Source: Thiohalocapsa sp.
Lineage (GTDB): Bacteria > Pseudomonadota > Gammaproteobacteria > Chromatiales > Chromatiaceae
NCBI RefSeq assembly: GCF_022340605.1
Contig: NZ_JAJDNQ010000047.1
Location: 1 to 50,088, forward strand
Reading direction: 5' to 3'
DNA length: 50,088 nt
Below are positions 1-50,088 of the stretch, piece by piece. The translations under genes and the position numbers were made by a program. Each line of letters begins with the position of its first letter. Position 1 is the stretch's first letter. The notes under the pieces were generated by a model. It searched no databases and was not told where the DNA came from. It worked only from the letters and a program-made list of their open reading frames with translations.

Positions 1-1574
1 CGTGGAATGCCATAGCGGCGCATGAGGGTCAGCGCGGAGTCCAGCCGCCGGCCGGTGGCGATGCCGAAGCTGGTGCACTTGCGGTTCTCGCGGATGACGC
101 GGATGAATTCCGCCAGGGCGTCCAGATCGCCAAGCAGGTTCTGGTCCAGGTCGGTGAAGATGGCCCGGTCGTGGTAGAGCATGGGCCGGCGCGTCACCGG
201 CGCCCGCGGCGGCGGTTCCACCCGCTCCAGCAGCGGCATCACCGCCGCCATGTAGCTCTCCGCATGGGCCGGCCACGAGTAGTGCTTCTTGACCCCTTCG
301 ATGCCGTTCTTCGCGAACTGGCGCCAGCGGTTGCGGTCGCTCAGCACCTTGAGCAGGGCCTTGGTGATGTCCTTAGTGTCCAGCGGGTCCACCAGGATGC
401 CGTTGCTGCAGTGCTTGACGATGTCGATGGGGCCGCCGTCCTCGGTGGCGACGATGGGCAGCCCGCTGGCGGCAGCCTCGATGAGCGTGAGCCCGAATGG
501 CTCGGTGAGCGCGGGATTGATGAATACACCGCGGGAGGCGGCCGCCAGTTGGTAGAGCACCGGCACCTCGTCGGCGGTGTGGTGCTTGGGGTAGGCGACG
601 CGGCCGTAGAGGTCGTAGAGATCGATGAGGATCAGGATGTCCGTCAGCACCTGCTGTGCGCCCGCGTCCAGCTCGCGGATGTCGTCGCGGTTGCCGGCGA
701 CGACGACCAGATTCGCCGCCCGTTGCAGCTCTTCGGACTCGCCATAGGCATCGATGAGCGTGGCGATGTTCTTGCGCTCGTCCGGCCGCGACAGCGCCAG
801 CACCATCGGCTTGCTCGGCTGGTGCAGGAAGCGGCCCAGCTCCTGGGTCATGGCGGCGCGCTGCTCGCGCCCGTCCGGTGGATGGAAGCGCTTCAGGTCC
901 GTGCCCGGCGGGATCACGCTCATGCGCTCGGGCTGGTAGTGGTCGTAGAGCCCGTACTGCTCCTCGATCTCCTGCGTGGTGCTCGTGATCACCAGCGCGG
1001 CGGCGCCGAGGGTCTCTTCCTCCGCGTTGATGCGCCGGTCCATGTTGTAGCGCGCGTCGATGGTCTCCTGCTTGATGCCGGAGGCGAGCAGGCGCTGGCG
1101 CTTCACGCGGCCCAGGGAATGCCCCGTGTGCACCAGCGGCACCCCGAGCTGCGCGGTGATGCGCGTACCCACGTAGCCGGCGTCGGCGTAGTGGCTGTGC
1201 ACCAGTTGCGGGAAGGCATCCTGCTCGCGCAGGAAGCCGAGCATGTTGTCCGAGAAGGCGTCCAGGTGGTCCCAGAGCTGCTCCTTGGGCAGATAGCCCG
1301 CGGGCCCGGCCTCGATGCGTACGATGCGTGCCCCGTCGCCGAGATCCTCGACGGGCTCGGCGTAGTCGCCGCTGACGTTCGGGTCGTCCACCAGCCGGGT
1401 GAACAGGTCGACGCGGTCCACGTCGGGCCGGGCCGCCAGCGCCCGGGCCAGCTCCACCACGTAGAGGATCTGCCCGCCGGTGTCCGCATCGCGGCCGAGC
1501 TCCAGGTTCTGCCCGCGGATCAGGCCGTGGACGCTGATCAGGGCGAGGTATGAGGCCGGGGCGGGGTTGGTCAT
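1..1574 (-). CDS. Sucrose-phosphate synthase, C-terminus cut by window edge
   Basis: Predicted to transfer glucose from a nucleotide sugar to fructose-6-phosphate, making sucrose-6-phosphate, a compatible-solute precursor. From the ATG at 1574 the frame stays open to base 1 (about 524 codons seen). The N-terminus has the SPS-type motif GRDADTGGQ with ELARAL behind it. The GT-B C-half has the EPFGLTLIEAAASGLPIVAT signature. It then continues into a HAD-phosphatase-like domain with a DLDQNLLGD motif, as in bidomain bacterial SPS proteins. The end of the HAD domain lies outside the window, so whether it is an active phosphatase cannot be judged. Upstream on the same strand is a glycosyltransferase fragment. 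Family assignment is firm; exact donor specificity is inferred. Confidence 0.88.
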   Translation of the reverse strand, partial: MTNPAPASYLALISVHGLIRGQNLELGRDADTGGQILYVVELARALAARPDVDRVDLFTRLVDDPNVSGDYAEPVEDLGDGARIVRIEAGPAGYLPKEQLWDHLDAFSDNMLGFLREQDAFPQLVHSHYADAGYVGTRITAQLGVPLVHTGHSLGRVKRQRLLASGIKQETIDARYNMDRRINAEEETLGAAALVITSTTQEIEEQYGLYDHYQPERMSVIPPGTDLKRFHPPDGREQRAAMTQELGRFLHQPSKPMVLALSRPDERKNIATLIDAYGESEELQRAANLVVVAGNRDDIRELDAGAQQVLTDILILIDLYDLYGRVAYPKHHTADEVPVLYQLAAASRGVFINPALTEPFGLTLIEAAASGLPIVATEDGGPIDIVKHCSNGILVDPLDTKDITKALLKVLSDRNRWRQFAKNGIEGVKKHYSWPAHAESYMAAVMPLLERVEPPPRAPVTRRPMLYHDRAIFTDLDQNLLGDLDALAEFIRVIRENRKCTSFGIATGRRLDSALTLMRRYGIP

Positions 1575-1711
1575 GAGCTTGCCGGGTTGCAGTCGCAGGC
1601 CACCAGCCTACCGTCTGCGGGCTCCCGGCTCCAGTCGTATGGCCCACGCAGCCGCTGAGTCGCCGGTCCGGACGGTCGCCGCGCGCGACCGCGACAGGGC
1701 GCTGCCGCGGC

Positions 1712-2062
1712 TCAGACCGTTGCGAAACAGCGCTCCGGGTCCAGGCCGTGACTCACCAGGTGCGGCGCGGACAACAGCGACTGCATTTCCTCGGCCACCC
1801 GCCGGTAGCTGAGATACTGCGCGCCGATACGGTAGTTCTGCTGCACCTCGATCTCGGGATGGCGGAAGTGCGCCTCGGGGATGATGTGGCGGCGCTCGGG
1901 CGGGCGGTCGTCGCAGAGCCCGGCGATGTAGAAGCAGCGGTGGCCCATGGCCTCAAGCACGGCTGCCCATTTTTCGATTTCGAGGCTGACACCGTCGGTG
2001 CCCCTGATGCGGGTGGACACGAAGCCGATGCGCTTCGGGCCGTTCTTCTTGCGGGTGATCAT
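1712..2062 (-). pseudogene. Truncated glycosyltransferase (N-terminal fragment)
   Basis: A 116-codon frame from the ATG at 2062. Its start (RIGFVSTRIRGTDGVSLEIE, about residues 9-28) is the typical first strand and glycine loop of a GT-B family 4-like glycosyltransferase, followed by EKWAAVLEAMGH. Such enzymes are normally about 350-450 residues. Here the frame stops after DPERCFATV, and no nucleotide-sugar-binding C-half is found before the sucrose-phosphate synthase start 137 bp downstream. I read it as a remnant of a second glycosyltransferase beside the sucrose gene. A small stand-alone protein is possible but less likely. Confidence 0.6.
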
Positions 2063-2249
2063 CTGCACTGAGGCCCATTGCAGTGCCCGGCGGGGCCGCC
2101 GCCGCGGGCGGGCAGATGCCGCTGTCAGTTCCCGAGTGGATAACTGGGTGGCGCCGCCGCGGTGCGGAGTGTATGCCGGATGGCTGGGTTGCGACAGCGG
2201 TGACGGGCAGCAGTCTCGGCTGCCTATGCAACGTCCGGGGGAACGCTGG

Positions 2250-5200
2250 TCAGGGGCCGCCCTCGGCGAACGGCGCAAGCGAGCCGGCAATGGCCGGCTC
2301 GTGTCTCCGGTGGTGCGCCTCGGCGCTTGGCCGAGGGCGCAGTGACCGGTGCGCGTCCGTGCGCGGCATGGCCGTAAAGCTGCCGGCCTCGCCAACGGCC
2401 GGGATCTCGCCGGGTGCGGCGGTCGGCATCTCGGCCAGCGCTGGGATTTGCGCCCGCAGCACTGCATCGGCCGCAGCCGTTGCTGTAACCCCACCGGCGT
2501 CGGTCGGCCTCGATTTGTGCTCAGGCATGGCCACCCTCATCAGTGCGCCCTCACTGCGTTGTGACAGGGTGCCGGTTGCATCGAGCCGCCCGGCGACGAC
2601 CTCGATCGGCGGCGAGGCTTCGCCGGGGCGATAGGCATCGAACTTGGCCCGTGCATCGAAAATGTCGAAGCGCCGCTGGTCCCCGCGCACTGCAAGCAGG
2701 CCCGACAGGCGCCGCCAGCGCGCGTAGAGGACGCCCTCGTGCCCCGCGGGCTCGGCGACGCCTTTGACGCCCAGGTTCAGCTCCTGGCTGCCTAGCATGG
2801 CGTGGGACACCAGGCTGCGGCTGCCGTCGAGCGAGAGCTGGACGTGGCCGGCGATGTCGTGCACTTGGTTCAGGTTGTCGATCCAGCCATGGGTGCCGCG
2901 CAGGTTGTCGATGATGGGGACGAGGGGGCGGGCGTCTTTGATGGTGACGTTCGCGCTGGCCGCCAGCGTCAGGGGCTTCTGCCAGTCCACCCGCGCGTCC
3001 TTGAGCTCCAGGCGTGCGTGCCAATCGGGGTCGGTGGCGTCGGCGACGGCGCCGTCCACGCGCACCCGGTCCAGCACCAGGGCGGAGCCCGTGATGTCGA
3101 AGGCGAGGTCCTCGGGCTCGCCGCCGTGGACGGCGATCTCCGCGCGCAGGTCGCCGCGGATGGCCTCGCCGCCGGCTGTCGCCCGCAGCCCCTCGGCTAC
3201 CAGCAGGAGCTGGCCGGTGGCGGCGTCGGGCTGTAGCGCGAGGTCGGCGGTCAGGTCCGCGGTGCCGGCGGTGAAGGCGACGCCGCTGTGCGCCGGCAGG
3301 TAGGCGTTGAGGCCGGTGAGATCGCGCAGGCGCGCCCGCGGGATGCGCAGGTCCGCCTCGGTGACGGCCGCCGCATCGGCATCGAAGCGGGCGCGGGCGG
3401 CGACCTCGAACCGGACCTGGTCCACCAGCGCCTCGGCCTCGTCGCTGCGGCGTAGCCGGCCGTCGTCGATGGCCGCGAAGAGGTCCAGGTCCGGCCGCGC
3501 GTCGCCGCGCGCCACGGCCAGCTCCAGCCGGCCGGCACCGGTGGCGACGTGCTCCAGCAGGGTTACTGTAAGCTCACCTGGCCGGCCGACGAGGGACGTG
3601 CCCGCGGCCGCTAGGCCATCGGCGAGCCGCAGATCCAGATCCAGCTCGCCGCCGCCGGTCAGGCTGAGGCCGAAGGGTCGGTGCAGCAGGCGCGCGATCC
3701 AGTCCAACTCCGAAACCGAGAGACGCGCGTCGAGTCGACCGTCGGCCGCCGCAAGCAGCGCGCCGAAGCCGTCGCGGCCGACCCGCCGCGCGAGGTAGAG
3801 CATCGCCCCGTCGGCGGCCGATGGCGGGGGTCTGCCGGCGTCCTGGTTCCCCGCGCCCTGATCCTCGGGCCGTGAGGCATCGGCGCCCGGTAGCGGCACC
3901 GCGAAGTGGCCGTCAGTGATAGCGAGGCGAGCATTCCAGACGGTGCCCCGGCCAAGGTCGTCGGCGACGGTGACATGCGCGCGGTCGAGCCTGAGATGAC
4001 TGCCAGCTAGGTCCAATGCGGCGCCGCCAGCCTCGTGGCCATGTGCCCGAAGTCTGAGGTCGAGGTCGCTGGCGAAGCGCACATCGCCGTGGGCGAGGTC
4101 GGCGTCGCGGGAGGTGACCCGCAGATCAAGCGCCAGGGCCTCACGGCTGACGCTGGCGTGACCCGTGAGTCTGCCAGTGCCGCCGTGCACCCGAAGGCCC
4201 CACTTGGCCGGCAGCAGCCGCTCCAGCGCGGCCAGGTCCGGCACCTGCACGGGCGGGATGTCGAGGATGAGCCGGGTCGCTGCGCGTGCGGATGCCTCGG
4301 GGCGGACCTCTTCCGGCAGGTCGATCATGAGCGCCAGATCGCGGCCGCGGAAGAGCGGCTGCGGCGCTTCGGTGTCGGCCCGGTGCACGAAGGCATCCAC
4401 CGCCGCGAAGCGGATGGTCATGTCGCCGGCGTCGTCGGGCTGATCCCGCAGCTCGATGGTGCCATCGCCGTCAAAGCGCAGTCCGCCCAGGTGCACGCCG
4501 AGGGGGTCGGCCGTGACCGTCAGGGTCGTGTCCCGGCGCAGGTCGCCGCGGGTCAGGTGCAGCCGGCCCCGCATGCGGCCGCGGCCGGACAGTTCCAGGT
4601 CCTGCGCCGCGCCGTGATAGAGGTTCAGGAAGTGCAGGCTTGCCAGCGGCAGGTCCATCCGCGCGTCGACGGACAACGCCTGCAGTAGCGTGACGCCGTC
4701 CAAGGCGTCGAGAGCGACATTGGGCAGCCCCGCCTCGCCGCGGAGCCAACCCGCGTCGGCCACCGGGGGCTCGTCTGCAATGGCGAGCCGCCGGAGCTTC
4801 AGGTCCAGATCGGCGCCAGCGATGGTCAGCGTATTCCTGTTGGTATCGATGTCGAGCGACCAGCCGAGCCGGCCGTCGAGTGCTGCGCGCAACTGTGCCA
4901 GCCAGAGCGTGATACCTCCCTCGATACGGATGTCGTCGAGGACGAGCATGGGTGTGGGGCTGCCCGTCACGGGCGGCCCCGCGGGTGCGTTTGGGTCGCG
5001 GTTGCGGATCACCGGATAGAAGTCCCGCAGGGCACGGGCCGTCGCTGCATCTTCGCTCTGCGTCTGCAGTCGGGGACGCAGGCGCAGATCGGGATTCCGC
5101 AGCCGGATGTGGTGCAGGTGCACTGTTCCGCGCAGCAGCGCCCAGGGCGACACCGACGCAGCGACGTCCGGCGTGTCCAATTGCCATTGGAGATCCGGGG

Positions 5201-5447
5201 TTTGCCCGTCCGCGGCGAGCCCGCGGATCTCGATGTGCGGGGGGTACCAGGACCAGGCGCGTTGCCAGGTCACCGCGAAGCGCTCGGGTGCGATGGCGTT
5301 GAGCCTGGCGTGAAGGCTCGGCAGGTTAAGCGCAGCGTTGTCGGTCTGAGGCAGGGCCTTGCTAGGTATGGCCGCGCAGATCCTTGAGATAGACCTGGGA
5401 ATTGCGCTTCGCGTTGTAGGCGGCGCGCCGGTCGGGCGGCAGGGCAT
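2250..5447 (-). CDS. Large AsmA/TamB-like envelope protein, apparent 5' truncation
   Basis: An open frame of more than 1,000 codons rich in alternating beta-strand segments (repeated LxLxLxxG and VxVxG patterns). The N-terminal part reads APERFAVTWQRAWSWYPPHI then EIRGL, the entry motif of AsmA-like proteins involved in envelope lipid or outer-membrane homeostasis. Those proteins normally carry a transmembrane anchor of about 25 residues just before this motif. Here recognisable sequence begins only about 10-20 codons after the argA stop (5362), and no helix precedes it. The only upstream in-frame ATG (5447) lies inside argA and encodes unrelated residues. Coordinates give the full open frame; the true start is unresolved, and the gene may be 5'-deleted and non-functional. 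It would follow argA directly on the same strand. Confidence 0.6.
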   Translation of the reverse strand: MPCRPTGAPPTTRSAIPRSISRICAAIPSKALPQTDNAALNLPSLHARLNAIAPERFAVTWQRAWSWYPPHIEIRGLAADGQTPDLQWQLDTPDVAASVSPWALLRGTVHLHHIRLRNPDLRLRPRLQTQSEDAATARALRDFYPVIRNRDPNAPAGPPVTGSPTPMLVLDDIRIEGGITLWLAQLRAALDGRLGWSLDIDTNRNTLTIAGADLDLKLRRLAIADEPPVADAGWLRGEAGLPNVALDALDGVTLLQALSVDARMDLPLASLHFLNLYHGAAQDLELSGRGRMRGRLHLTRGDLRRDTTLTVTADPLGVHLGGLRFDGDGTIELRDQPDDAGDMTIRFAAVDAFVHRADTEAPQPLFRGRDLALMIDLPEEVRPEASARAATRLILDIPPVQVPDLAALERLLPAKWGLRVHGGTGRLTGHASVSREALALDLRVTSRDADLAHGDVRFASDLDLRLRAHGHEAGGAALDLAGSHLRLDRAHVTVADDLGRGTVWNARLAITDGHFAVPLPGADASRPEDQGAGNQDAGRPPPSAADGAMLYLARRVGRDGFGALLAAADGRLDARLSVSELDWIARLLHRPFGLSLTGGGELDLDLRLADGLAAAGTSLVGRPGELTVTLLEHVATGAGRLELAVARGDARPDLDLFAAIDDGRLRRSDEAEALVDQVRFEVAARARFDADAAAVTEADLRIPRARLRDLTGLNAYLPAHSGVAFTAGTADLTADLALQPDAATGQLLLVAEGLRATAGGEAIRGDLRAEIAVHGGEPEDLAFDITGSALVLDRVRVDGAVADATDPDWHARLELKDARVDWQKPLTLAASANVTIKDARPLVPIIDNLRGTHGWIDNLNQVHDIAGHVQLSLDGSRSLVSHAMLGSQELNLGVKGVAEPAGHEGVLYARWRRLSGLLAVRGDQRRFDIFDARAKFDAYRPGEASPPIEVVAGRLDATGTLSQRSEGALMRVAMPEHKSRPTDAGGVTATAAADAVLRAQIPALAEMPTAAPGEIPAVGEAGSFTAMPRTDAHRSLRPRPSAEAHHRRHEPAIAGSLAPFAEGGP

Positions 5448-6705
5448 CCACGGTGGCCGGCTCGAAGCCGCGCTCGCGGAACCAGTGCGCGGTCTGGGTG
5501 GTGAGCACGAAGAGCCGGCTCAGGCCGCGCTCGCGGGCCAGCGCCTCCATGCGCGCCAGGAGTTTGTCGCCGCGCCCACGCGCCCGGTAGTCCGGGTGCA
5601 CGGCCACGCAGGCGAGCTCGCCGATGCCCTGCTCGGGCCAGCAGAACAGGGCCGCGCAGGAGATGACGGTGCCGTCGCGCTCGGTGACCGAGAAGCGGTC
5701 GATGACGGGCTCCAGGTCCTCGCGCGGGCGCGGCACCAGCACGCCGGCCTGCTCCAGCGGCTCCAGCAGCGCGCGGATGCCAGGGATGTCGTCGATGCGC
5801 GCGGGGCGCAGTTCCTCGAAGGGCCGGTCGGAGATCAGGGTCCCGGCGCCGTCGCGGGTGAACAGCTCCTGTAGCAGGGCGCCGTCCTGGCCGCGCGGGA
5901 TCAGATGCACGCGGCGGATGCCGCTGCGGCAGGCGTCGGCGCCGGCGCGCAGCGCCTGAGCCAGCTCCTCCGGTGGGTTGGGGTCGGCGGCGAGCAGGGC
6001 GTCCACGTCGGCGGCGAGCAGGTTGGACGCCGGCGCGTCATCGGTGCCGGTGATGCCGTCGCCCTCCACCAGAAAGATGAGCTTGTCCGCGCCGAGCGCC
6101 ACCGCGGCCGCACGCGCCACGTCCGCCGCGGCGAGGTTGAACACCTCGCCGGTGGGGGAGTAGCCGATGGGCGGCATCAGCGCCACGGCGCCGGCGTCCA
6201 GCGCGGACTTGAGCGTGTCGCGGTCGATGCGCCGCACCTTGCCAGTGTGCATGTAGTCCACGCCGTCGAGCACGCCGATGGGGCGGGCGATGACGAAGTT
6301 GCCGGAGGCCACAGGGATGCGCACCCCCGCCATGGGCGAGTTGGCGAGACCCATGGACAGGAGCGCCTCCAACTCCACCCGCGCGCTGCCGGCGGCGTCC
6401 TTGACACAGGCGAGCGCGGCATCGTCGGTGATGCGCAGATCACCGGCGTAGCGCCATTCCGTGCCGCGCTCGGCCAGTCGGCGCTCGATCTGCGGGCGGG
6501 CGCCGTGCACGAGTATCAGCCGGATACCGAGGCCGTGCAGCAGCGCGATGTCGTGTACCAGCGCCGGCAGTTGTGGGTCGTCCAGGGCCTCGCCGCCGAA
6601 GGCGATGACGAAGGTGCGGCCGCGGTGGGCATGGATGTAGGGCGTGCACTGGCGAAACCAGTGCGCGAAAGGGGAGGCGGCGGGGAGGCTGGTGGCGGCT
6701 GACAC
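5362..6705 (-). CDS. argA: N-acetylglutamate synthase ArgA
   Basis: Catalyses acetyl-CoA + glutamate to N-acetylglutamate, the first step of arginine synthesis. An amino-acid-kinase-fold N-terminal domain (FVIAFGGEALDD, then LVHGARPQIERRL) is followed by a C-terminal GNAT acetyltransferase domain with ACVAVHPDYRARGRGDKLL (acetyl-CoA loop) and HWFRERGFEP. The chosen start is the GTG at 6705, giving 447 residues, the usual ArgA length. The longer frame back to 6789 adds 28 low-complexity residues with no family match. No strong Shine-Dalgarno sequence is visible. The 3' end abuts the AsmA-like gene on the same strand. Confidence 0.92.
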   Translation of the reverse strand: MSAATSLPAASPFAHWFRQCTPYIHAHRGRTFVIAFGGEALDDPQLPALVHDIALLHGLGIRLILVHGARPQIERRLAERGTEWRYAGDLRITDDAALACVKDAAGSARVELEALLSMGLANSPMAGVRIPVASGNFVIARPIGVLDGVDYMHTGKVRRIDRDTLKSALDAGAVALMPPIGYSPTGEVFNLAAADVARAAAVALGADKLIFLVEGDGITGTDDAPASNLLAADVDALLAADPNPPEELAQALRAGADACRSGIRRVHLIPRGQDGALLQELFTRDGAGTLISDRPFEELRPARIDDIPGIRALLEPLEQAGVLVPRPREDLEPVIDRFSVTERDGTVISCAALFCWPEQGIGELACVAVHPDYRARGRGDKLLARMEALARERGLSRLFVLTTQTAHWFRERGFEPATVDALPPDRRAAYNAKRNSQVYLKDLRGHT

Positions 6706-6830
6706 GGCTCGGGCACCCGGCGGTTGCGGCTGAACGGCTGCCGGGCGATGCGCATGCCGGCAGCACCCGTGCCGGCTCCGTGGCGGCACCCTGGAGCGCG
6801 GCTGCGCGGTGAAACGGACGCGTTGGGCGT

Positions 6831-8282
6831 TCAGTCCAGCCCGAGCTTGCCGAGGCGGTAGCGCAGCGAGCGCGGCGTCATGCCGAGCAGCTTGGCCGCG
6901 GCGGTGCGGTTCCAGTGGGTGGTATCCAGGGCCTTGAGTATGGCCTTTTTCTCGATCTCGTCCAGCTTTGCCTCCAGTGGGCGGTCGCCGATGTCGATGT
7001 CGGCGCCGCTCGCGCCCTGCGCGGTGGGCTGCTCCGCAGCCGTCTCCGTTGCCGGCGCCGCGCGCTCGGGCGGGTCGTTGCCGGCGGCGCCGGCCTGCGC
7101 ATGGCCCTGCGGCGGTGCCTGCGACGGTGCATGCAATTGGGGCAAGCGCAGGTCGGCGACGTCCAGCACGGGCGCGTCGGACAGGGCCGTGGCGCGTTCC
7201 AGGATGTTCTCCAACTCACGGACGTTGCCGGGGAAGTCATGGCCATGCAGCGCCTGGCGCGCCGCCTCGGAAAGGCGTTGCGGCTCGCCTCCGCCCTGCC
7301 CGGCGATGCGCCCGAGGATGTGCGTGGCGAGCACGTCGATATCCTCGATGCGCTCGCGCAGCGGCGCGATGCAGAGCTCGATGACGTTGATCCGGTAGAA
7401 GAGGTCCTGGCGGAAGGCGCCGCGGTCAACGGCTTGCTTCAGATCGTGGTGACTGGCGCTGATGATGCGCACGTCCACCGGGATCTCCTGCTCCGCGCCC
7501 ACCGGGCGGACGCTCTTCTGCTGGATGGCGCGCAGCAGCTTCACCTGCATCGGCAGCGGCAGGTCCGCGATCTCGTCCAGGAACAGGGTGCCGCCGCGGG
7601 CCGCCTGGAACAGGCCCTGCTTGTCGGCCACGGCCCCGGTGAAGCTGCCCTTGCGGTGGCCGAAGAGCTCACTCTCCACCAGCTCGCCCGGAATCGCGCC
7701 GCAGTTGACCGGCACGAAGGATGCCTCGGCCCGCGGGCCGAGGGCGTGGATCAGCCGTGCCGCCAGCTCCTTGCCGGTGCCGCTCTCGCCACCGATGAAC
7801 ACCGGCGCTTGGTTGCGGGCGAGCTTGGCGACGAGCGCGCGGATCTCCTGCATGTGCGCCGAGGTGCCGAGCAGGCCGCAGTCACTGCCGTCGGCGCTGG
7901 TGGCGGCGGACGGCGCGTGCAGCCTGAGGGCGGCGCCGATGAGGTCGCGCAGCACGTGTAGGTCCACCGGCTTGGCGACGAAATCGAACGCCCCTGCCTT
8001 CATCGCGGCGACGGCGGACTCCATGTTGCCGTAGGCGGTGATGACGGCGACCGGGGTCTCCGGGTGGTGCTCGCCGATCTCGCGCACCAGCTCGATGCCG
8101 TCGCCGTCCGGTAGGCGCATGTCTGTGAGGCAGAGATCGAAGCTGCGCTGCGCCAGCAGCGCGCGGGCCTGGTTCAGGTTGCCGGCGGTGGCGGCGTCGA
8201 CGCCAAGCCGCGCGCAGGTGATGCTGACCAGTTCCAGGATGTCGGGTTCGTCGTCGACGATCAGCGCTGTGGCTCGGCTCAT
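6831..8282 (-). CDS. pilR: Sigma-54-dependent response regulator PilR
   Basis: A 483-residue NtrC-type regulator, expected to activate the type IV pilin promoter with RpoN. The receiver domain (about 1-120) has the acidic pocket VDDEPD and phospho-acceptor Asp54 in LTDMRLPDG. The central AAA+ domain has Walker A GGESGTGKE, the RpoN-contact loop GSFTGA, and Walker B GGTLFLDEIADLP. The C-terminus is a Fis-type helix-turn-helix (NRTAAAKLLGMTPRSLRYRL). A Pro/Ala/Gln-rich linker of about 60 residues sits before the DNA-binding part. It lies 195 bp downstream of the pilS kinase gene on the same strand, the standard pair. PilR is preferred over other NtrC-like names because of that partner. Confidence 0.85.
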   Translation of the reverse strand: MSRATALIVDDEPDILELVSITCARLGVDAATAGNLNQARALLAQRSFDLCLTDMRLPDGDGIELVREIGEHHPETPVAVITAYGNMESAVAAMKAGAFDFVAKPVDLHVLRDLIGAALRLHAPSAATSADGSDCGLLGTSAHMQEIRALVAKLARNQAPVFIGGESGTGKELAARLIHALGPRAEASFVPVNCGAIPGELVESELFGHRKGSFTGAVADKQGLFQAARGGTLFLDEIADLPLPMQVKLLRAIQQKSVRPVGAEQEIPVDVRIISASHHDLKQAVDRGAFRQDLFYRINVIELCIAPLRERIEDIDVLATHILGRIAGQGGGEPQRLSEAARQALHGHDFPGNVRELENILERATALSDAPVLDVADLRLPQLHAPSQAPPQGHAQAGAAGNDPPERAAPATETAAEQPTAQGASGADIDIGDRPLEAKLDEIEKKAILKALDTTHWNRTAAAKLLGMTPRSLRYRLGKLGLD

Positions 8283-8477
8283 GATGTCGGTGCAGGTGTC
8301 TTGCGACCGCTGCCGGCGCCACAGCCGGACCGCGGTCGAAACTGAGACATGATGGATGATGCCGCGATGCGATGGTCGTCCCAGCCGGTGATGGTGTGCG
8401 CCCGCGTGGCCGCGGTGCCGCAGGCGAGCCCTGTTGGCGGCCCGAGCTGCTCTAGGCGGCGGCTTCAGGTGGCTGCT

Positions 8478-10142
8478 TCAGGCGGTCGTGTCCGCCTCCG
8501 GCGAATCCATGAGTACTGGTCCAAACGTCAAGCGAAAGCGGCCTTCCGTCGGCTCTTGGACAATATACTCCAAGCGCACGCCATTCGCTTCCGCCAACTC
8601 CCGCGCGATGTACAAACCGAGACCTGTGCCACTTGTCGACGTGGTGAAGAAGGGCTCGAACACTTGTCGGCGGTTCTCCTTCGGGATGCCCGGTCCGTCG
8701 TCCACGACCTCCAGGTAGGTTGTTCCGGATTGTGCGTCGCGCCCGGCGCGCAGCACCGTCTGCGCCGGCATGCCGCCGCGCGCGCCGTGCTTGAAGGCGT
8801 TGTCGCAGAGGTTGCGCAGGATCTGGCCCAGATGCCGCGTGTCGATGCGCAGCTGCAGCGATGCCACGTCGGTACGCACGTGCAGGCGATCAGCGCAGTC
8901 GGGGTGGTTGTCGCGATATTCGTCGGCAAAGCCTTCGAGCCAGGTGGCGAGGTTGATGTCGGTGCGCTCGGCGGCATGGCGCCGGGAGAGCTCCAGGATG
9001 CTGGTCACCGTCTCGTCGATGCGTAGCGCATTGCGCTCGAGGATGGCGAGCAGATTGGCGTCCGCCTCGGAGATGGTGTCGGATTCCGCCAGCAGCTGCG
9101 CCGCATGGGTCACCGACGACAGCGGGTTGCGGATGTTGTGGGCGATGCTGGCGGTGAGCCGGCCGAGGGCGGCGAGCTTCATCTCTTGTGCCTGGCGCAG
9201 CAGCTCGCGGTGATCGCGCAGGTAGATGAGTGCGCCGTTGGCGCGGCTCTCGCCGAGCAGCGTGAGGCTCGGCAGCACCTCCGAATCGCCGAGCTGCACC
9301 AGTTCGTCCTCATCCGCGCCGCGGCCGCCGTCGCGCAGCCGGCGCAGGAACCAGTCCCGCAGCGCCGGGGCGAGCAGGAACAGGCTGTCGCCGGGCTCCG
9401 CCTTTGGCGCGCCCAGCAGTTGGCGCGCGGCGTTGTTCAGCAGCAGCAGCCGGCGCTCGCCGTCGATGGCGACGACGCCCATGGCCATGCGCTGGATCAC
9501 GTACTCGTTGAGCCGTGACAGGTCGGCGATGTCGAGCTTGCGCCGCGCGGCGATGCGCTCGGTCTCGCGCAGGCGCCGCGTCATCACGTGCGCCAGCAGG
9601 GCCACGGCGAAGTAGGTCAGCCCGAGCAGCCCCGCCTGGGTGTAGGTGCCCGCCTGGGTGCCGACATAGAGCTCCGAGTAGACCTGCTGGGTGATGACGG
9701 CGAGCGTCGCCAGTGATGCGAACAACAGCGACAGTCGGCCCTCCATCAGGATGGCTCCGGCGATGACGGCAATGGCCGGCAGCAGGCCGAGACCGCTCGC
9801 GACGCCGCCGGCGAGATGCATCAACAGGGTGTAGACGACGATGTCCAGGAAGATCGCGAGCTGGATCTGCTGCTCACGCATCGGCCGCGCCGCGCCCATC
9901 ATCAGGCCGCCGACCAGGATCGACAGGCCCTCCAAGGCGAGGAGAATGCGCGCAGGGGTGGTGGTGGCCTCTGTCCCCAGCCAGGGCTGCTCTTCCGGAT
10001 AAGAGAACAGGAGCGCGAGCAGCGCCGCCAGTACCAGCCGGTACAGGAACAGCCAGGTCAGGGCGCTGTCCGCGCGGAACACCCGTTGGGTCGGGTCGCC
10101 ACGGTTTTGCCGGTGGCCGATCCCGGCAGGGTTGCCGGTCAT
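8478..10142 (-). CDS. pilS: Sensor histidine kinase PilS
   Basis: Membrane sensor kinase that phosphorylates PilR. The N-terminal 200 residues form about six hydrophobic helices (LTWLFLYRLVLAALLALLFS is the first). A PAS-like segment follows (IQRMAMGVVAIDGERRLLLL), then HisKA with the phospho-His motif SIAHNIRNPLSS. The HATPase domain has the N box DNAFKHG, DDGPGIP, and FEPFFTTSTSGTGLGL. I chose the ATG at 10142 (554 residues); the frame extends to 10247 but then overlaps the divergent sucC start. The SD-like GGAG before 10142 is very close to the start, so the start may be slightly different. Confidence 0.85.
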   Translation of the reverse strand: MTGNPAGIGHRQNRGDPTQRVFRADSALTWLFLYRLVLAALLALLFSYPEEQPWLGTEATTTPARILLALEGLSILVGGLMMGAARPMREQQIQLAIFLDIVVYTLLMHLAGGVASGLGLLPAIAVIAGAILMEGRLSLLFASLATLAVITQQVYSELYVGTQAGTYTQAGLLGLTYFAVALLAHVMTRRLRETERIAARRKLDIADLSRLNEYVIQRMAMGVVAIDGERRLLLLNNAARQLLGAPKAEPGDSLFLLAPALRDWFLRRLRDGGRGADEDELVQLGDSEVLPSLTLLGESRANGALIYLRDHRELLRQAQEMKLAALGRLTASIAHNIRNPLSSVTHAAQLLAESDTISEADANLLAILERNALRIDETVTSILELSRRHAAERTDINLATWLEGFADEYRDNHPDCADRLHVRTDVASLQLRIDTRHLGQILRNLCDNAFKHGARGGMPAQTVLRAGRDAQSGTTYLEVVDDGPGIPKENRRQVFEPFFTTSTSGTGLGLYIARELAEANGVRLEYIVQEPTEGRFRLTFGPVLMDSPEADTTA

Positions 10143-10245
10143 GCTCCGTGACAAGATTTCGCTCGCCTTTGCCAGTTGCCGATGGGTTGGCACAGAATAG
10201 CCGGATGAGCACTCGGCCCCCAGTCCATCGTCAGCGGACCCACCC

Positions 10246-11415
10246 ATGAACCTGCATGAGTTTCAGGCCAAAGCGCTGTTGGCGCGCTACGGTGTTCCGG
10301 TACCGCCGGGACGGGTGGCGCGCGGCGCCGACGAGGCAATGACGGCGGCCCGGGCGCTGGGCGGCTCGGCCTGGGTGGTGAAGGCCCAGGTACACGCGGG
10401 CGGTCGCGGCAAGGCGGGCGGTATCCGGCGCTGTGTGGACATCGCGCAGGTGGGCGCCGCCGCCGAGGCGCTGATCGGTTCACGGCTGGTCACCCATCAG
10501 AGCGCCGCGGACGGGCTGCCGGTGGTGCAGGTGCTGGTGGAGACGGCCACCGAGATCGAGCGGGAGCTGTATCTCGCCGCACTGGTGGACCGCGCCGCGG
10601 GCCGGGTGGCCTTCATGGCCTCCGCCGCCGGCGGCATGGACATCGAGACCGTTGCCGCCGAGACACCGGAGCGCCTGTTGCTGACCCGCGTGGACCCCGT
10701 CATCGGGCTGCTGCCCTGGCAGGCGCGCCGGCTCGGCTACGGGCTCGGGCTCGACAAGGCGCAGGTGGGCGAGCTGGCCAAGCTGATGCAGGGCATGGAC
10801 CGGCTGCTGCAGGCGGCCGATGCGAGCCTGGTGGAGATCAACCCCCTGGTGGTCGCGGCCGACGGTGCGCTGCTGGCGCTGGACGCCAAGGTCAACCTCG
10901 ATGACAACGCCCTCTACCGCCATGCCGACCTTGCCGCGCTGCGCGACCCGGCGCAGGCCGACCCGCGCGAGCTCGCGGCAGCCGAGCACCAGCTCAATTA
11001 CATCGCGCTCAGCGGCGACATCGGCTGCATGGTGAATGGCGCCGGCCTGGCCATGGCCACCATGGACCTGGTCCAGCTTCACGGCGGTGCGCCCGCCAAT
11101 TTCCTCGACGTCGGCGGCGGCACCAACGCGGAGCGCGTCGCCGAGGCCTTCAAGCTGATCCTCAGTGATGGCAGCGTGCGCGCGGTGCTGGTGAACATCT
11201 TCGGCGGCATCGTCCGCTGCGATCTCATCGCCGAGGGCATCATCGCCGCCGCCCGCGAGGTGGCGCTGGACGTACCGCTGGTGGTGCGCCTGGAGGGCAC
11301 CCGGGCCGCCGAGGGGCTGGCGCTACTGGCCGCCAGCGGCCTGGCGCTGACCACCGCCAGCAGCCTGGCGGAGGCGGCCCGGCTCGCGGTCGCCGCGGCG
11401 CGCGGACCCGCTTAG
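10246..11415 (+). CDS. sucC: Succinate-CoA ligase (ADP-forming) beta subunit
   Basis: TCA-cycle enzyme interconverting succinyl-CoA and succinate with nucleotide phosphorylation; the beta subunit carries the ATP-grasp nucleotide site. The 389-residue length matches SucC. It starts MNLHEFQAKALLARYGVPVP, with AQVHAGGRGKAGG (ATP-grasp glycine loop), LVEINPLVV, and GGGTNAERVAEAFKLI with NIFGGIVRCD near the C-terminus. It is divergent from pilS; a TTGCCA/CAGAAT pair with 18 bp spacing near 10169-10198 could be its promoter. sucD follows after 165 bp, a wider gap than usual that contains a GATTCG-type repeat. Confidence 0.96.
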   Translation: MNLHEFQAKALLARYGVPVPPGRVARGADEAMTAARALGGSAWVVKAQVHAGGRGKAGGIRRCVDIAQVGAAAEALIGSRLVTHQSAADGLPVVQVLVETATEIERELYLAALVDRAAGRVAFMASAAGGMDIETVAAETPERLLLTRVDPVIGLLPWQARRLGYGLGLDKAQVGELAKLMQGMDRLLQAADASLVEINPLVVAADGALLALDAKVNLDDNALYRHADLAALRDPAQADPRELAAAEHQLNYIALSGDIGCMVNGAGLAMATMDLVQLHGGAPANFLDVGGGTNAERVAEAFKLILSDGSVRAVLVNIFGGIVRCDLIAEGIIAAAREVALDVPLVVRLEGTRAAEGLALLAASGLALTTASSLAEAARLAVAAARGPA

Positions 11416-11448
11416 GCGCTGCGTGTTGGTCAGGTCTGTCAAGATCGA

Positions 11449-11482
11449 TGCCGATTTCGATCCCGATTCGGATTCGGATCGG
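11449..11482 (+). repeat. Short GATTCGG-type simple repeat between sucC and sucD
   Basis: In the 165-bp sucC-sucD spacer the hexamer-like words CGATTTCGAT, CCGATTCGGATTCGGATCGG run together as a degenerate array. It resembles in style the GTCGTT arrays at 20.2 and 44.0 kb but has a different unit. No coding content is seen here. Confidence 0.55.
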
Positions 11483-11580
11483 TGCGTTTTTCGTGCGTCA
11501 GCGTTGCCCTGGCAGGCTTTCTGCCTAGCGGCTCACGCTGCATATTTCTGCGTTTTTGGGCTACATCCGGGAGCACCGAC

Positions 11581-12453
11581 ATGGGTGTGCTGGTCGACGC
11601 CGACACCAAGGTCATCTGCCAGGGCTTCACCGGCAAGCAGGGCACCTTTCATAGTGAGCAGGCCATCGCCTACGGCACGCGGCTGGTGGGCGGGGTCACG
11701 CCAGGCAAGGGTGGTCAGCGTCACCTGGACCGGCCGGTGTTCGACACCGTTCACGATGCGGTAGCCGCCACCGGTGCCGATGCCAGCATGATCTACGTGC
11801 CGGCGCCCTTCGCCGCGGACGCGATCATGGAGGCAGCGGACGCGGGAATCCGCGTCATCGTGTGTATCACCGAGGGCATTCCGGTGCTGGACATGCTGCG
11901 CGTGCGCGCCGCGCTCAGCGGACGCGACTGCGTGCTGATTGGCCCCAATTGCCCCGGCATCATCACCCCGGGGGCGTGCAAGATCGGCATCATGCCGGGC
12001 CCCATTCACAGCCCGGGGCGTGTCGGCATCGTCTCCCGGTCGGGCACGCTGACCTACGAGGCGGTGCACCAGACCAGTGTCGCCGGTCTCGGCCAGAGCA
12101 CCTGCATCGGCATTGGCGGCGACCCGATCGGGGGGCTGGACTTCATCGACTGCCTGGCGCTGTTCGAGGACGACCCGCAGACCGAGGCGGTGCTGCTGGT
12201 GGGGGAGATCGGCGGCGATGCCGAGGAGCGGGCCGCCGCCCACATCGCCGAGCGGATCACAAAGCCAGTGGTGGCCTACATCGCCGGTGTCACGGCACCG
12301 CCGGGCAAGCGCATGGGCCATGCCGGGGCCATCGTCAGCGGCGGTGCCGGCACCGCCGAGGGCAAGTATCGCGCCCTCGACCACGCCGGCGTCACCACGG
12401 TCCGCTCGCCGGCGGAGATGGGCGCGGCGGTCGCCGCGGCCTTGAGCGGCTGA
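11581..12453 (+). CDS. sucD: Succinate-CoA ligase (ADP-forming) alpha subunit
   Basis: Partner of SucC; carries the CoA-binding domain and the phosphohistidine. The start at 11581 ([20 protein letters not shown]) has GGGAG a few bases upstream and gives 290 residues, the family norm. The open frame extends 33 codons further upstream but without family similarity. Visible signatures are [13 protein letters not shown], the CoA-domain [24 protein letters not shown], and the active-site region [20 protein letters not shown] containing the phosphorylated His. Confidence 0.96.
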
Positions 12454-12463
12454 TTATGGGCGC

Positions 12464-12524
12464 GGCCCGTGCGGGAGCGGCTTGTGGGAGCGGCACTCTC
12501 GGTGCCGCGACCGGCGCGCCTTGA
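12464..12524 (+). repeat. Dispersed GTGGGAGCGGCAC/GGTGCCGCGACC repeat, single copy
   Basis: The spacer between sucD and glnB has two GGGAGCGGC words followed by GCACTCTCGGTGCCGCGACC. The same element occurs twice at 45.8-46.05 kb between gnd and zwf. The inner part GGCAC(N)GGTGCC is an inverted repeat able to form a hairpin. It probably belongs to a REP-like family. Confidence 0.65.
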
Positions 12525-13013
<489 letters not shown>

Positions 13014-13345
13014 GAGCCGCGACCGCCGGCCGGGGTTCGGGCAGCTTAGCTTATCCGGCCGTTTGGACTCGACGGCATCCCCAACTTGCCCGCCTGGCTC
13101 GCCCGCCTGGCTCATCCGCCTGGCTTAGCGGCCCGGCTGATCGTCTGGCTCACCCGGCCAGCTCAGCCCAGCCGCCTTGGTCCAGCCGGCCTGGCTCACC
13201 CACCCGGCAGCTCACCGGCCCCGTTCAGCCTGACGGCGCACCGGCGCATGGACCTGCGTCGGTGAATCCGGGCCGGCCGGTCCGGGGCATGGCGGCGGCG
13301 CGGGGTGTCTCGCCGGCGCCGGCGCCGGCCCGGATGTGGCCGGCA
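13014..13345. other. 332-bp spacer between glnB and bamD, repeat-filled
   Basis: Between the convergent glnB and bamD genes. Its middle is a degenerate tandem array listed separately. The rest is GC-rich with GCCGGC runs next to the bamD end. No open frame with family features and no clear terminator with a T-run was seen. Confidence 0.6.
13088..13215 (+). repeat. Degenerate tandem array, unit about 12-13 bp (CCGCCTGGCTCAT)
   Basis: Starting at 13088, the unit CCCGCCTGGCTCG / CCCGCCTGGCTCA / TCCGCCTGGCTTA / GCGGCCCGGCTGA is repeated, then decays (CGTCTGGCTCA, CCCGGCCAGCTCA, CCGGCCTGGCTCA, CCGGCAGCTCA). Copies are adjacent with no spacers, so this is a minisatellite, not a CRISPR. It lies between convergent genes. 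Confidence 0.75.
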
Positions 13346-14164
13346 TTAGTTCTCGTCCAGTCCCAGATAATTCCAGAGGCGCCGGCTCAAGCTGACCTCG
13401 CCCGGCGGGGTGGTTTCCTTGACGAACCGCCCCTCGCGGCGGTTCAGCTCCAGCACGCGGGTGGCATCCGCCGCCAAGTCTTTCTTGCCGAGTCGATCGT
13501 AGGCATCGATCAGTACCTCCAGCGCCTCCTCCACCGCGGGCGTGCGCTGGAAGCGCTCGATCACGTACTGCGCCCGGTTGGCGGCCGCCAGGTAGGCGCC
13601 GCGCTTCATGTAGTAGCGCGCTACGTTCACCTCGCTCTGGGCGAGGTTGTTGCGCAGGTAGAGCATGCGTTGGCGTGCGTCCGCGGCATACTTGCTGTTC
13701 GGGAAGCGCCGCACCAACTCGGCGAAGTCCTCGAACGCGTCTAGCGCGGAACCCGGATCGCGCTGTGACTGATCGGTTGGCAGGAGGCGGTCCACGAAGC
13801 CGACGCTGCGGTTGTAGTTGACGATGCCTTTCAGGTAGTAGGCATAGTCCACGTACGGATTCTGCGGATACAGCTTGATGAAGCGGTCCGCGGCGGCGAT
13901 GGCCTCCTCGGGCTCTTCCGCCTTGTAGTGGGCGTAGGCGACATCCAATTGCCCCTGCATCGCATAGCGACCGAAGGGGTAGCGGGTCTCGAGCTTCTCG
14001 TAGAGCTCGATCGCGCGTTTGTAGTCGCCCGAGTCCAGTTCCTTGGCGGCCTTGTTATAGAGCTCGGCGGCGCTCCAGCCCTCGGTCTCATCGTAGTCTT
14101 TGCCGATGATGCCGCAGCCGGAAAGACCGATAGCGAGCAGAAAGATTAGCAGGGCTGCGCGCAT
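13346..14164 (-). CDS. bamD: Outer-membrane assembly lipoprotein BamD
   Basis: Essential lipoprotein of the beta-barrel assembly (BAM) complex, on the periplasmic face of the outer membrane. The chosen start at 14164 gives a classic lipoprotein signal: MRAALLIFLLAIG then lipobox LSGC. The mature part is a chain of TPR-like helices (WSAAELYNKAAKELDSGDYK, IELYEKLETRYPFG, EEAIAAADRFIKLYPQNPYV, YVIERFQRTPAVEEAL). Length 272 matches the family. It is divergent from rluD with only 51 bp between starts, the arrangement conserved in many gammaproteobacteria. Confidence 0.95.
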   Translation of the reverse strand: MRAALLIFLLAIGLSGCGIIGKDYDETEGWSAAELYNKAAKELDSGDYKRAIELYEKLETRYPFGRYAMQGQLDVAYAHYKAEEPEEAIAAADRFIKLYPQNPYVDYAYYLKGIVNYNRSVGFVDRLLPTDQSQRDPGSALDAFEDFAELVRRFPNSKYAADARQRMLYLRNNLAQSEVNVARYYMKRGAYLAAANRAQYVIERFQRTPAVEEALEVLIDAYDRLGKKDLAADATRVLELNRREGRFVKETTPPGEVSLSRRLWNYLGLDEN

Positions 14165-14215
14165 CGACGCCCCGTGGCAGGTTGCAACAAAGCCCAGCAT
14201 TGTAGCGAATCTTAG

Positions 14216-15220
14216 GTGAGTGACACAGAACAGCTATCCGTCGACGGTGACGACGCCGACTTGACGGACACGGCGTCCGACACGCGAGGCACTTTCATCG
14301 ACAGGGTGCTCAGTATCGCCCCGTCGCATGCCGGCCAGCGTCTCGACCAGGTACTGGCCGGGCGTCTGCCGGATTTCTCCCGCGGGCGCATCCAGGGCTG
14401 GATCGACACCGGCATGGTAGAGCTCGATGGGCGGCCGACCAAGCGCAGCGCCCGGGTCCTCGGCGGCGAGCGCGTGCGCATTCGCGCCTGGCTCCCGGAC
14501 CTGGAGGCGCACGCCCCCGAGGCCATGGACCTCGATGTCGTGTACGAGGATGCGCACCTGTTGGCCATCGACAAGCCGGCCGGGCTGGTGGTGCACCCGG
14601 CCGCCGGCAATTGGTCGGGCACCCTGCTGAACGGGCTGCTGCACCACGCGCCCGCGCTGGCCGCGCTGCCGCGCTGCGGCATCGTGCATCGGCTCGACAA
14701 GGATACGAGCGGTCTCTTGGTGGTGGCGAAGACACTGCTGGCACACAAGTCGCTCGTGGATCAGCTGCGCGAGCGCACCGTCGTCCGCGAGTATCGTGCG
14801 CTGGCGGTGGGCGAGCTCAGCGCCGGCGGCACGGTCGATGCGCCCATTGGGCGCCACCCGGTGCGGCGGACGGCGATGGCGGTGGTGGGCTCGGGCAAGC
14901 CTGCCGTCACCGACTACCGGGTGCTGGCGCGCTACGCCGGCTACACGCTGCTCGCCGTGCGCCTCAAGACCGGGCGCACCCATCAGATCCGGGTGCACAT
15001 GGCCCACATCGGTCATCCGCTGGTGGGCGATCCGGTGTATGGCAGACGTGCCGTGGCTGGCAACGCCGCGCCGCACTCCTTTCCGCGCCAGGCATTGCAT
15101 GCCATCCGGCTCGGCCTGGTGCATCCGCAGACCGGCACGCCCATGGCCTGGGAGGTGCCGATGGCGGCCGACCTTGCGTCGTTGCTGACCGTGCTCGAGG
15201 CCCGCCATGACCACCGATGA
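14216..15220 (+). CDS. rluD: 23S rRNA pseudouridine synthase RluD
   Basis: Makes pseudouridines in helix 69 of 23S rRNA (positions 1911/1915/1917 in E. coli). An S4 RNA-binding domain (about 38-95: GQRLDQVLAGRLPDFSRGRI) precedes the RluA-type catalytic domain with YEDAHLLAIDKPAGLVVHP and the motif HRLDKDTSGLLVV, whose Asp161 is the expected catalytic residue. KTGRTHQIRVHMAHIGHPLV is also typical. The start is a GTG at 14216; no better ATG lies in the short spacer. It overlaps pgeF by 14 bp, implying co-translation. Confidence 0.94.
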   Translation: MSDTEQLSVDGDDADLTDTASDTRGTFIDRVLSIAPSHAGQRLDQVLAGRLPDFSRGRIQGWIDTGMVELDGRPTKRSARVLGGERVRIRAWLPDLEAHAPEAMDLDVVYEDAHLLAIDKPAGLVVHPAAGNWSGTLLNGLLHHAPALAALPRCGIVHRLDKDTSGLLVVAKTLLAHKSLVDQLRERTVVREYRALAVGELSAGGTVDAPIGRHPVRRTAMAVVGSGKPAVTDYRVLARYAGYTLLAVRLKTGRTHQIRVHMAHIGHPLVGDPVYGRRAVAGNAAPHSFPRQALHAIRLGLVHPQTGTPMAWEVPMAADLASLLTVLEARHDHR

Positions 15221-15971
15221 GCTCATCCTGCCGGACTGGCCGGCGCCCGCCAACGTCCGCGCCTGCACCAGCACACGCCGCGGCGGGGTCAGTGGTGGCC
15301 CGTTCGCGTCGCTGAACCTCGCCGCGCACGTCGGCGACGACGCTGCGGCCGTGGCTGCCAACCGACGGCGTCTGCGTGCTGTGCTGGACCTCCCGGCCGA
15401 GCCGCTGTGGCTGTCTCAGGTGCATGGCTGCGAGGCGGTGTCGGCGGACCGCGGCCCTGCCGCGGCCCGCGGTGAGCCGCCGGTGGCCGACGCGGCGGTG
15501 AGCCGGGCGCCTGGCCGTGTGTGCGCCGTGCTCACTGCGGACTGTCTGCCGCTCCTGCTGTGCGACCGCGCTGGCACCACCTGCGCGGCGGTGCACGCCG
15601 GCTGGCGGGGGCTGCATCGGGGGGTTATCGAGGCGACACTGGCGCGGCTCGGCGTGCCCGGGTCCGAGCTTCTGGCCTGGCTCGGCCCCGCCATCGGTCC
15701 GGCGCGCTTCGAGGTTGGGCCGGAGGTGCGCGCGGCCTTCCTGCAACAGGACGCGGCGGCCGCGTCGGCGTTCCGCGCGGGTGCCGGCGATCGCTGGCTT
15801 GCGGACCTCTACGCGCTGGCCCGGCTGCGGCTCTCCGCGGCGGGGGTCAGCGCCGTCAGTGGCGGCGACCTCTGTACCCTGAGCGATCGGGAGCGCTTCT
15901 TCTCGTATCGGCGCGACGGGCGCACGGGGCGCATGGCGACGCTGATTTGGCTCACGAGGAGCGCCGGTTGA
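15207..15971 (+). CDS. pgeF: Peptidoglycan editing factor / LACC1-type PgeF (YfiH)
   Basis: A member of the YfiH/LACC1 family: purine nucleoside-active enzymes, and in E. coli an editor that removes misincorporated residues from peptidoglycan precursors. It has 254 residues. Family marks are CTSTRRGGVSGGPFASLNLA at the N-terminus, LSQVHGCEAV (metal/active-site His), VLTADCLPLLLCD, AAVHAGWRGLHRGV, and WLGPAIGPARFEVG. The His and Cys of the metal/active site (QVHG, ADCLP, VHAGWRG) are all present. Its ATG lies within the rluD 3' end, matching the conserved rluD-pgeF pair. Confidence 0.93.
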   Translation: MTTDELILPDWPAPANVRACTSTRRGGVSGGPFASLNLAAHVGDDAAAVAANRRRLRAVLDLPAEPLWLSQVHGCEAVSADRGPAAARGEPPVADAAVSRAPGRVCAVLTADCLPLLLCDRAGTTCAAVHAGWRGLHRGVIEATLARLGVPGSELLAWLGPAIGPARFEVGPEVRAAFLQQDAAAASAFRAGAGDRWLADLYALARLRLSAAGVSAVSGGDLCTLSDRERFFSYRRDGRTGRMATLIWLTRSAG

Positions 15972-16153
15972 AGGTGCGGGTGCGCGGAATTCCCGGGCTC
16001 GCCGGCGGTCAAAACCCGGCATTTACTCCCGGCGTGATCGGCGGATAGCCCGCTGTGTCGTTGAACTTATTGGGATCTATCGTTACTGTCGGTGCTTGGA
16101 CGGTGCTTCCGACACTGCCGTCCACGACGCCCGAATCCTTACCGAGCCCATCG

Positions 16154-18397
16154 ATGGCTGAGACAAGCATGCTGCGATTCTTCTCCTTTCCCGGTCGCTC
16201 CGCCGCCGGCTACCCGCCGGTCCACCACAACGCCGGTGCAGGCGGCACGCGAGACACCTCCACCGCGGGCGGTCCGGGGTCGCGCTGGCCGCGCCACCGG
16301 CGCTTGGGCGTCCTGCTGGTGCTGGCAGCGGTCTGGCTGTGCGTCTCCTGTGCCGCGGTGGCGGAGTTCACGCCCGTCGGCATGTCCGAGCTGTTCCCGT
16401 CGGAACGCCAGGCCAAGACCACGCTGGTTATCAATAAGGTCCTGGAGCGGTTCCACTACCGCAACTTCCATCTCGACGACGACTTTGCGCGGAACACACT
16501 GCTCAATTATTTCGAAGACCTCGACCCGAACCGCTCCTTCTTCCTCGACCGCGACGTGGAGCGCTTCACCCGCGGCGCGGACCGGCTCGACGACGACCTG
16601 AGCCAGGGTCGACTCGACGTTGCCTTCGACATCTTCCGCGTCTATCGCATGCGCGTGGACAGCCGCATCGAGTACGCGCTGTCGCTGCTGAGCCAGAAGT
16701 TCGATTTCGATCGCCCGGAGACCTACCTCTTCGACCGCGAGCACGCCGACTGGGCCAAGAGCGACGCCGAACTGGACGCCATCTGGCGCAAGCGTGTCAA
16801 GTACGACTTTCTGACCTTGAAACTCGCCGACGATCCGGACGACCAGATCCGTGACCAGCTGCGCAAGCGCTATGAGGGCATTTCCCGGCGCATCCACCAG
16901 TTCACAGCCGACGATGTCTACGAGGCCTTCGTGAATGCCTACACGCGCACGCTGGAGCCGCACACCAGCTACATGTCGCCGAGTACGTCGGAGAACTTCG
17001 ACATCAGCATGCGCCTCAAGCTGGAGGGCATCGGCGCCGTGCTCAGCGCCGAGAATGAGTACACCGTCATCCAGCGCACCATTGCCGGCGGGCCCGCCCG
17101 GCAGAGCGGCCAGATCGGGAGCGGTGACCGCATCGTCGGCGTCGCGCAGGGCCACGACGGCGAGGTGGAGGACGTGATCGGCTGGCGCCTGCAAGACGTG
17201 GTGGACAAGATCCGCGGGCCGAAGGGCTCAGTGGTGCGGCTCGAGATCCTGCCCAAGTCGGCGGGTTCCGGGGGACGCACGCGCGAGGTCGAGCTGGTGC
17301 GCAACGAGATCAAGCTGGAGGACCAGGCCGCCCACTCGTACGTCATCGACGATCTCAAGAACGCGCCGTCGCTGCGCATCGGGGTCATCGTGGTGCCCGC
17401 CTTCTACCGTGACTTCCGTGCCGAGTCCGAGGGCAGCCGCAATTTCACCAGCACCACCCGGGACGTGCGCCGGCTCATCAAAGAGCTGCAGGTGAAGGGC
17501 ATCAGCGGCCTGGTGATCGATCTGCGCGGCAACGGTGGGGGCTCTCTGGCGGAGGCGACATCGCTCACGGGGCTCTTCATCGACCAGGGCCCGGTGGTGC
17601 AGGTGAAGGACGCGCTCGGCAAGGTGGACGTGGAGACGGACCCGGACCCGGGCGTGGTCTACTCTGGGCCGCTGGCGGTGCTGGTGGACCGCAACAGCGC
17701 GTCCGCGTCGGAGATCTTCGCCGGCGCCATCCAGGACTACGGCCGTGGCCTCATCATCGGTGAGCCAACCTTCGGTAAGGGCACGGTGCAGACCCTCATC
17801 GACCTCGACCGCTATGTGCCCGGCAACGCCGAGGAGCTCGGCCGGTTGCGTCTCACCATGGCGGAGTTCTTCCGCGTCAGCGGCGGCAGCACTCAGCTCA
17901 AGGGGGTCGAGCCGGATATCCGCTTCGACCTGGGCCCGGAGACGGACGACCAGGGCGAGCGCTCGCTGAAAAACGCCTTGCCATGGGACCGCATTCGCCC
18001 GGCGCGCTATGCCAAGTACAAGCCGGTAGACGTCGATTGGCTGCGTCAGCGCTCGGCCGAGCGCACTCGGCAGGACGACGGTTTCCGCATGCTGTCGTCC
18101 CGCGGTCAGTTGCTCAGCGAGATCAACGGTGAAAAGGAGGTGTCGCTGCAAGAGAGCCAGCGTCGCCGCGAGTCCGAGCACCGGGACCAGGTGCTGAAGC
18201 AAGAGCGTGATCGTTTCCTCCTCGCGCGGGGCATCAAGCCCGTGGACGAGGACGCGGACAACGTGGATGAAGACGCCCTGGAGCGCCAGCAGGACGCCAT
18301 CGACCGCATCCAGTCAGAAGAGGCCGCGCGCATCCTGGCCGACGAGATCGTCGCGAGCAACGCGAGCGAGCGCCCGCGGGCAGCCATGCGCGACTGA
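16154..18397 (+). CDS. prc: Tail-specific (carboxy-terminal processing) protease Prc
   Basis: Periplasmic S41 protease of the Prc/Tsp type, which degrades tagged proteins and trims envelope proteins. A hydrophobic segment (LGVLLVLAAVWLCVSCAAVA, about residues 50-70 from this start) is the export signal, possibly with a lipobox-like VSCA. Next come the helical N-terminal domain (EDLDPNRSFFLDRDVERF), a PDZ domain (GIGAVLSAENEYTVIQRTIA), and the S41 core with GLVIDLRGNGGGSL. The catalytic Ser sits in RNSASASEIFAGA and the Lys in GEPTFGKGTVQT, followed by the C-terminal helical domain. The N-terminus is unusually long before the signal; the frame begins at a GTG at 16055, and the ATG at 16154 is a compromise. 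Confidence 0.9.
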   Translation: MAETSMLRFFSFPGRSAAGYPPVHHNAGAGGTRDTSTAGGPGSRWPRHRRLGVLLVLAAVWLCVSCAAVAEFTPVGMSELFPSERQAKTTLVINKVLERFHYRNFHLDDDFARNTLLNYFEDLDPNRSFFLDRDVERFTRGADRLDDDLSQGRLDVAFDIFRVYRMRVDSRIEYALSLLSQKFDFDRPETYLFDREHADWAKSDAELDAIWRKRVKYDFLTLKLADDPDDQIRDQLRKRYEGISRRIHQFTADDVYEAFVNAYTRTLEPHTSYMSPSTSENFDISMRLKLEGIGAVLSAENEYTVIQRTIAGGPARQSGQIGSGDRIVGVAQGHDGEVEDVIGWRLQDVVDKIRGPKGSVVRLEILPKSAGSGGRTREVELVRNEIKLEDQAAHSYVIDDLKNAPSLRIGVIVVPAFYRDFRAESEGSRNFTSTTRDVRRLIKELQVKGISGLVIDLRGNGGGSLAEATSLTGLFIDQGPVVQVKDALGKVDVETDPDPGVVYSGPLAVLVDRNSASASEIFAGAIQDYGRGLIIGEPTFGKGTVQTLIDLDRYVPGNAEELGRLRLTMAEFFRVSGGSTQLKGVEPDIRFDLGPETDDQGERSLKNALPWDRIRPARYAKYKPVDVDWLRQRSAERTRQDDGFRMLSSRGQLLSEINGEKEVSLQESQRRRESEHRDQVLKQERDRFLLARGIKPVDEDADNVDEDALERQQDAIDRIQSEEAARILADEIVASNASERPRAAMRD

Positions 18398-18399
18398 AT

Positions 18400-20067
18400 A
18401 TGCATCCCAACCTCGTCTGCGCGCTGGCGCCGGGGGTCCTCGACGCGTTCACCGACGCCGAGGGCCGCGCCATCCTCGCCGGCGGCCGCGTCGGGCTGGA
18501 GAAAGAGGCGCTCAGGGTCACCGCCGACAGCTCGGTGGCCACAACCCCCCACCCGCCGGCGCTCGGCTCGGCGCTCACCCATCCCTGCATCACCACGGAT
18601 TTTTCCGAGGCGCTGCTGGAGCTGGTGACGCCGGCGCTGGCGTCCTCGCAGGAGGTGCTGGCGCTGCTGGACGACCTGCACCGCTTCGTCTACGGTCGGA
18701 TCGGCGACGAGCGCCTGTGGGCTACCAGCATGCCCTGTGTGCTGCATGGCGGCGCCCAGATCCCGCTCGCGCAGTACGGCAGCTCCAATGCCGGGCGCAT
18801 GAAGACCGTCTACCGCCGTGGGCTGGGCAACCGCTACGGGCGGGTGATGCAGGTCATCGCCGGCGTGCATTTCAATTACTCCGTTGACGACCGGCTGTGG
18901 CAACGGCTTCCGGGACTGCCCGGCTTTGCGGCGCGTGCGGACGCCCGCCCGGGCGGGGCCGATGCCGGCGGCGAGCAGGCGCTGCGTGCCGACGGCTACA
19001 TGGGCATGGTGCGCAACCTGCAGCGGCTAGGCTGGCTGGTGCCCTACCTGTTCGGTGCCTCGCCCGCGGTGTGCAAGAGCTTCGTGCAGAACGCCGCGAC
19101 GGACCTGGAATCCTTCGACGCCACCACCTTCTTCTACCCCTATGCCACCTCGCTGCGCATGGGCGACATCGGCTATCAGAACCGCCAGGAAGCCGGCACC
19201 GGCATGAAGGCCTGCTACGACAGCCTGGATGCCTACATCAGGAGCCTCACCTGGGCCATCGAGACGCCCTGCCCGCAGTACGAGACCATCGGCGTCAAGG
19301 TCAACGGCCGCTACGAACAGCTCAACGACCATGTGCTGCAAATCGAGAACGAGTACTACAGCACCGTCCGCCCGAAGCAGCTCACCGACTGGATGGAGCG
19401 CCCGACCCTGGCGCTGCGCCGCCGCGGGGTGCTTTACGTGGAGCTGCGCTCGGTGGACGTGAATGCTTGCCACCCGCTCGGCATCGACGCGGAGCAGATG
19501 GGCTTTCTCAGGCTCTTCATGCTCTACAGCCTGCTGGCGGACGGCCCGCGCATCGACGCGCGCGAGCGCCGTGCCATCGACGCCAACCAAGTGCTGGCCG
19601 CCCACCGCGGCCGGGAGCCGGGGCTGCGACTGCGGGCGGGGGCCGATTCACTGACGCTGCGCGACTGGGCACTGCGGGTGCTGGACGCCATGCAGCCGCT
19701 CGCGGAGCTGCTGGACGGTAGCCTAGATGACGGGCGTGGCGGCGACTATTGCCGTGGGCTGGCCGCGCAGCGGGCCAAGGTGCTCGACCCGGAGCTGACG
19801 CCGTCCGCGCGCATGTTGGCCGAGATGCGCGAGCGCGGCGAGGGTTTTGCGCAATTCGCGCGCCGGCTCACCGAGCAGCACCGCAAGACCTTTCTGGCCG
19901 CGCCGCCGTCGCCGGAGCGGGTTGCCTGGCTCATGGACTTGGCCGCCACGTCGCTGGATCGCCAGCGTGCCATCGAGGCGGCCGACGACATCGACTTCGA
20001 CGAGTTCCTGCGCCGCTACTTCGCCCAGAGCGAGGCGCACCCGGTGGAACTGGCGGCGCCGGTCTGA
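18400..20067 (+). CDS. gshA: Glutamate-cysteine ligase GshA
   Basis: Catalyses ATP-dependent joining of glutamate and cysteine, the first and limiting step of glutathione synthesis. The 555 residues resemble the proteobacterial GshA type: GRVGLEKEALRV (metal/ATP-binding), ITTDFSEALLELVTPA, YGSSNAGRMKTVYRRGLGNR, the YANTSLRMGDIGYQ-like segment (here YATSLRMGDIGYQNR), IENEYYSTVRPK, and VELRSVDVNACHPLGI. It starts 2 bp after the prc stop, so the two are probably co-transcribed. The C-terminal third (from about residue 400) is helical and variable, as usual. Confidence 0.94.
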   Translation: MHPNLVCALAPGVLDAFTDAEGRAILAGGRVGLEKEALRVTADSSVATTPHPPALGSALTHPCITTDFSEALLELVTPALASSQEVLALLDDLHRFVYGRIGDERLWATSMPCVLHGGAQIPLAQYGSSNAGRMKTVYRRGLGNRYGRVMQVIAGVHFNYSVDDRLWQRLPGLPGFAARADARPGGADAGGEQALRADGYMGMVRNLQRLGWLVPYLFGASPAVCKSFVQNAATDLESFDATTFFYPYATSLRMGDIGYQNRQEAGTGMKACYDSLDAYIRSLTWAIETPCPQYETIGVKVNGRYEQLNDHVLQIENEYYSTVRPKQLTDWMERPTLALRRRGVLYVELRSVDVNACHPLGIDAEQMGFLRLFMLYSLLADGPRIDARERRAIDANQVLAAHRGREPGLRLRAGADSLTLRDWALRVLDAMQPLAELLDGSLDDGRGGDYCRGLAAQRAKVLDPELTPSARMLAEMRERGEGFAQFARRLTEQHRKTFLAAPPSPERVAWLMDLAATSLDRQRAIEAADDIDFDEFLRRYFAQSEAHPVELAAPV

Positions 20068-20390
20068 GAGGGCGTGAAGACAACCGCTCGCGAGGCGCTG
20101 CCTCAAGACCGACAACGGCATGAGGCGGCGAATGCCGCGTCGATCGACTCCCGGCATGCAACAAGGGCCTATTGGAGCGTTTCTCCCAACTTTGCTTTCG
20201 TTGTCGTTGTCGTTGTCGTTGTCGAGTATCCGGTCACGACCACGACAACGACCACGAGCAGAGACTTCGACCCGGTTCCTCGGCTCCGCCCTCACCCGGG
20301 TTGACTCCTGCAAAATTGGCTGAAACGGGGCACTAGTTCCATCCGGCGCTGTGTCGGGCTGCGTTCCTCAGCCCGATCTGGGCAGGTGCG
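20068..20390. other. 323-bp spacer after gshA, repeat-containing
   Basis: It holds the GTCGTT/ACGACC hairpin-like array (20196-20259) and, at 20350-20378, a palindrome GTCGGGCTGCGTTCCTCAGCCCGA, a REP-type element related to those at 35.2, 41.6 and 44.1 kb. No gene is supported: the short open frames here encode homopolymer-like Val/Thr runs from the array. Confidence 0.7.
20196..20259 (+). repeat. GTCGTT tandem array with inverted ACGACC arm
   Basis: Five tandem TCGTTG hexamers (20198 on) are followed by CGAGTATCCG and then CACGACCACGACAACGACC. The right arm is roughly the reverse complement of the left, so the whole can fold into a long hairpin. A second copy in the opposite orientation lies at about 44000-44058, sharing the core CGGATACTCGACAACGACAA. 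Confidence 0.8.
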
Positions 20391-21257
20391 TCAGCCGCGC
20401 CCGCCGCGGGCGATCCGCTTCAGCGCCCGGTCCAGCGCGCCCGTGCCGAGCACGCGCCGCAGGGTGCCCATCAGGTAGGTGGGGAAGGTCACGTAGTAGC
20501 GCGGTCGCGGCCGCGGGCTCTCCAGGGCATGGACCAGTTTCTTCAGCACCGCCTCCGGCGGCAGCGTGAAGGGCTGCACCGGACCCTCCATGGTGAGCCG
20601 CTGCACCATGCGCTCGTAGGTGGCGCGGTGGACACTGTGCTCGGCGTCGATGGTGTGCTGGTACACGGCATAGCCGTTGTCGCGGAAGCGGCTCAGGATG
20701 GGCCCGGGCTCGATGAGCGACACCCTGATGCCGCTGCCGGCGAGCTCCAGCCGCAGCGTATCGGTGAGTCCCTCCAAGGCGAACTTGCTCGCCACGTAGG
20801 CACCGCGATAGGGCAGGGCGATGAGCCCCAGCACGGAGCTGTTTTGCACGATGCGCCCGTGCCCCTGAGTGCGCATGATGGGGATGACCCGGCAGGTCAG
20901 GTCGTGCCAGCCGAACAGGTTGGTCTCGAACTGGGCGCGCAAGACGGTCCGGGTCAGGTCTTCTACGGCGCCAGGCTGGCCATAGGCGCCGTTGTTGAAC
21001 AGCGCATCCAGATGCCCGCCGGTGTGCGCGAGCGCGGCGTCGAGCCCGGCCTGGATACTCTCCGGGTCGTCCAGGTCGAGCTGGACGGCGGTGAGACCCT
21101 CCGTCCCCAGCCGCTCGACGTCCTGCGGCTTGCGCGCCGAGGCGATGACTCGCCAGCCGCGCGCCGCCAGGCCGTGGGCGCACGCGTGGCCGATGCCGCT
21201 GGAGCAGCCGGTGATCAGGATGCTGCCCGGCGTCCCCGTGGGTTGCGGCTGCCGCAT
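20391..21257 (-). CDS. SDR-family NAD(P)-dependent oxidoreductase
   Basis: A classical short-chain dehydrogenase/reductase of 288 residues. It has the cofactor motif ITGCSSGIGHACAHGLAARG at about 14-33, LDLDDPES, NNGAYGQPG in place of the usual NNAG, the Ser of NSSVLG, and the catalytic YRGAYVASKFALEG (Tyr-x3-Lys). The C-terminal tail (about 240-288) carries VHALESPRPRPRYYVTFPTY, a region also seen in retinol-dehydrogenase-like bacterial SDRs. The substrate cannot be told. The downstream neighbour on the same strand order is the YbhB-like gene, 2 bp apart, suggesting an operon with that gene first. Confidence 0.88.
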   Translation of the reverse strand: MRQPQPTGTPGSILITGCSSGIGHACAHGLAARGWRVIASARKPQDVERLGTEGLTAVQLDLDDPESIQAGLDAALAHTGGHLDALFNNGAYGQPGAVEDLTRTVLRAQFETNLFGWHDLTCRVIPIMRTQGHGRIVQNSSVLGLIALPYRGAYVASKFALEGLTDTLRLELAGSGIRVSLIEPGPILSRFRDNGYAVYQHTIDAEHSVHRATYERMVQRLTMEGPVQPFTLPPEAVLKKLVHALESPRPRPRYYVTFPTYLMGTLRRVLGTGALDRALKRIARGGRG

Positions 21258-21259
21258 GC

Positions 21260-21736
21260 TCAGTCGCCCTTCTGGTAGGTGCCCATCAGGGCCGTCTCGG
21301 CCAGCACGTGACCGGCCATGGCCGCCTCGAGCTGGGCCTTGGTGGGCCGGTCCAGCCCCTTCAGCACGGTGTCCAGGGCGTAGAGCTTGTGGAAGTAGCG
21401 GTGGCGGCCGATGGGCGGGCAGGGGCCGCCATAGCCGGGCCGGCCCCAGTCGTTCAGACCGGACTGGCTGCCTGCCGGCAGCTGATCGTTGCGTATTGCC
21501 GCGGGTAAGCTGCCGTCAGCGGGTGGCAGGTTGTAGAGCACCCAGTGGACATAGGTCATGCGCGGCGCGGCCGGGTCCGGTGCGTCTGGGTCGTCGACGA
21601 TCAGGGCCAGGCTCTTGGCGCCTGCCGGGACGCCCTGCCAGTCGAGCTGGGGCGAGGTGTCGGCGCCCTCGCAGGTGTGCTCGCGCGGAATCCGCCCACC
21701 GTCGGTGAAGGCCGGAGAGGTAAGCTTGAGGTTCAT
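21260..21736 (-). CDS. YbhB/YbcL (PEBP, Raf-kinase-inhibitor-like) protein
   Basis: A 158-residue protein of the phosphatidylethanolamine-binding family. Motifs are REHTCEGADTSPQLDWQGVP, LALIVDDPDAPDP (the DPDxP anion pocket), YVHWVLYNLPP, and GGPCPPIGRHRYFHKLYALD (GxRYxF-type binding loop). The start at 21736 has a good GGAGG ribosome site; the longer frame to 21829 runs into the divergent fmdB-like start. No signal peptide is seen, so cytoplasmic. The bacterial role is unknown. Confidence 0.9.
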   Translation of the reverse strand: MNLKLTSPAFTDGGRIPREHTCEGADTSPQLDWQGVPAGAKSLALIVDDPDAPDPAAPRMTYVHWVLYNLPPADGSLPAAIRNDQLPAGSQSGLNDWGRPGYGGPCPPIGRHRYFHKLYALDTVLKGLDRPTKAQLEAAMAGHVLAETALMGTYQKGD

Positions 21737-21827
21737 GATCGCCTCCGTCGTGTTCGGGACATTGAATCGCTGCGCGCAAACCGTACCATGGGAGGGTTGA
21801 TCGATTTGCCCTTTTGAGGACCCGACC

Positions 21828-22202
21828 ATGCCTATCTATGCCTATCGCTGCGAGGCCTGCGGCCACGAGTTGGACGCGCTGCAGAAGCTCAGCGATGCGC
21901 CCCTGACCGACTGCCCTGCCTGTGGTGAGGCCGCGCTGAAGAAGCAACTGACGGCCGCCGCTTTTCGGCTCAAGGGCGGCGGCTGGTACGAGACCGACTT
22001 CAAAAAGGACGGCAAGAAGAACCTGCACCAGACGGACGACAAGCCCAAGGAGAAGGTCGCTGCCGCCGATAAGGGCGGCGACAAGTCCAAGGAAGCCGGC
22101 CAGGCCGCGGGCGCACCCAAGCCCGGCGGCGACAAACCGTCCGCCGCGAAGCCGGCGTCCGAAGCGAAGCCATCCGCGCCGAAGGCTGCGGCTCCGGGCT
22201 GA
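21828..22202 (+). CDS. FmdB-family zinc-ribbon protein
   Basis: A 124-residue protein starting MPIYAYRCEACGHELDAL, with the CxxC...CxxC ribbon (CEAC at about 8-11, CPAC at about 31-34) and the typical AAAFRLKGGGWYETDFK after it. The rest is a Lys/Ala/Pro-rich tail (many KPSAAKP-like repeats), likely disordered. FmdB-type proteins are small putative regulators; no function is established. It is divergent from the YbhB-like gene and 173 bp upstream of aspS. Confidence 0.88.
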   Translation: MPIYAYRCEACGHELDALQKLSDAPLTDCPACGEAALKKQLTAAAFRLKGGGWYETDFKKDGKKNLHQTDDKPKEKVAAADKGGDKSKEAGQAAGAPKPGGDKPSAAKPASEAKPSAPKAAAPG

Positions 22203-22230
22203 CCCCGGGTTGACCCCGGGTTGACCCCGG
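22200..22230 (+). repeat. Three tandem copies of TGACCCCGGGT at the fmdB-like stop
   Basis: The 11-bp unit starts with the stop codon itself and is repeated at 22211 and 22222 (last copy truncated). Since the unit is 11 bp, the three TGA triplets fall in the three different reading frames, so translation is closed in every frame. Confidence 0.85.
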
Positions 22231-22241
22231 TCGCCGAGCGC

Positions 22242-22270
22242 TTGCGCCACTCTCGGCGCAGCGCTATCTT
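22242..22270 (+). promoter_or_regulatory. Likely sigma-70 promoter of aspS
   Basis: TTGCGC (22242-22247), 17 bp, TATCTT (22265-22270). It predicts a start near 22277 and a leader of about 100 nt before aspS. The leader contains a T6 run (22276-22284 area) followed by GGCCGGCC. Both hexamers keep the most conserved bases. Confidence 0.45.
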
Positions 22271-22375
22271 GGTTCGTTTTTTCGGCCGGCCCTATGCCGC
22301 CCGAAACCTTCCTCCCGAAGCGTTTTTCAACCCGTGTGACGCGGCGGGCGTCGACGGTCAAGGGGATCGAACACC

Positions 22376-24154
22376 ATGCGCAGCCACTATTGCGGCGACC
22401 TCAACGCCGGCCTCATCGACGAGACGGTTCGGCTCACCGGCTGGGTGCACCGCCGGCGCGACCACGGCGGCGTGATCTTCGTGGACCTGCGCGACCGCAG
22501 CGGGCTGGTACAGGTGGTGTTCGATCCGGACCGCCCCGAGATGTTCGCGCTCGCCGAGCAAGTCCGCAGTGAGTACGTGCTCGCGGTCGAGGGCCGCGTG
22601 CGCCGCCGCCCGGCCGGCACCGAGAACCCGAACATGGCCACCGGCGAGGTGGAGGTGCTGGCCCTGGACCTGACGGTGCTGAACCGCGCCGAGACGCCGC
22701 CCTTCCAGCTTGAGGACTACCACACCGATACCTCCGAGGAGGTGCGGCTGCGCTACCGCTACATCGACCTGCGCCGCCCGGAGATGCAGGAGCGCCTGCG
22801 TATCCGCTCGCGCGTCACCGCCGCCCTGCGCGCCTTCCTCGATGCCGAGGGCTTCCTGGACATCGAGACTCCCATCCTCACCAAGTCCACCCCCGAGGGC
22901 GCCCGCGATTACCTGGTCCCGAGCCGCGTGCATCCGGGCGAGTTCTACGCCCTGCCGCAGTCGCCGCAGCTGTTCAAGCAGCTGCTGATGATGTCGGGCT
23001 TCGACCGCTACTATCAGGTCGCGCGCTGCTTCCGCGACGAGGACCTGCGCGCGGACCGCCAGCCCGAGTTCACCCAGCTCGACATCGAGACATCCTTCCT
23101 CGACGAGATGGCGCTGACCGGCCTGATGGAGCAGATGATCCGGCAGTTGTTCAAGCAGGTGCTCGACGTGGACCTGCCGGAGCCCTTCCCGCGCATGACC
23201 TACGCCGAGGCCATGCGTCGCTATGGCTCCGACCGCCCGGACCTGCGCGTGCCGCTGGAGCTGATCGACGTCGCCGACCTGATGGATGAGGTGGAGTTCA
23301 AGGTCTTCGCCGGCCCGGCGGCGGACCCGGAGGGCCGCGTCGTGGCGCTGCGCCTGCCCGGTGGTGGCGAGCTGACCCGCAAGGAGATCGACGACTACAC
23401 CAAGTTCGTCGGCATCTACGGGGCCAAGGGGCTCGCCTACGTCAAGGTCAACGATTGGTCCGGGCAGGGCCGCGAGGGGCTGCAATCCCCCATCCTCAAA
23501 TTCCTGCCCGATAGCGCCGTCAACGGCATCATGGAGCGCACCGCGGCGCAGGACGGCGACCTGGTGTTCTTCGGCGCCGACAAGGCCGAGGTGGTCAACG
23601 AGTCCATGGGCGCGCTGCGCACCCGCCTCGGCCACGACCGCGGCCTCGCCGAGGATGGCTGGCGCCCGCTCTGGGTCGTGGACTTCCCGATGTTCGAGCA
23701 CGACCCCCACACCGGCCGCTGGGTGGCGCTGCACCACCCCTTCACGGCACCCAAGGAGGACCAGCTCGATCGGTTGGAGTCCGACCCCGGCGGCGTCGAG
23801 TCGCGCGCCTATGATCTGGTGCTGAACGGCACCGAGGTGGGCGGCGGCTCCATCCGTATTCACCTGGAGGAGGTGCAGCGGCGCGTGTTCCGGTTGCTCA
23901 AGATCACCGACGAGGAGGCCGATGTCCGCTTCGGCTTCCTGCTCAAGGCGCTCAAGTACGGCTGCCCACCCCACGGCGGCATCGCTTTCGGCCTCGACCG
24001 CCTGGTGATGCTGATGACCGGCAGCCACTCCATCCGTGACGTCATGGCCTTCCCGAAGACCCAGACGGCGTCCTGCCTGCTCACCGACGCCCCCTCCGCG
24101 GTGGACGAGGCGCAGCTGCACGAGCTGGCGCTGCGGATCAGGTTGCGTGCCTAA
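22376..24154 (+). CDS. aspS: Aspartate-tRNA ligase
   Basis: Class II aminoacyl-tRNA synthetase of the bacterial AspRS type, 592 residues. The N-terminal OB-fold anticodon domain ([20 protein letters not shown]) is followed by class II motif 1 ([20 protein letters not shown]), motif 2 ([20 protein letters not shown], with [10 protein letters not shown]) and motif 3 ([13 protein letters not shown]). A GAD insertion domain lies at about 290-410, where this bacterial type has one. It cannot be told from this alone whether it also charges tRNA-Asn. aspS is often followed by nudB in gammaproteobacteria, as here after a small gene. Confidence 0.97.
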
Positions 24155-24260
24155 GAAGTGCGAAGTGCGAAGTTCGGGTCGGCTCCTCGGTGCCCGGCCT
24201 CCCCACCGAACCCGGCATTGGCTGCGCTCATGTGCACTGAGGATCATCGGGGTGGCGGCG

Positions 24261-24413
24261 ATGCGCGACATCGAAGACGTGGATGCCTGGCTGCATACGC
24301 CCGAGATGCGCGAGCGTCTCGAGGCTGCCGATGCCTGGATGGCGGCGAATCCGCCGGCGGAGACCGACTTGGATGCTCTCGCCAGGCGGCTCGAGACGCA
24401 GGCCGAGGGCTGA
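24261..24413 (+). CDS. Small acidic hypothetical protein, 50 aa
   Basis: A short frame starting MRDIEDVDAWLHTPEMRERL and continuing as an amphipathic, Ala/Glu-rich helical peptide (AADAWMAANPPAETDLDALA). It lies between aspS and the nudB-like gene, same strand, with 33 bp to the next start. A GTG nine bases upstream is an alternative start. Its amino-acid make-up looks protein-like rather than like an out-of-frame shadow, but I do not recognise a family. Confidence 0.4.
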   Translation: MRDIEDVDAWLHTPEMRERLEAADAWMAANPPAETDLDALARRLETQAEG

Positions 24414-24446
24414 ATAGCCGCTTGGGCTCGTGCCTGGTGTTTCAAG

Positions 24447-24929
24447 ATGACCCCTGAAAGCGTCGAGGATCTCGCGTTGGCGAAAGCGGGGCGGAAACGC
24501 CCCATCTCCGTCCTCGTCGTGGTCTTCACCTGGGCCGGCGAGTTCCTGCTGCTGGACCGGGTGCAGCCGCCGCACTTCTGGCAGTCGGTCACGGGCAGCC
24601 TGCGGCCGGGTGAGACACCGCGCGCTGCCGCGCTGCGGGAGCTGCGCGAGGAGACCGGGCTCATCGGTGGCGGCGATCTGGTCGATCTGCACGAGAGCCG
24701 GCTATTTCCCATCAAGCCTGCCTGGCGGGCGCGCTATCGGCCTGGCGTCTGTTTTAACCGCGAGCACTGGTTCGCGCTGCCGCTGCCGGCGCGGCGCTGC
24801 ATCCGCCTCGCGCCCGGCGAGCACAGCGGTTACCGCTGGCTGCCCGCGGCGCAGGCGGCGCGGCTCACCGGCTCCTGGACCAATCGCGATGCTATCCAGC
24901 TCCTGGCCAGCCGCTACACCGGCCGTTGA
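24447..24929 (+). CDS. nudB: Nudix hydrolase, NudB-like dihydroneopterin triphosphate diphosphatase
   Basis: A 160-residue Nudix enzyme. The Nudix box GSLRPGETPRAAALRELREE, then TG(L), is complete at about 51-73, including the REL-x-EE metal ligands. The preceding LLLDRVQPPHFWQSVTGSL and later FNREHWFALPLP and GEHSGYRWLPAAQAARL fit NudB, which removes pyrophosphate from dihydroneopterin triphosphate in folate synthesis. Location shortly after aspS supports NudB. Substrate remains inferred. Confidence 0.8.
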   Translation: MTPESVEDLALAKAGRKRPISVLVVVFTWAGEFLLLDRVQPPHFWQSVTGSLRPGETPRAAALRELREETGLIGGGDLVDLHESRLFPIKPAWRARYRPGVCFNREHWFALPLPARRCIRLAPGEHSGYRWLPAAQAARLTGSWTNRDAIQLLASRYTGR

Positions 24930-24970
24930 TTGTGCTTGCCCGGCCCGCGTGCCGGTGGCAGATTGGGTGC

Positions 24971-25366
24971 ATGAACTCCGCCGTTGAGCTTTACGAGGCG
25001 CTGACCTCGGCCCCGGACGACAAGACCCGCGCCCGACTCATCGCGGAGGCGTTCGAGCGCCTGGAAGAGCGCTATCCACATCTGCCGGACCTGGCGACGC
25101 AGGCGCACCTGCGTGAGACGGAACTGCGCTTGCAGCGCGACATCGAGCGGGTTCGGGCCGAGCTCATGGCCGAGATCGAGCGTGTGCGCGCGGAGTTGAA
25201 TACCGAGATCGAGCGTGTGCGCGCGGACTTGAAGACGGACATCGAGCGCTTGCGCGCCGAGCTCAAGACCGACATCGCGCAGGTCAAGGCCGATCTCCTC
25301 AAGTGGCTGGTGCCGCTCATGTTCGCCCAAGTGGCCGCCATCGCCGCTTTGGTGGAGATGCTCTAG
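24971..25366 (+). CDS. Coiled-coil protein with C-terminal membrane helix
   Basis: The start at 24971 (MNSAVELYEALTSAPDDKTR) gives 131 residues. The middle is five near-identical 11-residue units (EIERVRAELMA, EIERVRAELNT, EIERVRADLKT, DIERLRAELKT, DIAQVKADLLK), predicted as a long coiled coil. A hydrophobic tail WLVPLMFAQVAAIAALVEML at the very end is a probable membrane anchor. It resembles the CCDC90/DUF1640-type layout. Function unknown. It overlaps nothing and starts 41 bp after nudB. Confidence 0.72.
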   Translation: MNSAVELYEALTSAPDDKTRARLIAEAFERLEERYPHLPDLATQAHLRETELRLQRDIERVRAELMAEIERVRAELNTEIERVRADLKTDIERLRAELKTDIAQVKADLLKWLVPLMFAQVAAIAALVEML

Positions 25367-25433
25367 CCGGTCGGCTGTACCCGGCGCACCGCCCGCGGCC
25401 GACCGCAGTAGCAAGGCCACCCCTGGCGACCCC

Positions 25434-26603
25434 ATGCGCATCCCCGTCGGCCCACTGCTGATCCTGCTGCTCGCCGCCGGCGCTGCCGCCGCGTGGTGGT
25501 ACGCGACACGCCCGACGCCGGTCGAGGTGCGGGTCGCGCAGGTGGAGCGCGGCCGGGTGGAGGAGATCGTCGCCAACACCCGCGCCGGCACCGTCAAGGC
25601 GTGCCGGCGGGCGCGGTTGGCGCCCGGCATCGGTGGCCAGATGGCCGAGCTCAAGGTGCATGAGGGCGACCGCGTCGAGGCCGGCCAACTGCTGCTGGCG
25701 CTGTGGAATCGCGACCTGGTCGCGCAGCTCGAGCTGGCCGAGCGCGAGGCCGAGGCCAGCGCCGCCAGCGCCCGCGCCACCTGCCTCAACGCCGAGCAGG
25801 CCGCCCGCGAGGCGGCGCGGCAGGAGAAGCTCCAGCAACGCCGCATGGCCAGCGAGGAGGCCGTGGACCGCGCCCAGACCGCCGCCGCCGCCGGCCGCGC
25901 CGACTGTGAGGCCGCCAACGCCAAGGCCCGCGTTGCCGCCGCGCGGGTTGGCGTCGCCCAGGCCGAGCTGGAGCGCACCCGGCTCACCGCGCCCTTCGCC
26001 GGTGTCGTCGCCGAGGTGTCCGGCGAGCTGAACGAGTACGTGACGCCGTCGCCCCCCGGCATTCCGACGCCGCCGGCGGTGGACCTCATCGACGACAGCT
26101 GCTTCTACATCTCCGCGCCCATCGACGAGGTGGACGCCGCCCGCGTGCGGCTGGGCTTTGCAGCGCGGGTGACCCTGGACGCCTATGCGGGGCGCGAGTT
26201 CGCCGGCGTCGTGCGGCGCATCGCTCCCTATGTGCTGGACCAGGAAAAGCAGGCCCGCACCGTCGAGGTTGAGGTCGTCATTGCCGATCCGCCCGACGAT
26301 CCGCCGCTGTTGGCCGGCTACAGCGCCGACGTGGAGATCGTCACCGCCGCGGCCGACGACACCCTGTCCATCCCCACCGCGGCCATCCGCCCGGGGTTTG
26401 ATGACGTGCCCAGCTCGGTGCTGGTGCTGCCGCCGGACGGCGTGCTCGCGTCCCGCGACATCGAGACGGGCCTTGGCAACTGGGAGCGCACCGAGGTGGT
26501 ATCGGGCCTGAAGGCTGGCGAGCGAGTGGTGCTGTCCCTGGACCGCGACGGCGTTGAGGCGGGTGCGCCGGCAGTGGCTGACGATGGCCAAGGCAAGGAT
26601 TGA
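25434..26603 (+). CDS. Periplasmic adaptor subunit (HlyD/MacA-like) of ABC exporter
   Basis: A 389-residue membrane-fusion protein. The N-terminal anchor is PLLILLLAAGAAAAWWYATR. A lipoyl/barrel-sandwich half (GIGGQMAELKVHEGDRVEAG) is followed by an Ala/Glu-rich hairpin (about 95-170). The second half is ERTRLTAPFAGVVAEVSGEL, then beta-barrel (FAARVTLDAYAGREFAG) and membrane-proximal domains. With the ATPase and two FtsX/MacB-type permeases downstream it makes a MacAB-like tripartite exporter. The substrate is unknown. It is the first gene of an operon now split by inserted DNA. Confidence 0.86.
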   Translation: MRIPVGPLLILLLAAGAAAAWWYATRPTPVEVRVAQVERGRVEEIVANTRAGTVKACRRARLAPGIGGQMAELKVHEGDRVEAGQLLLALWNRDLVAQLELAEREAEASAASARATCLNAEQAAREAARQEKLQQRRMASEEAVDRAQTAAAAGRADCEAANAKARVAAARVGVAQAELERTRLTAPFAGVVAEVSGELNEYVTPSPPGIPTPPAVDLIDDSCFYISAPIDEVDAARVRLGFAARVTLDAYAGREFAGVVRRIAPYVLDQEKQARTVEVEVVIADPPDDPPLLAGYSADVEIVTAAADDTLSIPTAAIRPGFDDVPSSVLVLPPDGVLASRDIETGLGNWERTEVVSGLKAGERVVLSLDRDGVEAGAPAVADDGQGKD

Positions 26604-26773
26604 GTGCCCACCCTCGGGTTCACGCGGGTCGCCATGGAGCGCCACTCCCGGGCAGCGCCGGCAAAGTGGCGCCCGCCAGGGCGACACGGATTTAAGGTCA
26701 AGACTCGACGTCACAGCCGGACTGAATCCGTCCACGTGGTGGCGTCACCACACCAGTCCTGCTTCTTATTGTT

Positions 26774-27517
26774 GTGCTTCGTGATGCAACGGCGGACTCC
26801 AAGGTGATCCAGCTCATCGGCGTCGAGCGCAGCTTCCAGGTAGGCGACCAGACCGTCCACGCCCTGCGCGACGTCAACCTCACCATCGGCGATGGAGCAT
26901 ACGCGGCGGTGATGGGCCCGTCCGGCTCCGGCAAGAGCACGTTGCTCAACATCTTGGGCCTACTGGATCGTCCCGACGCCGGCAGCTACCAACTCGATGG
27001 CATCGAGACGACGACCCTGCCCGAGGAACGCCGCGCAAGGCTCAGGCGCGAGCGCATCGGCTTCGTCTTTCAGGCGTTTCATCTGATCCCCCGGCTCACG
27101 GCCGCAGAGAACGTCGAACTGCCGCTGATCCTCGCCGGGCACTCCGTCCGCGAGCGTCGTCGGCAGGTTGCGGATGCCCTGGACGCGCTGGGCATGACCC
27201 CGCGCGCCGATCACCGCCCGGACCAGCTCTCCGGCGGCCAGCGCCAGCGCGTCGCCATCGCGCGGGCCGCCGTCACCCGTCCGCGCCTGCTGCTCGCCGA
27301 CGAGCCTACCGGTAACCTCGACCGCGCCAGCAGCGACGACGTCATCGGCGCCCTGGAGGCCCTCAATGCCCAGGGCCTGACGCTTATCGTCGTCACCCAT
27401 GACCAAGCCCTCGGCGAGCGTGCCCACCGCCGCATCCGCATGGACGACGGCGCCATCCTGCAAGCCCCCGGGGCGCCGCCGGGGGCGGCGAGCTCCGCTC
27501 GGCCCGGCCGCTGCTAG
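26774..27517 (+). CDS. MacB/LolD-type ABC transporter ATP-binding protein
   Basis: A 247-residue ATPase subunit. Walker A is MGPSGSGKSTLLN, the Q loop is FVFQAFHLIPRLTAAENVEL, the signature is LSGGQRQRVAIARA, Walker B is LLLADEPTGNLD, and the switch His is VVTHDQ. A GTG at 26774 is the only start that gives a full N-terminus; a second GTG at 26804 is also possible. The last 15 or so residues (GAPPGAASSARPGRC) come from a dispersed palindromic repeat that also supplies the stop codon, so the natural C-terminus was probably replaced. Its permeases lie 6.5 kb downstream, after an insertion. Confidence 0.88.
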   Translation: MLRDATADSKVIQLIGVERSFQVGDQTVHALRDVNLTIGDGAYAAVMGPSGSGKSTLLNILGLLDRPDAGSYQLDGIETTTLPEERRARLRRERIGFVFQAFHLIPRLTAAENVELPLILAGHSVRERRRQVADALDALGMTPRADHRPDQLSGGQRQRVAIARAAVTRPRLLLADEPTGNLDRASSDDVIGALEALNAQGLTLIVVTHDQALGERAHRRIRMDDGAILQAPGAPPGAASSARPGRC

Positions 27518-27530
27518 GCGACCCCGCGCG
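27468..27530 (+). repeat. Palindromic repeat (GGGGGCGCCGAGTT family) inside ATPase 3' end
   Basis: About 60 bp (GGCGCCGCCGGGGGCGGCGA through GGCCCGGCCGCTGCTAGGCG) align with the repeats at 42875-42935 and 43896-43950. The first copy has the same CTCGGCCCGGCCGC core. It encodes the ATPase tail and its TAG stop. Confidence 0.75.
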
Positions 27531-28178
27531 ACGCGTGGCCCAACAGCGATGGCGGGAAGGTCATCTGCCGTTCCCGGGCATGCGCCGACTGAAAGTCGGC
27601 GCCCCCGGCGGCGAGCGGACGCTGCCACGCGCGCCCGCAGGTCGTCTTCTTATGCCGAGCGCCGTTCCGTGCGCTCCGCCCATCACTGTATCTCCGCGTA
27701 GCCCGCGTCACCGGCCATCGGGTATGCTCGCTGCTTGCCGCTGAAGTCTGCGACGTCTGGTGGTATTACGGAATTTGTGCTAAGGAGTCCTTCGACGGGC
27801 CGATCAAGAGCACGCCGGCGCGCGTATCCGACATTGTCGGGGTCTCGTCGAAGAGCTTGCTCAAGCCGGACTCTTAGGGTGCAGAATGCGCCTGGGCGTC
27901 ACGCCAGTGAGCTTCGCGAACGACAGCCGTAACGTCGCGCCCATGGGCCGGCGACGAACCTGACGTGGGGGGCGGGCTCGGCGCGCGACTCGTGATCGAT
28001 GGGTTGCGGAAGAACGCCCAAGCGTACCCCAACGGGCCGGCGCGCATAGTTGGGCGCGCAGACTGGCAGTCCCTCTCTGCCGGTTGCCCTCGGAAGCGCA
28101 GTGGGAGCGCGCCGGTCGTGCAGGGGCGCAGACGCCCCGCGCGCCGGCGACCCACGCCGCGGTGCAATAGAGCACGAC
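27518..28178. other. 661-bp non-coding stretch at left edge of the inserted block
   Basis: No gene is supported. It contains GACTGAAAGTCGGCGCC (27587-27603), shared exactly with 43820-43836. Further right is a GC-rich palindromic stretch (about 28040-28150) built from GCGCGCCGG words. Base composition changes near 27740-27900, where there are less GC-rich words such as GGTATTACGGAATTTGTGCT. This could mark the boundary of transferred DNA. Confidence 0.55.
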
Positions 28179-30815
28179 ATGGCCGACCTACCTGACTTCG
28201 ACGTCTTCCTCAGCTACAACCCGCTCGACCATGCCGCGGTTGGGCACCTCGCGCGCGCGCTCGAGGACCGCGGTCTCAAGGTCTTTCTCGATCGCTGGGA
28301 GCTGGTGCCGGGAAGCGCTTGGCCGGAGGCGCTGGCGGGGCATCTCGCCCAGTGTCGAGCCGCCGCCATCGTGCTCGGCCCCCACGGCATGGGTCCGTGG
28401 CAGCAGCGCGAGCGCACCCTGGCGCTGGACCGCCAGGGAAGGAACCCCCGCTTCGGTGTTATCCCCGTGCTGTTGCCGAACGCCGAGCCCGCGCTCGGGT
28501 TCCTCACGCTGAGCACCTGGGTAGATCTGCGTGCCGGCGTGGACGACACCGATGCACTTGACCTGCTCGCCGCCGCGGTCCGCGGGGAGCCGCCGGCCGC
28601 GCTGCTGGAGCGCACGCGCCAGACCGCCGCCCGAGTCTGCCCATACCGGGGTCTCGAAGTCTTTCGCGAAGAGGATGCGCCCTTCTTCTTTGGCCGCGAG
28701 GCTTGCACCGAGGCGTTGCTGAGGGCCGTCGCCGCTCAATCACTGGTGGCTGTTGTCGGGAGCTCCGGCAGCGGCAAGTCCTCGCTGGTCCGCGCCGGGC
28801 TGGTGCCCGCGCTGCGCCAGCCGGATGCGGATACGATCTGGGAGGTCGCAACGCTGCTGACCGGCGCACGGCCGCTGCATGCGCTCGCCGGCGCGCTGTT
28901 GCCCTTCCTTGAGCCCGAGGCGGGCGCGAGCGACTGGCCGGAGCAGATCGAGCAGCTTGCCGGGCGCCTCGCCGCCGGCGAGGTGACGCTGGCAGCGGTG
29001 ATCGAGCGTTTGCTGGCCAGGCAGCCCGGCACGGACCGTCTTCTGCTCGTGGTCGACCAGTGGGAAGAGCTCTACACCCAGGCCGGCGACGACGACACCA
29101 AGGCGCGCACTGCTGGCTTCATCGATGTCTTGCTCACGGCCGCCGACGCGGCGCCGCTCACCGTCGTGCTGACCTTGCGGGCCGACTTCTACAACCAGGT
29201 GCTGGACCACCGGCGCCTGGCAGACCGACTGCAGGCGGCGCAGATCAACCTCGGCCCCATGAACCGCGAGGAGCTGGCGGCGGCGGTGACCCGGCCCGCA
29301 GAGCAGGCTGGCCTCCAGTTCGAGGATGGCCTCCCCGAGCGGCTGTTGGACGACGTCGGCGACGCGCCCGGCAACCTGTCGCGATTGCAGTTCGCGCTTG
29401 AGGCCTTGTGGGCTGGCCGTCGCGGTGATCGATTGCTGCATGCCGTCTATCAGAGTACGGGCGGCATCGAGGGTGCCGTCGCCCAGCGCGCCGAGACGTT
29501 CTATGGCGGACTCGATCCGGCCGGGCAACGGGCTGCCGAGCAGCTCTTCACCAAGCTGGTGCGCCCCGGTGAAGCGACCGGCGACATCGGCCTGCGCACC
29601 GGTCTCGGCCAATTGGATGCGGCTGAGGCCGTACTGGCTCGGGAACTGGCGGACCAGGATTGCCGGCTGCTCGTTACCGCCAGAGACCCGGTTTCCGGCC
29701 GTCAGACCGTGGCATTGGCGCACGAGGCGCTGATCGGTGCATGGAGCCGGCTCGGCGCCTGGGTCGATCAGCTGCGTCAGACGCGCAAGGATCAGCGGTT
29801 GCTGGATGAGCTCGCCGGACAGTGGCGCGAGCAGGGCAAGCCGCGCCGGCGGGGGCTTGCATCCGGGCGCACCCTCAAACGCTTCGCGCATGTGGGGGCC
29901 GCCTCCGAGCTGGCCGGTGAATACCTGCGCGCAAGCCGCGCCCAGCGCAAACGCCGCCGGCTGTTGGTGGTCGTTGCCATCCTGGTCGTCGTCGCCGCGT
30001 GGCAGGGGCTCGCCTGGCTCGGTGCTCGCGGCCTGACATTGCGCCATCCGTTGGCGGCGGTGCTCGATGCGGCTGGACTATGGCAGCCCATCGAGCCCGA
30101 GATGATCACGATCTCCCAAGAATCCGGGCACCCGATGCGCTTCGTAATGGGGCTCGACAGTTCGAAGGCGTCCTGGCTCGGACCCGGACATGAAGTGCGG
30201 ATTGCCCATGCCTATCGCATCGGCCGCGACGAGGTTACCTTCGCGGAGTACGACCGCTTTGCGCTCGCGACCTGGCGCAAGCTGCCGGATGACAAAGGCT
30301 GGGGCCGGGGCGACCGCCCGGTGATCAACGTGTCTTGGCAGGACGCCGAGGCCTATACCGACTGGCTGTCCGGCAAGACCGGAAAGCGGTACCGGCTGCC
30401 CAAGGAAGCCGAATGGGAACATGCCGCCCGCGGCGGCACCAATACCGCGTATTGGTGGGGCGATGACGTCCACGAGGGTGATTCGGTTTGGGCCGACTGT
30501 GACGGTTGCGGCAGCCCATGGGACTTGCGGCAAACCGCGCCGGTGGGCAGCTTCCAGGCGAATGCTTTCGGTCTTCGGGACACGGCGGGCAATGTCTGGG
30601 AGTGGGTCGAGGACTGCTGGCATGGCAACTACGCCGGCGCGCCGAATGATGGCTCCGCGTGGGGCGAGCCGGACGATGCCGACTGTCGCCAGCGCGTGAT
30701 GCGCGGCGGTTACTGGGGCGGTAAGCCGGACCTGCTCCGCTCGGCCTTCCGCTTCAGGGGCAATGCCGCGTCTCGGACCGCCAGCGTCGGCTTCCGGGTT
30801 GCCCAGGACCCCTGA
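28179..30815 (+). CDS. TIR - STAND NTPase - transmembrane - FGE/C-type-lectin-like protein
   Basis: An 878-residue multidomain protein from the ATG at 28179. Residues 6-120 form a TIR domain (FDVFLSYNPLDHA, KVFLDRWELVPGSAW); Glu50 sits where NADase TIR domains carry their catalytic Glu. About 155-560 is a STAND-type NTPase (nSTAND1-like): CPYRGLEVFREEDAPFFFGR, Walker A GSSGSGKS (194-201), Walker B LLLVVDQWEE (288-297), LTLRADFY, and ALAHEALIGAWSRL. A basic stretch and a hydrophobic helix (LLVVVAILVVVAAW, about 594-615) follow, so the C-terminal part probably faces the periplasm. About 640-878 is an FGE-sulfatase/CLec-fold domain (YRIGRDEVTFAEYDRFA, RLPKEAEWEHAARGG, GLRDTAGNVWEW) ending in RGGYW...RSAFRFR...GFRV. 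The cysteines needed for formylglycine-generating activity are absent, suggesting a binding domain. A conflict/immune sensor role is inferred. Confidence 0.85.
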   Translation: MADLPDFDVFLSYNPLDHAAVGHLARALEDRGLKVFLDRWELVPGSAWPEALAGHLAQCRAAAIVLGPHGMGPWQQRERTLALDRQGRNPRFGVIPVLLPNAEPALGFLTLSTWVDLRAGVDDTDALDLLAAAVRGEPPAALLERTRQTAARVCPYRGLEVFREEDAPFFFGREACTEALLRAVAAQSLVAVVGSSGSGKSSLVRAGLVPALRQPDADTIWEVATLLTGARPLHALAGALLPFLEPEAGASDWPEQIEQLAGRLAAGEVTLAAVIERLLARQPGTDRLLLVVDQWEELYTQAGDDDTKARTAGFIDVLLTAADAAPLTVVLTLRADFYNQVLDHRRLADRLQAAQINLGPMNREELAAAVTRPAEQAGLQFEDGLPERLLDDVGDAPGNLSRLQFALEALWAGRRGDRLLHAVYQSTGGIEGAVAQRAETFYGGLDPAGQRAAEQLFTKLVRPGEATGDIGLRTGLGQLDAAEAVLARELADQDCRLLVTARDPVSGRQTVALAHEALIGAWSRLGAWVDQLRQTRKDQRLLDELAGQWREQGKPRRRGLASGRTLKRFAHVGAASELAGEYLRASRAQRKRRRLLVVVAILVVVAAWQGLAWLGARGLTLRHPLAAVLDAAGLWQPIEPEMITISQESGHPMRFVMGLDSSKASWLGPGHEVRIAHAYRIGRDEVTFAEYDRFALATWRKLPDDKGWGRGDRPVINVSWQDAEAYTDWLSGKTGKRYRLPKEAEWEHAARGGTNTAYWWGDDVHEGDSVWADCDGCGSPWDLRQTAPVGSFQANAFGLRDTAGNVWEWVEDCWHGNYAGAPNDGSAWGEPDDADCRQRVMRGGYWGGKPDLLRSAFRFRGNAASRTASVGFRVAQDP
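30693..30812 (+). other. Candidate DGR-type variable region at FGE C-terminus
   Basis: Codons for residues 839-878 follow the layout of DGR variable regions in FGE-type targets. RVMRGGYWGGKP, LLRSAFRFR and SVGFRV form the conserved scaffold. The positions that are Asn-rich in template-type sequences (Trp-N-N-N-Pro, R-N-R-N-N) are here Gly-Gly-Lys, Phe, Phe and Gly. Every FGE family member ends in a related pattern, so this alone is not proof. No matching template repeat was seen in the window. Confidence 0.4.
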
Positions 30816-31202
30816 CGGGCTGCGCCGCGCCCTCTTACCCTTCCCCCGGGGGTCCGCGACGCGGTTCCCCGGTCGCCGCGAGATTGCGCATCACCTGAGG
30901 CAGAGCCCGATTGTTGGCCAGGGGGGGCGAGCATGGGACCCTGGCCAATAGTCGGCGTTTCCCTGGCCTGCCAGGCGCGGTCTTCCTAATCGGGGTAGTG
31001 CCTGCCCGCCGGCTGCTTCGAGGACCTCCCGACGCCCTTTTCCGAGCGCACGCTAACGGGTGATAAGCCCGAGCTCAGTAGCCGTGTGGGCGGGTCTCCG
31101 CGAACATACGTCCAACTCCAGACGGACGAGATCCGCGGCTTTGTCGGCGTCGATGAGCGGCACATCATCAGCGTTGCGCACTATCACCTCGAAGGCATCG
31201 AA
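30816..31202. other. 387-bp spacer after the TIR-STAND-FGE gene
   Basis: It has a perfect CCCCCGGGGG palindrome at 30843-30852, 28 bp after the stop codon, and the stem-loop at 30914-30948 listed separately. No gene is supported: the open frame from 31086 runs in phase into the small membrane protein but its first 39 codons look non-coding and lack a ribosome site. Confidence 0.55.
30914..30948 (+). terminator. Perfect 10-bp stem-loop downstream of TIR-STAND-FGE gene
   Basis: TTGGCCAGGG (30914-30923) and CCCTGGCCAA (30939-30948) are perfect inverted arms around a 15-nt loop. There is no T-run after it, so a rho-independent terminator is only one option. A structural element linked to retrohoming, or a REP-type palindrome, are others. 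Confidence 0.4.
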
Positions 31203-31565
31203 ATGAGCTTTCCTGACATTCTCGGCACTGGCGCCTATGCGGACTTGGTGGCGTTGTTCCGCTCGCTAATCGCAACCACACAGGTCTTCATCTACGGCAT
31301 GATCGCGCTCGGCTTGGCGGTGTGGGCATGGCGCGGGGTCTTGTGGGGTTACCCCAGAGTCCTTGACCGATTTCCAACTGCGCACATGCTGCCCGCCGTT
31401 TTGAGTCTTGCGATTGCAACCCTTGTGGTGCAGATGTTTGGTGTCTACATGCTGGTGACATCATCGGGCTGTGTGATCATGGCGATCATCCTCATCGCCT
31501 TCATGGCGGTGGTGCAAAGGGGCATCGTGCGCGGTGCACTCCGCGCACTGCGAGCAGAAACCTGA
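31203..31565 (+). CDS. Small polytopic membrane protein, unknown
   Basis: 120 residues from the ATG at 31203, with GAAGG eight bases upstream. After a short N-terminus (MSFPDILGTGAYADLVALFR) there are about three hydrophobic helices: TQVFIYGMIALGLAVWAWRG, MLPAVLSLAIATLVVQMFGV, and CVIMAIILIAFMAVVQ. The C-terminus is basic (RGIVRGALRALRAET), probably cytoplasmic. I do not recognise a family. It is less GC-rich than neighbouring core genes and lies in the inserted block, downstream of the TIR-STAND-FGE gene on the same strand. Confidence 0.6.
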   Translation: MSFPDILGTGAYADLVALFRSLIATTQVFIYGMIALGLAVWAWRGVLWGYPRVLDRFPTAHMLPAVLSLAIATLVVQMFGVYMLVTSSGCVIMAIILIAFMAVVQRGIVRGALRALRAET

Positions 31566-31683
31566 GCTGACCAATCTATGGGGCACGGCGCCGGCGGCGC
31601 GCTTTCCGGTGCCATATCACCGCTGTCCGGCGCAGCGCGAGCGGCGGCGTACGCGCCTTTTCTGATCGCTGGATGCGAGGCGG

Positions 31684-33702
31684 TCAGAGCCGTGTCTCGT
31701 TGTCCGAGATATCGCCAACCGTGCTTCCCACGTCGATCTCCCGGTCCCTCAGCAGTTCCCGAGCCAGGGGCTCCGCCAGCGTACGGCTGTAAGGCACCGA
31801 CATGTGCGAGCTATCGCGGAAGAGGACCTGTCCAGCGCGCAACGAGCTGCATGGGGGCTGCGGACAAATGACATCGCCGAGATCGATCGTGCGGACGTTG
31901 CCGATTGCGGCTGACGCGTCACGCTCCACGTGCCAGACGTCGTCCTGATCCGGCGGGATCACATGCAGCACGCAGGCGTCCTCCGGGTCCTTGCCGCGCC
32001 AGCGCGCCATGGACAGGCAGCGCGGCGCGCTCAGATAGGGCCGTGGCGTGTCCCTGAGCAGGACAACCGAGCTGGCGGCGGACTCGAGCGCGGCCAGCGT
32101 GCGCTCGGTGGCGGCCTGCCATTGTTGCAGCATGGCCTCGTTCCCGCCGTAGACGTAGCGGTTGGAGTTCGTCACGATCACCGAGTCGGGGCGGATTGCC
32201 GCGATGCGCTCGATCGTCGCCGTCCGCCAGGCCGTGCACTCGGTATATTGGCGGCCGAGTGCGGGGTTATACAGTTCGTAGTCAACCGACGGGCAACCGG
32301 ACTTTGTGAACGCGTACAATCGCCAGCGCCGGCTCTCCACCAACTCGCGCAGGGCGGGAAACCACTGCGCCGCGTGTGAATCACCGAACAGTACCAGCGT
32401 CATCGCGCCGTTGCGCTCCCCGAACAGGCACTCCGGTTGCTCCACGTCGAGAAAATCGGCGTGGCATCCGTCGTCGTAGACCGCGGGGACTCGTCGGTGC
32501 GCGTCCAGGAACAGTTGCTGCGCCGGCTCTTTGAGCGCCCGCGCGGCGAGACTCTGCACCCCGAGCGCGATTGCCGCGACGATTGCGGTCAGCATCGCCC
32601 CGGCGGCCAACCCGCGTGTCGCGCGGGCGGATAGACGTCGATTGAAGCGCACTGGGTTCTCGACGAGGACCGCGGTCAGCCACGCCAGAACAAATACGCC
32701 CGCGATGCTCAGCAGGCGTTCGTTCAACGACAACTCGCCGAGCCAAAGCATGGCGAAGATGAAGACCGGCCAGTGCCACAGGTACAGGGAATAGGAGAGG
32801 TCGCCGATGAACTGCATCGGGCGCAGCGCGAGAAAGGCACCGACCCCGCGCCCGCGTAGCCGATCCGTCTGCGCCCCTGCAATGATCAATGCTGCGCCCA
32901 GGACGGGCGCCAAGGCCGACCACCCGGGAAACGGCGTGCGCTTGCTATACACCAGGGCCGCGCCCATGACCATGACCAGCCCGAGGGTCCCCAGCGCGAT
33001 GGAAAGCCGTGGCCCGATCGTGCGGCCATGCGCGAGCCAAAGCGCCAACAGGCCGCCGACGGCGAATTCCCACGCCCGGGTCGGCGAACCGAAGAACGCC
33101 CAAGGCTGGTTGTAGTCGGTGAGGAATACGGCGCCGGCGAGCGATACGACGATTGTCGCGCAGAAGGCCAGGAGCAGGCGGCGCGCGAAACCGGAGCGCG
33201 CACCCAGATGCAGGACGGCAAGCAGCAGGAACGGCCAAACCAGGTAGAACTGTTCTTCCACCGCCAGCGACCAGGTATGCAGCAACGGGTTCGCATCCGT
33301 ATTCTCGGCCAGGTAGTCGGTGGATAGATGGGCAAACCAGAGATTGCTGAGATAGGCGGCGGTGGCGAGAGCGGAGCGCGAGAACTCCGTGAGCTCCAGC
33401 GGCGAGTATGCGTACCAGGCAACGGCGATGGTCGCCAACAGCACCAGCGACGCGGCCGGCAGCAACCGCCGCATCCGGCGGGCATAGAAGCCGCCCAGCG
33501 AGATGCCGCCGCTGCGCCCGATCTCGCGTAGCAACAGCCCGGTAATCAGGTAGCCGGAGATGACGAAAAAGACATCGACGCCGACGTACCCGCCTGGCAG
33601 CCCTGGCAGGCCGCTGTGATAGAACACCACGAGCATCACCGCGATGGCGCGCAGACCCTGGATCTCGGGCTGGTAATGGCTGGCCGGGGAAACGCTGTGC
33701 AT
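31684..33702 (-). CDS. OafA/YrhL-type acyltransferase with C-terminal SGNH domain
   Basis: Membrane O-acyltransferase of about 672 residues. The N-terminal acyltransferase-3 domain starts YQPEIQGLRAIAVMLVVFYH (with the key His) and GYVGVDVFFVISGYLITG, then FYARRMRRLLPA, HTWSLAVEEQFYLVWP, and about ten hydrophobic helices. The C-terminal SGNH/GDSL hydrolase domain has VLFGDSHAAQW (nucleophile Ser) and FRDSSHMS (catalytic Asp/His pair). Such proteins acetylate surface polysaccharides, LPS O-antigen or peptidoglycan. The start at 33702 is preferred over 33765 because the family begins just before YQPEIQGLR. It is opposite to the flanking ABC genes and belongs to the inserted block. Confidence 0.9.
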   Translation of the reverse strand: MHSVSPASHYQPEIQGLRAIAVMLVVFYHSGLPGLPGGYVGVDVFFVISGYLITGLLLREIGRSGGISLGGFYARRMRRLLPAASLVLLATIAVAWYAYSPLELTEFSRSALATAAYLSNLWFAHLSTDYLAENTDANPLLHTWSLAVEEQFYLVWPFLLLAVLHLGARSGFARRLLLAFCATIVVSLAGAVFLTDYNQPWAFFGSPTRAWEFAVGGLLALWLAHGRTIGPRLSIALGTLGLVMVMGAALVYSKRTPFPGWSALAPVLGAALIIAGAQTDRLRGRGVGAFLALRPMQFIGDLSYSLYLWHWPVFIFAMLWLGELSLNERLLSIAGVFVLAWLTAVLVENPVRFNRRLSARATRGLAAGAMLTAIVAAIALGVQSLAARALKEPAQQLFLDAHRRVPAVYDDGCHADFLDVEQPECLFGERNGAMTLVLFGDSHAAQWFPALRELVESRRWRLYAFTKSGCPSVDYELYNPALGRQYTECTAWRTATIERIAAIRPDSVIVTNSNRYVYGGNEAMLQQWQAATERTLAALESAASSVVLLRDTPRPYLSAPRCLSMARWRGKDPEDACVLHVIPPDQDDVWHVERDASAAIGNVRTIDLGDVICPQPPCSSLRAGQVLFRDSSHMSVPYSRTLAEPLARELLRDREIDVGSTVGDISDNETRL

Positions 33703-34028
33703 GGACTTCAGGCGGGATGCTTTGCGGAAAGGTGGAACCCCGTCTGGTAAACAGCTCACTATCAATCATTCGGGCTGCCAGAGTCTATCCAGGATGCCGA
33801 GGGAATGACTGGCGGGCGTTCCCTGGCCCAGCATGGGAGAACCCGGGTGGCGAAATTCCCTGCTGACGCCTCGGCCAATCGATCCCGTGGTGGTTGGCGA
33901 TCCCGACATCGGCGTCGGCGCCGCTTCGCCACCGGAGACAGCCGCATCATTGGCCGTGTCCGTGCACGACGCTTCGCGCCTCCGCTGCTGACGGCCGTCG
34001 CCGCGTCCACGTGTCCCGATCGAGGCTC

Positions 34029-35234
34029 ATGCACCCCACCGACACCCTCACCAGCGCCGCCCGTGCCCTGACCGCGCACCTCACCCGCACCTGGCTGACG
34101 CTGACGGCGATGGCCTTCGCCACCGCGGCGGTGGTGCTGCTGTCGTCGCTGGGGGAGGGCGCGCGGCGCTACGTGCTGAACGAGTTCACGCAACTCGGCA
34201 CGCATCTGCTGATCGTGCTGCCGGGACGCAACGAGACCGCCGGCGGCGCGCCACCGCTGCTCGGCGAGACGCCGCGGGACCTGACGCTGGATGACGCGCT
34301 GGCCCTGCTGCGCTCGCGCTATGTGGAGCGGGTCGCGCCCGTGTCCATCGGTGCCGCGGAGGTGTCCGTCGGCTCGCTGTCGCGGGAGGTGACCATCCTC
34401 GGCTCCACGACGGAATTCCTCGACGTGCGCCGGCTGGACATGGCCGCCGGGCGCTTCCTGCCGCCCGGGGACCCGGAGCGGGGCGCGCCGGTGGCGGTGA
34501 TGGGGCAGACGCTGGCGCGGGAACTGTTCCGGGGCGCCAACCCCATCGGCCAGCGGGTGCGCATCGGCGACCGGCGCTTCCGGGTCATCGGGCTGCTGGC
34601 CGAGAGCGGCGTTTCGCTGGGCAGCAACTTGGCGGACGTCGCCTTGATCCCAGTGGCCAGCGCCCAGGCACTGTTCGACAACCCCGGCCTGTTCCGCGTG
34701 CTGGTGCAGGCGGGGGGGCGCGAGTCGCTCGACGTGGCCGCCGACGACCTCCGCCGCATCATCCGCGAGCGCCACGAGGGCGAGGACGACGTCACGGTCA
34801 TCACCCAGGATGCCCTGCTCGGCACCTTCGACCGCATCCTCGGTGCCCTGACTCTGGCCGTCGCCGGCATCGCCGCCATCAGCCTCGCCGTCGCCGGCGT
34901 GCTGATCATGAACGTGATGCTCGTCTCCGTGTCCCAGCGCACTGCCGAGATCGGCCTGCTCAAGGCCCTTGGCGCCCGCCAGCGCGACGTGCTGGGGCTC
35001 TTCCTCACCGAGGCGCTGCTGCTCGCCGCCGCCGGCACCGCCGCCGGCATCGCGCTGGCCTATCTCGGTGTCTGGATCTTCAACGCGCAGTTCCCGGCGT
35101 TTCAGCTCGTGGTGCCGGCCTGGGCGCCGTTGGCGGCCGCCGCGGTCTCCATCGGCGCCGGGCTGGTGTTCGGGCTGCTGCCGGCGCGCCGCGCGGCGCG
35201 GCTCGATCCGGTACAAGCCTTGAATAGAGTTTGA
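34029..35234 (+). CDS. MacB/FtsX-type ABC transporter permease (first)
   Basis: 401 residues from the ATG at 34029 with GAGG upstream. The N-terminal helix TLTAMAFATAAVVLLSSLGE is followed by the MacB periplasmic core (LGTHLLIVLPGRNETAGG, VMGQTLARELFRGANPIG, RVRIGDRRFRVIGLLAES). The FtsX domain with three helices contains LAVAGVLIMNVMLVSVSQRT, EIGLLKALGARQRDVLGLFL and VFGLLPARRAARLDPVQALN. It pairs with the second permease at 35368 and with the ATPase and adaptor upstream, from which it is now separated. Confidence 0.88.
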   Translation: MHPTDTLTSAARALTAHLTRTWLTLTAMAFATAAVVLLSSLGEGARRYVLNEFTQLGTHLLIVLPGRNETAGGAPPLLGETPRDLTLDDALALLRSRYVERVAPVSIGAAEVSVGSLSREVTILGSTTEFLDVRRLDMAAGRFLPPGDPERGAPVAVMGQTLARELFRGANPIGQRVRIGDRRFRVIGLLAESGVSLGSNLADVALIPVASAQALFDNPGLFRVLVQAGGRESLDVAADDLRRIIRERHEGEDDVTVITQDALLGTFDRILGALTLAVAGIAAISLAVAGVLIMNVMLVSVSQRTAEIGLLKALGARQRDVLGLFLTEALLLAAAGTAAGIALAYLGVWIFNAQFPAFQLVVPAWAPLAAAAVSIGAGLVFGLLPARRAARLDPVQALNRV

Positions 35235-35254
35235 AGTGCGCAGTGCGGGACCCC

Positions 35255-35297
35255 GTAGGTCGGGCTGAGGAACGAAGCCCGACACCGCGCGCGACCC
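35255..35297 (+). repeat. GTAGGTCGGGCTGAGG...GCCCGAC REP-type palindrome
   Basis: GTAGGTCGGGCT and AAGCCCGACAC are near-inverted arms around GAGGAACG. The 132-bp space between the two permease genes is otherwise featureless. Relatives lie at 20350, 41577, 41671 and 44089. Confidence 0.75.
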
Positions 35298-35367
35298 TCT
35301 GCGCACGCCGTACCACGCACGACGCACTCCGCACTGAAAACCCTGGCAGTAGAGACGAGCGGGACAG

Positions 35368-36576
35368 ATGCGCCTCAGAGATATCGCAACCTATACGCTC
35401 GGCGCTGTTCTGGCCCGCCGCGGCCGCAGCGCGCTGACGCTCTCAGGCATCGCCATCGGCGTCGCCGCGGTGGTGCTGCTGACGGCCATCGGCGAGGGCG
35501 TGCGCAGCTTTGTGCTGGCGGAGTTCACGCAGTTCGGCACCAACCTGATCGCCGTGAACCCGGGCAAGACGACCACCATGGGCATGTCCGGCGCCATGAT
35601 CGCGAGCGTGCGGCCGCTGTCGCTGGACGATGCCGGCGCGCTGGAGCGGGTGCCGGATGTGGAGGCCGTGGTGGGCGTCGTGACCGGCAATGCGGCGGTG
35701 GAGGCGGGCGGGCGCAGCCGGCGCACCATGGTCTTCGGCGCCGGCCCCGAGGTGCCGGCCATCTGGGGCATGCGCCCGGCGCTGGGGCGCTTTCTGCCGC
35801 GGGATGGGGCTGGCCGGGCGGTGGCCGTGCTCGGCGCCAAGCTGAATCGCGAGCTCTTCCAGGGGGGAACCGGCGGGGGCGGGGCGGCGCTGGGCGAGCG
35901 CATCCGCATCGGCGGCGAGCCGTTCCGGGTCATCGGCGTCATGGCGCCCAAGGGGCAGATGCTGGGCTTCGACCTCGACGACACGGTGTATATCCCGGTG
36001 CAGCGCTCGCTGGCCATGTTCGACCGCGAGGGCCTGATGGAGATCGACCTGCTCTACGACCGCGACGCCGACAGCGCGGCGGTCGCCAAGCGGGTCAAGG
36101 AACTCTTGATCCGCCGCCACGGCCGCGAGGACTTCACCATCACCACCCAGGACCAGATGCTGGAGGTACTGGGCTCGGTGCTGGATGTGCTCACCGCCAT
36201 CGTTGGCGGCCTCGGCGCCATCTCCCTGGTGGTGGGCGGCATCGGCATCCTCACCATCATGACCATCGCCGTGGCCGAGCGCCGCGCCGAGATCGGCCTG
36301 CTACGGGCGCTCGGCGCGAGCCGCGGGCAGATCCTGGCGCTGTTCCTGCTGGAGGCGACGCTGCTCGCCCTGCTCGGCGGCGCGGCGGGATTCCTGCTCG
36401 GCGCCGGCGGCGCCTGGCTCATCGGCGCCCTCGTGCCCGCGCTGCCGACCCGCACCGCCTGGGACTTCGTGCTGCTCGCCGAGGCCGCGGCCGGGCTCAT
36501 TGGGCTGGCCGCCGGCGTGCTGCCGGCGCTGCGCGCCGCGGCGCTGGATCCGGTGGCCGCGTTGCATGAGGAGTAG
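35368..36576 (+). CDS. MacB/FtsX-type ABC transporter permease (second)
   Basis: 402 residues. It begins MRLRDIATYTLGAVLARRGR with first helix ALTLSGIAIGVAAVVLLTAI, then the periplasmic MacB core (FGTNLIAVNPGKTT, VAVLGAKLNRELFQGG, RIRIGGEPFRVIGVMAPKGQ), and the FtsX domain (GGLGAISLVVGGIGILTIMT, EIGLLRALGASRGQILALFL, AAGVLPALRAAALDPVAAL). It is paralogous to the first permease; two half-transporters of this kind usually work with one ATPase and an adaptor. Confidence 0.9.
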   Translation: MRLRDIATYTLGAVLARRGRSALTLSGIAIGVAAVVLLTAIGEGVRSFVLAEFTQFGTNLIAVNPGKTTTMGMSGAMIASVRPLSLDDAGALERVPDVEAVVGVVTGNAAVEAGGRSRRTMVFGAGPEVPAIWGMRPALGRFLPRDGAGRAVAVLGAKLNRELFQGGTGGGGAALGERIRIGGEPFRVIGVMAPKGQMLGFDLDDTVYIPVQRSLAMFDREGLMEIDLLYDRDADSAAVAKRVKELLIRRHGREDFTITTQDQMLEVLGSVLDVLTAIVGGLGAISLVVGGIGILTIMTIAVAERRAEIGLLRALGASRGQILALFLLEATLLALLGGAAGFLLGAGGAWLIGALVPALPTRTAWDFVLLAEAAAGLIGLAAGVLPALRAAALDPVAALHEE

Positions 36577-36934
36577 CGTGCCGGGGGGCTTGCGTGCCGA
36601 CCAGCTCCAGTACCAGATGACCGTGTATTTCGACGACGTGATGCCGGCCCGCGGGCCGGAATCGCTGAACAATGCCGGCGAGCTCTTCGCGACGCCGTTG
36701 CACGCCCATGCCGAGGCATCGCGAGGGACGGGCACCCTCGGGTGTCGGGATTTTTTCACATTTTCGCCGCCGCCATCCGCCATATCTATCTGATAAATAA
36801 AATACTATCTGATCTTGCTGCGGAGATCGCGGTGCGTGCAACAGTGTCAAGAAACTTTACATTCGCATAGGCGTGCGTGCACGGGATGCGCTTTCCTCGG
36901 AAAAATCTTACGCTTTGTCAGAGATATACAGGAG
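36577..36934. other. Non-coding stretch before the PEP-CTERM gene
   Basis: No gene is supported. The left half is GC-rich like coding DNA. From 36740 to 36930 it becomes notably A/T-rich (CTGATAAATAAAATACTATC, GAAAAATCTTACGC), which is unusual here and suits a regulatory upstream region, where an enhancer-binding protein for the sigma-54 promoter could sit. Confidence 0.5.
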
Positions 36935-36950
36935 TGGCGCAGAATATGCA
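36935..36950 (+). promoter_or_regulatory. Sigma-54 (-24/-12) promoter of the PEP-CTERM gene
   Basis: TGGCGCAGAATATGCA matches TGGCACG-N4-TTGCA: GG at 36936-36937, GC at 36948-36949, exactly 10 bp between. It is 69 bp upstream of the 37020 start, which has AGGAG at 37006-37010. PEP-CTERM genes under an RpoN/PrsR-type regulator are known in other bacteria, which makes this likely. It needs a transcript-start test. Confidence 0.6.
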
Positions 36951-37019
36951 TATCGGGCGGCGGCGCCAGGAACCCCTGAGCGCGGCAACTGCAATGCACG
37001 GATCTAGGAGAAAGCACCA

Positions 37020-37805
37020 ATGGCACTGAAGACATGGCAGCGGATGACGGCAGCGGGGCTGCTGATGGTCGGCGGCGGTGCGCAGGCGGCGCTGGTGGCC
37101 TATCAAGCCAACGGCGCCGATCTAGTCTACGACGACGACTACACGCCGGTGGGGGCGTCCAGTCCGGGCCTGACCTGGACGGCGGACGCGAACCTGTTCA
37201 AGACCCAGTACGTCGCCGACAACACGGTGGTAGATCAGATCATCGCCGCGGTACCGACCGTCACCGACAGCAATGGCGATCACCCCGTCGTGGCGAGCGA
37301 CTTCAACACGACCGATTGGCGCATGACCTGGAGGGGCGCGACGGCGTGGGTGGAGTGGCTCGGGATCATCGCGTACGGCGGCGCCGACGATTGGCGGCTG
37401 TGGTCGGCGTTGAACGATGATGGCAGCGGACCCTGTGGCCCGGCTTATGACTGCGCCGACAGTGAGGTGGGGCATCTGTTTTACGACGAGGGCAACCTGA
37501 CCGCGCGCCAGAACATTACCTCCAGCATCACCCTGACCGGCATCTTCATGAATGTTCAGAATACCGGATACTGGTCCGGTACGGAGAGCTCGGCCTCTGG
37601 CGGGTGGTACTTCATCACCAGCGATGGCTCCCAGAGCTACACCAGTAAGGGCCTCCTGAACCACGCCTGGGCAGTTCGCCCCGGACAAATCACCGCCGCC
37701 GCCCCGCTGCCCGGCACGGCGGGGCTGATGGCTCTGGGGCTGCTGGGGCTCGGGGCCGGCCGGGTGGGGCGGCAGGCGATCCTGGTTATTCGGTCGTTCG
37801 GCTGA
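37020..37805 (+). CDS. Secreted DUF1566-like protein with PEP-CTERM-type sorting tail
   Basis: 261 residues. It has an N-terminal signal peptide (MTAAGLLMVGGGAQAALVAY, cleavage after AQA likely). The middle to C-terminal part has Trp/Gly-rich segments typical of DUF1566/Lcl domains (TDWRMTWRGATAWVEWLGII, GGADDWRLWSALNDDGSGPC, GYWSGTESSASGGWYFITSD, HAWAVRPGQ). It ends with a PEP-CTERM variant: AAPLPGTAGLMALGLLGLGA followed by Gly-Arg and a basic tail. Export plus exosortase processing and surface display are expected; exosortase genes are not in the window. Two Cys in GPCGPAYDC could form a disulphide. Confidence 0.72.
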   Translation: MALKTWQRMTAAGLLMVGGGAQAALVAYQANGADLVYDDDYTPVGASSPGLTWTADANLFKTQYVADNTVVDQIIAAVPTVTDSNGDHPVVASDFNTTDWRMTWRGATAWVEWLGIIAYGGADDWRLWSALNDDGSGPCGPAYDCADSEVGHLFYDEGNLTARQNITSSITLTGIFMNVQNTGYWSGTESSASGGWYFITSDGSQSYTSKGLLNHAWAVRPGQITAAAPLPGTAGLMALGLLGLGAGRVGRQAILVIRSFG

Positions 37806-37881
37806 TTCGGCCCGTCGAGGGGGCAGGGGGCATTCCCCCTGCTCGTGTGCGCAGCGTGCGTGATGTTCTGGCGCGGCGGCT

Positions 37882-38103
37882 ATGGCACGCTACGAGCCTC
37901 TACCGATTTATAGGCAGGGGATGGACGTGGCGGCGCATTTCGAGAAGGTGGTCGCCGGCTTCGCCCGCTACCACAAATCCACGCTCGGCACGGGGCTGCG
38001 GAATAAGAGCCGGGAGACCGTCGCGCCGATCATCCGCGCCAACGCTGAGCGGGATAAGGCGCCCAAGCTGGTGGAGCTGCGCGGACGGTTGGACGAGCTG
38101 TTC
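37882..38103 (+). pseudogene. Truncated Avd (DGR accessory, four-helix bundle) gene
   Basis: From the ATG at 37882, 74 codons (ARYEPLPIYRQGMDVAAHFE, KVVAGFARYHKSTLGTGLR, VAPIIRANAERDKAPKLVEL) match the N-terminal two-thirds of Avd-like four-helix-bundle proteins. These bind the reverse transcriptase of diversity-generating retroelements. Full proteins have about 115-125 residues with a last helix ending in a Trp-rich tail; that part is missing. At about 38100 the sequence switches into a Uma2 nuclease fragment in a different frame, an abrupt recombination junction. Avd-like proteins also occur without a retroelement, so DGR origin is likely but not certain. Confidence 0.65.
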
Positions 38104-38360
38104 ATTTTGAGCCTCCTGACGACCTTGCGGGCTGGCGCAAAGAACGTTTGCCGAAGCGCCCATCCGGGATCATGACGGTGCTGCCGGACTGGGTGTGCGA
38201 GATTCTCTCCCCCGGCCACGAGCGCAAGGACACCATCACCCATTTCCTGCAGCTGCAACGTGCAGGCGTGCCCTACTACTGGATCATCGACCCCGGGGAC
38301 TGGGTCCTGATCGTCTACGCGCTGCACGACGGCCGCTACCGCACCGTTTTTACGGCATCG
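38100..38360 (+). pseudogene. Uma2-family endonuclease fragment 1
   Basis: Codons from about 38100 read VHFEPPDDLAGWRKERLPKR, then GIMTVLPDWVCEILSPGHER, KDTITHFLQLQRAGVPYYWI, IDPGDWVLIVYALHDGRYRT. This is the C-terminal half of a Uma2 (PD-(D/E)xK) protein, with E (CEILS) and YYWIIDP preserved. The N-terminal third is missing and the frame is lost after GRYRTVF. Confidence 0.7.
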
Positions 38361-38709
38361 AGGCCCTGTCCGACCTGCGCCCGAAGGACATTCGGCGCGA
38401 CGCGGTCACCACGCGCGGTGAATACGCCACGGGCGGCATGCCCGAGTACTACATCCTTTCCCACCGCGCGAGCACCAGGCCTGCTACACCCTGGAGGCAT
38501 CCAGCCGCTACGTGCCGCTGCCGGTGACCGACGGCAGCGTCCGCTCGCGAGTCCTGCCCGGCTGGACCGCGGCCGAGCAACGCGCCGAGGCGGAGGTCGC
38601 ACGCGCCGAGGCCGAGGCCGCCGCGCGCCAGCGGGCCGAAGCGGAACTGGCTCGGTTGCGCGCGCGGATCGTGCGCTTCACCGTCTTTCGATCCTGGTGC
38701 TGCCGGTAG
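38361..38709 (+). pseudogene. Uma2-family endonuclease fragment 2, frameshifted
   Basis: A different frame gives DIRRDAVTTRGEYATGGMPE followed by YYIL, then a further frame shift near 38465 to HQACYTLEASSRYVPLPVTD and GSVRSRVLPGWTAAEQRAEA with a Glu/Ala/Arg-rich coiled tail. That is the C-terminal half of a second Uma2-like protein. Two frame changes in 350 bp rule out a functional gene. Confidence 0.65.
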
Positions 38710-38748
38710 AGGTAATCCGATCAGGCTGCCGGCGCCCATGCGAGGCAT

Positions 38749-39003
38749 CTATTCATCGACCAGCCGGTGCTCCTCGACGTCTCCGGCTCGATACTGGGCG
38801 ATGGAGCGGGCGAGATGGGCGGCTTTGGCCGACGAGCGCAGCAGGTGCACCGTCTCCATCAGGCTGTTGAAGCTGGCCAGGGACATCACCACCGCCGACT
38901 CGGCATCTCGCCGGGTGATCAGGGTGTAGTCCGCGTCTTCTGCGACACGGTCGAGGACCTGCTTGAGCTGGTTGCGGGCGTCGGAGAAGGTGATGGTTTC
39001 CAT
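38749..39003 (-). CDS. YefM/Phd-type antitoxin, apparently orphan
   Basis: 84 residues from the ATG at 39003: METITFSDARNQLKQVLDRV, ITRRDAESAVVMSLASFNSL, METVHLLRSSAKAAHLARSI. This is the classic type II antitoxin that binds its own operator and neutralises a YoeB-like RNase toxin. The C-terminal toxin-binding part (QYRAGDVEEHRLVDE) is intact. No toxin frame follows on the same strand; instead the degraded Uma2 fragment begins. The antitoxin may be a leftover or act on a toxin elsewhere. Confidence 0.85.
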   Translation of the reverse strand: METITFSDARNQLKQVLDRVAEDADYTLITRRDAESAVVMSLASFNSLMETVHLLRSSAKAAHLARSIAQYRAGDVEEHRLVDE

Positions 39004-39028
39004 GAGCGGAAGACGAGTGATCAAGGGG

Positions 39029-40447
39029 TCAGCGCAGGCGTGCCAGTGCCGGTGCCGGATCATCGGGGTCCACCGGGATCAGGTCGGCGGCGGTATGCGC
39101 GTCGCGGTCGGCGATCAGCAGCAGCGTCACCGGCAGCCCCGCCCGCCGCAGCGCCGCGACCAGCTCGCGGCGCGGCGCGTCCCAGCAAAGCAGCACGCAC
39201 AGGCAGGCGCTCTGCTGCGTGGCGCGGTTGGCGATGGTGTCGGCGAGGTGCGCGAAGCCGGCCGCGGGCTGCGGCTCGATGCAGGCGAGCAGTTCCAGCA
39301 TGGCGGCGGTGGAGAGCAGCCCGCGGCCGGCGGTGAGGATGCGCACGCCGCCAGCGTAAAGGATGAGGTCCAGCAGACCGTCGGGGCCGTTGGGGTGCTC
39401 GGCCAGTGGGGCGAGCAGGGAGGCGGCGACGGAGACGGCGGTCTCGAAGCGCGCCGGGTCGTCGCCGGGGGCGGGGCAGGTGTCCAGCAGCAACGCCTGG
39501 CGGCTGAAGTATTCGTCGCGGTATTCCTTGACCACCGGCTCGCCGCAGCGCGCCCAGGCCGCCCAGTGGATGTGGCGCGGGGAGTCGCCGGGCAGGTAGT
39601 CGCGCAGGCCCATGAATTCGCGCGAGTCGCCCCGGCTTGCGGCCAGCTCGATGCCGCCCGGCTGAAGCCGCCGGCGGCCGGGCGGGCGCAGGGTCGGCAC
39701 CGGGAAGCGGCGCGGCAGCACCAGCACGCGGCCGGCGTTGGCGGCGATGCGCTCGCGGCGCATCAGGCCCAGCGGGTCGATGCGGCCGAGCACCAGACCG
39801 TCCAGGTGCAGCCAGCCGCGGCGGGTGGGCGTGAGGGCTAGTTCCAGCGCCAGCTCGCCGCTTGGGCCGATCGCGGGGAGCGGCGCCGGTGGCTGCGGCT
39901 CCGCGCCGCGAGCGCTGCGGATCAGCCACTCCCAGCGCGGATAGCCGAGCAGGCGCTCGAAGGGGTTGAGCCTCGCCTCCACCGGCGCGCGGTGGTCGAG
40001 GAAGGTGTTCAGGCTCGGGCGTGGGTCCGCCAGGCGCTCGTGCAGGCTGAGACCGGCCGCCGTTCGTCTGCCGGAGTTCCGCACCTGGACCCGGAAGCGG
40101 GCGGGCTCGCCGACGGCGGCGCGGCTCGGCAGCCGGCGCTGCACCTGGACCTTGGGCAGCGGCGTCAGGGTGCCGAGCCAGGCGACGAAGAGCAGCGCGG
40201 CGCCGAAGGCGAACGCCTGATGCGCGGCGCTGAGGCGGGTGTCGATGCCGACCAGACCGGCGGCGAAGGTGGCGGCCAGCACGCCCTGGCCGGCCGGCGT
40301 GAAGTGCCGGCGCAGCCAGTTCTGGCCGGCGCTGGCGATGCGCAGGTTGAGCCAGCTCCAGGCCTTGATGACGCGCTCGGGGCGTTCGGCGATGGACCGG
40401 CGTGGTCGCCGACCATCTTTGCCGGCGGGGGTCGCGCGCCGCTGCAT
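39029..40447 (-). CDS. DUF58-domain protein, MoxR partner
   Basis: 472 residues starting MQRRATPAGKDGRRPRRSIA. Two hydrophobic helices lie at about 50-95 (GVLAATFAAGLVG, AFAFGAALLFVAWLGTL), then a beta-rich domain (RFRVQVRNSGRRTAAGLSL). The DUF58 signature follows: SRGDSREFMGLRDYLPGDSP, RHIHWAAWARCGEPVVKEYR, DEYFSRQALLLD, with a vWA-like fold to the end. DUF58 proteins act with MoxR ATPases as chaperone or assembly systems. The ATG overlaps the moxR stop (TGATG). The start codon GTG at 40450 is an alternative. Downstream partner genes usual for the family are missing. Confidence 0.87.
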   Translation of the reverse strand: MQRRATPAGKDGRRPRRSIAERPERVIKAWSWLNLRIASAGQNWLRRHFTPAGQGVLAATFAAGLVGIDTRLSAAHQAFAFGAALLFVAWLGTLTPLPKVQVQRRLPSRAAVGEPARFRVQVRNSGRRTAAGLSLHERLADPRPSLNTFLDHRAPVEARLNPFERLLGYPRWEWLIRSARGAEPQPPAPLPAIGPSGELALELALTPTRRGWLHLDGLVLGRIDPLGLMRRERIAANAGRVLVLPRRFPVPTLRPPGRRRLQPGGIELAASRGDSREFMGLRDYLPGDSPRHIHWAAWARCGEPVVKEYRDEYFSRQALLLDTCPAPGDDPARFETAVSVAASLLAPLAEHPNGPDGLLDLILYAGGVRILTAGRGLLSTAAMLELLACIEPQPAAGFAHLADTIANRATQQSACLCVLLCWDAPRRELVAALRRAGLPVTLLLIADRDAHTAADLIPVDPDDPAPALARLR

Positions 40448-41448
40448 CACTCCGGCGGCGGCACCGCGGCCAGGCAGTCGCGCACGACATCGGCGGCGCT
40501 GCGGCCGGCGTAGCGGGCGGCGGGGTCCAGGCCGAGTCGGTGGGCGATGACGGGTACGGCCAGCTCGCGTACCGGCTCCGGCGGCAGGTAGTCGAGGCCG
40601 TCGAACAGCGCCAGCGCCTGGCCGATCTGCATCAGCATCAGCGACGCCCGCGGGCTGGCGCCGAGCGCGACGCCCTCCTGCCGGCGGCTGGCCGCCACCA
40701 GCGCGACGATGTAGCGGCGCATGGGCTCGGCGACGCGCACCTGCCGCACCGCCCGGCGCAGCGCGAGGATGTCCGCGACGCCAGCGCAGGGTTGGAGCCG
40801 CGCCAGCGCGTGGCCGCCGCGCTGGTCGTCCAGCAGCGCGGCCTCCGCGGCCTCGCCGATATAGCCCAGCCCGAAGCGCAGCGCGAAGCGGTCCATCTGC
40901 GCCTCCGGCAGCGGGTAGGTGCCGTGCAGCTCGATGGGGTTCTGGGTGGCGATGACGAAAAACAGCTCGTCGAGCGGCCGCAGCTCGCCGTCCACGCTCA
41001 CCTGCGCCTCGCCCATGGCCTCCAGCAGCGCCGCCTGGGTGCGCGGCGAGGCGCGGTTGATCTCATCCGCCAGCAGGATCTGCGTGAACACCGGACCGGG
41101 CCGGAAGTGGAAGGCGTGCCCGGACGGGTCGTAGACCGAGACGCCGAGGATGTCCGACGGCATCAGGTCCGGCGTGAACTGCACGCGCTTGAAGGTGCCG
41201 TGGATGGAGCGTGCCAGGGCCTTGGCGAGGGTGGTCTTGCCGGTGCCGGGCACGTCTTCCAGCAGCACGTGCCCGCCGACCGCCACGGCGGCCAGCAGCC
41301 AGCGGATGGCCTGCTCTTGGCCACGCATTACGCGCGTGAGGTTGTCCTGGAGGCGCTGGTGGATCTCGCGGGCGGTGGCCATCGCCTCGGCGGTGGCGTG
41401 CGGGGAGTCGGCCCGGCGCGCTGCGGCACCGGCGGCGGAGGCTGGCAT
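40447..41448 (-). CDS. MoxR-family AAA+ ATPase
   Basis: From the ATG at 41448, 333 residues. Walker A is LEDVPGTGKTTLAKALA, Walker B ILLADEINRASPRTQAALLE, with the MoxR hallmark VQFTPDLMPSDILGVSVYDP, FVIATQNPIELHGTYPLPEA and QMDRFALRF (sensor/arginine). Expected to remodel or assemble protein complexes together with the downstream DUF58 protein. The frame goes back to 41574, but those extra 42 codons lack similarity to the family, so the shorter start is used. Confidence 0.9.
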   Translation of the reverse strand: MPASAAGAAARRADSPHATAEAMATAREIHQRLQDNLTRVMRGQEQAIRWLLAAVAVGGHVLLEDVPGTGKTTLAKALARSIHGTFKRVQFTPDLMPSDILGVSVYDPSGHAFHFRPGPVFTQILLADEINRASPRTQAALLEAMGEAQVSVDGELRPLDELFFVIATQNPIELHGTYPLPEAQMDRFALRFGLGYIGEAAEAALLDDQRGGHALARLQPCAGVADILALRRAVRQVRVAEPMRRYIVALVAASRRQEGVALGASPRASLMLMQIGQALALFDGLDYLPPEPVRELAVPVIAHRLGLDPAARYAGRSAADVVRDCLAAVPPPE

Positions 41449-41920
41449 GGCTGTGCTTGGGTTGCGGCTGGCGTTCGACGCAGTATAGCGGGCGACCTCA
41501 TCGGCGGAGTTGTCGCGGTCGTCGGCTGAGAGGATGCGAAAACAACCTGTCGCGGCTCGATTCAACGCGGTCACCGCAGGTCAGGCTTAGGAACGAAGCC
41601 CGACACCGCGCGCGCCAACGCCCGATCGTCGGGCCTCCTACCGTCGGCCCGACCTACATTGCCGAGCTCCGTAGGTCGGGCCGACGTTCAGGCGGTTACA
41701 TGCGGTGCGGTGTCGGGCGTCGTTTCCCAGCGCGACCCACGGGGCTTCTTGACGCGCTCTGAGCGCAGTCGATGTCGCGCGGCGCGCGGCACGGAGAAGT
41801 CCGCTCGCGCCAATGACAAGGATTGCCGTTCTTCCGGCCACCGATGGCGCCAAACAGGCTACAGTGTCAGGTTTGCGCGGCTGCCGTCCGCGCATCGCTC
41901 GCGCAACCCGGAGGTGACGG
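41449..41920. repeat. Intergenic REP-type palindromes between moxR and prpB
   Basis: At 41577-41617 (CAGGTCAGGCTTAGGAACGA, AGCCCGACACCGCGCGCG) and again at 41671-41735 (GTAGGTCGGGCCGACG, and TGTCGGGCGTCG). GTCGGCCCGACCTAC at 41643-41657 is the inverse of the arm GTAGGTCGGGCCGAC at 41671. These form an imperfect pair of opposed REP units. Nothing else is seen here beyond the prpB ribosome site GGAGG at 41910. Confidence 0.7.
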
Positions 41921-42808
41921 ATGAGCAACCACGAGACCCCCGGCGCCAAGCTGCGCCGCGCCGTGCAGGAAGAGCGCCCATTGCAGGTCATCGGCGCCAT
42001 CAACGCCTACCATGCCATGCTGGCCGCCCACACCGGCTACCGGGCCCTGTACATCTCCGGCGGCGGCGTCGCCGCGGGCTCCCTCGGCGTGCCGGACCTC
42101 GGCATCTCCAGCCTGGAGGACGTGCTGGTGGATGTGCGGCGCATCACGTACGCCTGCGACCTGCCGGTGCTGGTGGACGCGGACACCGGCTGGGGCGGCG
42201 CCTTCAACATCGCCCGCACCGTGCGCGAGCTGAACCGCGCCGGCGCCGCCGGCTGCCACATCGAGGACCAGGTCGCCGCCAAGCGCTGCGGCCACCGGCC
42301 CAACAAGGCCATCGTGCCGCTCGCGGAGATGGTGGACCGCATCAAGGCCGCCGTGGACGCCCGCCGCGACGATTTCGTCATCATGGCGCGCACCGATGCC
42401 ATGGCCGTGGAGGGGATCGATGCCGCCATCGAGCGCGCCGCCGCCTGTGCCGAGGCCGGCGCGGACATGATCTTCCCGGAGGCGCTGACGGAGCTTGCGC
42501 AGTACGAGCGCTTCACCGCTGCCGTGGACGTGCCCGTGCTCGCCAACATCACCGAGTTCGGCGCCACGCCGCTGTTCACCACCAACGAGCTCGCCGGTGC
42601 CGGCGTGTCGCTGGTGCTCTATCCGCTCTCGGCCTTCCGCGCCATGAACAAGGCCGCGCTCGACGTCTACCAGGCCATCCGCAAGGGCGGTACCCAGGCC
42701 GGCGTCATCGATAGCATGCAGACCCGCGCCGAGCTTTACGAATACCTCGGCTACCACGCCTTTGAGCAGAAGCTCGACGAGCTGTTCGCGCGCGACGGCG
42801 AGGGCTGA
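41921..42808 (+). CDS. prpB: Methylisocitrate lyase
   Basis: Cleaves 2-methylisocitrate to pyruvate and succinate in the propionate methylcitrate cycle. 295 residues, start with GGAGG ribosome site nine bases upstream. The isocitrate-lyase-type barrel shows [60 protein letters not shown] (catalytic KRCGH; KKCGH is the usual form), [14 protein letters not shown], and [13 protein letters not shown]. The C-terminal [17 protein letters not shown] is as in PrpB. No prpC, prpD or prpR is nearby. PrpB and other ICL-superfamily lyases are close, but the motifs favour PrpB. Confidence 0.92.
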
Positions 42809-42964
42809 GCCGGCCGGTGCGCCGGCTTCGGCCGGCAATGAAAGAACGCCGAGTGCAACTCGGCGCCCCCACGCGGCGCCCCCTGGGGGCGCCGAGTTGC
42901 ACTCGGCCCGGCCGCCGCGAGGCGGCCTCATGCGACCCCACCCACCAAGACCGCCCGACACGGC
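42809..42964. other. Spacer after prpB with a large palindrome
   Basis: Contains the perfect 23-bp inverted repeat at 42848-42907 followed by CGGCCGCCGCGAGGCGGCC. No gene is supported. Such a strong stem just after prpB may act as transcription barrier although no T-run follows. Confidence 0.6.
42848..42907 (+). repeat. Perfect 23-bp inverted repeat (GCCGAGTGCAACTCGG family)
   Basis: The left arm is 42848-42870 and the right arm 42885-42907, exact reverse complements, with a 14-nt loop. The arms themselves contain a small palindrome (GCCGAGTGCAACTCGGC), so a cross-shaped fold is possible. Related copies: inside the ABC ATPase 3' end (27468) and at 43896. Confidence 0.85.
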
Positions 42965-43006
42965 TTGATCCGAGTCAAGGCCGGTACCCCGCACCAGTCG
43001 TATCTA
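42965..43006 (+). promoter_or_regulatory. FNR/Anr-type class II promoter of the DsrC-like gene
   Basis: TTGATCCGAGTCAA (42965-42978) matches TTGAT-N4-ATCAA with one mismatch. A -10-like TATCTA lies at 43001-43006. If transcription starts at 43013, the FNR site is centred exactly at -41.5, the class II position. The gene start is at 43170, so a leader of about 157 nt follows. It implies oxygen-controlled expression; inferred from sequence only. Confidence 0.6.
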
Positions 43007-43169
43007 AGTAACCCATACTCAAGACAGCGAGCACTGCCCGCTCGACCATTCCGCGAGCACCGCCACGCCGTCCCAGCGCGGGCTGTGCCGTGGTGGTGCC
43101 CCGGCAGCGGCGTCGATGCACCGGGCAGAGCGCGCAACCTGACGGCGAAGTAAGCCGGGGAGGGTTACG

Positions 43170-43811
43170 ATGATTACGGTCAAGGTCTTCATGCGAGTCA
43201 CCGGCGAGCCGCTGAAGCGCACGCCCGTGGTGCTGGAAGTGGATCCGGACGGCACGCGCACCGCGGCCGTGGACACCGACCGCGAAGGCCGCGCGCGTTT
43301 CCCGCTCGAGGCCGAGAGCGGCAAGGTGCTGGTCTCGGGCATCGAGCGCTACCACGGCCAGTTCGCCGACGAGATCCCCATTGGGCTCTGGTCGGTGGTG
43401 GAAAGCGCCGCCGCTACCGCCGGCCATCCAGGTGAATTCCCGAGCGGCAGCAATGCCTACAGCGACATGGCTACGCGCACGCTCGAGGTGGACGGCCGGC
43501 AGGTCGTCACCGACGGCGAAGGCTATCTGGTGGACCCATCCGATTGGAGCGAGGCCTTTGCGCGCGAGTTGGCCGCGGCCGAGGGGCTGACGCTCACGGC
43601 GCGCCACTGGGCCGTTATCCGCTTCCTGCGCGAGCATTACAGCCGCCACGGCAGCCAGGCCTCGGTACGCGACATGGTCAAGCACTTCCGCGCCCAATGG
43701 GGCCCGCAGGAGGGTGGCAGCGCGGCGCTGCACCGGTTGTTCCCGCGCGGCGGTCCGCAGAAGCAGGGCAATCGTCTGGCCGGGTTGCTGCGCACCAAGG
43801 GCGAGCATTGA
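43170..43811 (+). CDS. DsrC/TusE-like protein fused to an N-terminal beta domain, no conserved cysteines
   Basis: 213 residues, ribosome site GGGAGG. About 1-75 is a beta-rich domain (TVKVFMRVTGEPLKRTPVVL, DPDGTRTAAVDTDREGRARF, GKVLVSGIERYHGQ) resembling a transthyretin/Ig-like fold. About 100-213 matches DsrC/TusE: DGEGYLVDPSDWSEAFAREL, LTLTARHWAVIRFLREHYSR, ALHRLFPRGGPQKQGNRLAG. The family needs one or two C-terminal Cys (GLPKPTGC) for sulfur transfer; here the tail is LAGLLRTKGEH without Cys, nor is the second Cys present. So sulfur relay by these residues is excluded; a regulatory or binding role (RspA-type DsrC relatives are known to lack Cys) is likely. It lies behind an FNR-type promoter. 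Confidence 0.82.
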   Translation: MITVKVFMRVTGEPLKRTPVVLEVDPDGTRTAAVDTDREGRARFPLEAESGKVLVSGIERYHGQFADEIPIGLWSVVESAAATAGHPGEFPSGSNAYSDMATRTLEVDGRQVVTDGEGYLVDPSDWSEAFARELAAAEGLTLTARHWAVIRFLREHYSRHGSQASVRDMVKHFRAQWGPQEGGSAALHRLFPRGGPQKQGNRLAGLLRTKGEH

Positions 43812-43819
43812 GAGGAGCT

Positions 43820-43950
43820 GACTGAAAGTCGGCGCCGCCAGGGGGCACTAGCCGCTCGCTTGGCGGTAAGGCCCCGTCGCCGTCCGACGGCCGCCTGGGG
43901 GCGCCGAGTTCCACTTGGCTCGGCCGCCCGCCAGGCGGGCTCGTGCGATA
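43820..43950 (+). repeat. Composite palindromic repeat, GACTGAAAGTCGGCGCC / GGGGGCGCCGAGTTCCACTT
   Basis: The left half GACTGAAAGTCGGCGCC is the same as at 27587. The right half (43896-43950, GGGGGCGCCGAGTTCCACTT then GGCTCGGCCGCC) matches the arms at 42885 and 27480. The two halves are imperfectly inverted, giving a hairpin of about 125 nt. Confidence 0.75.
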
Positions 43951-43999
43951 CAGGCGCTGGGCGTATTGGGTGGGTCTAGTGCAGCGCTTCTCCTGATTT

Positions 44000-44058
44000 T
44001 GCGTTCGTGGTCGTAAGCGTGGTCGTGGTCGGATACTCGACAACGACAACGACCACGT
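44000..44058 (+). repeat. GTGGTCGT array, inverted copy of the 20.2 kb element
   Basis: CGTGGTCGTAAGCGTGGTCG, TGGTCGGATACTCGACAACG, ACAACGACCACG. The reverse complement of the 20.2 kb element reads CGTGGTCGTTGTCGTGGTCG, then CGGATACTCGACAACG, so both copies are related in opposite orientation. Confidence 0.75.
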
Positions 44059-44088
44059 ATTGCTCGCAACGCCGAAAACCAGCGGATC

Positions 44089-44175
44089 GTAGGTCGGGCT
44101 AGCGATAGCGTAACCCGACAATCAACGGCTTACTGAGGCCCAGCGTCGGGTTACGCTGCGCTAACCCGACCTACA
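44089..44175 (+). repeat. BIME-like pair of REP units downstream of zwf
   Basis: GTAGGTCGGGCTAGCGATAG (44089) and CGTAACCCGAC, then GTCGGGTTACGCTGCGCTAA (44144) with CCCGACCTAC. Two units in opposite orientation with about 24 bp between. The sequence GTAGGTCGGGTTAGCG is a common REP class in gammaproteobacteria. No RAYT transposase gene is in the window. Confidence 0.8.
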
Positions 44176-44211
44176 CCTAACGATACGCGGCCCTCGGCCC
44201 TCGGCCCTTCT

Positions 44212-45756
<1,545 letters not shown>

Positions 45757-46070
45757 GCTGTGTCTCCTCGTGCGCTGCTGATTCCGGTCTGTGCGGTTGA
45801 GACAGTGTCAGGGCTTGCGGGAGCAGCACGCTCGGTGTGGGAACGGCACGCTCGGTGCCGCGACCGAGCGGCCGGCGCGCCGACGCGAGCAACTCCCGAC
45901 CACCGCGGGATGATCGCGCCACAAAAGGCAGTGGCGCTCCCACAACACGCCCCGCGGGAGCGGCGCGCTCGGTGTGGGAGCGGCACGCTCGGTGCCGCGA
46001 CCGAGCGGCCGCAAGAAGATCGCGCCACAAAAAGCAGTGGCGCTCCCACAAGTCTCGCTCCCCCGCCTCG
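45757..46070. other. 314-bp repeat-filled spacer between gnd and zwf
   Basis: Almost entirely two copies of the GTGGGAGCGGCAC repeat (45829-45943 and 45963-46053). Only the first 70 bp upstream of zwf look like an ordinary promoter/leader region. No gene is seen. Confidence 0.7.
45829..46055 (+). repeat. Two tandem copies of a GTGGGAGCG...CGCTCCCAC palindromic repeat
   Basis: Each copy reads GTGGGAGCGGCACGCTCGGT, GCCGCGACCGAGCGGCCG, then GATCGCGCCACAAAAAGCAG, TGGCGCTCCCACAA. The outer GTGGGAGCG and CGCTCCCAC are inverted. The first copy has an insertion of about 25 bp (GCGCGCCGACGCGAGCAACT) and GTGGGAACGG. A third partial copy is at 12464. Confidence 0.85.
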
Positions 46071-47084
46071 CTACTCCGACTTCTCCTCATGCCCCCCGAA
46101 CTGATAGCGCATCGCCGACAGCATCTTGTTGGCGAAGTCCGCCTCGCCGCGGGAGCTGAAGCGCTCGAACAGCGCGGCGGTGAGCAGCGGCGCCGGGGTG
46201 CCGGTGTCGATGGCGGCCTGGCAGGTCCAGCGGCCCTCGCCGGAGTCCGACACGCGCCCGCCGTAGCCGTCGAGCTCCTTGTCGTGCAGCAGCGCGATGG
46301 CCGTCAGGTCCAGCAGCCAGGAGGCGACGACGCTGCCGCGGCGCCAGACCTCCGCCACCTCGGCGACGTCGATGTCGAACTGGTAGTACTCGGGGTCCGC
46401 GAGCGGTGCCGTCTCGGCGTCGACTTCCTGATCCTGGCGGCCGATGCCGGCGTGCTTGAGGATGTTCAGGCCCTCGGCGTAGGCGCCCATCAGCGCGTAC
46501 TCGATGCCGTTGTGCACCATCTTGACGAAGTGCCCGGCGCCGCTCGGGCCGCAGTGCAGATAGCCTTGCTCGGCGGGGCTTGGCTCGCCGCTGCGCCCGC
46601 GCGTGCGCTCGATGTCGCCGACGCCGGGTGCGAGTGTCTTGAAAATGGGGTCCAGGCGCTGCACGGCGCCGGCGTCGCCGCCGATCATCAGGCAGTAGCC
46701 GCGCTCCTTGCCCCAGACGCCGCCGGAGGTGCCGCAGTCCAGAAAGTGGACGCCGGCATCGCGCAGGGATGCCTGGTGGCGCATGTCCTCGCGGTAGTTG
46801 GAATTGCCGCCGTCGATGATGGTGTCGTCCGCTTCCAGGTGCGGGCGCAGGTCCGCGATGACCTTATCGACGACGGCCGCCGGCACCATGATCCACACCG
46901 ACCGCGGCGCAGTGAGCTTGGCGCAGAGGTCTTGGACGCTGTCGGCGCCGGTGGCGCCGTCGTTCACCAGCGCCTGGACGCTGTCGGGGTTCGTGTCGTA
47001 AACGACGCAGTCGTGCCCGGCGGCCATGAGCCGCTGGACCATGTTGGCGCCCATGCGCCCGAGGCCGATCATGCCGAGTTGCAT
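46071..47084 (-). CDS. gnd: 6-phosphogluconate dehydrogenase, short (337 aa) form
   Basis: Decarboxylating oxidation of 6-phosphogluconate to ribulose-5-phosphate. 337 residues, the shorter NAD-preferring GndA/YqeC form. The N-terminal Rossmann domain has MQLGMIGLGRMGANMVQRLM, VWIMVPA, IDGGNSNYREDM (substrate site), and CGTSGGVWGKERGYCLMIGG. The helical domain contains GAGHFVKMVHNGIEYALMGA, including the catalytic Lys and Asn. The C-terminus (FANKMLSAMRYQFGGHEEKS) is standard. Cofactor preference is inferred from the type. Confidence 0.93.
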   Translation of the reverse strand: MQLGMIGLGRMGANMVQRLMAAGHDCVVYDTNPDSVQALVNDGATGADSVQDLCAKLTAPRSVWIMVPAAVVDKVIADLRPHLEADDTIIDGGNSNYREDMRHQASLRDAGVHFLDCGTSGGVWGKERGYCLMIGGDAGAVQRLDPIFKTLAPGVGDIERTRGRSGEPSPAEQGYLHCGPSGAGHFVKMVHNGIEYALMGAYAEGLNILKHAGIGRQDQEVDAETAPLADPEYYQFDIDVAEVAEVWRRGSVVASWLLDLTAIALLHDKELDGYGGRVSDSGEGRWTCQAAIDTGTPAPLLTAALFERFSSRGEADFANKMLSAMRYQFGGHEEKSE

Positions 47085-47175
47085 CTGCTCGCTCCTTCAG
47101 TTTGCGGGTGGTGACTGGCCATATGAGGCCGACGGGCTTGACCGCCAGTGCCGCGCGGGGCGGTCGATCGGCTTT

Positions 47176-49248
<2,073 letters not shown>

Positions 49249-49449
49249 CGGCCTCTCCGAGGCGGCTTGAATGGCGGACATAATGGGGGGTTCCCCGCGG
49301 CCGCACCACCGCCGGCAGTGTCGTCACCGCCGGCATCACTGGCGGCGTGACCGCACTGGCCCCATGTTAAGCCCGGCGGCGAGCGATCGCATGTCCGTAT
49401 GATGACCCTGTGCTCACGTTGATCCCATGGCCGGCCTGCGCCCGGAAGC

Positions 49450-49492
49450 GTCCAGATCCAGTCGCCCAGATCCAGCCGCCCAGACCCAGCAG
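49450..49492 (+). repeat. Short CCAGATCCAGtCGCC tandem repeat before the Nudix gene
   Basis: CCAGATCCAGTCGCCCAGAT, CCAGCCGCCCAGACCCAGCA: three degenerate copies of a unit of about 15 bp. It ends just before the GAGGAG ribosome site, so it is in the transcribed leader or promoter. Confidence 0.6.
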
Positions 49493-49510
49493 AGAGGAGC
49501 AACCGCGACG

Positions 49511-50088
49511 ATGAACTTCTGCAGCCACTGCGGCGAGGCCGTGACCCTGCGCGTACCGGAGGGCGACAACCTGCCGCGGTATGTTTGCGACGCCTGCGGG
49601 GCGGTGCACTACCAGAACCCGAAGATCGTCGTCGGCTGCATCCCAGAGTGGGAAGACCGCATCCTGCTCTGCAAGCGCGCCATCGAGCCGCGCTACGGGC
49701 TCTGGACCCTACCCGCGGGCTTCATGGAGAACGGCGAGACGGTGCAGCAGGGCGCCGCCCGCGAGACCCTGGAAGAGGCCCGCGCACAGGTTGCAGTCGG
49801 CGGCCTCTACACCCTGTTCAACCTGCCGCACATCAGCCAGGTCTATATGCTGTTCCGCGCCCGGCTCGAAACCCTGGACTTCGGCCCCGGCACCGAGAGT
49901 CTGGAGGTCAGCCTCATGCGCGAGGATGAGATCCCGTGGGAGCAGATCGCCTTTCCGGTCATCGGCGAATCGCTGAAGCTCTATTACCGCGACCGTGCCG
50001 CTGGCCGCTTTCGGCTGCGCACCGGCCACATCGAGCGCCTGCCTGGGCCTGAGCGGCGCTTTCGGACGCGGATCTACACCAACGACGA
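49511..50088 (+). CDS. Zinc-ribbon Nudix hydrolase, 3' part outside window
   Basis: 192 codons seen; the frame runs off the window end. The N-terminal zinc ribbon MNFCSHCGEAVTLRVPEGDN, then CDACGAVHYQNPKIVVGCIP, has CxxC...CxxC. The Nudix box (about 76-98: GFMENGETVQQGAARETLEE, then A-R) has the REL-x-EE ligands in the form RETLEEA. It is of the ADP-ribose/NADH pyrophosphatase-like class (NudC-like ribbon layout), probably smaller than NudC. GAGGAG lies 12-17 bases before the ATG. Upstream is a short tandem array of CCAGATCCAG units (49450-49490). Confidence 0.85.
   Translation, partial: MNFCSHCGEAVTLRVPEGDNLPRYVCDACGAVHYQNPKIVVGCIPEWEDRILLCKRAIEPRYGLWTLPAGFMENGETVQQGAARETLEEARAQVAVGGLYTLFNLPHISQVYMLFRARLETLDFGPGTESLEVSLMREDEIPWEQIAFPVIGESLKLYYRDRAAGRFRLRTGHIERLPGPERRFRTRIYTND

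Follow-up and report, generated by a model that had tools for sequence, protein, structure and literature searches.

TIR-headed STAND switches typically serve immunity. STAND-FGE proteins that carry such heads have been published as counter-invader systems and are often tied to DGRs (PMC8195603, PMC10907252). As set out in the part of PMC8195603 on STAND NTPase-FGS systems, these consist of an N-terminal effector (TIR is named), a central STAND module, nSTAND1 included, and a C-terminal FGS/FGE domain whose lectin fold is proposed to bind invader molecules; there is often more than one per genome, and a DGR often adjoins or lies elsewhere in the genome. In the DGR targets that PMC10907252 describes from Thiohalocapsa PB-PSB1 and clade 5D, nSTAND1 or NACHT is joined to a CLec tip, some proteins are TIR-headed and some are predicted to be periplasmic, and degenerate loci and candidate remote targets are known. 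We find that the gene P0001, in the 50,088-nucleotide stretch of Thiohalocapsa sp. DNA analysed here (the window), shares the layout of both groups and belongs to this already described protein class, which the first-pass annotation had missed. Our preferred reading, held with moderate confidence, is that P0001 is a single-protein NLR-like NADase alarm anchored in the inner membrane, perhaps separated from its DGR mutator.

The P0001 ORF lies on the plus strand (28179..30815), with an ATG at 28179 and a TGA at 30815, and encodes 878 aa. Judged against the curated Pfam cut-offs, it contains a TIR_2 domain (aa 9-129, 28203..28565; E 9.5e-24, 84.7 bits, cut-off 28), an nSTAND1 NTPase (aa 155-555, 28641..29843; E 2.6e-107, 360 bits, cut-off 27.1), and an FGE/C-type-lectin-fold domain (aa 655-875, 30141..30803; FGE-sulfatase E 1.2e-47, 163 bits, cut-off 23.3), all on the plus strand. 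The effector, STAND and FGS/FGE parts of the STAND-FGS systems are thus all present above cut-off and, with the membrane helix found by Kyte-Doolittle (KD) scan and AF2, they bear out the domain order of TIR, STAND, single membrane helix and FGE that had been read from the letters. The AF2 model has a mean pLDDT of 78, with residues 614-626 below 50. Foldseek with this model returns PvdO, the plant TIR-NLR RPP1, CED-4, Apaf-1 and Avs4, the last four with low whole-chain TM-scores (about 0.2 on the query), a level to be expected when a model has several domains.

The TIR fold that had been proposed is present, since in addition to the Pfam match the domain matches the solved TIR chains 3h16, 4lzp, 4c7m, TcpB and Roq1 at E 0.002-0.008. 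The claim of a conserved Glu holds, but for another residue than the Glu50 first named. Glu78 of the WQQRE motif (28410..28412, plus strand) aligns with the W-x-x-x-E Glu of the five best-matching solved TIR chains, is invariant in alignment A2, and is present in 9/9 TIR rows of alignment A1, whereas Glu50 is common to only two of the nine and is ruled out as the catalytic residue. By its position, Glu78 would be the W-x-x-x-E glutamate of a catalytic TIR NADase. The adjoining STAND NTPase has intact Walker motifs in alignment A1: G194, G197, G199, K200, S201 and S202 of the Walker A GSSGSGKSS (aa 194-202, 28758..28784, plus strand) are invariant across its 14 rows, as are D293, Q294, E296 and E297 of the Walker B region (VVDQWEE; Asp293 at 29055..29057, plus strand).

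A transmembrane helix follows nSTAND1 at about aa 595-614 (29961..30020, plus strand), where the first-pass annotation had placed one at 594-615 with the basic stretch RAQRKRRR before it. The top 19-residue mean KD value is 2.44, at 595-596; AF2 models residues 577-615 as one continuous helix; and RAQRKRRR, the putative cytoplasmic flank, directly adjoins it (29937..29960, plus strand). The net charge is +6 in the 15 residues before the best window and +2 after it. In the same scan of 19-residue windows the sole other segment above 1.6 lies within nSTAND1 (1.72 at 315), and no hydrophobic N-terminus was found. By the positive-inside rule, P0001 is probably N-in/C-out. This layout had been called unusual, a claim that does not survive comparison with relatives. 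We took 80 named loci, the best 80 of 558 confirmed stretches, and counted 76 ORFs, leaving out four loci that had no single nSTAND1 match >300 aa or none in one frame. A helix follows nSTAND1 in 69 of these 76, and 64 of the 69 helices are positive-inside, versus 9 of 196 control windows. The cut-off for a helix was KD 1.6, below which fall the weaker helices of two DGR targets (1.37 in C142 and 1.51 in G151). The counts suggest that the P0001 clade has a helix after nSTAND1 as a general trait and not as an oddity.

These counts also bear on whether the FGE domain could stay cytoplasmic, with the helix peripheral or used for oligomerisation and P0001 an ordinary soluble Avs-like sensor. Only 11 of the 21 nSTAND1 ORFs of P0001's own family pass the helix cut-off, both cytoplasmic and periplasmic sensors are predicted among DGR targets in the account of PMC10907252, and the closest full-length relative among the matches listed, in G152 (42% identity), is without a helix (KD 0.52), so that kin differ in the side on which the sensor lies. 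The strength of the P0001 helix, its basic flank, and the frequency of helices at this place, mostly positive-inside, against controls nevertheless make a cytoplasmic FGE very unlikely here. In the search for full-length relatives mostly four candidates were scored per genome, so such relatives may be missed; one gene, in G130, was listed by its FGE alone. It has a CarboxypepD_reg-like stretch between helix and FGE (weak, E 0.008, 16.9 bits, cut-off 32.3), as would be expected for an extracytoplasmic part. An even number of Cys was dropped as a mark of a periplasmic FGE, since L139, which has no helix, likewise has 4.

The FGE domain of P0001 is close to PvdO (5hha) in both sequence (E 4e-36) and structure (Foldseek E 6e-14). 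Its cysteines are at 774, 777, 813 and 836, and in the alignment with SUMF1 neither Cys of the CYRYRC stretch has a counterpart. These two Cys, which we take to be the active-site pair of formylglycine-generating enzyme, being absent, the FGE of P0001 is predicted not to be catalytic and is probably a binding domain.

The proposal that P0001 lies in an inserted block is confirmed by synteny with empty-site relatives. A block of about 6.6 kb (27458..34027) splits an exporter operon in the window, between the exporter ATPase (26774-27517) and the first permease (ORF 33894-35234, plus strand). The operon is contiguous in three congeners, and similarity to empty-site relatives stops at about 27457 and restarts at about 34028. 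A 521-aa minus-strand ORF at 33762-35327 was discarded as spurious, the real gene there being the plus-strand permease. Neither a plasmid nor a phage home was found: of the 707 plasmid records and 23 phage records that match P0001, none covers 80% of the protein in one place, and the best match on a plasmid, from Caballeronia sp. NK8, spans aa 1-560 at 47%. A scan of ten neighbouring ORFs recognised no known defence gene. The block also encodes an acyltransferase/SGNH protein, of a kind able to modify surface glycans, and TIR domains can be scaffolds or signal makers instead of killers. P0001 could be an envelope-state sensor with a non-lethal output, its TIR making a signalling nucleotide or acting as a scaffold to adjust physiology. 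FGE-like domains also occur in non-defence proteins (the NCBIfam PvdO, GldK and EgtB models match the P0001 FGE, all far below their own cut-offs). We hold this role to be unlikely, since the catalytic-position Glu is kept across distant relatives and TIR-headed STAND switches are typical of immunity in the account of PMC10907252. Kin or self/non-self recognition, put forward there as another possible role of DGR-diversified conflict proteins, would have an outward tip read neighbour cells and the TIR trigger incompatibility death, like fungal NLR heterokaryon incompatibility. A tip that is probably outside the inner membrane agrees with this, but a periplasmic tip behind the outer membrane would see little of a neighbour cell, and no adhesin was recognised in the ten ORFs; we regard this role as improbable.

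As a membrane-anchored alarm, P0001 probably uses its lectin-like tip to detect something on the outer side of the inner membrane and burns NAD inside the cell. Binding at the tip would be relayed by the single helix to the nSTAND1 NTPase in the cytoplasm, which would exchange nucleotide and oligomerise; the oligomer would bring the TIR domains at the N-termini together as an active NADase that uses Glu78, and loss of NAD, or an ADP-ribose product, would stop the cell. We infer oligomerisation, NADase activity, a ligand and an anti-phage role, with cell death or dormancy as the presumed output.

Several other systems are built on similar modules. A TIR-nSTAND1-helix-WD40 protein (L084, G195) is 50% identical to P0001 in TIR and 47% in nSTAND1 and has its helix in the same place, but carries a WD40 propeller where P0001 has FGE, giving another sensor on the same chassis. 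The plant TIR-NLRs RPP1 and Roq1 have the same TIR and STAND module, and the Glu of the Roq1 WCLEE aligns with Glu78; they are soluble eukaryotic proteins with an LRR sensor. In P0001 a TIR switch like that of plant NLRs would sit at the membrane, its lectin-fold sensor probably lying outside. The Avs/bNACHT anti-phage STAND proteins have their effector-STAND-sensor logic in common with P0001, and Avs4 (8dgf), bound to phage portal, is among the Foldseek matches. Characterised Avs proteins, as described in PMC10907252, have repeat sensors and nuclease effectors, whereas P0001 has neither, its sensor being FGE and its effector TIR. The PADLOC matches to P0001 were all weak and partial, to TIR or P-loop families, and no Avs name is among the 9 families listed at E 0.1. 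The account of STAND-FGS proteins in section 7 of PMC8195603 does not mention a membrane helix, which P0001 has. With one compact gene and no local mutator, P0001 offers a system in which trans-membrane sensing by a STAND protein is testable.

Homologues of P0001 are DGR targets, a point missed by the first-pass annotation. Differences from the template fall at template A in nSTAND1-FGE genes of P0001's own genome (C142, without a TIR match; 6/6), G159 (10/11), G151 (12/12) and G075 (21/21), and in two TIR-nSTAND1-FGE genes of G152 (20/21 and 14/15). Two of these five nSTAND1-FGE DGR loci (G075, G152) have an RT that is either broken or reduced to a fragment. The host genome, which also has two tandem Photo_RC-family genes, encodes three DGR-type RTs, on C142, C35 and C149.

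A local DGR was rejected for P0001 itself, since no RT was found on the window contig (C143) and its tip has no TR-like partner within the window. No template for 30660-30815 was found in its own assembly among the 40 of 81 candidates scored; since the assembly is 87% complete, one may be missing or unscored. The best other match was 28 nt (E 0.0022), on C138, which was discarded as a template because its context shows no extension, and the longest was 39 nt at 77%. P0001 differs from the STAND-FGS systems of PMC8195603 in having no adjoining DGR, and from the PB-PSB1 and clade 5D targets, as described in PMC10907252, in having no TR/RT pairing in the assembly; the VR/TR differences at template A that, with an RT, mark a DGR target were found for it in neither assembly nor window.

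The C-terminal codons of P0001 resemble DGR variable repeats. The segment that aligns with these lies at 30693..30797 (plus strand; TTC AGG GGC at codons 859-861), and AF2 pLDDT is below 50 across much of 848-865. AGG encodes R860, and the template-AAC positions of the tip are NNC or NNT at 8/9 (p 0.04) and NNC at 6/9 (p 0.14), the latter also reached by 3 of 11 CGN controls. In the RT scan, 7 AGG cases at codon 860 were RT-linked, and 10 of the 17 RT-linked FGE rows had neither AGG nor CGN there; of the 12 CGN rows, 10 belong to loci that span only about 3.5 kb, in which an RT further off would escape. FGE domains for which no DGR is known also show an excess of mismatches at template-A sites, presumably because these sites are loop positions, and in the FGE scaffold tree the window gene stands at an unresolved fork, not nested among DGR targets. 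It may be that a retroelement mutator once acted on the tip. A fuller history, in which P0001 is an orphaned DGR receptor whose outward tip was hypermutated, then frozen chromosomally after parting from its mutator, and moved with the block into the exporter operon, is possible but on balance doubtful; if true, a specificity picked from a somatic-like repertoire would have become fixed in the germline. In relatives such FGE tips are DGR-diversified; that of P0001 would now be either frozen or served by a template not found. FGE genes with the NNC-AGG-NNC signature also occur in G130, with no RT in its stretch and none at E 1e-10 in its single-contig genome, in G044, with no RT in its stretch and a DGR on another contig, and in G197, with no RT in its stretch, so that the orphaning route might be recurrent.

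The ORF at 28179-30815 (+) encodes an 878-aa protein with Pfam matches to TIR_2 (aa 9-129, E 9.5e-24), nSTAND1 (aa 155-555, E 2.6e-107) and FGE-sulfatase (aa 655-875, E 1.2e-47). Together with the sole stretch fitting a membrane helix (mean Kyte-Doolittle score, KD, of 2.44 at 595-596), these matches bear out the order TIR, STAND NTPase, one helix and FGE given in the first-pass annotation. The helix, placed there at 594-615, falls within one at 577-615 in an AF2 model; it is immediately preceded by RAQRKRRR, and net charge is +6 before and +2 after it. The second-best stretch (KD 1.72) lies within nSTAND1, and the KD scan found no hydrophobic stretch at the N-terminus. The model, built on a 14-row alignment with relatives, has a mean pLDDT of 78 and a pTM of 0.61. 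Since pLDDT falls below 50 at, among others, 140-151, 614-626, 661-668 and most of 848-865, the modelled C-terminal tip is untrustworthy. A Foldseek search with the whole model returned the plant TIR-NLR RPP1 (E 2e-8), CED-4 and Apaf-1, and also a complex of Avs4 with a phage portal (E 6.5e-6); TM-scores on the query were ~0.2.

Glu50 had been proposed as the catalytic residue, a choice the alignments contradict: its column holds Glu in just 2 of the 9 TIR rows of the 14-row alignment, and L, T, D, N or K in the remainder. Instead, the W-x-x-x-E glutamate, which we take to be catalytic in solved TIR NADases, is E78 by phmmer alignment to 3h16, 4lzp, 4c7m, TcpB and Roq1 (E 0.002-0.008), conserved in 9/9 TIR rows and invariant across a separate 5-row alignment. 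Judging from these alignments, E78A, not E50A, would be the substitution relevant to putative catalysis.

The nearest solved relative of the FGE domain is PvdO (5hha; sequence E 4e-36, Foldseek E 6e-14). In the SUMF1 alignment, no Cys stands opposite the C-Y-R-Y-R-C stretch, whose two cysteines are presumably the active-site pair, so the domain is probably a binding domain. On balance we favor a scheme in which a ligand would bind outside and the signal pass through the helix, nSTAND1 would then exchange nucleotide and oligomerise, and the TIR domains would pack together, causing NAD loss; the parts are present in the protein, and each step is drawn from knowledge of the families. The TIR-STAND-FGE class is already known, since section 7 of PMC8195603 describes STAND-FGS proteins with N-terminal TIR or other effectors, naming nSTAND1, and passages of PMC10907252 describe nSTAND1 or NACHT targets, some with TIR heads, in clade 5D of the retroelement mutators (DGRs; see also parts of PMC7159879 and PMC8144416). 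Among the papers listed, titles and abstract openings yielded no laboratory-tested membrane-spanning TIR-STAND-FGE protein.

The trans-membrane layout had been called unusual, which a wider survey does not support. We considered ORFs with an nSTAND1 match >300 aa and counted a helix where KD reached ≥1.6 within 170 aa after nSTAND1. Among the 76 such ORFs at the named loci L128-L207 (80 loci, the best of 558 stretches confirmed), 69 have the helix, whatever the tip, with positive-inside charge in 64 of these 69; in our genome and its relatives the helix occurs in 11 of 21. Control windows inside nSTAND1 passed the same KD criterion in 9/196 cases. For FGE-tipped ORFs the counts are 4/6 in the named set (best 80 of 558) and 5/9 in our genome and relatives. 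The layout thus prevails at the named loci and occurs in about half of such ORFs in this family.

Of 210 family genomes, 101 match the protein at E 1e-60 (≤4 candidates scored per genome), chiefly through FGE; among the matches listed, one non-self relative is near full length (G152, aa 4-874, 42%). Scanning 35 stretches (15 from our genome, 20 from relatives), we found all three domains in 3 ORFs of 2 genomes, two in L083 (G152) and one in L094 (G130), and Pfam agrees. TIR and nSTAND1 share one ORF at 9 of the 80 named loci (best 80 of 558), and three of these ORFs include FGE too; they come from MAGs of Planctomycetota, Schlesneria and Nitrospira, the last with its TIR divided over two frames so that the long ORF has no Pfam TIR. 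The WD40-tipped protein of L084 matches the window protein at 50% in TIR and 47% in nSTAND1; the window FGE is closest, among the matches listed, to L088 (62%) and L094 (58%). Domains of TIR-nSTAND1-sensor proteins are shuffled among relatives. Our genome holds 5 nSTAND1 matches above cut-off and 13 FGE matches.

Several such genes are DGR targets. Contig C142 of our genome carries a small DGR locus (L028, 1-5452) whose nSTAND1-helix-FGE target lacks a TIR match, with the reverse transcriptase (RT) at 3729-4955, the variable repeat at 3285-3401 and the template at 4971-5087; the 117-nt pair has 6 differences, 6/6 template A to G. Other nSTAND1-FGE repeat pairs differ at template A in 10/11 (G159), 12/12 (G151) and 21/21 (G075) cases, and a single template in G152 serves two TIR-nSTAND1-FGE genes (20/21 and 14/15). 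The G075 RT is split across three ORFs, and that at the G152 locus is a 171-aa fragment (20.5 bits vs cut-off 29.6). A second DGR in our genome (C35, L029, 461-2855) has its RT at 461-1663, template at ~1693-1822 and variable repeat at 2722-2851 in an FGE gene, with 16/18 differences at template A. In our genome, DGR-type RTs lie on C142, C35 and C149, the last (L036, 3570-6453) adjoining a 643-aa FGE protein. The window contig yielded no RT in the scan, nor did our assembly yield a template for 30660-30815 (40/81 candidates scored). According to section 7 of PMC8195603, DGR parts adjoin STAND-FGS genes or sit elsewhere in the genome. Passages of PMC10907252 report nine DGR loci in Thiohalocapsa PB-PSB1, predicted cytoplasmic or periplasmic targets, and degenerate loci along with candidate remote targets; they leave a sensing role of the targets still to be tested.

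Could the window tip itself be DGR-derived? Arg860 is encoded by AGG, a codon used for 16/586 Arg in eleven other window ORFs and 4/84 in this gene. Codon 860 is Arg in 26 of 51 distinct FGE matches (14 AGG, 12 CGN), and the examined locus contains an RT for 7/14 AGG rows vs 0/12 CGN rows (one-sided Fisher ~0.005, a hand-calculated post hoc value for sequences related to one another, with 10/12 CGN rows from loci of only ~3.5 kb). Six of the seven remaining AGG rows (one each in the window and L094, two each in L088 and L100) read NNC-AGG-NNC; the seventh, L101, is template-like (AAC AGG AAT). At 9 mostly-AAC template positions the window tip has NNC or NNT in 8/9 (p 0.04) and NNC in 6/9 (p 0.14), the latter also reached by 3/11 CGN rows. 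Against the template-like repeat of L101, codon positions 1+2 differ at 20/26 A sites vs 4/28 other sites, but FGE domains without a known DGR also have an A-site excess (e.g. 19/26 vs 7/28). Another codon stands at 860 in 10/17 RT-linked FGE rows, the FGE scaffold tree places the gene within an unresolved fork of 38 rows, and no such RT turns up at E 1e-10 in the single-contig genome G130, whose TIR-nSTAND1-helix-FGE gene shares the codon type of the window gene. An orphaned, frozen DGR-derived sensor is a tentative reading of the window gene, less likely than not. In L101 (G159 contig 530, 414-3434, -), one ORF joins a Tn3 transposase fragment to the FGE domain, whose tip reads as unmutated template (NNN...NNN); its 4.9 kb contig has no RT.

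The proposal that the gene lies in an inserted block held up. In 3 of the 9 congeners probed with permease 2 (G161, G160 and G154; L121, L123 and L124), HlyD, the exporter ATPase and both permeases lie side by side, with an ATPase-permease 1 gap of at most ~0.3 kb. In the window, similarity to congeners ends near 27457 and restarts near 34028, leaving a ~6.6 kb block. Besides our gene, it contains a 159-aa ORF that matches neither Pfam nor NCBIfam (31086-31565) and an acyltransferase-3/SGNH gene (31684-33765, minus), a kind of enzyme that can modify surface glycans. The junction is variable, since ~1.8 kb and ~1.2 kb of other sequence occupy it in G155 and G156, and the 8.1 kb (G159) and 6.0 kb (G158) examined ahead of permease 1 showed no ATPase; in the permease 2 search, G153 had a partial permease and G157 no match. 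This suggests that the junction (27458-34027) is a possible insertion hot spot. ORFs in the short G155 stretch resemble a pair of HigBA type, and G156 carries a 239-aa membrane-like ORF. Elsewhere in the window, a 261-aa ORF (37020-37805, +) has a sub-threshold Lcl_C match (26.4 bits vs cut-off 34.9). At the left block edge, 27465-27520 repeats 42867-42924 at 83%, the latter in a region overlapping a palindromic element (42848-42907), and this repeat may mark a REP/MITE-like boundary.
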